Origin: Rhodospirillales bacterium
GTDB taxonomy: Bacteria; Pseudomonadota; Alphaproteobacteria; Rhodospirillales; Magnetospirillaceae
Length of the DNA stretch: 41,112 bases
Direction of reading: 5' to 3'
NCBI GenBank assembly: GCA_015654615.1
Contig: JAATGN010000379.1
Location: 1-41,112, forward strand
Shown: positions 1-41,112 of the stretch, piece by piece
Layout: each line of letters opens with the position of its first letter
How positions within the stretch are numbered: the first letter of the stretch is position 1
Position numbers and translations under genes: made by a program
The notes under the pieces: generated by a model
What the model was told of the DNA's origin: nothing
Seen by the model: the letters and a program-made list of their open reading frames with translations, nothing else
The model's database searches: none

Positions 1-587
1 GGCTGGCCACTTACGCCATGTGGTGGATCAGAGCCGCCATTCAGGAATATATCCTGCATTCCTGGTCCCTGGTGAAAATGGGAACGACGGCGGCGCAGAA
101 GAAGCTGTTCTTCAACCTGCGCAAGCTGAAGGGCCAGATGCAGGCGATCGACGACGGCGACCTGTCGGCCGAGCATGTCCGCAAGATATCCGACGAACTG
201 GGCGTTCCGGAAGCCGATGTCGTCAGCATGAATCGCCGGATGGCCAGCCCCGACCACTCCCTCAATGCGCCGGTGCGCATCGACGGCGAAGGGGAATGGC
301 AGGATTGGCTGGTCGATGAACGCGACGACCAGGAAACCGAGCTGGCCGAGCGCCAGGAAATGGGCAATCGCCGCCATCTGCTGGCTCATGCCCTGACCGG
401 CCTGAACGAGCGCGAACGTCACATCCTGACGCAACGCCGCCTGCAGGAAAATCCGGTCACCCTCGAGGATCTGAGCCAGCAATACGGCATTTCCCGCGAG
501 CGCGTCCGGCAGATCGAGGTGCGGGCCTTCGAGAAGCTGCAGAAGTCGATGAAAAACGCGATGATCGACCAACACGCCCACGCCTGA
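1..587 (+). CDS. rpoH: RNA polymerase sigma factor RpoH (sigma-32), 5' end cut by window
   Basis: Heat-shock sigma factor that directs core RNA polymerase to chaperone and protease promoters. The reading frame is open from the first bases (LATYAMWWIR at the window edge), so the true start lies upstream and about 195 C-terminal residues are visible. The run WWIRAAIQEYILHSWSLVK is the sigma region 2.4 signature, and the following AAQKKLFFNLRKLK is the RpoH box typical of sigma-32 rather than of RpoD or RpoS. The C-terminal part (LNERERHILTQRRL then YGISRERVRQIEVRAFEKL) is the region 4.2 helix-turn-helix that reads the -35 element. The protein ends in KNAMIDQHAHA, and a good intrinsic terminator follows 43 bases after the stop. 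Identification is firm. Which RpoH paralogue this is, in species with more than one, cannot be told from this fragment. Confidence 0.96.
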   Translation, partial: LATYAMWWIRAAIQEYILHSWSLVKMGTTAAQKKLFFNLRKLKGQMQAIDDGDLSAEHVRKISDELGVPEADVVSMNRRMASPDHSLNAPVRIDGEGEWQDWLVDERDDQETELAERQEMGNRRHLLAHALTGLNERERHILTQRRLQENPVTLEDLSQQYGISRERVRQIEVRAFEKLQKSMKNAMIDQHAHA

Positions 588-630
588 GCCCGGGACAGGC
601 CGTCGCGCCTGTCATGGACCTTCCCAAAGA

Positions 631-656
631 AACGCCGGCCTTCGTGCCGGCGTTTT
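631..656 (+). terminator. rpoH intrinsic terminator
   Basis: A perfect 9-bp stem (AACGCCGGC / GCCGGCGTT) with a 6-base loop is followed directly by TT and CTGT. It lies 43 bases after the rpoH stop codon. Confidence 0.8.
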
Positions 657-686
657 CTGTGAGAGAGACTTTGTCCACTGGGTGGT

Positions 687-810
<124 letters not shown>

Positions 811-853
811 CATTGTCGACACGAAACCGATGCTACCAAAAACTCAGGACGTC

Positions 854-1348
854 CTATCGGAGAAGTTCGTCGGGCGTCGTCACCCCGTCGCCCCATTGCT
901 CGACCAATTTCCGCTGGGAGGCCTGCAGTCCCACGGCGCGATGCTGCGAAGTGGCGGCCATGATGGTGGCGACCACCGGCGGCAAGGCCAGATAGAACAC
1001 CGAGCCGATGGCGGCGGCGCCATAGGCGACCAGCAGCATGGTGATATTGGTCACCTGTTCGAAGGCGAATTGCAAGGTGTGGTGGCCGAACCACAAGGAA
1101 AACAGCCAGGGCGCCAAGCCGGCGAAATTCACGCCGCCGATGCAGACCCAGGCATAGCGGTTGTCGCCGCGTTCGGCGACGGCGGCGACGATGGAGGGCA
1201 GAAGGCCGACGAACATGAGCAGGATGGTCGGCAAGGAGAACGGGACCAAGGCCATCAGGGTCAGGACGATCAGCAGACGATTGACCCCGCCGCCGCCGCG
1301 ACGGGCGACCCGAGCCGGCGCTTTCGTTTTTCCACGCTTTTTTGCCAT
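854..1348 (-). CDS. Small multi-pass membrane protein of unknown function, partner of upstream pseudokinase
   Basis: The 164-residue product starts with a basic cytoplasmic tail (MAKKRGKTKAPARVARRGGGG). Three to four hydrophobic segments follow, at about residues 22-52 (probably two helices or a hairpin), 65-86 and 97-128. The soluble C-terminus ends TTPDELLR. I do not recognise a named family. Its ATG overlaps the TGA of the upstream gene by one base (TGATG at 1346-1350 on the minus strand), so the two are almost certainly co-transcribed and translationally coupled. The coupling suggests it works with the membrane-anchored kinase-like protein, for example as its membrane partner. That role is inference. 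Codon usage looks like that of its neighbours, with no sign of transfer. Confidence 0.8.
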   Translation of the reverse strand: MAKKRGKTKAPARVARRGGGGVNRLLIVLTLMALVPFSLPTILLMFVGLLPSIVAAVAERGDNRYAWVCIGGVNFAGLAPWLFSLWFGHHTLQFAFEQVTNITMLLVAYGAAAIGSVFYLALPPVVATIMAATSQHRAVGLQASQRKLVEQWGDGVTTPDELLR

Positions 1349-3366
1349 CAGAACAACCGCGCCAGCAAGAGAAGCAGGACCGTGATCAAAGCGATGGTCA
1401 TCGAAATGAGCGCCGCCAGCTGTTGAGCGAAACGAATGGCCCTCGCATTGTCGCTGCGTCCGGCCTCGATGTCGCGGATCTCGCGCTGCGCCTCCGCCCA
1501 GGCGGCGCGCGCCTCCTGAAATCCATGCGTATCCTGGGCGCGCTCGTCCGGAGCGTCGAGCAGGCGCGACAATTCCACCAGACTTCCGTCGCGCGCCATG
1601 CGGGGAATTTCCTTCTCGATCGCGGCGCGTTTCTCACGGTTGTGAAAGCTGTTGATGGCCGGCTGCATCAGGACGCCGACCCAGGTCGCCAGCCCCTGCA
1701 GACCGCCCTGCCCCAGACGCCATTGGATCAGGGCCAGCAGATTGAGCATGCCCATCGCGGCGCGATCGGGATCGGGCAGGGTCAGATCGCCCATCTGCCG
1801 CTCCATGTCGAAATTGGCCCGCGCCCCGATGAAGGCGGCGACATGCCGGTCGATCGGCCAGCTTTTTCCATCCGCCTTCTTGGCGGCGGCATTGAGCGCC
1901 GGCAACAGATCGCGAATATCCAGCACGTAATCGTCGATGGTAAAGGGACTGAGGCACGGCATCCCCTCGTTCATCTCATAAAGCACCCGCTCGATGCCGT
2001 TGCCGAGGGTGGCCCGATCGAGATAGGCCTTCTGATCGCGAAACAGCGCCTCCATCATGGAATTTTCCGGGCTATAGGCCTCACGGGTCGAGAAATAGCC
2101 TTTGGGGACTTCGCGCATCAGGGCTTCGGCGATAATTCGGACCTCCGTGCCCTCGGCCATGGCCACGGCCAGAAGACCGCCGATGCCGTCGGGCATGGCG
2201 GCCATGGATTTGTAGCGAATCGGCGCGCGGCTATCGAGCACCATGCAGGTCTTGGCCACCATCGTATCGAAGGCGGCCGTCCGCTTTTCATTGACCGCCA
2301 TCACCGCGTCGCGGGTGATTTCGCCAACCGCATCGGCTTTGTCCTTCGCGTCGAGCGAACGGCGCAACCACAGCTCCAGGCGGCCATCGAGCACCAGGGC
2401 CGGCACGGCATCCCAATTCCTGGTGAAGGCCACCGCCAATTCGCGGGCGGTGGAATATTCCTTGCCGTTGAAAGCGATGGCGCGGGCGGCCCGCTTCTCG
2501 AACTTGGCCAGCAGCGGCGACAGGCGCCGGCCGCTCAACCAGAGTTCCAGCGATTCCGCGGTCCAGCGTTCATGCGGGTCGTCACATAGGGTGCCGCGCA
2601 GAATTTCGCTGGTCGGCAGCGACATCCGCGCCTCTCCCACCAGGACGGCGAAACTGCCCTGCACGATCTTGCGGCGCAGGATGGCGTCCTCGTCAAGATG
2701 AGCAACCGGGTTGCGGCCCTGGATCAGCAAAGCCAGCGAGGCGCCCAGCGCAAAGATATCGTCGGCATAGTTGCCGGGACCGCGGCCGGCCGGTTGGCAC
2801 ATGCCGGATTCGATCGGCTCCACCAGCCCCGGCTGCTCGAAGGCCGGCAGAACGGTGGCGCAGTCGCCGAGAATGATCCGGTCCTTCTCCGCGGTGGCCC
2901 AGAACATATTGGTCGGCCGGATGGCGCGATGCACCACGCTGTGCGAACGCAGCACCCGCAAGGCCTCGAAGACCGGGGTGATCACCTTGCGGACCAGATC
3001 GGCTTCCCCGATGGGTTTGAATTCCGCGGTGATGCTGCTCATGACCCGGCCGCCGCCCGGACGTTCGTAAACCAGGGCCATGACCTTGCGGTTCAGCGGC
3101 GGCCAATCCGTGGCCCCCCATTCGACGAGCGTCATCAAGCCCGACGCTTCGCTGCCCTTCAATGCCCGCATGGCGTCGATACGGGACGGATGGCCGGGAT
3201 GGACGATCAGGGCGAACAGCGATTTCTTGGAATCGCGCTTGTCTTCGGCGTGAAAGGCCTGGGCGCTTGGCGTCGCCAATTCCGCGAGAGGCGTCCCCGG
3301 GTAGATCAGATAACGGTCCCGCAAAACGACGGACCCGTCTGCCCCACTCTGCTGGTCGCTCGCCAT
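1348..3366 (-). CDS. Predicted serine/threonine pseudokinase with C-terminal transmembrane anchor
   Basis: The 672-residue protein has a eukaryotic-type protein-kinase fold in its N-terminal third. Recognisable landmarks are the catalytic-loop equivalent HRAIRPTN (146-153), the DFG equivalent LGDCA (166-170) and the helix-F segment YADDIFALGASL (200-211, normally DVYSLG). Key catalytic residues are missing. The loop Asp of HRD is Ala148, the beta-3 Lys of VAIK is not evident (SLFALIVHPG), and no glycine-rich loop is seen. Asp168 of the DFG equivalent remains. This predicts a pseudokinase or a very divergent kinase. A long helical middle part of unknown function follows, and the last about 25 residues (ISMTIALITVLLLLLARLF) form one membrane span. 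A GAGG ribosome site precedes the ATG. It is translationally coupled to the downstream membrane protein. Function is unknown. Confidence 0.82.
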   Translation of the reverse strand: MASDQQSGADGSVVLRDRYLIYPGTPLAELATPSAQAFHAEDKRDSKKSLFALIVHPGHPSRIDAMRALKGSEASGLMTLVEWGATDWPPLNRKVMALVYERPGGGRVMSSITAEFKPIGEADLVRKVITPVFEALRVLRSHSVVHRAIRPTNMFWATAEKDRIILGDCATVLPAFEQPGLVEPIESGMCQPAGRGPGNYADDIFALGASLALLIQGRNPVAHLDEDAILRRKIVQGSFAVLVGEARMSLPTSEILRGTLCDDPHERWTAESLELWLSGRRLSPLLAKFEKRAARAIAFNGKEYSTARELAVAFTRNWDAVPALVLDGRLELWLRRSLDAKDKADAVGEITRDAVMAVNEKRTAAFDTMVAKTCMVLDSRAPIRYKSMAAMPDGIGGLLAVAMAEGTEVRIIAEALMREVPKGYFSTREAYSPENSMMEALFRDQKAYLDRATLGNGIERVLYEMNEGMPCLSPFTIDDYVLDIRDLLPALNAAAKKADGKSWPIDRHVAAFIGARANFDMERQMGDLTLPDPDRAAMGMLNLLALIQWRLGQGGLQGLATWVGVLMQPAINSFHNREKRAAIEKEIPRMARDGSLVELSRLLDAPDERAQDTHGFQEARAAWAEAQREIRDIEAGRSDNARAIRFAQQLAALISMTIALITVLLLLLARLF

Positions 3367-3744
3367 CCCACCTCGCCCTTATGCCTGACACGGACGACAG
3401 CACGATTCGGATTAAGATGCTGTTAAGCCCGCGCGGCGCGTGCTGTTGAAAACAGCGAAGCCTTTCTTCGGCAGCACGCAGATCGAACGCAATTCAGCAG
3501 ATCCCCTTGAAGCGCGCCGGGACTGAATTTACGCGGGGGGAGACGAAGACTCAAGCAAGTCCGCAACGGGCGCGCGGCCGCCGGTGTTCAGAACCGCCAA
3601 ACGGCAAGACACCGTTACAGGCGACTTTCACGAATTTTTCCCGGAATTATCGAGTTCACCACGAAGGCACGAAGGGCACGAAGACTTCAAGAAGCCGGCG
3701 GCCTTCGTGCCGTCGCGATGCAATATCTGCGATGCCGATCCGCG
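3367..3744. other. Gene-free interval with a CACGAAGG repeat
   Basis: This 378-base gap separates the pseudokinase start from the purA stop. At 3655-3683 it holds TTCACCACGAAGGCACGAAG plus GGCACGAAG, three CACGAAG units at 9-base spacing. A reverse-complement echo (GGCCTTCGTGCC) lies at about 3699-3710 and could form a hairpin after purA. I see no RNA gene and no convincing coding frame. The pseudokinase promoter must lie in the part near 3367-3450, but no clear consensus hexamers stand out. Confidence 0.6.
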
Positions 3745-5034
3745 TCAATTCGCGAAAGGATCGCGAACCAGGATCGTATCTTCGCGCTCGGGGCTGGTCG
3801 ACAGCAGGGCGACCGGCGCTTCGATCAATTCCTCGATGCGCCGGACATATTTGATGGCCGCCGCCGGCAGCTGCACCCAGGAGCGCGCCCCTTGCGTGCT
3901 CTCTTTCCAACCTTCGATCGACTCATAGATCGGTTCGATAGCCGCCTGGCGCGACATCGAGGCCGGCAGATGCTGCAGGACCTCGCCGCCCGAGCGATAG
4001 CCGGTGCAGATCTTCAATTCGTCGAAACCGTCCAGCACATCGAGCTTGGTCAAGGCGATGCCATTGATCCCCCCCACCTTCACCGCCTGACGCACCAGCA
4101 CGGCGTCGAACCAGCCGCAGCGCCGCCGCCGTCCGGTCACCGTGCCGAACTCGCGGCCGCGGTCGCCGATGCGGTCGCCGATCTCATTGGCCAATTCGGT
4201 GGGAAACGGCCCGGACCCGACGCGCGTCGTATAGGCCTTGCAGATTCCCAGCACATAGCCGACCTGCCCGGGACCGACGCCGGAGCCCGAGGCGGCCTGC
4301 CCGGACACGGTGTTCGACGAGGTCACGAAGGGATAGGTGCCATGATCGACGTCGAGCATCGCCCCCTGGGCGCCCTCGAACAGAATCCGCTGGCCGTTTT
4401 TCCGCGCCTCTTCCAGACGCTGCCAGACCACGTCGGCATAGGGCAGGATCTTGGGGGCGATCTCCTTCAATTGCGCCAACAGGTCGTGGCCTTCGACCTC
4501 GGCCATGCCGAGGCCGCGCAGCAGCGCATTGTGATGGGCCAGCAGACGTTCGATCTTCATCTCCAGCACGGCGTCGTCGGCCAGGTCGCAGACGCGGATG
4601 GCCCGGCGCGCCACCTTGTCTTCATAGGCCGGACCGATGCCGCGTCCGGTGGTGCCGATCTTCGCAGAACCGCTGGCCTCTTCGCGGGCCCGGTCGATGT
4701 GGCCGTGCAGCGGCAGGATGAGGGCGGCGTTTTCGGCCAGTTTGAGAATTTCAGGGGTGATGCTGATCCCTTGCTCGGCGATCCGGCCGATTTCCGCCAG
4801 CAAGGCCCAGGGGTCGACCACCACGCCATTGCCGATGATCGAGGGCTTGCCGCGCACCACGCCGGAGGGCAACAGCGAAAGCTTGTAGGTGACGCCGTCG
4901 ATCACCAGCGTATGGCCGGCATTGTGCCCGCCCTGGAAACGAACCACCACATCGGCCCGCTCGGACAGCCAGTCGACGACCTTGCCCTTGCCCTCGTCGC
5001 CCCATTGAGCGCCGACAACCGCCACATTCCCCAT
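3745..5034 (-). CDS. purA: Adenylosuccinate synthetase
   Basis: Cytoplasmic enzyme of AMP synthesis that condenses IMP and aspartate to adenylosuccinate using GTP. The product has 429 residues, the usual family length. It begins [18 protein letters not shown], which carries the GDEGKGK phosphate loop with the catalytic Asp, followed by [10 protein letters not shown] with the catalytic His. Further signatures are [14 protein letters not shown]-like [13 protein letters not shown] and the [20 protein letters not shown] segment. The ATG is preceded by an A/G-rich site and lies 12 bases after the hisZ stop, so both genes form one transcription unit. The hisZ-purA pairing is common in Rhodospirillales. 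Identification is certain. Confidence 0.98.
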
Positions 5035-5046
5035 AACCCAACTCCC

Positions 5047-6171
5047 TTATTTCGCCGCGATCACGCGGCCAGCCATCAACAGATGGCCACAGGCCAGACG
5101 TCCGGCCTCGATGTTATCGTCGGAAACCCGTTCCAAACCCGCGACCGTGACCCACCCCTCGTCCCGCAAGGCCTGCCCGACGGCAAACGACGTTCCGAAG
5201 GGCAGAAAGACGCGACGCGCCTCGGCCGGTCCCGGCAGCACGTCCTGCACCGTGTCCATGAACAAGGTGGCGCCGGCCGCACTCTCGCCATTCGCCCGAT
5301 AACGCCCGCCCCGTCCCAATTCGGCGGCCGATTGCCGGGCGAAAATGGTGAAGGCGACGCCGGTATGATATTCGAATCCGCGGCCTTCGACCGGATCGAT
5401 GGTCAGGGTCAATTCCGGCGCGGCCCGCCCGACCAGATCGACCACGGCCCTGAGGCGCTCGCGCAGGGCCGCCGCCGCGTCCGGAAGGGCGATGGCCGCC
5501 AATTTGGCCAAGGCCGGACCAGCCGGGCCGGCCGCCTCGATCAGGGCGCAAAGCACCGGGGCGACGGCGCCGCCGACGGCGGCGACCGCCGCCACGTCCT
5601 TGTGATCGAGCGCGTCCTTCAAGCCGTCGACGTCGCCCGGCCCGGCGCAGATCTCCGGCACCAGCGACGGCAAGGTCAGATCGACGCAGACTTCGCCGAC
5701 GCCCAGATCGACCAAAGCCTTGGCGGCCAGGATCACCACTTCGGCATCCGCCGCGGCACCGTCGGCTCCGATCAATTCGATCCCGGCCTGGCCGAACTGC
5801 CGTTCCGGGCGCAATTGACTGCCCTTCACCCGCAAGACCTGACCGGCGTAGGACAGGCGCAGCGGCCTTGGCGCATTGGCCAGGCGCGTCGTGGCGATAC
5901 GGGCGATCTGCAGCGTCATGTCGGCCCGCACGCCCATCATCCGCTGCGTGACGGGATCCATCACCCGGAAGGTATGCTTGGCCATCGCGGCACCGCTGCC
6001 TTCCAGCAGGCTTTCCTCGAACTCGATGAGCGGCGGCTTGACCCGCTCATACCCTTGAGCGGTGAAACACCCCATCAAACGCGTCACGACGTCGGCCTCG
6101 TGCGCGGCCTGGGGGGGCAGAATATCGCGCAGGCCTGCCGGCAGCAGCGCGCGGGTAGCGAACTCGGTCAT
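5047..6171 (-). CDS. hisZ: ATP phosphoribosyltransferase regulatory subunit
   Basis: HisZ is a catalytically dead relative of histidyl-tRNA synthetase. It assembles with the short form of HisG and allows the first step of histidine synthesis and its feedback control. The 374-residue product starts near LLPAGLRDILPPQA, the motif 1 region of class II synthetases, and shows RADMTLQIARIA and RLSYAGQVLRV (motif 2 region). It lacks the histidine-specific motifs and the C-terminal anticodon-binding domain of HisS, and its length is right for HisZ. It is followed after 12 bases by purA. The 227-base leader upstream holds several strong hairpins. A short-form HisG would be expected elsewhere in the genome. 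Confidence 0.95.
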   Translation of the reverse strand: MTEFATRALLPAGLRDILPPQAAHEADVVTRLMGCFTAQGYERVKPPLIEFEESLLEGSGAAMAKHTFRVMDPVTQRMMGVRADMTLQIARIATTRLANAPRPLRLSYAGQVLRVKGSQLRPERQFGQAGIELIGADGAAADAEVVILAAKALVDLGVGEVCVDLTLPSLVPEICAGPGDVDGLKDALDHKDVAAVAAVGGAVAPVLCALIEAAGPAGPALAKLAAIALPDAAAALRERLRAVVDLVGRAAPELTLTIDPVEGRGFEYHTGVAFTIFARQSAAELGRGGRYRANGESAAGATLFMDTVQDVLPGPAEARRVFLPFGTSFAVGQALRDEGWVTVAGLERVSDDNIEAGRLACGHLLMAGRVIAAK

Positions 6172-6203
6172 GAAACAGCCGTTTGTCCTGGCGGAAACTG
6201 GCG

Positions 6204-6284
6204 CGGGAAAGCCCTGCGCACAAGGCTTTCCCGTTTACCCCGTTTGACCTTCCACGGCAATCGCCATTTTGGCGATTGCCGTGG
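6204..6284. repeat. Two adjacent perfect hairpins between serA and hisZ
   Basis: The first is CGGGAAAGCC / GGCTTTCCCG at 6204-6233, a 10-bp stem with a 10-base loop. The second is CCACGGCAATCGCC / GGCGATTGCCGTGG at 6252-6284, a 14-bp perfect stem with a 5-base loop. Neither is followed by a U-tract on the minus strand, so they are REP-like palindromes or processing/pausing signals rather than clear terminators. Confidence 0.7.
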
Positions 6285-6370
6285 TCATTCATTGTCCCTC
6301 AGTCGTCGGACGGGCGCATCCGCACCCTCAGGCTTTCGCGCAAACGCTTGCGCGGGGCCTCAACGGCCCA

Positions 6371-6390
6371 ATCGCGGGCAAGCCCGCTCC
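6371..6390. repeat. REP-like palindrome at the serA 3' end
   Basis: ATCGCGGGCAAGCCCGCTCC contains GCGGGC-AA-GCCCGC and lies 9 bases beyond the serA stop. It matches the core of the repetitive extragenic palindromes well known from Pseudomonas. It could stabilise the serA transcript 3' end. The same interval also has CGCGCAA/TTGCGCG near 6339-6356. Confidence 0.55.
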
Positions 6391-6398
6391 TGTTAGGC

Positions 6399-7976
6399 TT
6401 AGAACTTCATCGCCTTGGCCTGGACCACGTTGGGAATGGCCCGAACCTTTTCCAGCAAGGCATTGTTGACCTGCTGATCGACCTGGATCAGGGCGATGGC
6501 GTCGCCACCGGCCTCGGCACGGCCGAGATGGAAGGTGGCGATATTGACCCCCGCTTCGCCCAGGGTGGTTCCCAGCCGTCCGATGAAGCCGGGTTTGTCG
6601 GCATTGGTCACATAAAGCATGAAGGAGCCCAGTTCGGCCTCGATGGGAATGCCCTTGATCGAGACGAGGCGAGGCTTGTCGCCGCCGAACAGGGTTCCCT
6701 CGACGCTCCTGGTATGCTGATCGGTGGTCACCGACAGCCTGATCAGGGTGTGATAGTCGCTGGAGGTGTCGTTCTTGGTCTCGGTCACCGTGATATTGCG
6801 TTCCTTGGCGATAACCGGCGCATTGACCAGATTGACCGTCTCGACGAAGGATTTGAACAGGCCTTCGAGGACCGTCGCCGTCAGCGGCTTGGTGTTCAGG
6901 TCGGCGACCTGGCCTTCATAGCCGATGGAGACGGATTTGATGCCATGCTCGGTCAACTGGCCGGCAAAGCTGCCCAATTGGCCGGCCAGCGCCATGTAGG
7001 GACGCAGCTTCGGAGCATCCTCGGCGGACACCGAGGCCATGTTGATGGCGTTGGTCACCGCGCCGGTCAGCAGATAGTCGGACATCTGCTCGGCCACCTG
7101 CAGGGCGACGTTTTCCTGCGCCTCCGTGGTCGACGCGCCAAGGTGCGGCGTGCAGACCACCTTGTCGTTGCCGAACAGGATGTTGGTCTTGGCCGGCTCG
7201 TCCTTGAAGACGTCGAGCGCCGCGCCGGCGACATGCCCCGAGTCGAGCGCCGCCTTCAGGTCCGCCTCGACCACCAGGCCCCCGCGGGCGCAATTGACGA
7301 TGCGCACCCCCTTCCTGGTCTTGGCGAGCGCCCTGGCGTCGATGATGTTGCGCGTCGCATCGGTCAGCGGCGTATGCAAGGTGATGAAATCGGCGCGGGC
7401 CAGCAGCTCGTCCAGTTCGACCTTCTCGACCCCCAGCGACTTGGCCCGTTCCTGCGACAGGAAGGGATCATAGGCGACGACCTTCATCTTCAGGCCGATG
7501 CCGCGCTCGGCGACGATCGAACCGATGTTGCCGCAACCGATGACGCCGAGCGTCTTGGCGGTCAACTCGACCCCCATGAACTTCGATTTTTCCCATTTTC
7601 CGGCGTGCGTCGAGGCGTTGGCCTGGGGAATGTCGCGGGCCACGGCGAACAGCATGGCGATGGCGTGTTCGGCGGTGGTGATGGAATTGCCGAAGGGCGT
7701 GTTCATCACGACGACGCCGCGCGCCGTCGCGGCCGGGATGTCGACATTGTCGACGCCGATGCCGGCGCGGCCGACCACCTTGAGATTGCCGGCCGACGCC
7801 AGGATGTCGGCGGTGACCTTGGTATTGGAACGAATGGCCAAGCCGTCGTATTGGCCGATGACGGCCTTCAACTCGTCGGGCGAAAGCCCGGTCTTCACAT
7901 CGGTCTCGATGCCGCGATCCTTGAAGATCTGCACGGCGGCCGGAGAGAGCTTGTCGCTGATCAAAACTTTGGGCAT
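6399..7976 (-). CDS. serA: D-3-phosphoglycerate dehydrogenase, long form
   Basis: First enzyme of serine synthesis, oxidising 3-phosphoglycerate to 3-phosphohydroxypyruvate with NAD+. At 525 residues it is the long type, with an intervening ASB domain and a C-terminal ACT domain (from about residue 450, ending VVQAKAMKF). The nucleotide fold carries GVIGCGNIGS (144-153). Catalytic residues are visible as Arg231 (NCARGG), Glu260 (DVFKDEP) and His278 (TPHLGAST). An AAGGGG ribosome site lies about 9 bases before the ATG. It is downstream of serC on the same strand, the usual alphaproteobacterial serC-serA arrangement. A palindromic repeat occupies the 114-base gap between the two genes. ACT domains normally bind an amino acid, so serine feedback is likely but not proven. 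Confidence 0.97.
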   Translation of the reverse strand: MPKVLISDKLSPAAVQIFKDRGIETDVKTGLSPDELKAVIGQYDGLAIRSNTKVTADILASAGNLKVVGRAGIGVDNVDIPAATARGVVVMNTPFGNSITTAEHAIAMLFAVARDIPQANASTHAGKWEKSKFMGVELTAKTLGVIGCGNIGSIVAERGIGLKMKVVAYDPFLSQERAKSLGVEKVELDELLARADFITLHTPLTDATRNIIDARALAKTRKGVRIVNCARGGLVVEADLKAALDSGHVAGAALDVFKDEPAKTNILFGNDKVVCTPHLGASTTEAQENVALQVAEQMSDYLLTGAVTNAINMASVSAEDAPKLRPYMALAGQLGSFAGQLTEHGIKSVSIGYEGQVADLNTKPLTATVLEGLFKSFVETVNLVNAPVIAKERNITVTETKNDTSSDYHTLIRLSVTTDQHTRSVEGTLFGGDKPRLVSIKGIPIEAELGSFMLYVTNADKPGFIGRLGTTLGEAGVNIATFHLGRAEAGGDAIALIQVDQQVNNALLEKVRAIPNVVQAKAMKF

Positions 7977-7997
7977 TTGGAAGATCCCCTTGACGTC

Positions 7998-8081
7998 CCC
8001 CCACCCCGGCCCTCCCCGCGAGGGGGAGGGGAGTTCAGATCATGGCTCCCTCCGCCTTTTCGGGGAGGGCTGGGGTGGGGG
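7998..8081. repeat. Inverted repeat between serC and serA, same family as the tilS element
   Basis: Arms 7998-8017 (CCCCCACCCCGGCCCTCCCC) and 8062-8081 are reverse complements at 19 of 20 positions. Each arm is followed inward by its own partner (CCTCCCC/GGGGAGG), so nested hairpins are possible. The arm pattern CCCCCACCC..CCCTCCCC is shared with the longer element at 23322-23504. Confidence 0.8.
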
Positions 8082-8090
8082 TGTGAAGAC

Positions 8091-9266
<1,176 letters not shown>

Positions 9267-9267
9267 C

Positions 9268-9352
9268 AAAAACCCTCCCTTACAGAAGGGACGCGACCCG
9301 TTGGGGGATCGTGGCCCGGGCGGAGAATGGCAGGCCATTTCCCGAAGGTCAA
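9268..9352 (-). promoter_or_regulatory. Candidate serC leader RNA with promoter and terminator/anti-SD hairpin
   Basis: On the minus strand TTGACC (9347-9352) and CATTCT (9324-9329) are separated by 17 bases and form a plausible promoter. The leader of about 50 bases then contains CCCCCAACGGG and TCCCTT-CTGT-AAGGGA (9276-9291), followed by GGGTTTTTG and the serC ATG. The hairpin plus U-tract looks like an intrinsic terminator, and its 3' arm contains the ribosome site. This matches the layout of the serC RNA motif known upstream of alphaproteobacterial serC. Assignment to that family is from memory of its layout, not from a model search. Confidence 0.55.
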
Positions 9353-9373
9353 TTGGCCGTTCGACGAACACCT

Positions 9374-9399
9374 AAAAAAAATGCGCTCTTATGAGCCGC
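9374..9399 (-). terminator. Intrinsic terminator after the glmM-thiD-dehydratase-GNAT operon
   Basis: On the minus strand GCG(g)CTC-ATAA-GAGCGC is a 6-bp stem with one bulged base, followed by ATTTTTTTTAGG with eight consecutive T. It sits about 190 bases past the GNAT stop and just upstream of the serC promoter candidate, insulating the two units. Confidence 0.65.
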
Positions 9400-9518
9400 T
9401 TCGCTGCCAGCATCGGATGGGAGAGGAGCGACACGGATAAGGATGAGGCGCCGCAGGCATTCTTGCGTTTCGTCGGCCACATCGCGCTGGATGGGGTGTG
9501 CGTAATGCCCGCGGCGCA

Positions 9519-9538
9519 CATCCGTGTCCATCCGTGTT
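9519..9538. repeat. CACGGAT iteration repeat
   Basis: CATCCGTGTCCATCCGTGTT carries two ATCCGTGTnC units at 10-base spacing. An inverted partial copy (ACACGGATAAGGATGAGG) starts at 9431. The motif belongs to the same class of intergenic repeats as 687-810 and 3655-3683. The 318-base gap between GNAT and serC otherwise holds only the terminator and leader described here. Confidence 0.55.
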
Positions 9539-9584
9539 GTTATCGCACGCCCGCAGTTGTAAAGCCGGATGAGGTCGCAAGCGG

Positions 9585-9992
9585 CTATTCTTGCCGGTCG
9601 ATGACCCAGGCGCTGCCGTGCGGGCGCATGCCGATATGCGGGTAGTAGCCGACCGCCGCCGGCGCGGCGAGCAGCAGCAGCAGGCACCGCGGCCCCGTTT
9701 CCGCCTGCGTCCGGGCGATCAGGGTCCGGCCGATTCCCCGCTTTTGCAGGGCCGCATCGACACAGAGGTCGGACAGATAGCAGCAATAGCTGAAATCCGA
9801 AAGCGAGCGGGCGATGCCGATCAGGCGGCCGTCCTGGCGCGCCGTGACGACGATGTCGGCCGAGCGCAGCATGGCGTCCAGACGGGCGAGATCGTCGGCC
9901 GGACGCCGTTCGGCCAGGGTCGAACGCCGCAGAATGTCCTGGAATTCGGCCGCTGCCAGATCCGGTTCGAGCCCATAGAGGATGTCGCTCAT
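9585..9992 (-). CDS. GNAT-family N-acetyltransferase
   Basis: The 135-residue protein has the GNAT acetyl-CoA fold. The segment DIVVTARQDGRLIGIARSLSD gives the beta-hairpin, YLSDLCVDAALQKRGIGRTLI holds the Q/R-x-x-G-x-G/A pyrophosphate-binding loop (QKRGIG, about 83-88), and GYYPHIGMRP is the terminal strand motif. The substrate is unknown. I chose the ATG at 9992 although the frame is open further upstream, because this start overlaps the TGA of the dehydratase gene by 4 bases (ATGA), the spacing used throughout this operon, and gives a standard GNAT length. It is the last gene of glmM-thiD-dehydratase-GNAT, followed by a terminator at 9374-9399. Confidence 0.88.
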   Translation of the reverse strand: MSDILYGLEPDLAAAEFQDILRRSTLAERRPADDLARLDAMLRSADIVVTARQDGRLIGIARSLSDFSYCCYLSDLCVDAALQKRGIGRTLIARTQAETGPRCLLLLLAAPAAVGYYPHIGMRPHGSAWVIDRQE

Positions 9993-10966
9993 GGCGAGGC
10001 TCCGGACAGGGCGCGGACGATCAATTCGGCATCGGCATTTCCGCCGGAAAGGACCAGGCCGACCTTGCTTCCCGCCTGGGCGCCGGCGTCGGCCAGCAGG
10101 GCCGCCAGGGGCGCGGCGCCGGCGCCCTCGGCGAGGTTGTGCGTATCGGACAGATAATGGCGCATGGCGGCGAGAATTTCCTCGTCCTTGACCGTCACCA
10201 CCCGATCGGCCCCTTGCGCGATGATGTCCACCGCGGTCGGATCGGGCACCCGGCAGGCCAGACCGTCGGCCAGCGTATGAGCGGTCGGCGTGGTCATCAG
10301 GCGGCCGGCCCAATAGCTGTCGGCGTAGGCCGGCGCCCCTTCCGCCACGACGCCGACGATCCTGGTGGACAAGCCCAGGGCGTCGCGCACGGCGATCATC
10401 GCGCAAATTCCCGACCCCATGCCGATGGGCACATAGACGGTGCGCAGGTCGGGAACGGCCCGCAGAAATTCCAAGGCCGCCGAGCACACGCCTTGAACCA
10501 GCCAGGGATGGAACGAGGGGATCATATGCAGCCCCTGCTCGTCGGCCAGGACCCTGGCCCGTTCCAGCGCCTCCTGAAAATCGTCGCCGAATTCGACCAG
10601 TTCGGCGCCCAGGGCCCGCATGGCGGCGTTCTTTTCCGGACTGTTGCCGTCCGGGACGACGATCACGGCGCGCAGTCCGACCCGGGCCGCGGCGAAGGCG
10701 ATGCTTTGCCCGTGATTGCCCCTGGTCGCCGCGATGACGCCGCTCACCTCGGGCCGGGCTTCGCGCAGGCGGTGCATATAGACCAGGCCGCCGCGCAGTT
10801 TGAAAGCGCCCACCGGCGCATGGTTCTCATGCTTGACCCAGACTTCGCAACCGCTTCGCCGGTCCAGCAGCGGCCAATGAAGCTGCGGGGTCGGCGTCAT
10901 CGCCTGATAGACCAGGCGGGATGCCGCTTCCATCTCGGCCAGCATGGCGTCGTGCAGGGCGCTCAT
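9989..10966 (-). CDS. PLP-dependent threonine/serine dehydratase-like enzyme
   Basis: Fold type II PLP enzyme of the threonine/serine dehydratase group (325 residues). The PLP lysine is Lys56 in VGAFKLRGG, TRGNHGQS (about 80-87) binds the substrate carboxylate, GMGSGI is the glycine-rich phosphate cradle, and SGGNAD lies near the C-terminus. There is no C-terminal ACT-like regulatory domain, so it is closer to catabolic or racemase-like dehydratases, or to the EutB type, than to biosynthetic IlvA. The exact amino-acid substrate cannot be read from sequence. The ATG at 10966 overlaps the thiD stop by 4 bases, and the gene overlaps GNAT downstream by 4. The association with thiD is common in Rhodospirillales, but a link to thiamine is not established. 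Confidence 0.9.
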   Translation of the reverse strand: MSALHDAMLAEMEAASRLVYQAMTPTPQLHWPLLDRRSGCEVWVKHENHAPVGAFKLRGGLVYMHRLREARPEVSGVIAATRGNHGQSIAFAAARVGLRAVIVVPDGNSPEKNAAMRALGAELVEFGDDFQEALERARVLADEQGLHMIPSFHPWLVQGVCSAALEFLRAVPDLRTVYVPIGMGSGICAMIAVRDALGLSTRIVGVVAEGAPAYADSYWAGRLMTTPTAHTLADGLACRVPDPTAVDIIAQGADRVVTVKDEEILAAMRHYLSDTHNLAEGAGAAPLAALLADAGAQAGSKVGLVLSGGNADAELIVRALSGASP

Positions 10967-11793
10967 GCCTGCTCCTCGAAAGGGCGCACGGTGTGCGCAT
11001 GGTTGAGCGGGCCATGTCCATGCCCGAACCCGGGCGCGCCGGCGATGGCCAGCTGCACATAGCGGCGGGCCCGCGATACCGCCGCCTTCAGCGGCAGGCC
11101 GCGCGCCAGGCCGGCGGCGATGGCCGACGCCAGGGTGCATCCCGTACCGTGGGTATTGGTCGTTTCCAGCCGCGCCCCTTCGAATGTCTCCACGCCATCG
11201 GCGTCGACCAGAACATCGACCAGCCAGGGCCCGGTCAGATGTCCGCCCTTGACCAGCACGGCGCGCGGCCCCCGGGCCAGCAGGGCGCGGCCGGCCGCCA
11301 CCATGCCCTCGACATCGGCGATGGCCAGGCCGGTCAGCGCTTCGGCTTCCGGAATATTCGGCGTGACCACGGCCGCCTGGGGAATCAATCGGGTCAGCAG
11401 GGCGGCGTGCGCGGCATCGTCGAGCAGCTTATGGCCGCCCTTGGCGACCATCACCGGATCGACCACCAGCGGCAGGGCGGGCGAGCGGCGCTCCAGGGCC
11501 TGCGCGATCACTTCGATCGCCTCGGACTTGTTCAGCATGCCGGTCTTGACGACGTCGGCGCCGATATCGTCCAGGACCAGGTCGATCTGGCTCCGGATGA
11601 AATCGGGCGGCACGTCCAGCACGCCGAACACCCCTTGGGTATTCTGTGCGGTCAGGGCGGTCACCGCCGTCGCCGCAAAGCCGCCCAACGCCGTCACCGT
11701 CTTGATATCGGCCTGAATCCCCGCGCCGCCGCCGGAATCCGATCCGGCGACGATCAGGACGCGCCCCCGCATCCCGGTCGGAACGTCGTTCAT
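10963..11793 (-). CDS. thiD: Hydroxymethylpyrimidine/phosphomethylpyrimidine kinase
   Basis: Thiamine-pathway kinase of the ribokinase fold that phosphorylates HMP to HMP-P and HMP-PP. The 276-residue product opens with [21 protein letters not shown], the substrate-binding signature. It contains [14 protein letters not shown] and ends the catalytic region with [20 protein letters not shown], the anion hole and catalytic base region. The ATG at 11793 overlaps the glmM stop by 4 bases (ATGA), so translation is probably coupled. The frame is open for a further 270 codons upstream, but that is a shadow of glmM. The glmM-thiD order is usual in alphaproteobacteria. Confidence 0.97.
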
Positions 11794-13148
11794 TGGCCGG
11801 CCGCCAGACGAATCGAGCCGATGATATCGTCGACCACCTGGGCGATCAGAACTTCGTCCTCGCCTTCCGCCATCACGCGAATCAGCGGCTCGGTGCCCGA
11901 CTTGCGAATCAGCAGGCGTCCGACATCGAGCAATCTGCGTTCGCCTTCGGCAATGGCCGACAGCACCCGGGGATCGCTCAGCACCGCGCCGTTCAAGGCG
12001 CCGGGCACCCGGATGTTCTTCAACAGCTGCGGCAGGGGAGTGAACAGGCGCAGCACCTCGCTGGCCGGTTTTCCCGCCGCGATCAGGGCGGCCAGCACCT
12101 GCAGGGCCGCCACCAGTCCGTCGCCGGTGGTCGAATAGTCGGACAGGATGATGTGCCCCGACTGCTCGCCGCCCAGGTTGAAGCCGTCGCTGCGCATCCG
12201 CTCCAGGACATAACGGTCGCCGACATTGGTTCGGTGCAGGGCCAGTCCGCAGTCGCTCAGGAACCGCTCCAGCCCCAAATTGGACATCACGGTGGCGACC
12301 ACCCCGGCCCCTTTCAGCAGACCGCTGTCGCGCCAACTCCGCCCGATCAGCGCCATCACCTGATCGCCGTCGATCAGATTGCCCTGTTCGTCGCACAGCG
12401 CCAGCCGGTCGGCGTCGCCATCCAATGCCAGGCCGAGGTGGGCGCCATGGGCCACCACCTGGCTCCGCATCACGTCGGTGGACAGCGATCCGCAATCCTT
12501 GTTGATGTTGAAACCGTCGGGCGTGACGCCGACCGGCACTACCTCGGCCCCCAGTTCCCAAAGAATGGTCGGGGCCACCTTGTAGGCGGCGCCGTTGGCG
12601 CAATCGACGACGATCTTCAGGCCGTCGAGGCGCAGACCGCGGGGAAAGGTATTCTTGGTATGTTCGATATAGCGTCCCAAGGCATCGTCGAGGCGCCGGG
12701 CCCGGCCGAGCGCCGAAGGGGCGACGCGATGCGAGGCGAGGCCGTTCTCCATATGCGCCTCGATCCGGCTTTCGGCATCGTCGGACAGCTTGAAGCCGTC
12801 CGGCCCGAACAATTTGATGCCGTTGTCCTCGAAGGGATTGTGGGAGGCCGAGATCATCACGCCGAGATCCGCCCGCATCGAGCGGGTCAGCATGGCCACG
12901 GCCGGGGTCGGCAGCGGCCCCAACAGGACCACGTCCATGCCCACCGAGGTGAAGCCCGCGGTCAACGCCGGCTCCAGCATATAGCCGGACAGCCGGGTAT
13001 CCTTGCCGATGACCACGGTGTGCCGATGCGCGCCGCGGGTGAAATAATGTCCGGCCGCCACCCCCAGCCGCATGGCCGTTTCGGCGGTCATCGGCTCGAC
13101 ATTGGCGGTTCCCCGCACGCCATCGGTGCCGAACAGTTTGCGCGTCAT
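11790..13148 (-). CDS. glmM: Phosphoglucosamine mutase
   Basis: Interconverts glucosamine-6-phosphate and glucosamine-1-phosphate for UDP-GlcNAc and hence for peptidoglycan and lipid A. The 452-residue product starts [13 protein letters not shown]. The phosphoserine is Ser102 in ISASHNP, the metal loop is LALDGDADR, and the C-terminal phosphate site is [14 protein letters not shown]. The frame extends 12 codons further upstream, but [13 protein letters not shown] at 13148 is the conserved family start. In related genomes glmM normally follows folP directly. Here folP is 5.6 kb upstream, beyond an accessory cluster, so glmM may be read from a promoter in the 91-base gap after the VOC-SDH gene or through that gene. 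Confidence 0.97.
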
Positions 13149-13239
13149 GCTGGATCCTAGATCGCTGCTCCGGCCATCCGCCAACGACGGCCTGGAAAGG
13201 TGAATTGATTACTCCAAGGCGAAAGCGGATGGAAGCGTT

Positions 13240-15135
13240 TCAGTCCTTCCAGCCGAAATACCGCGCGTAGTCGCCCACCTGGCATTCCACCATCTTGCGG
13301 CCGGGAAACAAGCGGCAACCATGGCGTTCCGCCTCGGACAGCAAACGCGTCACTTCGGGCAGGAGAAGGGTGTCGGCGACCCAGGCGTCCTTGCGCAATT
13401 CTGTGGGATCGAAAGGCAGAGCGTCATCCGGTTCCGTGCCGCTGGGGGTGGCGTTGACCGCGATATCGACGACACGCAGATCCTGCGGTCGCCCACTCCG
13501 CACCTGCAGACCGCCAAACGCCGTGGAAAGATCCGCGACCAGTTTTCCGGCGCGGTCGGACGACAGATCGTCGATATAAAGGCTCTTCACCCCCGCCTCG
13601 GCCAAGGCGTAGGCGATGGCCCGGCCCGCGCTGCCGGCGCCGACCACCCAAACGCAGGAATCCTCGACGCGTCCGCCCAGACTGCGCAACCCATTGACGA
13701 AACCGGGACCGTCGACGATGTCGCCGGTCAATCGGCCGTCGGGATCCCGTTTCACCACATTCACGGCGCCGATCCGCCGTGCTCTCTCGCTGATCTCATC
13801 CAGGAACGGCACGATGCTGACCTTGTGAGGCAGGGCGACAACGAAACCAACCAGGTTCTCGACCGTCCGGGCGCCTGCAACGAAAGACTGCAGGGACTCC
13901 GGCGCGATGTGGAAGGGAATGCAGGCCGTATTCAATCCGTTCAAGGCAAGCCAGTGGCCGACGATTTCCGGCATCCGCAGATGCGACGTCGGGTCGCCCA
14001 CCACACCCAGCAACGTGGTGCTGCCGTCGGCCGAGGCCTCCGAGACATCGGGCAGGATGGGCGGCGCGGGAGACGCCGTCGGCAGGGTCACCACGCCCTT
14101 TTGCGCCATCAGGCGCGCCGTCACGTCGTGACGGCCGAAACCGCGGTGATGCTTGCGTTCGACGACTTCGAAAAACACCCGACCGTTCTTCGGCTGGACA
14201 TAGGCATGCAGGAATTGTCCGCCGCCTTCGGTATCGATCATCACCTTGTAACGGGAAAGTTTTGCGACGAGATCGGCGCTATAGCCTTCATTGATCAAGC
14301 TATCGTAGTAACTGAATTGGATCGGAAGAATATTGAGCCCACGCTGAGCCGCTTTATCCAGATAAGAAAAAATATCGTCCGTCGAGAATGCCAGATGCTG
14401 CACCCCTTCCCCGAAATTTTCGCGGAGGAATTTTTCGCAATCCGTCCCATCGTCGACCGGCTCGTTCATGCAAAATTGAATTTTTCGCTGAGGATCCGCC
14501 ACGACGGTGCTCAGAACATACCCCTTGGGATCGACGATGCTATTGTGTTCTATGACGCGGAATCCGAAGCATCTGCTGTAAAAGCGGACCCACTTCTTGG
14601 TTTCGCCCTGGCGAACGGATTGGGAGATATGATCGATCGCCCGCAAGTCGTCGGCCCAGGCCGGCGACGAGGTCGGCAGGAAATCGACGTCATAGACGGG
14701 CTTTGCGGCATCCAGGTCGTCGATGAGATAAATCAGCCGGCCCGATATCGTCCGAATGGCCGGGATCGACAATTCGCCCGGCCCGATCGCGCCACGGTAG
14801 TCCTGGGCCCCCTGGCGCACGGCGTCATCATGGAGCCTTGCCGCGTCGGCGACGCGAAAGGCCAGGGCGCAGACGGACGTTCCATGCACGGTGCCGAAAG
14901 AATGGGCGAATGACGACGGCTCGCGGTTGACGATGAGATTGATCTTGCCTTGCCGGAACAGCAGAACGTCCTTCGATCGGTGCTGCGCGATATGCGTAAA
15001 GCCGAGCGCCTCGAAATCCTTCTGCAAATTCGCGAAATCCGCGGCGCTGGATGCCGTGAACTCGACAAATTCGATCCCGGAAATATTGCAAGGCTCATCA
15101 AGGTAATCATAACCTTTGTTTTCGACGCCGAGCAT
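13240..15135 (-). CDS. Fusion of HPPD-like VOC dioxygenase region and shikimate-dehydrogenase-like domain
   Basis: The 631-residue protein has two parts. Residues about 18-345 are a two-module VOC fold like 4-hydroxyphenylpyruvate dioxygenase (GIEFVEFTA, QHRSKDVLLFRQGKINLIVN, AIDHISQSV, GEGVQHLAFSTDDI, GRVFFEVVERK). They include the full 2-His-1-Glu iron triad, His169, His247 and Glu323. The usual HPPD C-terminal gating helix (GNFxALFESIE) is replaced by GFGRHDVTARLMAQ, as in the HPPD-like half of QuiC-type dehydroshikimate dehydratases. Residues about 374-631 are a shikimate/quinate dehydrogenase fold: ALPHK with Lys438, GDIVDGPGF with Asp475, and nucleotide loop GAGSAGRA (499-506). The two catalytic residues of that family are present. 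No TIM-barrel dehydratase domain is fused. A hydroaromatic-acid oxidation role is inferred from the domains, the neighbouring MFS transporter and the IclR regulator; the product of the VOC half is unknown. Start ATG is preceded by GGAG. Confidence 0.88.
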   Translation of the reverse strand: MLGVENKGYDYLDEPCNISGIEFVEFTASSAADFANLQKDFEALGFTHIAQHRSKDVLLFRQGKINLIVNREPSSFAHSFGTVHGTSVCALAFRVADAARLHDDAVRQGAQDYRGAIGPGELSIPAIRTISGRLIYLIDDLDAAKPVYDVDFLPTSSPAWADDLRAIDHISQSVRQGETKKWVRFYSRCFGFRVIEHNSIVDPKGYVLSTVVADPQRKIQFCMNEPVDDGTDCEKFLRENFGEGVQHLAFSTDDIFSYLDKAAQRGLNILPIQFSYYDSLINEGYSADLVAKLSRYKVMIDTEGGGQFLHAYVQPKNGRVFFEVVERKHHRGFGRHDVTARLMAQKGVVTLPTASPAPPILPDVSEASADGSTTLLGVVGDPTSHLRMPEIVGHWLALNGLNTACIPFHIAPESLQSFVAGARTVENLVGFVVALPHKVSIVPFLDEISERARRIGAVNVVKRDPDGRLTGDIVDGPGFVNGLRSLGGRVEDSCVWVVGAGSAGRAIAYALAEAGVKSLYIDDLSSDRAGKLVADLSTAFGGLQVRSGRPQDLRVVDIAVNATPSGTEPDDALPFDPTELRKDAWVADTLLLPEVTRLLSEAERHGCRLFPGRKMVECQVGDYARYFGWKD

Positions 15136-15196
15136 TGCCTCACTCCATCACGTTAGATGCCGCACACCAAAATCGCAGGAAACACCCACCCGACGG

Positions 15197-16054
15197 TCAC
15201 GCCTTCACCCGGCGCCCCATTTTGACCGGGGCCGCGCCACCGTCCGGATGGCGATTGGCGGCGGCGATGGCCCTTTTGAGAAACGGCGAACCGGCGCATG
15301 CCGCGGCGAGATCGCTGGTCGCCGCGACGACGGCCGGCCCCAAAAGCTCCAGACGATCATCGGTCAGGCGAAGATGCGGGCCGGCGACGGAAATCACTCC
15401 GATGACCTGCCCGGATAGCGGATGCCTGACCGGCGCCGCCACGGCGGCGATGCCCAGATGGACGGCTTCGCTCACGATGCTGAACCCGCGAACGCGCGCT
15501 TCATGCAGCTGTTTGAGCAGATCCTGCACCGTCCGGGGGACATTCGGCCCGGAGTCGCCGCGCGGCACGAATCCGCCCTGCTTGCTGACCAGTTCCAACG
15601 CCTGCTCTTCGCTGAGGCAGGACAGCCAGGCGTGACCCGACGCGGTGGAAAGCAGCTCGACGACGCCCCCCATATCGGGATCGAAGCGCAAGCCCGAGGA
15701 CGACCCTTGCGCCTTCGCCACCCAGACCAGCTGATCGCCGTCGATCACGCTCAATCTGGCCACCTCGCCGGAAATCTTGGCGAGATCGTCGAGAATGGGC
15801 TGGGAGATATCCACCACTCCCATGCCGGAAAGCTGCGAAAGCCCCAGGGAACACAGCTTCAGCGTCAGGGTATATTCGCCGTATTCCTTCTGCTGACGCA
15901 CATATCCGTGCCGGATGAGTTCGACCAGCAATCTGTGCGTGGCGCTGCGGGGAATATTCAGTTTTTCGGCGATTTCATGCATCGGCAAGCCCGAAGCGTT
16001 CGCCGCAAGGAGTTCAAGAATGGCCAGCCCACGGTCAAGATTTCCAGTGGTCAC
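15197..16054 (-). CDS. IclR-family transcriptional regulator
   Basis: The 285-residue regulator has an N-terminal winged helix (about 5-65: LDRGLAILELLAANASGLPM, HEIAEKLNIPRSATHRLLVEL) and a C-terminal GAF-like effector domain (about 80-255). This is the IclR layout typical of control of aromatic and hydroaromatic catabolism (PcaR, PobR, KdgR type). I chose a GTG start at 16054, preceded by GGAG 9 bases upstream, because it puts the helix-turn-helix at the usual distance from the N-terminus. The frame is open back to an ATG at 16192, and a TTG at 16066 is also possible. It is upstream of the VOC-SDH gene (61-base gap, probably one unit) and divergent from the MFS gene, so it probably controls both. 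Confidence 0.9.
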   Translation of the reverse strand: MTTGNLDRGLAILELLAANASGLPMHEIAEKLNIPRSATHRLLVELIRHGYVRQQKEYGEYTLTLKLCSLGLSQLSGMGVVDISQPILDDLAKISGEVARLSVIDGDQLVWVAKAQGSSSGLRFDPDMGGVVELLSTASGHAWLSCLSEEQALELVSKQGGFVPRGDSGPNVPRTVQDLLKQLHEARVRGFSIVSEAVHLGIAAVAAPVRHPLSGQVIGVISVAGPHLRLTDDRLELLGPAVVAATSDLAAACAGSPFLKRAIAAANRHPDGGAAPVKMGRRVKA

Positions 16055-16868
16055 GTATTCGTACTCCAACTCGACATATGAAAAATCAGGCCCAAATAAT
16101 GGTCCTCTGCGGCGTGAGCCACAAGGCCCCGGTTCCGCTTCCCGCCAGGGGAAAGAGGGGGACGCGACTCGCCCGGTTTTTCGCCCCGCCACCCGAGGAG
16201 CGATATAACATACGGAAATATCTAAAATATTTTCGAAATCCAGACCATATGGCGGGATCGCTCAAAAAATCATGCGCGCCATGTACTACGTGTTCACTTT
16301 TGGAATATAATTTCATTATTGCTTAAATTCATGAGTTCCCAGGTGGTCCCGCGCCATCTCCGCGTGGCGCGAAAGACGAACAAATAAGCCGATTTTCCCG
16401 CTTTTTGCCCATATTAAAAGCATACATGGCTATGGAAGCCGCCGAATAGTACTCCCTTCATGTCTAAGTCGGGTCAATATCGCATTGACATAAATTGACC
16501 ATATGGTCCAATCTCGATTCAAGAAACGAAAAAAGTTGCATCGGAGGGTGCGAGCCGAGATAAGGAATCCAGCCCACCGGCCATCCGTGGGCGAACTCCT
16601 GCCGCATCCTCCCCCGACGAGGCGAGGAGAGCGAAAGATCATCTCCTTGAAAAGGACGATTGTGCTGCTCGGCTCCTGAAACGGAGTTGCCGGCTCGACC
16701 ACGCCGGGGGAAGGCAGCCGGCAGTCCGATCCACCATGACGGTCGAAAGAATTTCCGCTCCATGAGCGATAACGCCCAACGCGGAAGATCCGGGTTCTCG
16801 GCCTCGATGAATCGAGAGCCGCCAAAACAAAAAACGTCCTCGCAAAGCGATTAAGGAAGGAAACCTCG
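16055..16868. promoter_or_regulatory. Divergent AT-rich control region of the catabolic island
   Basis: This is the longest gene-free interval, and the part at about 16200-16500 is visibly AT-richer than the rest of the window. GACCATATGG occurs at 16243-16252 and again, within the perfect 12-bp palindrome GACCATATGGTC, at 16497-16508. TGGAATATAATTTCA (16301-16315) resembles the IclR-type pattern TGGAAATnATTTCCA. A TTGACA at 16485-16490 is a good -35 for the MFS gene, but the -10 (CCAATC/CAATCT near 16508) is weak, and the 12-bp palindrome covers the spacer. That is the geometry expected for a regulated promoter. A 30-codon frame at 16762-16854 ends just before the MFS ribosome site; I do not call it a gene. 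Confidence 0.5.
16497..16508. promoter_or_regulatory. Candidate operator palindrome
   Basis: GACCATATGGTC is a perfect 12-bp palindrome directly downstream of a TTGACA -35 element. Its first 10 bases recur at 16243-16252 on the regulator side. It is a likely operator for the adjacent IclR-type protein, inferred from position and symmetry. Confidence 0.45.
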
Positions 16869-18197
16869 ATGCAACCGACATCACCGGCAGCCACGCCTCC
16901 GATTTCCGCCGCGGCCACCGCCAAGCGGACATATGTCCGCTTTGGTATCCTCGCCCTGCTTGCCGTCGGCACGATGATCAATTACCTCGATCGCACCGTG
17001 CTGGGCATCGCCGCGCCCACCCTGACCAAGGAATTGGGCATCAACGCCGCCGTGATGGGCCTGGTCTTTTCGGCCTTCGGATGGACATATGCGGCCATGC
17101 AGCTTCCGGGCGGCGTCTTCCTCGACCGTTTCGGCTCCAAGGTGACCTATTTCCTGTCATTGAGCCTCTGGTCGCTTTTTACCCTGATGCAGGGCTTCGC
17201 CACCGGCTTCTACTCGCTGCTCTTCTATCGTTTCGGTCTCGGCATGTCCGAAGCGCCCTGCTTCCCGACCAACAGCCGCGTGGTCGCCACATGGTTTCCG
17301 AAGCAGGAACGGGCGACGGCGACGGGGGTCTATACGGTCGGCGAATATCTGGGCCTGGCCGTTTTCGGCCCCCTGCTGTTTTGGCTAATGGCGACCTTCA
17401 GCTGGCATGCCCTGTTCATCGTCGTCGGCACGGTGGGCATCGTCTTCGGCGTCGTATGGTGGTTCTTCTACTGCGAACCGCAGGATTCCGAAGCGGTCAG
17501 TCAGGCTGAATTGGACTATATCGCCGAAGGCGGCGGCCTCACCCCGCAGACCGCCCTCAAGGTCCCCTTCGCATGGTCGAACGTCGGAAAGCTTCTCTCT
17601 TTCCGCCAGATCTGGGGGGCGTCCATCGGGCAATTCGCCGGCAATTCGACCCTGGTCTTCTTTCTCACCTGGTTCCCCACCTATCTGGCGACCGAACGCC
17701 ACATGGGATGGGTCAAGATGGGGTTCTTCTCCATCATGCCGTTTCTTGCCGCGGCGGTCGGCGTGATGGTCGGCGGCTGGGTCTCGGACCTCCTCCTGAA
17801 AAAGACGGGATCCCTGAATATCGCGCGAAAGACGCCGATTCTTTGCGGCCTGCTGCTGGCGGCGACGATCGTCGGCGCCAATTTCGTCGACGACGACATG
17901 CAGGTCATCGCCTTCATGTCGCTGGCTTTCTTCGGGCAGGGCATGGTCGGACTGGGCTGGGCGCTCATCTCCGACATGGCGCCGAAGGAACTGATGGGCC
18001 TGACCGGCGGACTGTTCAATTTCTGCGCCAATCTGGCGGGAATTTTCACCCCCCTGGTCATCGGCGTCATCATCGCGGCCACCGGTTCCTTCGTTTACGC
18101 GCTGGCTTATGTCGCGGCGCTGGCCATCCTGGGCGCCTTGTCATACATCTTCATCCTGGGCGACGTGCATCGGCTTTCGCTGGACGAAATCCCGTAA
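16869..18197 (+). CDS. MFS transporter, anion:cation symporter type
   Basis: The 442-residue integral membrane protein has about twelve hydrophobic helices in two six-helix halves separated by a polar loop (about residues 215-250). Family marks are MINYLDRTVLGIAAP in helix 1, the MFS loop motif GGVFLDRFGSK between helices 2 and 3, and EAPCFPTNSRVVATWFPKQER between helices 4 and 5. These fit the anion:cation symporter group that takes up sugar acids, phthalate and other organic acids. The start ATG has a strong AAGGAAGGAAA ribosome site. It is divergent from the IclR gene, and the adjacent VOC-SDH gene suggests a hydroaromatic acid such as shikimate or quinate as cargo. That substrate is inference. 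Confidence 0.92.
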   Translation: MQPTSPAATPPISAAATAKRTYVRFGILALLAVGTMINYLDRTVLGIAAPTLTKELGINAAVMGLVFSAFGWTYAAMQLPGGVFLDRFGSKVTYFLSLSLWSLFTLMQGFATGFYSLLFYRFGLGMSEAPCFPTNSRVVATWFPKQERATATGVYTVGEYLGLAVFGPLLFWLMATFSWHALFIVVGTVGIVFGVVWWFFYCEPQDSEAVSQAELDYIAEGGGLTPQTALKVPFAWSNVGKLLSFRQIWGASIGQFAGNSTLVFFLTWFPTYLATERHMGWVKMGFFSIMPFLAAAVGVMVGGWVSDLLLKKTGSLNIARKTPILCGLLLAATIVGANFVDDDMQVIAFMSLAFFGQGMVGLGWALISDMAPKELMGLTGGLFNFCANLAGIFTPLVIGVIIAATGSFVYALAYVAALAILGALSYIFILGDVHRLSLDEIP

Positions 18198-18220
18198 CCG
18201 GACTCGATCGAAACACCACC

Positions 18221-18248
18221 GCCCTTCCCTGTTCCAACGGGGAAGGGC
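18221..18248 (+). terminator. Hairpin after the MFS gene
   Basis: GCCCTTCCC / GGGAAGGGC is a 9-bp perfect stem starting 24 bases after the MFS stop. No U-tract follows, so it may be a weak terminator or an mRNA-stabilising hairpin before the small downstream gene. Confidence 0.45.
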
Positions 18249-18389
18249 GCGGCCCGTCGTTCCGAAAGACGAGGGGCAAGCCTCTCCCCTTGAATCGATC
18301 TTTCCTTTGCCACGGGCCAGACTTACTGTTGAAACGTCGCAAGGCTGATCTCGTCGCGGCCGTTTTCCACAGGATAGAGAGACAAAGAA

Positions 18390-18692
18390 GTGATTCACGT
18401 ACTGGCGATCATCACCGCAAAGCCCGGCAAACGGGCCGAACTCCTTGAGAAATTCCATGGCAACATGCCCACGGTCCGCGCCGAAGCGGGTTGCATCGAA
18501 TATGGGCCCGCCGTGGACGCCGACGGTCTCGGCAGCGCGACATTCGGCCCCGATTCATTCGTGGTCATCGAGAAATGGGCGAGCCGGGAAGCACTGGCGG
18601 CCCACGCCAAGGCGCCGCACATGACGGCCTATGCCGCGACAACCCAGGACTTGGTCGCCAGCCGGGCCATCCACGTCCTGCAGCCCGCCTGA
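18390..18692 (+). CDS. Small ABM-fold protein, putative quinol monooxygenase-like
   Basis: The 100-residue protein has the antibiotic-biosynthesis-monooxygenase (ABM, dimeric alpha/beta barrel) fold of the YgiN type. Typical segments are IHVLAIITAKPGKRAELLEKF, RAEAGCIEYGP, DSFVVIEKWASREALAAHAKAPHM and the closing strand. Such proteins oxidise quinols or aromatics without a bound cofactor, or act as accessory proteins in aromatic pathways. It starts at GTG (GTGATTCACGTA) behind a purine-rich stretch. The frame, length and family match make that start reasonable. It lies 192 bases after the MFS gene on the same strand and ends convergent with folP, so it is the last gene of the catabolic island. 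Its substrate is unknown. Confidence 0.85.
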   Translation: MIHVLAIITAKPGKRAELLEKFHGNMPTVRAEAGCIEYGPAVDADGLGSATFGPDSFVVIEKWASREALAAHAKAPHMTAYAATTQDLVASRAIHVLQPA

Positions 18693-18744
18693 ACCGCCGT
18701 CCCCGAAGCCATCCGAAGGGGGCCGCAAGAGAAAGCCGGTCCCC

Positions 18745-19866
18745 TTAGGATTCCAGGGACGACAGGCTCTCGCCCGCCCTTTTGATGCCCTGCCACACCG
18801 CCACCGCCTGAACCGTCTCGGCGACGTCATGGACCCGCAGAATCTGCGCCCCCTGGCCCAGCCCAAGCAATGCGGCGGTCAATGATCCGGCAAGACGGTT
18901 GCCGGCCGGCTCGTTCCGCGACAATTTGCCGATAAAGCTCTTCCGGCTGACTCCCAGCAGCAAGGGCACCCCCAGCGCGTGGTAGAAGCCGAGCCGCGCC
19001 AGGATCTGCAAATTGTGCTCGACCGTCTTGCCGAAACCAATGCCCGGGTCGACGCACAAACGCTCGACCGCCATGCCGGCGGCCCGACAGGCGGCCAAGC
19101 GCCGGGCCAGATAGTCGTAAACGTCGAGGGGAGCATAGGCGTAATGCGGATCGTGCTGCATGACCTGCGGCTCGCCCTGCATATGCATCAAGACGACCGC
19201 GGCGCCGCTTTTCGCCGCCACCGAAAGCGATCGGGGATCGCCCTCGAGCGCCGTAATGTCGTTGATGATGGCCGCGCCGCTTTCCACCGCCGCTCCCATG
19301 ACGGCGGCGTGGCGGGTGTCGACGGAAACGATCGCCCCTCTTTCCGCCAATGCGCGGACCACCGGCAGGACGCGGCGCATTTCTTCGTCGGGATCGATGG
19401 TTTCCGCCCCGGGCCGGGTCGATTCACCGCCGATATCGAGGATATCGGCCCCCGCATCGTGCAGCAGCAGGCCGTGGGCGATCGCCGCTTCGGCATTGAA
19501 AAAACGGCCGCCGTCGGAAAAGCTGTCCGGGGTGACATTGACGATTCCCATGACGCGCGGACGATCCAGCGCAAGACCGGCAAAAGTCGGACGCGCCTTG
19601 CCGAGATTGGCCAACAGGGCGCCGACATGGCCGGAAACCTGAGGCCCCTCCTCCTCGGACCAGTCCAGGACATCCGCGAAAGGGGCCGTCGCCTCGATCA
19701 ATTGGCCGGCGTCACGCCACAGGACGCTGCAGGAGGAAAAGGCCAGCGGACCGCCGGCCAAACTCCTGGCCTGGCCGGAGGCGATGGCGGCCATGGCGGT
19801 TTTTCCGGCGACGATTCCCACCGGTCCGACATAAAGGCGGCGGTCGAGCCCTTTTTGGGCCGCCAC
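18745..19866 (-). CDS. folP: Dihydropteroate synthase
   Basis: Folate-pathway enzyme joining 6-hydroxymethyl-dihydropterin pyrophosphate with p-aminobenzoate; the target of sulfonamides. Core motifs are VMGIVNVTPDSFSDGG, ADILDIGGESTRPGA, INDITALEGD and LLGVSRKSFIGKL. An N-terminal region of about 100 residues (RLYVGPVGIVAG...SVLWRDAGQ) precedes the barrel, as in many Rhodospirillales DHPS proteins. The frame is open to 19977, overlapping ftsH by 50 bases, but a strong minus-strand terminator lies at 19868-19900. I therefore favour the GTG at 19866 (373 residues); a TTG at 19875 is also possible, and neither has a clear ribosome site. The usual downstream neighbour glmM is displaced by the island at 13240-18692. 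Confidence 0.93.
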   Translation of the reverse strand: MAAQKGLDRRLYVGPVGIVAGKTAMAAIASGQARSLAGGPLAFSSCSVLWRDAGQLIEATAPFADVLDWSEEEGPQVSGHVGALLANLGKARPTFAGLALDRPRVMGIVNVTPDSFSDGGRFFNAEAAIAHGLLLHDAGADILDIGGESTRPGAETIDPDEEMRRVLPVVRALAERGAIVSVDTRHAAVMGAAVESGAAIINDITALEGDPRSLSVAAKSGAAVVLMHMQGEPQVMQHDPHYAYAPLDVYDYLARRLAACRAAGMAVERLCVDPGIGFGKTVEHNLQILARLGFYHALGVPLLLGVSRKSFIGKLSRNEPAGNRLAGSLTAALLGLGQGAQILRVHDVAETVQAVAVWQGIKRAGESLSSLES

Positions 19867-19867
19867 A

Positions 19868-19900
19868 AAAGACAAGCCCCGCGGCAAAGCGGGACTTGTC
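19868..19900 (-). terminator. ftsH intrinsic terminator running into the folP start
   Basis: On the minus strand GACAAGTCCCGC-TTTGCC-GCGGGGCTTGTC forms a 12-bp stem with one G-U wobble, followed at once by TTTTGTGG. It begins 28 bases after the ftsH stop. The T-tract abuts the proposed GTG start of folP. Confidence 0.8.
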
Positions 19901-19927
19901 TCCAATGTCAAAGATGCGTCCAAGGGC

Positions 19928-21868
19928 CTAGGAACCCGGCTGGGGCTCCACCCCCGGGCCGAAGCCCGGCTGACCACCCACGCCGCTGGTCGGAACCGAA
20001 GAGCGACGCGGCGGCTCCTTCGCCTTGGCGCCGGGTTCGTCCGAGCCCGAACCAGAGTCGCGGATCACGGCTTCGCCGCGCAGCAACTGGCGAATCTCGT
20101 CGCCCGAAAGGGTCTCATATTCCAAAAGACCACGGGCCAGCGTATGCAAGTCTTCGAGACCGTCGGTCAAAGTCTTGCGGGCCCGCGCATAGGCCGTATC
20201 GACGATGCCGCGAATTTCCTCGTCGATGATCTTGGCGGTTGCTTCGGAAAGATTCTTATGGGTGGCCACGGAATGGCCGAGGAACACTTCCTGATCGTTC
20301 TCGCCATAGGTCAGCGGCCCGAGCTTTTCGCTCATGCCCCATTCGGTCACCATGCGGCGCGCCATGTCGGTGGCCATCTTGATGTCCGACGAGGCGCCGG
20401 TGGTGATCTTGTCGATGCCGAAGATCAGCTCCTCGGCCAGACGACCGCCCATGGCGACGGCGAGATCGGCCTTCAATTTGGCCCGCGAAACCGAGATACG
20501 GTCGCCTTCCGGCAGGCGCATCACCATGCCGAGGGCCCGGCCGCGCGGAATGATGGTGGCCTTGTGAATCGGATCGGACTCGACCTCATGCAGGGCGACG
20601 ATGGCATGGCCGGCTTCGTGATAGGCGGTCAGGCGCTTTTCCTCTTCGGTCATCACCATCGAACGCCGTTCGGCTCCCATCATCACCTTGTCCTTGGCGG
20701 CCTCGAACTCGGTCATGGTCACCACGCGCTTGCCGGCGCGGGCCGCCAGCAGGGCCGCCTCGTTGACCAGATTGGCCAGATCGGCGCCGGAAAAACCGGG
20801 CGTGCCGCGGGCGATGATGCGCGGCTCGACGTCGGGGGCCAGCGGCACCTTGCGCATATGCACCTTGAGAATCTTCTCGCGGCCCAGCACGTCGGGATTG
20901 GGCACCACCACCTGGCGGTCGAAACGGCCGGGACGCAGCAAGGCCGGATCGAGCACGTCGGGCCGGTTGGTCGCGGCGATCAGGATGACGCCTTCGTTGG
21001 ATTCGAAACCGTCCATCTCGACCAGCAGCTGGTTGAGGGTCTGCTCGCGCTCGTCGTTGCCGCCGCCCAGGCCGGCCCCGCGATGGCGGCCGACCGCGTC
21101 GATTTCATCGATGAAGATGATGCAAGGCGCATTCTTCTTGCCCTGCTCGAACATGTCGCGGACACGGGATGCGCCGACACCGACGAACATTTCGACGAAA
21201 TCCGAACCCGAAATGGTGAAGAAAGGCACATTGGCTTCGCCGGCGATGGCCCGCGCCAGCAAGGTCTTGCCGGTACCGGGAGGGCCGACCAGCAGAACGC
21301 CCTTGGGAATCTTGCCGCCCAGCCGCTGAAATTTCTGCGGATCCTTGAGGAATTCAACGATTTCCTCAAGCTCCTGCTTGGCCTCGTCGATGCCGGCGAC
21401 ATCCTCGAAGGTTACCCGGCCGGTTTTTTCGGTCAGCAGACGCGCCCGGCTTTTGCCGAAGCCCATCGCCTTGCCGCCGGTCGACTGCATCTGCCGCATG
21501 AAGAAGATCCACACGCCGACCACCAGCAGCATGGGGAACCACGACAGGATGTAATTCCAGAACGTCTGCGATTCCTCGCTCTTCGGCATCGCCGAAATGC
21601 GCACATTGGCCTGCCGAAGCTTCGGCACGAAATTGGCGTCCGGCGGCGCATAGGTGCTGAAGGTGCGGCCATCCGTGAAGTGGCCATTGATCGACTCGCC
21701 CTGGATCGTCACATCGGCGACACGTCCGCCCTCGACTTCGGTCAGAAAGTCGGAATAGGCGTAACTGGTGTTGCCATGCGGCGTCGTCGAGTTCTGGAAG
21801 AGGTTGAACAGGGCCGCCAGCAAAACGGCGATGATGACCCACAACACCAGATTCTTACTAAAATTCAT
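19928..21868 (-). CDS. ftsH: ATP-dependent zinc metalloprotease FtsH
   Basis: Inner-membrane AAA+ protease that degrades membrane proteins and short-lived regulators, including RpoH and LpxC in Escherichia coli. The 646-residue product has transmembrane segments at about 6-24 and 108-124 flanking a periplasmic domain. It carries Walker A GPPGTGKT (195-202), Walker B IIFIDEID (250-257), the second region of homology ([19 protein letters not shown]) and the zinc site HEAGH (417-421). The tail ([18 protein letters not shown]) is low-complexity. I chose the ATG at 21868 rather than the open frame back to 21922, because [17 protein letters not shown] is the conserved start and GAGGG precedes it. 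A gap of 94 bases separates it from tilS upstream. Confidence 0.98.
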
Positions 21869-21962
21869 ACAACGATCCCTCGATGGGCGGTCCCGCGCTT
21901 CAGCCGACCGGCCGACCCGCATGATCTACAGATAATGCAATCCGAGACCTAAACAAGGCAAT

Positions 21963-23282
21963 TCATACCAGGGTGAGCGGGTTTGCCGGCGTGAAAAGCA
22001 CCTGTTCGATCATCAGATCGGATTCGGCCTGTCTTTTGTATCCTAGGTGTGGAACAGCAGAAATGCCATGACGATCGACAAGTGTGGGCAAACCGAGCAA
22101 AACTTCTGGTGGAATCTGCGTTTTTTCAAGCCCGTCCCGAATGGAAAGCCAGCCGGGACGGCCCAAAGCATCGATCCGGCCGTGGCCCGCCCCCGACAGG
22201 CGGAGCGTAAAACGGCCGTCCCACACGACGCCGGCGCCCGCCTGCACCGGCAGGCTCGGACCAAGCCGGGCCGGTTCCCGGCAGACCAGCAGCCCGGCCT
22301 TTTTCGGCACCAGCAGACAGCCGGCGAACGTCCGCCGTCCGGCGAGACCGGCTCGTATTTCGGCGGCCAGCCGTTCAAGCCGTTCAAGGCGGGGCGGATA
22401 GACCGTTCCGCCCACCGTCCGGCACAGCCGCGCCAGCAGACGCAGCAAAATATCCTCGGGCGCTTTTTCGAGTTCGGCCATCCTCAGCCAGGCGAAACCG
22501 CGCCAATCGAGGGTGATCGCCCGAACCATCAATTCGCCGGTCACCCGTTCCAGGGCCTGCCGGGTCCGCGCCAGGCGCCGGGCGGTCGCCGCCAGGCGTC
22601 TCCCATCCATTCCGTCTTTTGCCAGAGTGGGCATCATGCGGCGCAGGCGAACCCGATGATAGGCGTCGTTGGTGTTGGACGGATCCTCGATCCAGGACTG
22701 CCCGGCGGCCTGCAATGTCGCGACCAGGCGGGCATGCGGAATTCCCAGCAGGGGGCGCAACAGGCAGAGTTCGGCGAGAGCGGTCGAAGGCGCCATCGCC
22801 GCCAGGCCGTCGACCCCGCTGCCGCGGGCCAGACGCAGAAGAAAGGTCTCCGCCTGGTCGTCCTGGTGATGCCCCAGCAGCAGATGCAGGAAACCGTTGG
22901 CGGCGCACCAATGGCGCATCAGGGCGTAACGCGCCTCGCGGGCCGCCGCCTGCAAGCCGGACGACGGCTTTTCGCCATGCCAGCAAAGAATATGATGGGC
23001 AATGCCGCGGGACGCCAGCCATGTCCCGACCTGCCGGGCCTCCGCCGCCGCCTCGGTCCGCAAGCCGTGATCGACCGAGAGGGCGACGGCGTGGCCGCCG
23101 CGCGCCCTCGCCCACCGGCTGGCCAGCAGGCAAAGCGCCATGCTGTCGGCGCCCCCGGAAACCCCGACGGCAACGGCGACGCCGGTTTCGAACGGTCCCA
23201 GGGGTTCCATCAGAGCGGCGAACTCCGCGGCCTCGAGAGGGCTGGAAGCGGTCCGATCACTGACGCCCGCCTTCGTACCCAT
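21963..23282 (-). CDS. tilS: tRNA(Ile)-lysidine synthetase
   Basis: Modifies C34 of tRNA-Ile(CAU) to lysidine so that it reads AUA; an essential N-type ATP pyrophosphatase. The P-loop SGGADS is at residues 42-47 of the 439-residue product starting at 23282. HHQDDQAETFLLRLARGSG and the LLRPLL segment are further family marks. The frame runs on to 23495, but those codons translate the inverted-repeat element (TPTQTLPHQGGG, a peptide that appears wherever this repeat is translated), so I exclude them. The AAEFAALMEPLGPF segment is conserved at the N-terminus in alphaproteobacteria and supports 23282. It lies between cpoB and ftsH, the usual order. Confidence 0.94.
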   Translation of the reverse strand: MGTKAGVSDRTASSPLEAAEFAALMEPLGPFETGVAVAVGVSGGADSMALCLLASRWARARGGHAVALSVDHGLRTEAAAEARQVGTWLASRGIAHHILCWHGEKPSSGLQAAAREARYALMRHWCAANGFLHLLLGHHQDDQAETFLLRLARGSGVDGLAAMAPSTALAELCLLRPLLGIPHARLVATLQAAGQSWIEDPSNTNDAYHRVRLRRMMPTLAKDGMDGRRLAATARRLARTRQALERVTGELMVRAITLDWRGFAWLRMAELEKAPEDILLRLLARLCRTVGGTVYPPRLERLERLAAEIRAGLAGRRTFAGCLLVPKKAGLLVCREPARLGPSLPVQAGAGVVWDGRFTLRLSGAGHGRIDALGRPGWLSIRDGLEKTQIPPEVLLGLPTLVDRHGISAVPHLGYKRQAESDLMIEQVLFTPANPLTLV

Positions 23283-23321
23283 CGGCGCAGGAACAAGAAG
23301 ATCGTCCGCTTCGCGCTTTAA

Positions 23322-23504
23322 CCCTCCCCCTTGATGGGGGAGGGTTTGGGTGGGGGTGATGTCGCCGCAGGTGCTCGGCGGGTGGCGTAAACATGATGAA
23401 GCCTCTGCCAAAGGCGCTTCTCGGCGACCCCGCATTCTGGACCTCTTTTCGATTTTGTCCCCGGCATCACCCCCACCCAAACCCTCCCCCATCAAGGGGG
23501 AGGG
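23322..23504. repeat. MITE-like element with 40-bp perfect terminal inverted repeats
   Basis: Positions 23322-23361 and 23465-23504 are exact reverse complements over 40 bases. Each arm also contains an internal hairpin (CCCTCCCCC / GGGGGAGGG). The 103-base centre holds no ORF. Arms of this CCCTCCCC...CACCCCCACCC type are widespread in proteobacterial intergenic space. It sits between cpoB and tilS, 39 bases before the tilS start. Arms are related to those at 7998-8081. Confidence 0.9.
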
Positions 23505-23582
23505 CTTATGGTCTCGCTACCGACTTATGATTCAGGAACACACGGCCGGCGCCACGGAATGGCGGGTTTCCCGGCCGGCCGT

Positions 23583-24602
23583 TCAACACCCCTGCTTTTG
23601 CTTCTCGGAAGCCGCCAGGCGCCTGAGATTGTCGGCGGCATCGGGGAATTCGCTGGAGAAGCGGGACAAGGCGGCGCAGGCTTCCTTTTTCTTGCCGAGA
23701 TTGCTCATCGACAAGCCGACCTTCAACAGGCTTTCGCCGGCCTTCGCCGACTTCGGATATTTGCGATAGGCGTCGAGGAAGGTCACGGCCGCCTGGTCAT
23801 ATTGTCCCTGGGCATAGGAAATCTGCGCCAGCCAGTACATGGCGTTGCCGGCCAGCGGATCCTGCGGATGCTGGGCGACGAAGGCCTGGAAGGCCTTGGC
23901 GGCCCCGGCATTGTCGGAATTCTTCAGCAAACCGAAGGCATAATCGAATTGCTCCTGCGGCGTCCTGCCGACCAAAGCGGCCGGAGCGGCGGCGCCGGGA
24001 GGCGGCGGCGGCGTGAGACTGCTTGGCGCCGAAGCGCCCGAGGGGTGCGAAAGGACGCCGGGCGGCGCGCCGGGCCCTTGGGTCCCAGCCACATCCGCGC
24101 CGGGTTTGGCCGCGGCCGAAGACGCCGCGCCGGCCGAGGCGGCTGCGGGAGAACCGCCCCCCGACTTGCCTTCCAATTCCTTCAGACGGAAATCGTCGTC
24201 GGCCTGCATGCGATCGATCTTGGCCGACAACTGGCCGACCGAGAAAGTGGTTTTCTCCATCTGCCCGGTCAGATCGCGCAACTGACTTTCCAAAGTATTG
24301 AGGCGGTCGTCGAGAAGACTATAGGCGTCCCCGCTCAACGGACCGGAGGGCCGGACGGCGGGGGCGCCGCCGTTATTGCCGCCCCCGCCCAGCGCGGGCG
24401 AGGTGATGACCGTCGGGCCATTGCCCTGCCCCCGATAGACCTGGCTTTGCAGGGTATTGAGATCGCGTTCGAGGCGGTCGAGGCGATCGACCAGACTGCG
24501 CGTGTCGGACTGCGCCTCCGCGGAATGTTGGGAAAACAGCCCTGCGGCCAGAGCCAGCACGAACACCGCACGCATAACGACTTGCACGCTCAACCTCATC
24601 AT
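23583..24602 (-). CDS. cpoB: Cell division coordinator CpoB (YbgF), Tol-Pal associated
   Basis: Periplasmic protein that links peptidoglycan synthesis to Tol-Pal driven outer-membrane constriction. The 339-residue product starts MMRLSVQVVMRAVFVLALAA and has a Sec signal peptide cleaved after about AEA-QSD. A coiled coil follows (LVDRLDRLERDLNTLQSQVY and LLDDRLNTLESQLRDLTGQM), then an Ala/Gly/Pro linker. The C-terminal TPR domain (from about residue 215) begins PQEQFDYAFGLLKNSDNAGA and repeats through PLAGNAMYWLAQISYAQGQY. Two adjacent ATGs (24602, 24599) and a third at 24575 are all compatible with the signal peptide; the open frame back to 24707 is rejected for lack of a signal there. A terminator separates it from pal. 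Confidence 0.94.
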   Translation of the reverse strand: MMRLSVQVVMRAVFVLALAAGLFSQHSAEAQSDTRSLVDRLDRLERDLNTLQSQVYRGQGNGPTVITSPALGGGGNNGGAPAVRPSGPLSGDAYSLLDDRLNTLESQLRDLTGQMEKTTFSVGQLSAKIDRMQADDDFRLKELEGKSGGGSPAAASAGAASSAAAKPGADVAGTQGPGAPPGVLSHPSGASAPSSLTPPPPPGAAAPAALVGRTPQEQFDYAFGLLKNSDNAGAAKAFQAFVAQHPQDPLAGNAMYWLAQISYAQGQYDQAAVTFLDAYRKYPKSAKAGESLLKVGLSMSNLGKKKEACAALSRFSSEFPDAADNLRRLAASEKQKQGC

Positions 24603-24734
24603 GTGCCAGGACGGAAACCGCCCGATCAATTCGGTCAGGAACGACGCGAGGGCCGACCCTATTGACCCGCATGGAACGATATCTCGTAAAGGACCGTCTG
24701 GAAACAACTGCTCTGCGGACCGCGGACAAAATTA

Positions 24735-24762
24735 AGGCGCCTGCCGCAGTCGGCAGACGCCT
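24735..24762 (-). terminator. pal intrinsic terminator
   Basis: On the minus strand GGCGTCTGCCG-ACTG-CGGCAGGCGCC forms an 11-bp stem with one mismatch, followed by TTAATTTTG. It starts 36 bases after the pal stop and would cut expression before cpoB. Confidence 0.75.
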
Positions 24763-24798
24763 CAATCTCACGCAAGATGCGTTCGGACAAAAGTCCGA

Positions 24799-25293
24799 TT
24801 ACTGCACCACACCGACGCCACGACGGTTCTGGGCCCAGGCGGTCTCGTTCGAACCGAGAACGGCCGGACGCTCTTTGCCGTAGGAGATGGTCTTCAGGCG
24901 GGACGCCTGGATGCCCTGGGACACCAGGAAGTCCTTCACCGAATTGGCGCGACGCTCGCCGAGCGCCAAGTTGTATTCGCGGGTACCGCGCTCATCGGCA
25001 TGACCTTCGACGACCAGTTGATCGCTCGGGAACTTCTTCAGGAAGTCGACCCACTTGGCCAACTGACCCTTGCCTTCCGCGGTCAGGCTATATTTGTCGA
25101 AGTCGAAGAACACGCGATCACCGACATTGGCGACGAAATCGGCCTGGCTGCCCGGCACCACGCCCGGCCGAGCCGGAGCAGCGGCAGGAGCCGGAGTCGC
25201 AGTGGTAGCACTACTTTTGGTAGCCGTATCGTCGGAGCTGCAAGCACCCAACAGAGCAACGGCGGCAACCATGCACAAGAAACGGATCTTCAT
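24799..25293 (-). CDS. pal: Peptidoglycan-associated lipoprotein Pal
   Basis: Outer-membrane lipoprotein that binds peptidoglycan and TolB. The 164-residue precursor has a lipoprotein signal with lipobox LLGAC and acylated Cys18. The following residues are S and S, so sorting to the outer membrane is expected. After a Thr/Ala/Pro linker comes the OmpA-like domain (about 55-164: RVFFDFDKYSLTAEGKGQL, VVEGHADERGTREYNLALGERRA), with the conserved Asp/Arg that bind diaminopimelate. AAAGGGGAGAG precedes the ATG. It follows tolB after 158 bases and has a strong terminator downstream, so it may be expressed at a different level from the rest of the operon. Confidence 0.98.
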   Translation of the reverse strand: MKIRFLCMVAAVALLGACSSDDTATKSSATTATPAPAAAPARPGVVPGSQADFVANVGDRVFFDFDKYSLTAEGKGQLAKWVDFLKKFPSDQLVVEGHADERGTREYNLALGERRANSVKDFLVSQGIQASRLKTISYGKERPAVLGSNETAWAQNRRGVGVVQ

Positions 25294-25352
25294 TTACTAC
25301 TCTCCCCCTTTAATAGGACGGATCGAATGGAATGGAACTTGGCCGGAAAACC

Positions 25353-25370
25353 TCACCTGCTGCTAGGTGA
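25353..25370 (-). terminator. Weak hairpin between tolB and pal
   Basis: TCACCT-AGCAGC-AGGTGA on the minus strand is a 6-bp perfect stem followed by GGTTTTCC. It may attenuate read-through from tolB into pal or mark an mRNA end. The T-tract is short, so the call is tentative. Confidence 0.35.
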
Positions 25371-25451
25371 CGCCTTCCAAAATACAAGGATTCGCGAACC
25401 CGTTGCAGCCGTTTGAATTCCCTTTCGGGGTCGCAATATACTTACGATGCA

Positions 25452-26783
25452 TTAGGGAATCAAGGGGGACCACGCAGGATCGGAGCCATCAAGTGGTGTA
25501 ACAATCTGTCTTTCGTTGTTCCCCGTCAAGTCGATGCTGTAAAGCTTGACGGTACCACCACGGCCCGAGGAATCCGAGGGAGTCTGCCGCCAAAAAGCCA
25601 AAACGCGACCGTTCGGCGCCCAAGTCGGCGCCTCGACCAGGAAGCCCTGGGTCAACAATCGCTCGCCCGAACCATCCGGACGCATAACACCTATGAAAAA
25701 TTCTTGCCCCTTATACTTTGTAAAGGCAATGAGGTCGCCGCGCGGCGACCAAACGGGTGTTGCATAACGTCCATCGCCAAAACTGATGCGACTTTGCCCC
25801 GAACCATCCGAATTCATCACATAGATTTGCTGCGAACCGCTGCGGTCCGATTCGAAGGTCACCTTGGAACCGTCCGGCGCATAGGATGGCCCCGTGTCGA
25901 TCGAGGCGTCGTTGGTCAGTCGCGTATTGTGTCGGGTCCTGAGATCCATTTCGTAAATATTGGTGTTGCCGTCCTGGGCCAGGCTCATGATCACCTTGTT
26001 GCCGTCCGGCGAGAACCGCGGGGCAAACGTCATCCCGGGAAAGTCTCCGAGAAGTTCACGCCGGCCGCTGTCCAAATGAAGGATGTAGACGCGGGGATTA
26101 TTCTGAAAGTAACTGAGGTAGGTGATCTCGCGCTGGTTGGGTGAGAAGCGGGGAGTCAGGACCAACTCCTGGCCGTCCGTCAGAAAGCGGTGGTTCTCGC
26201 TGTCCTGGTCCATGATGGCCAGACGCTTGACGCGCTTCTGTTGCGGTCCGCTTTCCGCGACATAGACGATCTGCGTGTCGAAATAGCCGTCTTCGCCGGT
26301 CACTCTCTTATAAATGGCATCGGAGATCATATGGGCGATCCGCCGCCATCCCTGCGGCGCGGCGTTGTAGGCCTGGCCGACCATCTGGTTTTCGGCGAAA
26401 ACGTCCCACAGGCGGAATTCGACGCGCAAATGGCCGTCCTGGGTCTGCTCGACCTTGCCCTGCACCAGGGCCTGGGCGTTGATCGCCTTCCAATCGGGGA
26501 AGCGCGGCTGCACCTGCAGCGATTCGACGGTCTGGATGAAGGCCTTCGGATTGATCGGCTTGAACAGCCCCGAACGTTCCAGATCGGCCGAGATGACCCC
26601 GGCCATATCCCGTCCCACCTGGGTTTCCTGCCCGGTCACCCCGGCGAAGTTGGTGATGGCGATCGGCATCGGCTGAACATTCGGCTTGTTGATGTCGATC
26701 TGCACCTGAGCATCGGCCGGCAAAGCGGCGAACGCCACAGCCATCAAGGCAAAGCCAAGGGTTTTCAATATGATAGATCTCAT
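25452..26783 (-). CDS. tolB: Tol-Pal system protein TolB
   Basis: Periplasmic six-bladed beta-propeller that connects Pal to TolA. The 443-residue precursor has a Sec signal cleaved after about PADA (residues 1-25). The N-terminal alpha/beta domain is [20 protein letters not shown]... and the propeller begins near residue 200. Repeats of the form SPDGxKVxxxxxxxGxxxIYxMDL are clear, for example [20 protein letters not shown] and [20 protein letters not shown]. The ATG overlaps the tolA stop by 4 bases (ATGA), which implies translational coupling. Length and composition are normal for the family. Confidence 0.98.
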
Positions 26784-27745
26784 CGCACAGCGTCCCTGGG
26801 ATCAAAATTCAATACGAGGTCCTTCAAAGCATCATACTTGCCCGGCGGCAATTTGATGGGTGAACAGGTAAAGACGGCCCGTCGAGCGCTGTCCGCGGCG
26901 GATCGGAAGAAACTGTCCGAGTAGTAGCGCGGATCGTCGACGATGTCAGCCCGCACCACGCTTCCGTCGGAATTCAACAACACATGCACACGAACGATCA
27001 GATTTCCAGCATCGCGGGCGCCGGGATCGAAATTCCAGCATTTGCGGAACTGCGCGGCGACGAAATCCTTATCGCTCATGCTGACCGGTTCGGACGGAAT
27101 GTTCGAATTGGAATTCACCGTCTTGTTCGATCCCGTCGTCGCCTGCTGCGGCTGCGGCGCCGGAGCCGGCTTGGCGGTGTCGCGCAATTTGTCGACCGTC
27201 TTCAGCAGGCTGTCGAAGTCGTTGGAGGGCGGCGGCGGCTTCTTCGGCGGCGGTTTGACGTCCTTCAGCGCATCCGGCTGCGGCTTCGGTTCCGGTTCCG
27301 GCGGCTTCGGCTTCGGCGTCGGCACGGGAATCGGATCGGGCTCGGGCTCGGGCGGCTTGGGCGGCGGTACCGGCTTCGGAGGCTCGGGTTTCGGCGGCTC
27401 CGGCTTCGGTTCGGGCGGCTTCGGCGGTTCCGGCTTGGGCGGTTCCGGCTTCGGAGGCTCGGCCTTGGGCGGCTCGGGGGTCGGGGGCGCTTCCTGTTTC
27501 GGCGGCTCGGCCGGTTGCTCCGCCGGCTTCGGCGCCTCCACCTGACGCGGCGGAGGGTTGCTCTTGTCGCCCAACTGCGCGATCTCGACGATGATCGGGT
27601 CGCTGATTTCCGGGGGCGGCGCCAGCAGCTGCGGCAAGCCGAACACGGCAATCACCAAAGCCGCCAGATGAAACACCACGGAGCACAACAGCCCTAAGCG
27701 CAGATCTCCCGCATCGCCTGACGAACCACCATGTCTGACGGGCAT
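26780..27745 (-). CDS. tolA: Tol-Pal system protein TolA
   Basis: Inner-membrane protein spanning the periplasm that transmits force from TolQR to TolB/Pal. The 321-residue product has one N-terminal transmembrane helix (about 17-38, [20 protein letters not shown]) with the S-x3-H motif (Ser22, His26) that couples TolA/TonB to their motors. It is followed by a long proline-rich rod (about 60-165, repeats of EPPKP and KPEPPKP), a linker, and a C-terminal TolA/TonB-like domain with [12 protein letters not shown] and VLLNSDGSV. The low-complexity rod gives a glycine-rich open frame on the other strand that is not a gene. It overlaps tolB by 4 bases and starts 6 bases after tolR. Confidence 0.96.
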
Positions 27746-27751
27746 GACCGG

Positions 27752-28204
<453 letters not shown>

Positions 28205-28208
28205 GGTG

Positions 28209-28931
28209 TTAAGCCTTCTCTTCGAGCTGGCGCGACAGGATAGCCCCGAATTCGCCGGCGAACGCGTCCAGACGCTTGCCGTAGCGATCGATGTCGGTCG
28301 ACAATTTGTTGTAGGCGAGCACGGCCGGAATCGCCGCGACCAGACCGAGCGCCGTGGCGAACAGGGCCTCGGAGATGCCCGGGGCGACGACGGCCAGGCT
28401 GGTGTTCTTGGTGGCGCCGATGTGCGCGAAGCTGTTCATGATGCCCCAGACCGTCCCGAACAGGCCGATGAAGGGGGCCGTCGAGCCGACGGAGGCGAGG
28501 AAACCCAGACGGGCCTCCAACTGTTCCATTTCGCGCCCCAGGGTCACCGACATCACCCGGTCGATGCGTTGCGGCAGGCTGAGGCGGACCACCTCGCGGT
28601 CGGCCAGGCTCTTGGCCGCCGAGCGGCGCCATTCGCGCATCGCGGCGACGAAGATCGACGACATCGGGTCGAGCGGCCGCGACCCGATGCGGTCGTAAAG
28701 CTCTTCCAGCGAGCCGCCGGACCAGAAGCTCTCCTCGAACTGGTCGGCCCGATGGACCAGGCTCCGCAGCCGGAACCATTTGTCGAAAATGATTGCCCAG
28801 CACCAGAAGGATGTCATGACCAGGGCGGCCATGACGGCCTTGACGATGATGTCGGCCTGCAGGAACAGGCTCCACATCGACAGGTCGCTGGCCGCCTGGC
28901 CGGCAATGGTTGCAGTTTGCACGGGGTCCAT
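28209..28931 (-). CDS. tolQ: Tol-Pal system protein TolQ
   Basis: MotA/TolQ/ExbB-type proton channel subunit of the inner membrane. The 240-residue product has three transmembrane helices, at about 24-46 (ADIIVKAVMAALVMTSFWCWAI), 137-160 (GSTAPFIGLFGTVWGIMNSF) and 172-198 (LAVVAPGISEALFATALGLVAAIPA). The conserved Thr/Gly-rich GSTAPFIGLFGTVWGIM and APGISEALFATALGLVAAIPAV segments are characteristic. It is the first tol gene, 4 bases after ybgC, and drives TolA with TolR. Confidence 0.97.
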   Translation of the reverse strand: MDPVQTATIAGQAASDLSMWSLFLQADIIVKAVMAALVMTSFWCWAIIFDKWFRLRSLVHRADQFEESFWSGGSLEELYDRIGSRPLDPMSSIFVAAMREWRRSAAKSLADREVVRLSLPQRIDRVMSVTLGREMEQLEARLGFLASVGSTAPFIGLFGTVWGIMNSFAHIGATKNTSLAVVAPGISEALFATALGLVAAIPAVLAYNKLSTDIDRYGKRLDAFAGEFGAILSRQLEEKA

Positions 28932-28935
28932 GGCT

Positions 28936-29385
28936 CTAGTCCGCCTTTTCGGTAAGAAAGTCTTGCAGGTCGCGGCGAATCCCTACGGGAATGCGCATCG
29001 CCCGACCATCGAAATGCATGCATACCAAACGAATGACCAATTGCACCAATTCTTCTTCGCCGCGCCAAATGCTTTGGCCGACATGCAGGCTGGCGCCGCC
29101 GAGATGGGTGACGGCGGAACGGATCTCCAGCAGGTCGTCGAGACGCGCCGGACGGCGGTAATCGATCTCGCAGCTGCGGACCGCGAAAAGCAACCCGTGG
29201 TCCTTCAGCAATTGGATATGGTCAAGACCGAAAAGACGCATCATCTCGGTGCGCGCCCGTTCGGCGAAATCGAGGTAGGTGGCGTGATAGACGATGCTGC
29301 CGGCGTCGGTATCGGCATAATAGACGCGCACCGGAAAAAGGTGGGTCTGGCCCACCATCCGGCCGGAAAGGACGGGATCAGTCAT
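28936..29385 (-). CDS. ybgC: Tol-Pal associated acyl-CoA thioesterase
   Basis: Hotdog-fold thioesterase acting on acyl-CoA or acyl-ACP and consistently the first gene of the tol-pal operon. The 149-residue product has the 4HBT catalytic segment [21 protein letters not shown] (about 22-42), with the nucleophile/base Asp region D25-D27 and His34. [22 protein letters not shown] also fits. The physiological substrate in the Tol context is not settled for the family. Its ATG overlaps the ruvB stop region by 8 bases, tying the ruv and tol genes into one transcript. Confidence 0.96.
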
Positions 29386-30439
29386 CGAAGCCCTCTCCCC
29401 CGCCCGCCGTCTCGCCGTCGTCCAACAGATCGAATTGCTCCGTCCTCCGCACCGGTGTCAGGCCGAGATGGCGGTAACCGGCCGCCGCCAGTACCCGGCC
29501 CCGCGGCGTCCTTTGCAGAAAACCTTGCTGCAGCAGATAAGGTTCAATCACTTCCTCGATGGTGTCGCGCTGTTCGGACAGGGCCGCCGCCAGGGTTTCG
29601 ACCCCGACCGGCCCCCCGTCGTAATGCTCGGCGATACAGGACAGATAGCGCCGGTCCATGGCGTCGAGGCCCATTTGATCGACCCCCAGGCGATTGAGGC
29701 CGCCGTCGGCGATGGCGCGATCGACCGGCAGCGTGTCGGCGACCACGGCGAAGTCGCGAACCCGGCGCAGCAGCCGGCCGGCGACGCGCGGCGTGCCGCG
29801 GGCCCGCCGGGCGATTTCGCGGGCGCCATCCTCGGTCATGGCACATTTGAGGACGCGGGCGGCGCGACGGACGATCAGTTCCAATTCTTCCGGCGTGTAG
29901 AAATTCATTCTGAGCGGAATACCGAAACGCTCGCGCAGCGGCGTGGTGAGCAACCCCGACCGGGTGGTGGCGCCGATCAAGGTGAAGGGCGCCAGATCAA
30001 TGCGCACCGAACGCGCAGCCGGACCCTCGCCGATGATCAAATCGAGCTGAAAATCCTCCATCGCCGGATAGAGGACTTCCTCTATGGCAGGATTAAGGCG
30101 GTGGATTTCATCGATAAAGAGAACGTCGCGCGGCTCGAGATTGGTCAGCAGGGCCGCCAGATCGCCGGCCTTGGCGATGATCGGACCCGATGTCGCGCGA
30201 AAGCCGACCCCCAGTTCGCGGGCGACGATCTGGGCCAGGGTCGTCTTTCCCAATCCGGGCGGGCCGAAAAACAAGGTGTGATCCAGGGCCTCGCCCCGCG
30301 ACTGCGCCGCCTTGATGAAGACGCGCAGATTGCCGCAGGCTTCCTTCTGGCCAATGAAATCGCCAAGCGACAGGGGGCGCAGACTGCCCTCCGGTTCGCC
30401 GGGCGCCACTTCGGGGGCGACCAGCCGGGGGTCGCTCAC
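29378..30439 (-). CDS. ruvB: Holliday junction branch-migration helicase RuvB
   Basis: AAA+ motor that drives branch migration at Holliday junctions with RuvA. The 353-residue product has Walker [12 protein letters not shown], Walker [12 protein letters not shown], sensor [18 protein letters not shown], and the C-terminal winged helix ([20 protein letters not shown]). It begins with GTG, whose GTGA overlaps the ruvA stop by 4 bases. The order ruvC-ruvA-ruvB followed by ybgC-tol is conserved in alphaproteobacteria. Confidence 0.98.
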
Positions 30440-31062
30440 CGCGCCATCTCCTTACCCAATTCCTTGAGGCCGTTGCGGATCAGGGCGTTGGCGGCGGCGC
30501 CCTCGCCCAAAGCCTCGGCCGCCCTCAGCACCGCCGCATGCGCCTCGATCCGGCGGTAACCGAGATTGACCAGGGCGGAGATGGCATCCTCCAGCGGGCC
30601 CGCCTCGATCGGCGCGCCGGCGGCGGCAGCCTGACCGGCCGTAAAAGGCGTCAGGGCGATCTGGGCGACCTTGTCCTTCAATTCGGTGATCAAGCGGGCC
30701 GCCAGTTTGGGGCCGACCCCCTGGGCCCGGCTCAACATCGCCTTGTCGCCCGCCGAAATCGCCCGCGACAGATCTTCCGGCCCCAATGCCGAAAGCATGG
30801 CCAGGGCGACCTTGTTGCCGACCCCCTGGACGGTCAGCAGCAGGCGAAACCAGTCGCGCTCGGCCGGCAGGGAAAAGCCGAAAAGATGAATATGGTCTTC
30901 GCGCACGTGGGTTTCGATGAACAGTTGCGCCGCCTCGCCGGCGCGGGGCAGCCGGGCCAAGGTCTTGGCCGAGCAGAAGACCAGATAGCCGACGCCGCCG
31001 ACGTCGATCACCGCCCAATCCTCGCCGACCGCGTCGACCAGCCCCTTCAATTTGGCGATCAT
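30436..31062 (-). CDS. ruvA: Holliday junction DNA-binding protein RuvA
   Basis: Tetrameric junction-binding protein that loads RuvB. The 208-residue product begins [20 protein letters not shown] (OB fold). It has the helix-hairpin-helix pair ([17 protein letters not shown] at about 75-91 and [22 protein letters not shown] at about 110-131) and a C-terminal RuvB-binding domain ([22 protein letters not shown]). The start at 31062 overlaps the ruvC stop by 4 bases (ATGA). The frame upstream of it is a shadow of ruvC. Confidence 0.97.
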
Positions 31063-31565
31063 GACACTCGCTCCAATGCCGCGGCGATCCGCATGGCCGT
31101 GCCATGATGATGGGCATGGCAGATGGCCACCGCCAGGGCATCGGTCGCATCGGCCTGACTGGCCTGACAGCCGGGCAGCAATTGGCGGACCATCAGACCG
31201 ACCTGCGTCTTGTCGGCGCGGCCGGTGCCGACCAGGGACTGCTTGATCAGACGCGGCGCATATTCGGCGACCATCAGGCCGGACAAGCTGGCGGCCAGCA
31301 GGATGACGCCCCGGGCCTGGCCCAGCTTCAGGGTCGAAGCCGGGTTCTGATTGACGAAAGTCTCCTCGATGGCCGTCGCATCCGGTCGCTGCGCGGCGAT
31401 CACCGCCAGGATGCCCCGATGCAGCTGGGCCAGACGTTCGGCCAAGGAAAGACTGGCATCCGAACACACGGTCCCGTCGGCCACCCAGCGCAGCCGATTG
31501 TCCATCGCGTCGATCACGCCCCAGCCGGTGGTGCGCAATCCGGGATCGAGGCCCAGAAGTCTCAT
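31059..31565 (-). CDS. ruvC: Crossover junction endodeoxyribonuclease RuvC
   Basis: Resolves Holliday junctions by paired nicks. The 168-residue product has the RNase H-like acidic residues: Asp7 in [14 protein letters not shown], Glu in [16 protein letters not shown], and the C-terminal [15 protein letters not shown] cluster. Length is typical. It lies 19 bases after yebC and overlaps ruvA by 4 bases. Confidence 0.98.
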
Positions 31566-31584
31566 GTCACGCGGTCGGCCGAGC

Positions 31585-32337
31585 TCAGGCGCTGAGCCGC
31601 TCCATCACGTCCTGTGAAATATCGAAATTGGCCTGGACGCGCTGGACGTCGTCATTGTCTTCCAGCACTTCCAGAAGCTTTATCAAGGTCTGCGCGGTTT
31701 GCTCGTCGGTCACCGGAACGCTGAGCTGGGCCCGCCAATCGAGCCTGGCGCTGGCCGGCGGACCGAACGCGCTTTCCAACGCCTCGCGCACCGCGTTGAG
31801 GGCGTCGGGGGCGCAGGCGACATCGTGCCCGTCGTCGCCCGATTCGACATTGTCGGCGCCCGCCTCCAGCGCCGCCTCGAACATGGCGTCGCCGGTCGCC
31901 CGATCGGCCGGATAATGAATGGCGCCGATGCGGTCGAACATGAAGCTCACCGAATTGGTTTCGCCCAGATTGCCGCCATGCTTGGCAAAGGCCGAACGGA
32001 TTTCCGACGCCGTCCGGTTGCGGTTGTCGGTCAGGGCCTCGACGATGATGGCGACCGATCCGGGGCCATAACCCTCGTAGCGCACTTCTTCATAGTTCGA
32101 ATCGCCCTCGCCGCCGGCGCCGCGCTTGATCGCCCGCTCGATGGTGTCCTTCGGCATATTGGCTTCGCGCGCCGCCTGCACGGCCGCCCGCAGCCTGGGG
32201 TTCATCGCCGGGTCCGGCAGGCCGTATTTGGCGGAAACCGTAAGCTCGCGAATCAATTTGGTGAAGACCTTGGCGCGCTTTGCGTCCTGCGCACCCTTGC
32301 GGTGCATGATGTTCTTGAATTGTGAATGCCCAGCCAT
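31585..32337 (-). CDS. yebC: YebC/PmpR-family probable transcriptional regulatory protein
   Basis: Cytoplasmic three-domain protein of the YebC/TACO1 family. Members have been described as DNA-binding regulators, and more recently members have been linked to translation of difficult sequences. The 250-residue product begins [20 protein letters not shown], with the invariant GHS(K/Q)xxxIxHRKxxxDxKR start. It continues with [17 protein letters not shown] and [23 protein letters not shown], all signature sequences. It heads the yebC-ruvCAB-ybgC-tol block. The 368-base interval upstream is shared with the divergent chemoreceptor gene. Confidence 0.97.
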
Positions 32338-32530
32338 ACTCGCAAAGCCCTATTGTCGGGATTCCCGTGCCTATACCATATATGGTGAAATCGTCCAGTG
32401 CGAAGGCATGGGGGTCGCCATGCCGGCCGCGCACTATGGCAATAAACCGGCCGCAGGGGAAGCCCGACAAACGCCTCCCGGCCCGCATTTGCCCGCATTC
32501 GGGCCGCGCGAAGCGCAAATGACGTCACCT

Positions 32531-32573
32531 TTGATCTATATCAATGTGACGAATTTGCGAAAAGTTTTATACT
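32531..32573 (+). promoter_or_regulatory. Class II FNR-type promoter for the chemoreceptor
   Basis: TTGATCTATATCAA (32531-32544) is a perfect FNR/Anr consensus (TTGAT-N4-ATCAA). TATACT at 32568-32573 is a near-consensus -10. With the box centred at 32537.5, a start site near 32579 puts the box at -41.5, the class II activation position, and the -10 where it should be. No -35 is needed in this class. The site is about 190 bases before the divergent yebC start. Confidence 0.75.
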
Positions 32574-32602
32574 CCCAGCTAATTAAAAGACGCTGCATAT
32601 AA

Positions 32603-32619
32603 TTTCATCAATGATGAAA
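32603..32619. repeat. Perfect palindrome in the chemoreceptor 5' leader
   Basis: TTTCATCA-A-TGATGAAA is a perfect 8-bp arm palindrome with one central base, about 25 bases downstream of the predicted start site in an AT-rich leader of roughly 125 bases. It could be a second operator or an RNA hairpin. Confidence 0.45.
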
Positions 32620-32705
32620 AACAATGTGCACAAATATATCTTCTGTCCATGCAGAATATATATTTTGTTATGCGGAAAATACCATAAATTTACAGGACGT
32701 CCAAG

Positions 32706-34838
32706 ATGGGTTTACGTCTCTCCAAGAAGCTACCTTTGCTCTTCCTGTCGCTTGCCGCCATTACTGCCGTGGTTATCGGAACCCTGGCCTATGTCGTCGC
32801 CGCATCGGATCTGTCCGCGGCAACCGAAGGGAAATTGAAAGCCACCGTCGAAGCCCGCAAGGTGGAGATCGACCGCTATCTGGACGGCGTCCGCCAGGAT
32901 CTCGTCATCTTGTCCGGAATCAAGACGGTGGGCGATTCCCTGATCGAATTCGATTACGGCTTCAAGGCCCTGGAGGGCGCCGACGCGAAATTGCGCCGTC
33001 TTTATGCCGAGACGCCCGACCCGGCCAAGCGTCTGGCCATCGATACCGCCAACGACGGATCCGATTATTCCGATGTCCACGCCCGTTATCATGGATGGTT
33101 CCGGCATTTCATGCAGGCCAAGGGATTTCCCGACCTCTTTCTGGTCAATCCGGATGGTACCGTGGTCTATTCGGTCGCCAAATCCGCCCAATACGCCACC
33201 AATCTGCAGAGCGGCCCCTGGAAAGACGGCGAATTGGCCAAACTGTTCGCCCGCATCAAGGAAGCGCCCAAGAAGGGCCTGGTCCTTTTCACCGACGTCA
33301 AACGGGCCGCCGAACTGGGCAATCAGCCGGCCAGCTTCATCGGCGCGCCGGTGATTTCCGAAGACGATCAGTTCCTGGGCGCGCTGATCTTCCAGATGCC
33401 CATCGGCCGGATCAACGACATCATGCAACTGGCCGTCGGCATGGGAGAGACCGGCGAAACCTATCTGGTCGGCGGCGACCATCTGATGCGCAGCCAGTCG
33501 CGGCTGACCGCCGAGGCGACCGTTCTGTCCCGTCCCATCGACAATGACGCGGTCGCCCAGGCTTTGACCGGCCGGAGCGGCGTGGCGACGGTGGTCGGAC
33601 GTCAAGGGCGCAAGGTCATCGCCGCCTTCGCTCCCGTCGTCTTCCAGGGCGCCACCTGGGCGGTCATCGGCGAAACCGACGTGGCCGAAGTGATGGCTCC
33701 GGTCCATGGCATGGGGATGGTCATGCTGCTGGGAAGCTCGCTGGCCCTGCTGGTGGTGGTCGGCATCGGCTGGCTGTTCGCCCGCAGTATCACCGGGCCG
33801 GTCGATGCGATGACCAGAGCCATGGGAGCGATCGCCTCGGGACAACTCGCCACCTCGGTGCCGGCCCGTCGAAGAGAGGATGAGATCGGCGAAATGGCCG
33901 AGGCGGTGCAGGTGTTCAAGGACAATGCCTTGCTGATGGAGAAACTGCAGAAGGAACAGGCCGAGATCAAGCAGCGCACCGAGAGCGAACGCCGCGACGC
34001 CATGGCGCAATTGGCCGAAGGTTTCGAAGCGAGCGTGCGCTCCGTGGTCGATGGCGTCTCGTCGGCGGCCAACGACATGAAGGAAACGGCCGAGGTGATG
34101 TCGAAGGCGGCCGACGCCACCTCCCGGAAATCCTCCGCCGCCGCGGAAGCGGCGGAAACGGCGTCGGGGAACGTTCAGTCCGTGGCGGCGGCGGCCGAAG
34201 AACTCTCGGCCTCGATCAGCGCCATCGCCGGACAGGTCTCCCGTTCCGCCGAAATCGCCACCTCGGCGGTCGAGGAAGCCCGCCGGACCAATCAGATGGT
34301 TCAGGGACTGGCCGACGCCGCGCAGAAGATCGGCGAAGTGATTCGCTTGATCAACGATATCGCGGAACAAACCAATCTGCTGGCGTTGAACGCCACCATC
34401 GAGGCGGCGCGCGCCGGCGAGGCCGGCAAGGGTTTTGCCGTGGTCGCCGGCGAGGTGAAGAATCTGGCCACGCAAACGGCCCGGGCGACCGAGGAAATCT
34501 CGACGCAAATCGTCAGTGTGCAAAATGCGACGCAATCCGCCGTATCGGCGATCCGTGGCATCGCCGATACCATCGGCCAGATCGACGACATCGCCGTCAG
34601 CATCGCGACGGCGGTCGAGGCGCAGGGCACGACGACCCTGGAAATCGCCCGCAGCGTCCAATTGGCGGCGGCCGGAACCCGTGACGTGACCGGCAATATC
34701 ACCGGCGTCAACGATACGGCCGGCGAAACCGGTTTCGCCGCAAGCCAGGTGCTCCAGGCGGCGGCCTGTCTCACCGAACAATCGATCCAGCTTCGCGATC
34801 AGGTCGACAGCTTCCTGGAGAACATTCGGAAACAGTGA
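32706..34838 (+). CDS. Methyl-accepting chemotaxis protein with double-Cache sensor
   Basis: The 710-residue transmembrane chemoreceptor has transmembrane helix 1 at about 9-32 and a periplasmic Cache-type sensor at about 35-330 ([37 protein letters not shown]). Helix 2 is at about 336-358, a HAMP domain at about 359-412 ([40 protein letters not shown]), and the signalling coiled coil at about 430-700. The CheA/CheW-binding hairpin is [20 protein letters not shown] (554-573). No C-terminal CheR-tether pentapeptide is seen. Ligand is unknown. AGGACG lies about 10 bases before the ATG. The perfect FNR box upstream suggests expression under low oxygen. No che genes lie nearby, so it feeds a pathway encoded elsewhere. 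Confidence 0.96.
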
Positions 34839-34904
34839 GGGGGGCCGGCGCCACTAATAATGACGTCATAACGCGTTCCGCCCCGTCCTGGATGAATAAG
34901 GAAA

Positions 34905-34982
34905 AGTGGCACCGCGTCCCTGCCGGTGTCCGCCGCTTGCGCGGCGGAGTCTTTATCCACCGGCGGGGACGCCGGTGCCACT
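34905..34982. repeat. Cruciform-type palindromic repeat after the chemoreceptor gene
   Basis: Outer arms 34905-34928 (AGTGGCACCGCGTCCCTGCC plus GGTG) and 34958-34982 are near-perfect reverse complements. Between them TCCGCCGC-TTGC-GCGGCGGA (34929-34948) forms a second hairpin. The 237-base gap holds nothing else that I recognise. It may serve as a transcription end for the chemoreceptor gene on one strand and the Tat protein gene on the other. Confidence 0.75.
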
Positions 34983-35075
34983 GAACTCTTTATCTTCTTC
35001 CTTAGCGGAGCATTGCCGCGCCGTCGCATCGCTTCGACGGACTGGAAACGGAACGGTCGACTTTATGACGGACTT

Positions 35076-35354
35076 TTAGAAAAATCCGCTCAGCGGACAG
35101 CCGCAGATCGGACAGGTCATCGTGGCGATCACCCGCCGTTTCTCGGCCTCGGTATACTGATCGCCGAGAACGCGCTCGACTTCGGCCACCAATTCCTTGT
35201 GGCTGGCGGTCGCTCCGCAAGCATTGTCGTGCAAGGCCAGGGTTCGAACGGTCGGGATGTCCTCGCTGAAGGCGAAAGCGCGGCCGGCCGTGCCCAGCAC
35301 CACACCGGCACCAGCCATCGCCGTCATCAATGTCCGCCTGGAAAGCCGCTCCAT
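35076..35354 (-). CDS. Small Tat-exported cysteine-rich protein, function unknown
   Basis: The 92-residue product (MERLSRRTLMTAMAGAGVVL...) has a clear twin-arginine signal (SRRTLM, hydrophobic core to about residue 23, AGRAFA cleavage). The mature part is about 65 residues, with DNACGATASHKELVAEVERV LGDQYTEAEKRR-type helices and a C-terminal TMTCPICGCPLSGFF. The C-x2-C-x-C cluster plus an upstream Cys and His suggests metal binding. Tat export fits a protein folded or metallated in the cytoplasm. I do not recognise a named family. The ATG at 35354 has AAGGAG 9 bases upstream and is preferred over a GTG at 35372 that would overlap the DUF1178 stop. It is co-transcribed with the DUF1178 gene. 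Confidence 0.82.
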   Translation of the reverse strand: MERLSRRTLMTAMAGAGVVLGTAGRAFAFSEDIPTVRTLALHDNACGATASHKELVAEVERVLGDQYTEAEKRRVIATMTCPICGCPLSGFF

Positions 35355-35368
35355 TTCCCGATGCTCCT

Positions 35369-35776
35369 TCACGAATCCTGTCGCCTTCGCCCCGGGATCA
35401 ACATCACATCGACCCCTTCGTCATGCAACGCCCGCGCCTCGTCCAGCGAGGCTTGACCATAAATGGGACGTTCTTCGGCTTCTCCGTAATGGATTCGCCG
35501 GGCCTCCTCCGGGAAGCGGTCGCCCACATAGTCGCAATTCTCTTCCACCACACGCCGCAAGGAAACCAACGATCGGCGCAAAGCGTCGGCGTCGCGGCTG
35601 GTTTTGCTTTCACCGGTGATCACGCCCGGCGCCATCGGCGCCTTGCGGATCGAACGGTCGTCGCACACGGGACAAACCAATTCTTCCGCAGCCAGTTGCG
35701 TATCGAATGCGGCGCCGTTCCGGAACCAGCATTCGAACTCGTGCTCATGGCCGCAAATGAGATGAAAAAGGATCAT
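35369..35776 (-). CDS. DUF1178-family protein with zinc-ribbon-like N-terminus
   Basis: The 135-residue protein begins MILFHLICGHEHEFECWFRN, the DUF1178 opening, with a possible zinc ribbon made of Cys-Gly-His near residue 8-10 and CPVC at about 33-36. The C-terminal half (EENCDYVGDRFPEEARRIHY, GQASLDEARALHDEGVDV) is the other conserved block. Function is unknown for the family. Its position after grxC and the Nit-family gene is conserved across alphaproteobacteria. I chose the ATG at 35776, because the 12 codons upstream are not conserved-looking. Two large hairpins separate it from the Nit gene. Confidence 0.92.
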   Translation of the reverse strand: MILFHLICGHEHEFECWFRNGAAFDTQLAAEELVCPVCDDRSIRKAPMAPGVITGESKTSRDADALRRSLVSLRRVVEENCDYVGDRFPEEARRIHYGEAEERPIYGQASLDEARALHDEGVDVMLIPGRRRQDS

Positions 35777-35833
35777 TATGGCAATTTTGCAGCAAAGCCG
35801 CGGGCCGCACAACGCTTTGCTGCAAGATCCTTC

Positions 35834-35872
35834 CTCGTGATCCGTTTCATTTTAAGTGAAACGGATCACGAG
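35834..35872. repeat. 16-bp perfect hairpin between Nit and DUF1178 genes
   Basis: CTCGTGATCCGTTTCA (35834-35849) and TGAAACGGATCACGAG (35857-35872) are exact reverse complements around a 7-base loop. No U-tract follows on the minus strand. REP-like element or mRNA processing signal. Confidence 0.75.
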
Positions 35873-35929
35873 AGCCCGAGCGGCGCTTGAGCCTGCCGAA
35901 GCCGGAGGCGAAGGCATCGCATAGACTCG

Positions 35930-35964
35930 AGTGGCGCATGTCATTTTGGATGACATGCGCCACT
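35930..35964. repeat. 15-bp perfect hairpin overlapping the Nit gene stop
   Basis: AGTGGCGCATGTCAT (35930-35944) and ATGACATGCGCCACT (35950-35964) are exact reverse complements around a 5-base loop. The right arm includes bases of the TAG stop codon of the upstream gene. No U-tract follows. Confidence 0.75.
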
Positions 35965-36787
35965 AGGAAAGACCGGCATAGGCGCGGTCGTGCGACAACG
36001 AGGGAATTTTGCGGCGCGCCGCGGCGACTTCGGCCGCATCGACGTCCGCCATGATGAATCCCGGCTCCTCGCCGCCGTCGGCCAGCACGACGCCCCAGGG
36101 AGAGACGATCAAGGCATGGCCGAAGGTCTGCCGTCCCCCCGCATGTTCGCCGCATTGCGCCGGGGCGAAAACGAAGCATCCCGTTTCGATGGCCCGCGCG
36201 CGCAGCAACACATGCCAATGCGCCCGCCCGGTCGTCCGGGTGAAGGCCGCCGGCACCGCCAGAAAATCCGCCCCGGCCTTGGCCATGTTGCGATAAAGAT
36301 GCGGGAAGCGCAGATCGTAGCAGATGGACAGCCCCAGCTTGCCCCAGGGAGTTCCCACCATCACCGCGTCGCCGCCGGGTTTGAAGGTCGCCGATTCGCG
36401 GTAGGATTCGCCATTGTCCAGATCCACGTCGAACATGTGGATCTTGTCGTAGTGGGCCACCACATCGCCCCTGGGATCGAGAAAATAGGTGCGGTTGGCC
36501 ACCTGGTTGCCGTCCAGCAGAACGGCCAGCGAGCCGCAATGCAGCCACAGGCGGGTTTCCCGCGCCAATTCGCGGAATGCGGCCAAGGCTTTGTGCCCGT
36601 CCTCCGGCATGGCCTTGGCGACGATATTCTGCCGCCCCCATTCCATCATGCTGACGTTTTCCGGCATCAGGGCCAATTGCGCGCCGGCGGCGCGGGCGTC
36701 GCAGGCCAGGGCCGCCGCCGCCTGAATGTTGGCATCCATGTCGTTGCCGGCGTTCACCTGGATGCAGGCGATCTTGAAAGCCGTCAT
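35963..36787 (-). CDS. Carbon-nitrogen hydrolase of the Nit1 type, probable deaminated-glutathione amidase
   Basis: Nitrilase-superfamily amidase, 274 residues. The catalytic triad is visible as Glu in LALMPENVSMM (about 43), Lys in HYDKIHMFDVD (about 114) and Cys in LSICYDLRFPHLYR (about 154). The sequence after the Cys (PAAFTRTTGRAHWHVLLRAR then AIETGCFV) matches the Nit1/YbeM branch, which hydrolyses deaminated glutathione, a side product of transaminases. The start at 36787 overlaps the grxC stop by 4 bases. The glutaredoxin neighbour fits glutathione metabolite repair. Substrate is family-based inference; plain omega-amidase activity is the alternative. Confidence 0.93.
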   Translation of the reverse strand: MTAFKIACIQVNAGNDMDANIQAAAALACDARAAGAQLALMPENVSMMEWGRQNIVAKAMPEDGHKALAAFRELARETRLWLHCGSLAVLLDGNQVANRTYFLDPRGDVVAHYDKIHMFDVDLDNGESYRESATFKPGGDAVMVGTPWGKLGLSICYDLRFPHLYRNMAKAGADFLAVPAAFTRTTGRAHWHVLLRARAIETGCFVFAPAQCGEHAGGRQTFGHALIVSPWGVVLADGGEEPGFIMADVDAAEVAAARRKIPSLSHDRAYAGLS

Positions 36788-37053
36788 TTTTCGGCCAGTC
36801 CCAGCAATGGGTCGAGCCCGCCCTGCCGATCGAGGGCATAAAGCTCGTCGCAACCGCCGACATGCCTGTCGCCCACGAAGATCTGCGGCACGGTTCGCCG
36901 CCCGCCGCTGCGCGCCACCATGGCGTCGCGAAGCGATTCGTCCATCTCGACATTGATTTCCCGATAGGCGACGCCCTTCTTTTTCAAAAGCGCCTTGGCC
37001 CGAACGCAATAGGGGCAGATCGTCGTTGTATAAATCTCGACCGCGGTCATCAT
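36784..37053 (-). CDS. grxC: Glutaredoxin 3
   Basis: Dithiol glutaredoxin that reduces disulfides with glutathione. The 89-residue product has the active site CPYC in YTTTICPYCVRAKALLKKKG (about 13-16), the cis-proline TVPQIFVGDRHVGGCDEL and the GG motif that binds glutathione. There are two tandem ATGs at 37053 and 37050. It overlaps the Nit-family gene by 4 bases downstream and follows comF after 85 bases, a conserved alphaproteobacterial order. Confidence 0.97.
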   Translation of the reverse strand: MMTAVEIYTTTICPYCVRAKALLKKKGVAYREINVEMDESLRDAMVARSGGRRTVPQIFVGDRHVGGCDELYALDRQGGLDPLLGLAEK

Positions 37054-37138
37054 TCGCTCCGATTTCTCACTCCCTTCAATATAGCTTCGTGCCGTTCAAA
37101 GGCCAGAGCCGTTCCTGTGGCCCCCCGGCCCTCGCCCG

Positions 37139-37924
37139 TCAGTCTCCGGCGCGAATCACCCGCGCCAGGGTGAGAACGTCGACCGCGGACGCGCCGCCGC
37201 CTTGCAGAATCCGCACGCATTCCTCGACGGTGGCCCCCGACGTCAAGACGTCGTCGATCAGCAGCACGTGACGGCCCTCGACCTTGCCGGCCCGTTTCAG
37301 GCGGATCGCCCCATGCAGATTGGCCCGCCGATGACGGCGGCCCATCGAGCCTTGTTTCGGCGTGTGGCGAACGCGGATCAGCGCGTCGGGACAGCACGGA
37401 ACCCCCGACAGATCCGCCAGGCCGTTGGCCAGCAGGGCGGACTGATTGTAGCGCCGGTGGAAAAGACGCCATCGGTGCAGGGGGACCGGAACGATCAGAT
37501 CGGCCTCGGCCAGCAGTTCGGCGCCGGCGCGCGCCATCCAACGGGCGAAAGAGGGCGCCCGGCCGATCCGGTCGGCGTGCTTGAATCCCAACACGAGACC
37601 CTTGCTGGCCCCGTCATAGCGGAAGACCGCGCGAGCCCTTCGATAGCGGGGAGGATCGAGCAGGCAGCGGCCGCAGATCGCCGCGCCGCCGGCATCGACG
37701 TCGAAGGGCAGGCCGCACCGCAGACAGGCCGGCGGCCCGAGGAAAGTGATGGCGTCCCAACAGGCCGGGCACAGCGTTCCCTGGCCTTCCGCCAGGCCGC
37801 CGCAGGAAAGGCATCGGGGCGGAATCAGCACGTCGATGGCGAATTCCACCGTCCGGCGCAGCGCCGCGGAGAGGACATTCCATGATCGACCGGCTCCCGA
37901 CATGCGCATCAGCTTATGCCACAT
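37139..37924 (-). CDS. comF: ComF family phosphoribosyltransferase-like protein
   Basis: The 261-residue product has an N-terminal double zwei-cysteine zinc module (CLSCGGLAEGQGTLCPACW and CLRCGLPFDVDAGGAAICGR) followed by a type I phosphoribosyltransferase fold with the PRPP loop VLLIDDVLTSGATVEECVR. ComF proteins work with competence-related DNA uptake, or in other bacteria have an undefined role. Other identifying segments are VPVPLHRWRLFHRRYNQSALLANGLA and HTPKQGSMGRRHRRANLHGA. ATGs at 37924, 37909 and 37903 are possible starts; none has a strong ribosome site. It is divergent from the methyltransferase gene. Confidence 0.94.
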   Translation of the reverse strand: MWHKLMRMSGAGRSWNVLSAALRRTVEFAIDVLIPPRCLSCGGLAEGQGTLCPACWDAITFLGPPACLRCGLPFDVDAGGAAICGRCLLDPPRYRRARAVFRYDGASKGLVLGFKHADRIGRAPSFARWMARAGAELLAEADLIVPVPLHRWRLFHRRYNQSALLANGLADLSGVPCCPDALIRVRHTPKQGSMGRRHRRANLHGAIRLKRAGKVEGRHVLLIDDVLTSGATVEECVRILQGGGASAVDVLTLARVIRAGD

Positions 37925-37983
37925 GGTTCCGATTTGGCAATATCGGGAAACAGCCGCTTTGCCGGTTGCCAGGAGACCCCGCC

Positions 37984-38895
37984 ATGTCCTATAGGCAAGC
38001 CATGAGCGATGTTCATGTCTTCGATCGCCAGCAGGTTCGCCGCCAGCGGGAACGCGCGGCCCCCGGGCTCGGGGCGCACGACTTCCTGCTGCGGGAAATC
38101 GGCGAACGCCTGGCCGACCGCTTGGCCGACGTCACCCGAAGCTTTCCCCTGGCGCTCGATCTCGGCTGTCATTGCGGCGAACTCGGACGCCTTCTGGGAG
38201 AGCGCGGCGGTATCCGGCGGCTGGTGCAATGCGACCTGTCGCCGCGGATGGCGTCCGGCGCCGGCCGCCTGGTCCTGGTCGCCGACGAGGAGGCCCTGCC
38301 CTTCGCCGCTCAAAGCTTCGACCTGGTGCTCAGCAACCTGTCGCTGCATTGGGTGAACGATCTGCCGGGATGTCTGCTGCAGATCCGCCATATCCTGAAA
38401 GAGGATGCCCTGTTCCTGGCCACCATGCTGGGCGGCGAGACGCTGATCGAGCTCCGCAGGTGCCTGCAGGATGCCGAATTGCAGGAAGAAGGCGGCGCCA
38501 GTCCGCGCGTTTCCCCCTTCGCCGACGTCCGCGATGCCGGGGCGCTGCTGCAGAGGGCCGGCTTCGCCCTTCCGGTGGTCGACGTCGACACCATCACCGT
38601 CACCTATCCCGATCCGCTCAAACTGCTCGCCGATTTACGGGGTATGGGCGAAACCAACGCCGTCGCCGCGCGGCGCAAGACCCTGATGCGCCGGGGCACC
38701 TTGCTGCGGGCCCTCGCGCTTTATCAGGAACGCCATGCCGATCGGGACGGGCGCGTCCCGGCCACCTTCCAGGTTCTGACGCTGACCGCCTGGCGTCCGC
38801 ATGCCTCCCAGCCCAAGCCCCTGGCGCCGGGAAGCGGACGGGTCTCCCTGGCCGAAACATTGGAGCGCAGCCGCAAGCCGTTTTCCGATGCCTGA
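37984..38895 (+). CDS. SAM-dependent methyltransferase-fold protein (BioC/NDUFAF5-like)
   Basis: The 303-residue protein has a class I methyltransferase fold: motif I LALDLGCHCGELGRLL (about 56-70), ADEEALPFAAQSFDLVLSNL SLHWVNDLP with motif IV and post-I features, and a C-terminal extension (RKTLMRRGTLLRALALYQER, VPATFQVLTLTAW). This layout is shared by alphaproteobacterial relatives of NDUFAF5, an arginine hydroxylase of complex I assembly, and by BioC. Which activity applies is open, and hydroxylation rather than methylation is possible. The start at 37984 has AGGAGA just upstream; an ATG at 38002 is an alternative. It is divergent from comF. Confidence 0.88.
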   Translation: MSYRQAMSDVHVFDRQQVRRQRERAAPGLGAHDFLLREIGERLADRLADVTRSFPLALDLGCHCGELGRLLGERGGIRRLVQCDLSPRMASGAGRLVLVADEEALPFAAQSFDLVLSNLSLHWVNDLPGCLLQIRHILKEDALFLATMLGGETLIELRRCLQDAELQEEGGASPRVSPFADVRDAGALLQRAGFALPVVDVDTITVTYPDPLKLLADLRGMGETNAVAARRKTLMRRGTLLRALALYQERHADRDGRVPATFQVLTLTAWRPHASQPKPLAPGSGRVSLAETLERSRKPFSDA

Positions 38896-38973
38896 TACTG
38901 TTCACTTTGGCCGGCCGTGGGGCAGATTCGCGGCGTTGTCGACGCAGCGGTTGAATTGCGCTAGCCTCTTGCG

Positions 38974-39684
38974 ATGAATTTCGCGACGCCCTTGCAGCGC
39001 GGCACTTTGGTGCGGCGTTATAAACGGTTCTTGAGCGACGTGACCTTGGCCGACGGCGAACGGATCACCGCCCATGTCGCCAATTCGGGGGCCATGCTGG
39101 GACTGTGCGATCCTGGTTTGGAGATATGGCTGTCCTATTGTCCGAAACCGTCGCGCAAGCTGTCCTGGAGTTGGGAATTGACCCGCGTCGAGACCGGGTT
39201 GGTCGGCATCAACACCATGCATCCCAACGCCATCGTCGCCGAAGCCGTGGCCGAGGGAAGCATCGCACCGCTGACCGGCTATGCCGAATTGAAGCGCGAG
39301 GTCCCTTACGGGACGAATTCGCGAATCGACCTGTTGTTGACGTCGCCCGATCGTCCCAAATGTTACGTTGAAGTGAAGAATGTGCATCTGAAACGCGGGG
39401 AGGCGGCTTGCTTTCCCGATGCCGTCACGGCGCGGGGCACCAAGCATCTCGGCGAATTGATCGAGGTGAGCCGGGCCGGCGAACGGGCGGTGATGCTGTT
39501 TCTGGTGCAACGCGAAGATTGCCGGTATTTCGCTCCGGCCGAAGACATCGACCCGGTTTATGCGCAGGCATTGCGGCGGGCCGTTGCAGCCGGCGTCGAG
39601 ATCTATTGCTATAGTTGCCGCCTGACATTGGAAAGTATTCGGCTCGACCTGCCGGTGCCTCTTCGTCTGTCGGACGCTGCGTGA
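38974..39684 (+). CDS. sfsA: Sugar fermentation stimulation protein homologue
   Basis: SfsA family, 236 residues. It begins MNFATPLQRGTLVRRYKRFL with an N-terminal OB-like part. The nuclease-like C-terminal part contains YGTNSRIDLLLTSPDRPKCY, VEVKNVHLKRGEAACFPDAV and TARGTKHLGELIEV, the conserved acidic/lysine cluster (D, E-V-K) of restriction-endonuclease-like folds. In Escherichia coli it was found as a stimulator of maltose metabolism genes; its molecular activity is not settled. It lies 16 bases upstream of map on the same strand, and the sfsA-map-radC order is common in alphaproteobacteria. Confidence 0.97.
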   Translation: MNFATPLQRGTLVRRYKRFLSDVTLADGERITAHVANSGAMLGLCDPGLEIWLSYCPKPSRKLSWSWELTRVETGLVGINTMHPNAIVAEAVAEGSIAPLTGYAELKREVPYGTNSRIDLLLTSPDRPKCYVEVKNVHLKRGEAACFPDAVTARGTKHLGELIEVSRAGERAVMLFLVQREDCRYFAPAEDIDPVYAQALRRAVAAGVEIYCYSCRLTLESIRLDLPVPLRLSDAA

Positions 39685-39700
39685 GAAGTGAGAAGTTTGG

Positions 39701-40513
39701 ATGGAACAGAACGATAGCGGCCGCGAGGCCAACCGCATCCCCCTGCACGGCCCCAGCGATTTCGCAGCGATGCGGCGGGCCGGCCATCTGGCCGCCCTTT
39801 GCCTGGATTACATAACGCCCTATGTGGTGCCGGGCGTGACCACGGCGGAACTCGACCGCCTGTGCGACGATTTCACGCGTTCGCATGGCGGCGTCTCGGC
39901 CCCCTTGAACTATCGGGGGTTTCCGAAATCGATCTGCACCTCGGTCAACCATGTGGTGTGCCACGGCATCCCCGGCGAAAAGGTCCTGGAAGAGGGCGAT
40001 ATCGTCAATATCGACGTCACGCCGATCCTCGATGGCTGGCACGGCGATTCCAGCCGCATGTATTACGTCGGCAAGGTCGGGGTCAAAGCCCGCAAACTGT
40101 GCGAAGTCACCTATGAGTCGCTGATGCGGGCGATCGAGGTGGTGAAGCCGGGAGCCACCCTGGGCGATATCGGCCATACCATCCAGCAGTTCGTCGAAAA
40201 GCAGAAGTTCTCGGTCGTTCGCGATTTTTGCGGCCATGGCGTCGGGCGGGTTTTTCACGAACCGCCGAATGTGGTGCATTACGGCAGGCCCGGGCATGGC
40301 CTGGCGTTGCGCGAAGGCATGATCTTCACCATCGAGCCGATGGTCAACGCCGGTCGCCACGAGACCAAAATTCTCGCCGACGGCTGGACCGCGGTGACCA
40401 AGGACCGCAGCCTTTCGGCGCAGTTCGAGCATACCATCGGGGTGACGGCGGACGGCTGCGAGATTTTCACCGTTTCGCCCGCCGGCCTTCATTGCCCGCC
40501 CTACGCCGTGTGA
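39701..40513 (+). CDS. map: Methionine aminopeptidase, type I
   Basis: Removes the initiator methionine from nascent proteins. The 270-residue product has the pita-bread fold metal ligands in order: Asp in DIVNIDVTPILDGWHGD (two Asp), His in FCGHGVGRVFHEPPNVVH, Glu in MIFTIEPMVNAGR and Glu in AQFEHTIGVT. HGIP of SVNHVVCHGIPGEK holds the substrate His. There is no SH3 or zinc-finger N-terminal extension, so it is the plain bacterial type. It follows sfsA by 16 bases, and radC follows after 47 bases. Confidence 0.98.
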   Translation: MEQNDSGREANRIPLHGPSDFAAMRRAGHLAALCLDYITPYVVPGVTTAELDRLCDDFTRSHGGVSAPLNYRGFPKSICTSVNHVVCHGIPGEKVLEEGDIVNIDVTPILDGWHGDSSRMYYVGKVGVKARKLCEVTYESLMRAIEVVKPGATLGDIGHTIQQFVEKQKFSVVRDFCGHGVGRVFHEPPNVVHYGRPGHGLALREGMIFTIEPMVNAGRHETKILADGWTAVTKDRSLSAQFEHTIGVTADGCEIFTVSPAGLHCPPYAV

Positions 40514-40532
40514 TCATCGAAACGCTTTCAAC

Positions 40533-40563
40533 CATCGGCCGAGATCGGTAAGCTCGGCCGATG
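40533..40563 (+). promoter_or_regulatory. Hairpin that contains the radC start codon
   Basis: CATCGGCCGAG (40533-40543) and CTCGGCCGATG (40553-40563) are exact 11-bp reverse complements with a 9-base loop. The last three bases of the right arm are the radC ATG. In RNA the start would be paired. There is no strong ribosome site in front of it. Confidence 0.55.
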
Positions 40564-41112
40564 ACCCTGGCCGACGCCCCCAACGACCCGCCCCACTATC
40601 GCGGTCACCGGCAGAGACTCCGCCAACGTTTCCTGGATGGCGGAGCCGAGGCGCTGCCCGATTACGAATTGCTGGAACTGATCCTCTGCCTGGCGATTCC
40701 GCAGCGGGACGTCAAACCGCTGGCCAAGGATCTTCTGGCCCGCTTCGGCGGTTTCGGCGAGGTCATCCAGGCCGATCTGCCGGCCCTGCTCGCCATACCC
40801 GGCATCAAGGAAAACGCGGCGACGGCGATCAAGCTCGTCGGCGCCGCGGCGCTCCGGCTGGCCCGTGCGCAAGTGCTCGCCAAACCCGTCCTGTCGTCCT
40901 GGGAAAAGCTGCTCGACTATTGCAAGATCGCCCTCGCCCATCTTCCGCAAGAACGGTTCCATCTGCTGTTCCTCGACCGGAAGAATACCCTGATCGCCGA
41001 CGAGGTGCAGCAGAAGGGGACCATCGACCACACGCCGGTCTACCCGCGCGAAGTGGTCAAACGGGCTTTGGAGCTGAACGCCAGCGCCATCATCATGGTC
41101 CACAACCACCCC
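40561..41112 (+). CDS. radC: RadC/YeeS-family JAB-domain protein, 3' end cut by window
   Basis: The frame is open from the ATG at 40561 to the last base, so 184 N-terminal residues are seen and the stop lies outside the window. The N-terminus (PPHYRGHRQRLRQRFLDGGA, LPDYELLELILCLAIPQRDV) and the helix-hairpin-helix (LLAIPGIKENAATAIKLVGA) are typical of RadC. The window ends in ASAIIMVHNHP, the start of the JAMM metal motif (HxHP...SxxD). The family was once linked to DNA repair; its biochemical role remains unclear. It follows map, as in many alphaproteobacteria. Its start codon lies in a perfect hairpin. Confidence 0.94.
   Translation, partial: MTLADAPNDPPHYRGHRQRLRQRFLDGGAEALPDYELLELILCLAIPQRDVKPLAKDLLARFGGFGEVIQADLPALLAIPGIKENAATAIKLVGAAALRLARAQVLAKPVLSSWEKLLDYCKIALAHLPQERFHLLFLDRKNTLIADEVQQKGTIDHTPVYPREVVKRALELNASAIIMVHNHP

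Follow-up and report, generated by a model that had tools for sequence, protein, structure and literature searches.

The 41,112-nucleotide stretch of Rhodospirillales DNA analysed here (the window) contains one frame for a 631-residue protein in which a VOC half, QuiC-like in its predicted active site, is joined to a half of the shikimate dehydrogenase (SDH) family that sequence comparison assigns to the RifI class. The fused VOC–SDH architecture is real and unusual, and it is so far known only from two Telmatospirillum genomes. The component modules are of known kinds; the novelty is their combination in one protein. No VOC–SDH fusion was found in the open-licence literature at the level of titles and the beginnings of abstracts. 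The features of the gene and its neighbourhood are as follows.

13240..15135, minus strand: fusion gene, 631 aa, QuiC-like VOC half and probable RifI-class SDH-like half (open reading frame, domain profiles, full-length ortholog)
14101..15135, minus strand: VOC half, aa 1–345, two VOC modules with the triad His169, His247, Glu323 and QuiC-type Tyr312, Val338, Arg341 (Pfam, alignments, Foldseek)
14032..14100, minus strand: linker, aa 346–368, less constrained (dN/dS 0.28 over 23 codons; pLDDT below 50 in both AlphaFold2 models)
13243..14031, minus strand: SDH-family half, aa 369–631, assigned to the RifI class (Pfam, structure-sequence search, tree and alignment)
15197..16192, minus strand: IclR-family regulator, start called at 16069 by the gene caller (Pfam IclR_C, HTH_IclR)
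16495..16511, no strand: inverted repeat TTGACcatatgGTCCAA resembling an operator, between the divergent IclR and MFS genes (conserved block; T. siberiense form TTGACtgaataGTCCAA)
16869..18197, plus strand: MFS transporter, TIGR00893 D-galactonate-transporter subfamily, divergent from IclR (profile match)
18390..18692, plus strand: small ABM-domain (PF03992) protein, 3' of the MFS gene (profile; 81% in T. siberiense)

The fused frame and its distribution

The first-pass annotation, which gave no strand, had described a single 631-residue frame, and this is borne out: the frame lies on the minus strand, is complete and contains no internal stops. Pfam profiles match above their cut-offs for Glyoxalase_5 (residues 13–152, 6e-45), Glyoxalase (167–272, 1.7e-12) and Shikimate_dh_N (378–461, 8.9e-19), in keeping with the annotated two-module VOC region fused to an SDH-family domain rather than to a TIM barrel; Shikimate_DH (489–565) scores below its cut-off. 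Among the best 25 NCBIfam matches listed, none reaches its curated cut-off. The QuiC model NF042435 gives 243.6 bits over model positions 293–622, its C-terminal half only, against a narrow cut-off of 1200 that is reached in none of 385 genomes of the class. The 4HPPD model TIGR01263 gives 217.3 bits (cut-off 277), and the shikimate dehydrogenase models aroE (TIGR00507) and PRK12549 give 121 and 137 (cut-offs 200 and 235). The fusion is thus kin to each of these families while falling short of every one of these curated cut-offs.

Full-length fusions occur in two of 99 related genomes searched, the window's own (G000) and that of Telmatospirillum siberiense (G003). The T. siberiense copy is likewise 631 residues long and aligns without gaps over residues 1–631 at 85% identity. 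A stop or frameshift between the halves, considered in the annotation, is absent, and the same frame in T. siberiense means that the fusion is no artefact of assembly or frameshift. A two-peptide-pattern scan of the GTDB collection, sensitive to close relatives only, returned one locus, in T. siberiense 26-4b1 (NZ_PIUM01000001.1). The window thus belongs to a different species, assigned to the genus Telmatospirillum as well. With up to three candidates scored per genome, no other uninterrupted fusion was found among the matches listed for 385 genomes of the class (E <= 1e-40) or for 398 of the phylum (E <= 1e-68). Near-full-query matches in G449, G550 and G518 were rejected as fusions; in these, QuiC and SDH are separate adjacent genes with a stop between them. 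The related genome G002 has no fusion, and none was found in G001, which carries an ordinary QuiC, or in G004, which gave no VOC match.

Purifying selection acts on both halves. Between the two fusions, dN/dS (Nei–Gojobori) is 0.08 overall, 0.047 for the VOC half and 0.123 for the SDH half; these absolute values are rough, as the VOC half is near saturation at silent sites (pS 0.64). Comparison genes from the same species pair gave 0.083 (glmM), 0.083 (serA), 0.099 (the IclR gene) and 0.058 (the MFS gene).

Relationships of the two halves

The nearest solved relative of the VOC half is QuiC1 (PDB 5hmq, 203 bits), with HPPDs next. His169, His247 and Glu323, together with Lys438 and Asp475 of the dehydrogenase half, all stand where the annotation had placed them. 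Both the fusion and a standalone VOC gene of G064, a genome of the same order, retain the full HHE triad. Across 36 HPPD-type rows, positions 232, 310, 312 and 338 are Gln, Gln, Phe and Phe in 36/36 each, and position 341 is Leu in 35, the remaining row being the PDB 1cjx fragment, which ends before it; the VOC pocket positions presumably bind substrate, as known from plant and Pseudomonas HPPD structures. At these five positions the fusion has D/H/Y/V/R and the G064 protein D/H/Y/A/R.

Of 66 distinct QuiC domains (four identical sequences removed from 70), 62 carry the triad as HHE and four as HQE, with the second His lost. Ser209 and Arg341 are present in all 66, Tyr312 in 65 and Asn224 in 63, and position 338 is Ala, Val or Ser throughout. 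On the strength of the triad and of these four conserved residues, the VOC active site looks kept. Position 310 is mixed (Gln 34, His 31, Asn 1), so His310 does not discriminate the fusion from QuiC; Asp232 of the fusion is found in neither the QuiC-domain set (n=66) nor the HPPD set (n=36). The annotated replacement of the HPPD gating helix by a QuiC-like tail is confirmed by Val338 and Arg341 of the fusion.

In a 50-row VOC tree, flagged for long branches, the fusion VOC pairs with the G064 standalone VOC (97/91); the QuiC domains are their sister group (100/98), all inside a 100/100 clade apart from the HPPDs. This tree omits the duplicate loci L002, L003, L008 and L021, the short fragment L016, and L047, which has no open reading frame across its stop. 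Long-branch attraction as the source of the pairing was rejected, as trees with each sequence alone placed both between HPPD and QuiC. The QuiC clade without these two is supported at 100/99, and the fusion VOC falls outside it as sampled; as far as the sampling goes, the VOC half is therefore no trimmed QuiC left without its TIM barrel. When the G064 VOC was compared with 287 genomes of the order, its best non-self matches were the two fusions, at 48% and 46%, ahead of a QuiC of G083 (45%). By these alignments and trees, the VOC half appears to be QuiC-type in its site residues and to represent a TIM-less member of the QuiC lineage.

The best solved relative of the C-terminal half is RifI2 (PDB 4k28), which scores 156.6 bits, the runner-up reaching 117.8. 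In a 24-row SDH tree, omitting the duplicates L002, L003, L004 and L021, this half falls in the eight-row RifI2 clade (100/100), separate from AroE and from the quinate-type enzymes; its nearest rows are the SDHa proteins of G064 and G088 (80/84). The catalytic residues Lys438, Asn459, Asp475 and Gln619 are preserved, while the shikimate-binding residues are replaced by Leu386, Met388, Val432, Ala434 and Val474. Positions 386, 388 and 432 we take to be Ser14, Ser16 and Asn59 of E. coli AroE, the first two being those that bind the carboxylate of shikimate. Outside the RifI clade, position 386 is Ser or Thr in 16/16 rows, as is position 388, and position 432, the Asn of the NVT motif, is Asn in 16/16; inside it, the corresponding counts are 0/8, 3/8 (all Ser) and 0/8. 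These comparisons point to a RifI-class half that is neither AroE nor a quinate dehydrogenase, and the annotation's view of the partner as the source of dehydroshikimate is not upheld. The RifI2 study reportedly found weak activity on shikimate and traces on quinate. Asp522 and Asp523 at the cofactor site suggest a preference for NAD+ over NADP+.

Relatives of the G064 SDHa at 43–46% identity lie in sugar-acid clusters of Azospirillum brasilense, Rhizobium ruizarguesonis, Paracoccus denitrificans and R. leguminosarum, with genes of the altronate-dehydratase and DHDPS families and for aldehyde dehydrogenase; no VOC is annotated within 7 kb in these clusters, where annotation is incomplete. Further relatives occur in another cluster (Salipiger) and, in Streptomyces, beside DAHP synthase and polyketide synthase. 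Given these settings, shikimate or quinate is no default substrate of the C-terminal half, and its substrate may be unrelated to quinate.

AlphaFold2 run from the two fusion sequences only gave an unusable model (pLDDT 37.7); with four IMG/VR relatives added, pLDDT rose to 60.1. In this second model, 10-residue blocks range over about 74–82 in VOC module 1, 40–80 in module 2 and 77–94 in the NAD-binding part. Its best Foldseek matches are 5hmq (QuiC1) and HPPDs. The linker and the SDH substrate domain are both below 50 in this model. Only the VOC fold was confirmed among the best 50 Foldseek matches, and we therefore draw no conclusion on pockets or on how the domains are arranged.

Genomic setting

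The gene order ftsH–folP–[ABM, MFS, IclR, fusion]–glmM–thiD, in which glmM and thiD are presumed identities taken from sequence, shows a small cassette flanked by house-keeping genes. Sharing the strand of the fusion, the IclR gene lies 61 bp upstream of it, and its product is 89% identical over 271 aa in T. siberiense. The MFS protein is 73.5% identical to a paralog in a second locus of the genome and 58% identical to the MFS protein adjoining aroQ–SDH–QuiC1 in Sphingobium sp. V4. The ABM protein is probably a cassette member, judging by position. In T. siberiense the cassette recurs, enlarged by a 2-oxoacid:acceptor oxidoreductase pair that separates IclR from the fusion. Both species keep a block, TCAATATCGCATTGACATAAATTGAC...GTCCAAT, between the divergent IclR and MFS genes, and the inverted repeat inside it could be an IclR operator. 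Its match number was equalled in 7 of 100 shuffles (one palindrome read on both strands), which is not significant. The exact 12-base palindrome core occurs in two of 166 loci, both of them the window, and is absent from the others; in T. siberiense it was not found at up to two mismatches, the arms and not the core being common to both species.

QuiC was not found in the window's genome, which is 95% complete. Twelve PF01261 (TIM barrel) matches are present there, none of them on the window's contig, in agreement with the annotated lack of a TIM barrel in the window. The best match to the QuiC TIM barrel lies on contig C144 (1.4e-7). It was considered as simply the missing dehydratase, a view weakened by a His at the aligned metal Gln position and by the occurrence of C144-type relatives near QuiC in G518 and G550. 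The annotation had allowed for a dehydratase encoded elsewhere: this is possible, with C144 as the candidate, and unproven, as QuiC was not found and the C144 match is only 29% over 140 aa.

C144 forms part of the second locus (C81 in T. siberiense; C233 and C144 in the window's genome, where it is split on two contigs and the junction is assumed from T. siberiense). It holds the MFS paralog, a quinate-type SDH, the TIM barrel, chemoreceptor-like and acylating-aldehyde-dehydrogenase-like genes and a ThDP enzyme, with an additional HMG-CoA-lyase-like gene in T. siberiense. Its SDH scores 441 bits with NF009201 (cut-off 235) and is 60–65% identical to QuiC-adjacent SDHs of R. etli, Azospirillum and G449. 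The window's genome therefore has a separate quinate-type SDH (C233), as well as AroE (C153) and a separate HPPD-like gene (C317) with Gln310, Phe312 and Phe338. The second-locus TIM barrel is present in the two fusion-bearing genomes; in G001 and G004 the search found none, which is the same split as for the fusion. Intradiol dioxygenases (PF00775) were not found in the window's genome (95% complete), and they are present in T. siberiense. The one LigB match in the window's genome, DOPA-dioxygenase-like and below the model cut-off, lies beside copper genes, so that neither search establishes a protocatechuate route there. T. siberiense is a facultative anaerobe that grows at low oxygen (PMC5786683).

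Beyond T. siberiense, G064 has the closest relatives found for either half (VOC about 47%, SDHa 47%). Its cluster comprises the standalone VOC (368 aa), a degenerate SDH, a TIM barrel related to that of the second locus, AroQ and the RifI-class SDHa, along with relatives of the second-locus aldehyde dehydrogenase, ThDP enzyme and lyase; intradiol dioxygenase genes lie about 10 kb beyond. The SDH directly after the VOC gene has lost the catalytic Lys and Asp (to Q and L). In G088, SDHa, AroQ and TIM follow the G064 order, there is no VOC match, and the flanking genes match those of G064 in size, the comparison being by size and not by sequence. More widely, 26 of 58 QuiC loci but 0 of 36 HPPD loci have a dehydrogenase-like match no more than about 1.5 kb away, the loci sampled being the best-scoring and not random. 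By best match, 24 of these 26 dehydrogenases are quinate-type and two RifI-class (G261, G318); in S. americanum a further SDH, RifI-class by tree, overlaps QuiC by four bases. AroQ adjacency does not separate the two groups (15/58 against 8/36). As the QuiC–dehydrogenase neighbourhood recurs, the fusion joins modules that were already associated, often as products of adjacent genes of plant-acid breakdown.

Possible functions and comparison with known systems

The reading to which we lean, tentatively and at somewhat short of an even chance, is that of a two-active-site catabolic enzyme in which a RifI-type oxidation is combined with a metal-dependent QuiC-type VOC step, serving the transporter–regulator–enzyme cassette. 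The MFS protein would import a cyclic polyol acid or sugar acid, one hydroxyl of which the C-terminal half would oxidise, preferably with NAD+. The N-terminal half would bind a divalent metal, Fe(II) or another, to act on the keto or enediol product of the same pathway, in a step that may be O2-dependent or require the metal only. A labile intermediate, or one that needs hand-over, might be the reason for the tether between the halves, and any dehydration step would be supplied from another locus. A bifunctional dehydrogenase–oxygenase, in which the C-terminal half turns the imported acid into a keto compound that the VOC half cleaves or hydroxylates with Fe(II) and O2, we consider unlikely; if true, it would be the first activity for a QuiC-type HPPD-like domain in the literature covered and would imply a catabolic route bypassing dehydroshikimate dehydratase.

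The main rival, to which we give a real though minor chance, holds that the VOC half is structural and that the enzyme is the dehydrogenase half only. A structural role for the dehydratase has been proposed for the HPPD-like half of QuiC/QsuB in PMC7442255 and PMC9324987, the former calling the role of that half unknown. As described there, QsuB without its C-terminal domain was mostly monomeric (80%) and retained dehydratase activity, and full-length QsuB gave no protocatechuate turnover, a result that does not settle the role of the VOC domain because the stated mix contained MgCl2 and no added iron (PMC7442255). The covered parts of PMC7442255, PMC9324987 and PMC8264583 contain no established activity of any QuiC-type VOC domain. 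The altered triad in four of 66 QuiC domains also fits a structural part, but the other 62, the fusion and a standalone VOC gene lacking a TIM half all keep it intact, and constraint is stronger on the VOC half than on the SDH half (dN/dS 0.047 against 0.123). Alternatively, two independent activities of one regulon may have been fused by chance, with neither a common substrate nor hand-over. The sugar-acid clusters of the SDHa relatives and the Streptomyces DAHP synthase/polyketide synthase cluster would suit such an arrangement, which is nevertheless quite unlikely in view of the recurrent QuiC–dehydrogenase neighbourhood (26/58 against 0/36) and of the RifI-class QuiC neighbours in S. americanum (by tree) and in G261 and G318 (by best match only).

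Two further explanations carry much less weight. That a shikimate/quinate dehydrogenase makes dehydroshikimate for oxidation by the VOC half, giving a new bifunctional quinate enzyme, is very improbable. The shikimate-binding residues are lost, RifI2 is reported to have little activity on shikimate or quinate, and the genome already has a quinate-type SDH and AroE; these outweigh the MFS relative beside quinate genes (58%) and the quinate-type dehydrogenase of the second locus (441 bits against 235). Least credible of all is a plain HPPD of tyrosine catabolism carrying an inactive dehydrogenase tail. The fusion does have the HPPD fold and triad and 217 bits with TIGR01263, below the cut-off of 277, and PMC8264583 proposes, as a suggestion only, that P. 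putida QuiC might turn 4-hydroxyphenylpyruvate into homogentisate. However, Gln232, Gln310, Phe312 and Phe338, each found in 36/36 HPPDs, are Asp, His, Tyr and Val in the fusion, a separate HPPD-like gene is present on C317, and the dehydrogenase half keeps its catalytic residues with a dN/dS of 0.12.

Here, tied to a dehydrogenase, and in the G064 standalone gene, a VOC of the QuiC lineage keeps its metal site intact and has no dehydratase half. The compact fusion protein offers a natural route to testing the role of the HPPD-like half in QuiC.

Among known systems, QuiC1/QsuB (5hmq; NF042435) resemble the fusion in their C-terminal HPPD-like half, with which its VOC half shares the triad, Tyr312 and the Arg341 tail. 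They differ in having a TIM-barrel dehydratase half where the fusion has a dehydrogenase; its VOC half lies outside the sampled QuiC clade and its score is far below 1200. HPPD (1cjx; TIGR01263) has the fold, the metal triad, Ser209, Asn224 and Gln246 in common with the fusion, in which four substrate-pocket positions and the C-terminal GNF gating segment are replaced and the score is below cut-off. RifI2 (4k28) falls in the same clade as the C-terminal half (100/100), but is a single SDH domain of 269 residues that keeps the second Ser (V/S, against L/M in the fusion). In the G064 cluster, the VOC gene is followed directly by an SDH-family gene, in the order of the fusion, whereas there the two are separate genes.

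Shared and variable parts of the fusion locus

Upstream of the gene for the QuiC-like VOC–SDH fusion, a promoter-like block at window positions 16474–16514 is common to both fusion-carrying species, while the rest of the intergenic region has diverged. The block contains the inverted repeat TTGAC-N6-GTCCAA, a candidate operator for the IclR regulator encoded there. In Telmatospirillum siberiense, genes for the alpha and beta subunits of a 2-oxoacid:acceptor oxidoreductase sit between IclR and the fusion (L021:6199–8744); the window species has no such genes at this position. This pair could be a clue that a 2-oxo acid is produced.

Variation in QuiC domains and in a dehydrogenase-like gene

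Among 66 QuiC domains the sole change seen in the metal triad was replacement of the second His by Gln (HQE), which occurred in four (L111, L114, L116 and L143). In G064, a genome of the same order with a standalone VOC gene, a dehydrogenase-like gene follows:

L022:2901–3821, SDH-family gene, directly 3′ of the standalone VOC gene

Its ORF overlaps the end of the VOC gene by 4 bases, and its called start lies 5 bases beyond that end. The catalytic Lys and Asp are replaced by Q and L, respectively, and the protein is probably inactive, judging by these residues.

Quinate and shikimate genes at other loci

Further quinate/shikimate genes of T. siberiense lie on contig C4:

L058, 2848–5861, together with L059: quinate-type SDH, AroQ and shikimate transporter

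The transporter matches NF007414 at 763 bits (cut-off 538). Despite these genes, and intradiol dioxygenase genes on the same contig, the TIM search did not find QuiC in T. siberiense.

A set comprising an AP_endonuc_2 TIM barrel, a SauS-like acylating aldehyde dehydrogenase, a ThDP enzyme and an SDH was seen repeatedly:

L062 and L063, window genome, contigs C144 and C233, with the set divided between the two
L057, T. siberiense, contig C81; with an HMG-CoA-lyase-like gene
L022, G064; with an HMG-CoA-lyase-like gene, AroQ and VOC

L024, from the further genome G088, looks like another such set, judged by the sizes of its genes and by its matches to the TIM barrel, AroQ and SDHa (RifI-class dehydrogenase).

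Relatives of the C144 TIM barrel were found in two genomes of another class:

L077:7503–8300, TIM barrel
L078:16146–16970, TIM barrel

They share 33–40% identity with the C144 protein or its G064 relative. Because complete QuiC–SDH–AroQ genes lie near both, this TIM family is, by genomic context, a companion of quinate clusters. An IMG/VR ‘viral’ contig, possibly host DNA, carries an SDH gene, after which a QuiC-like TIM barrel begins (L086:6031–7390). Among the HPPD-type control loci, an AroQ-like match lay at a distance of up to about 1.5 kb in 8 of 36.
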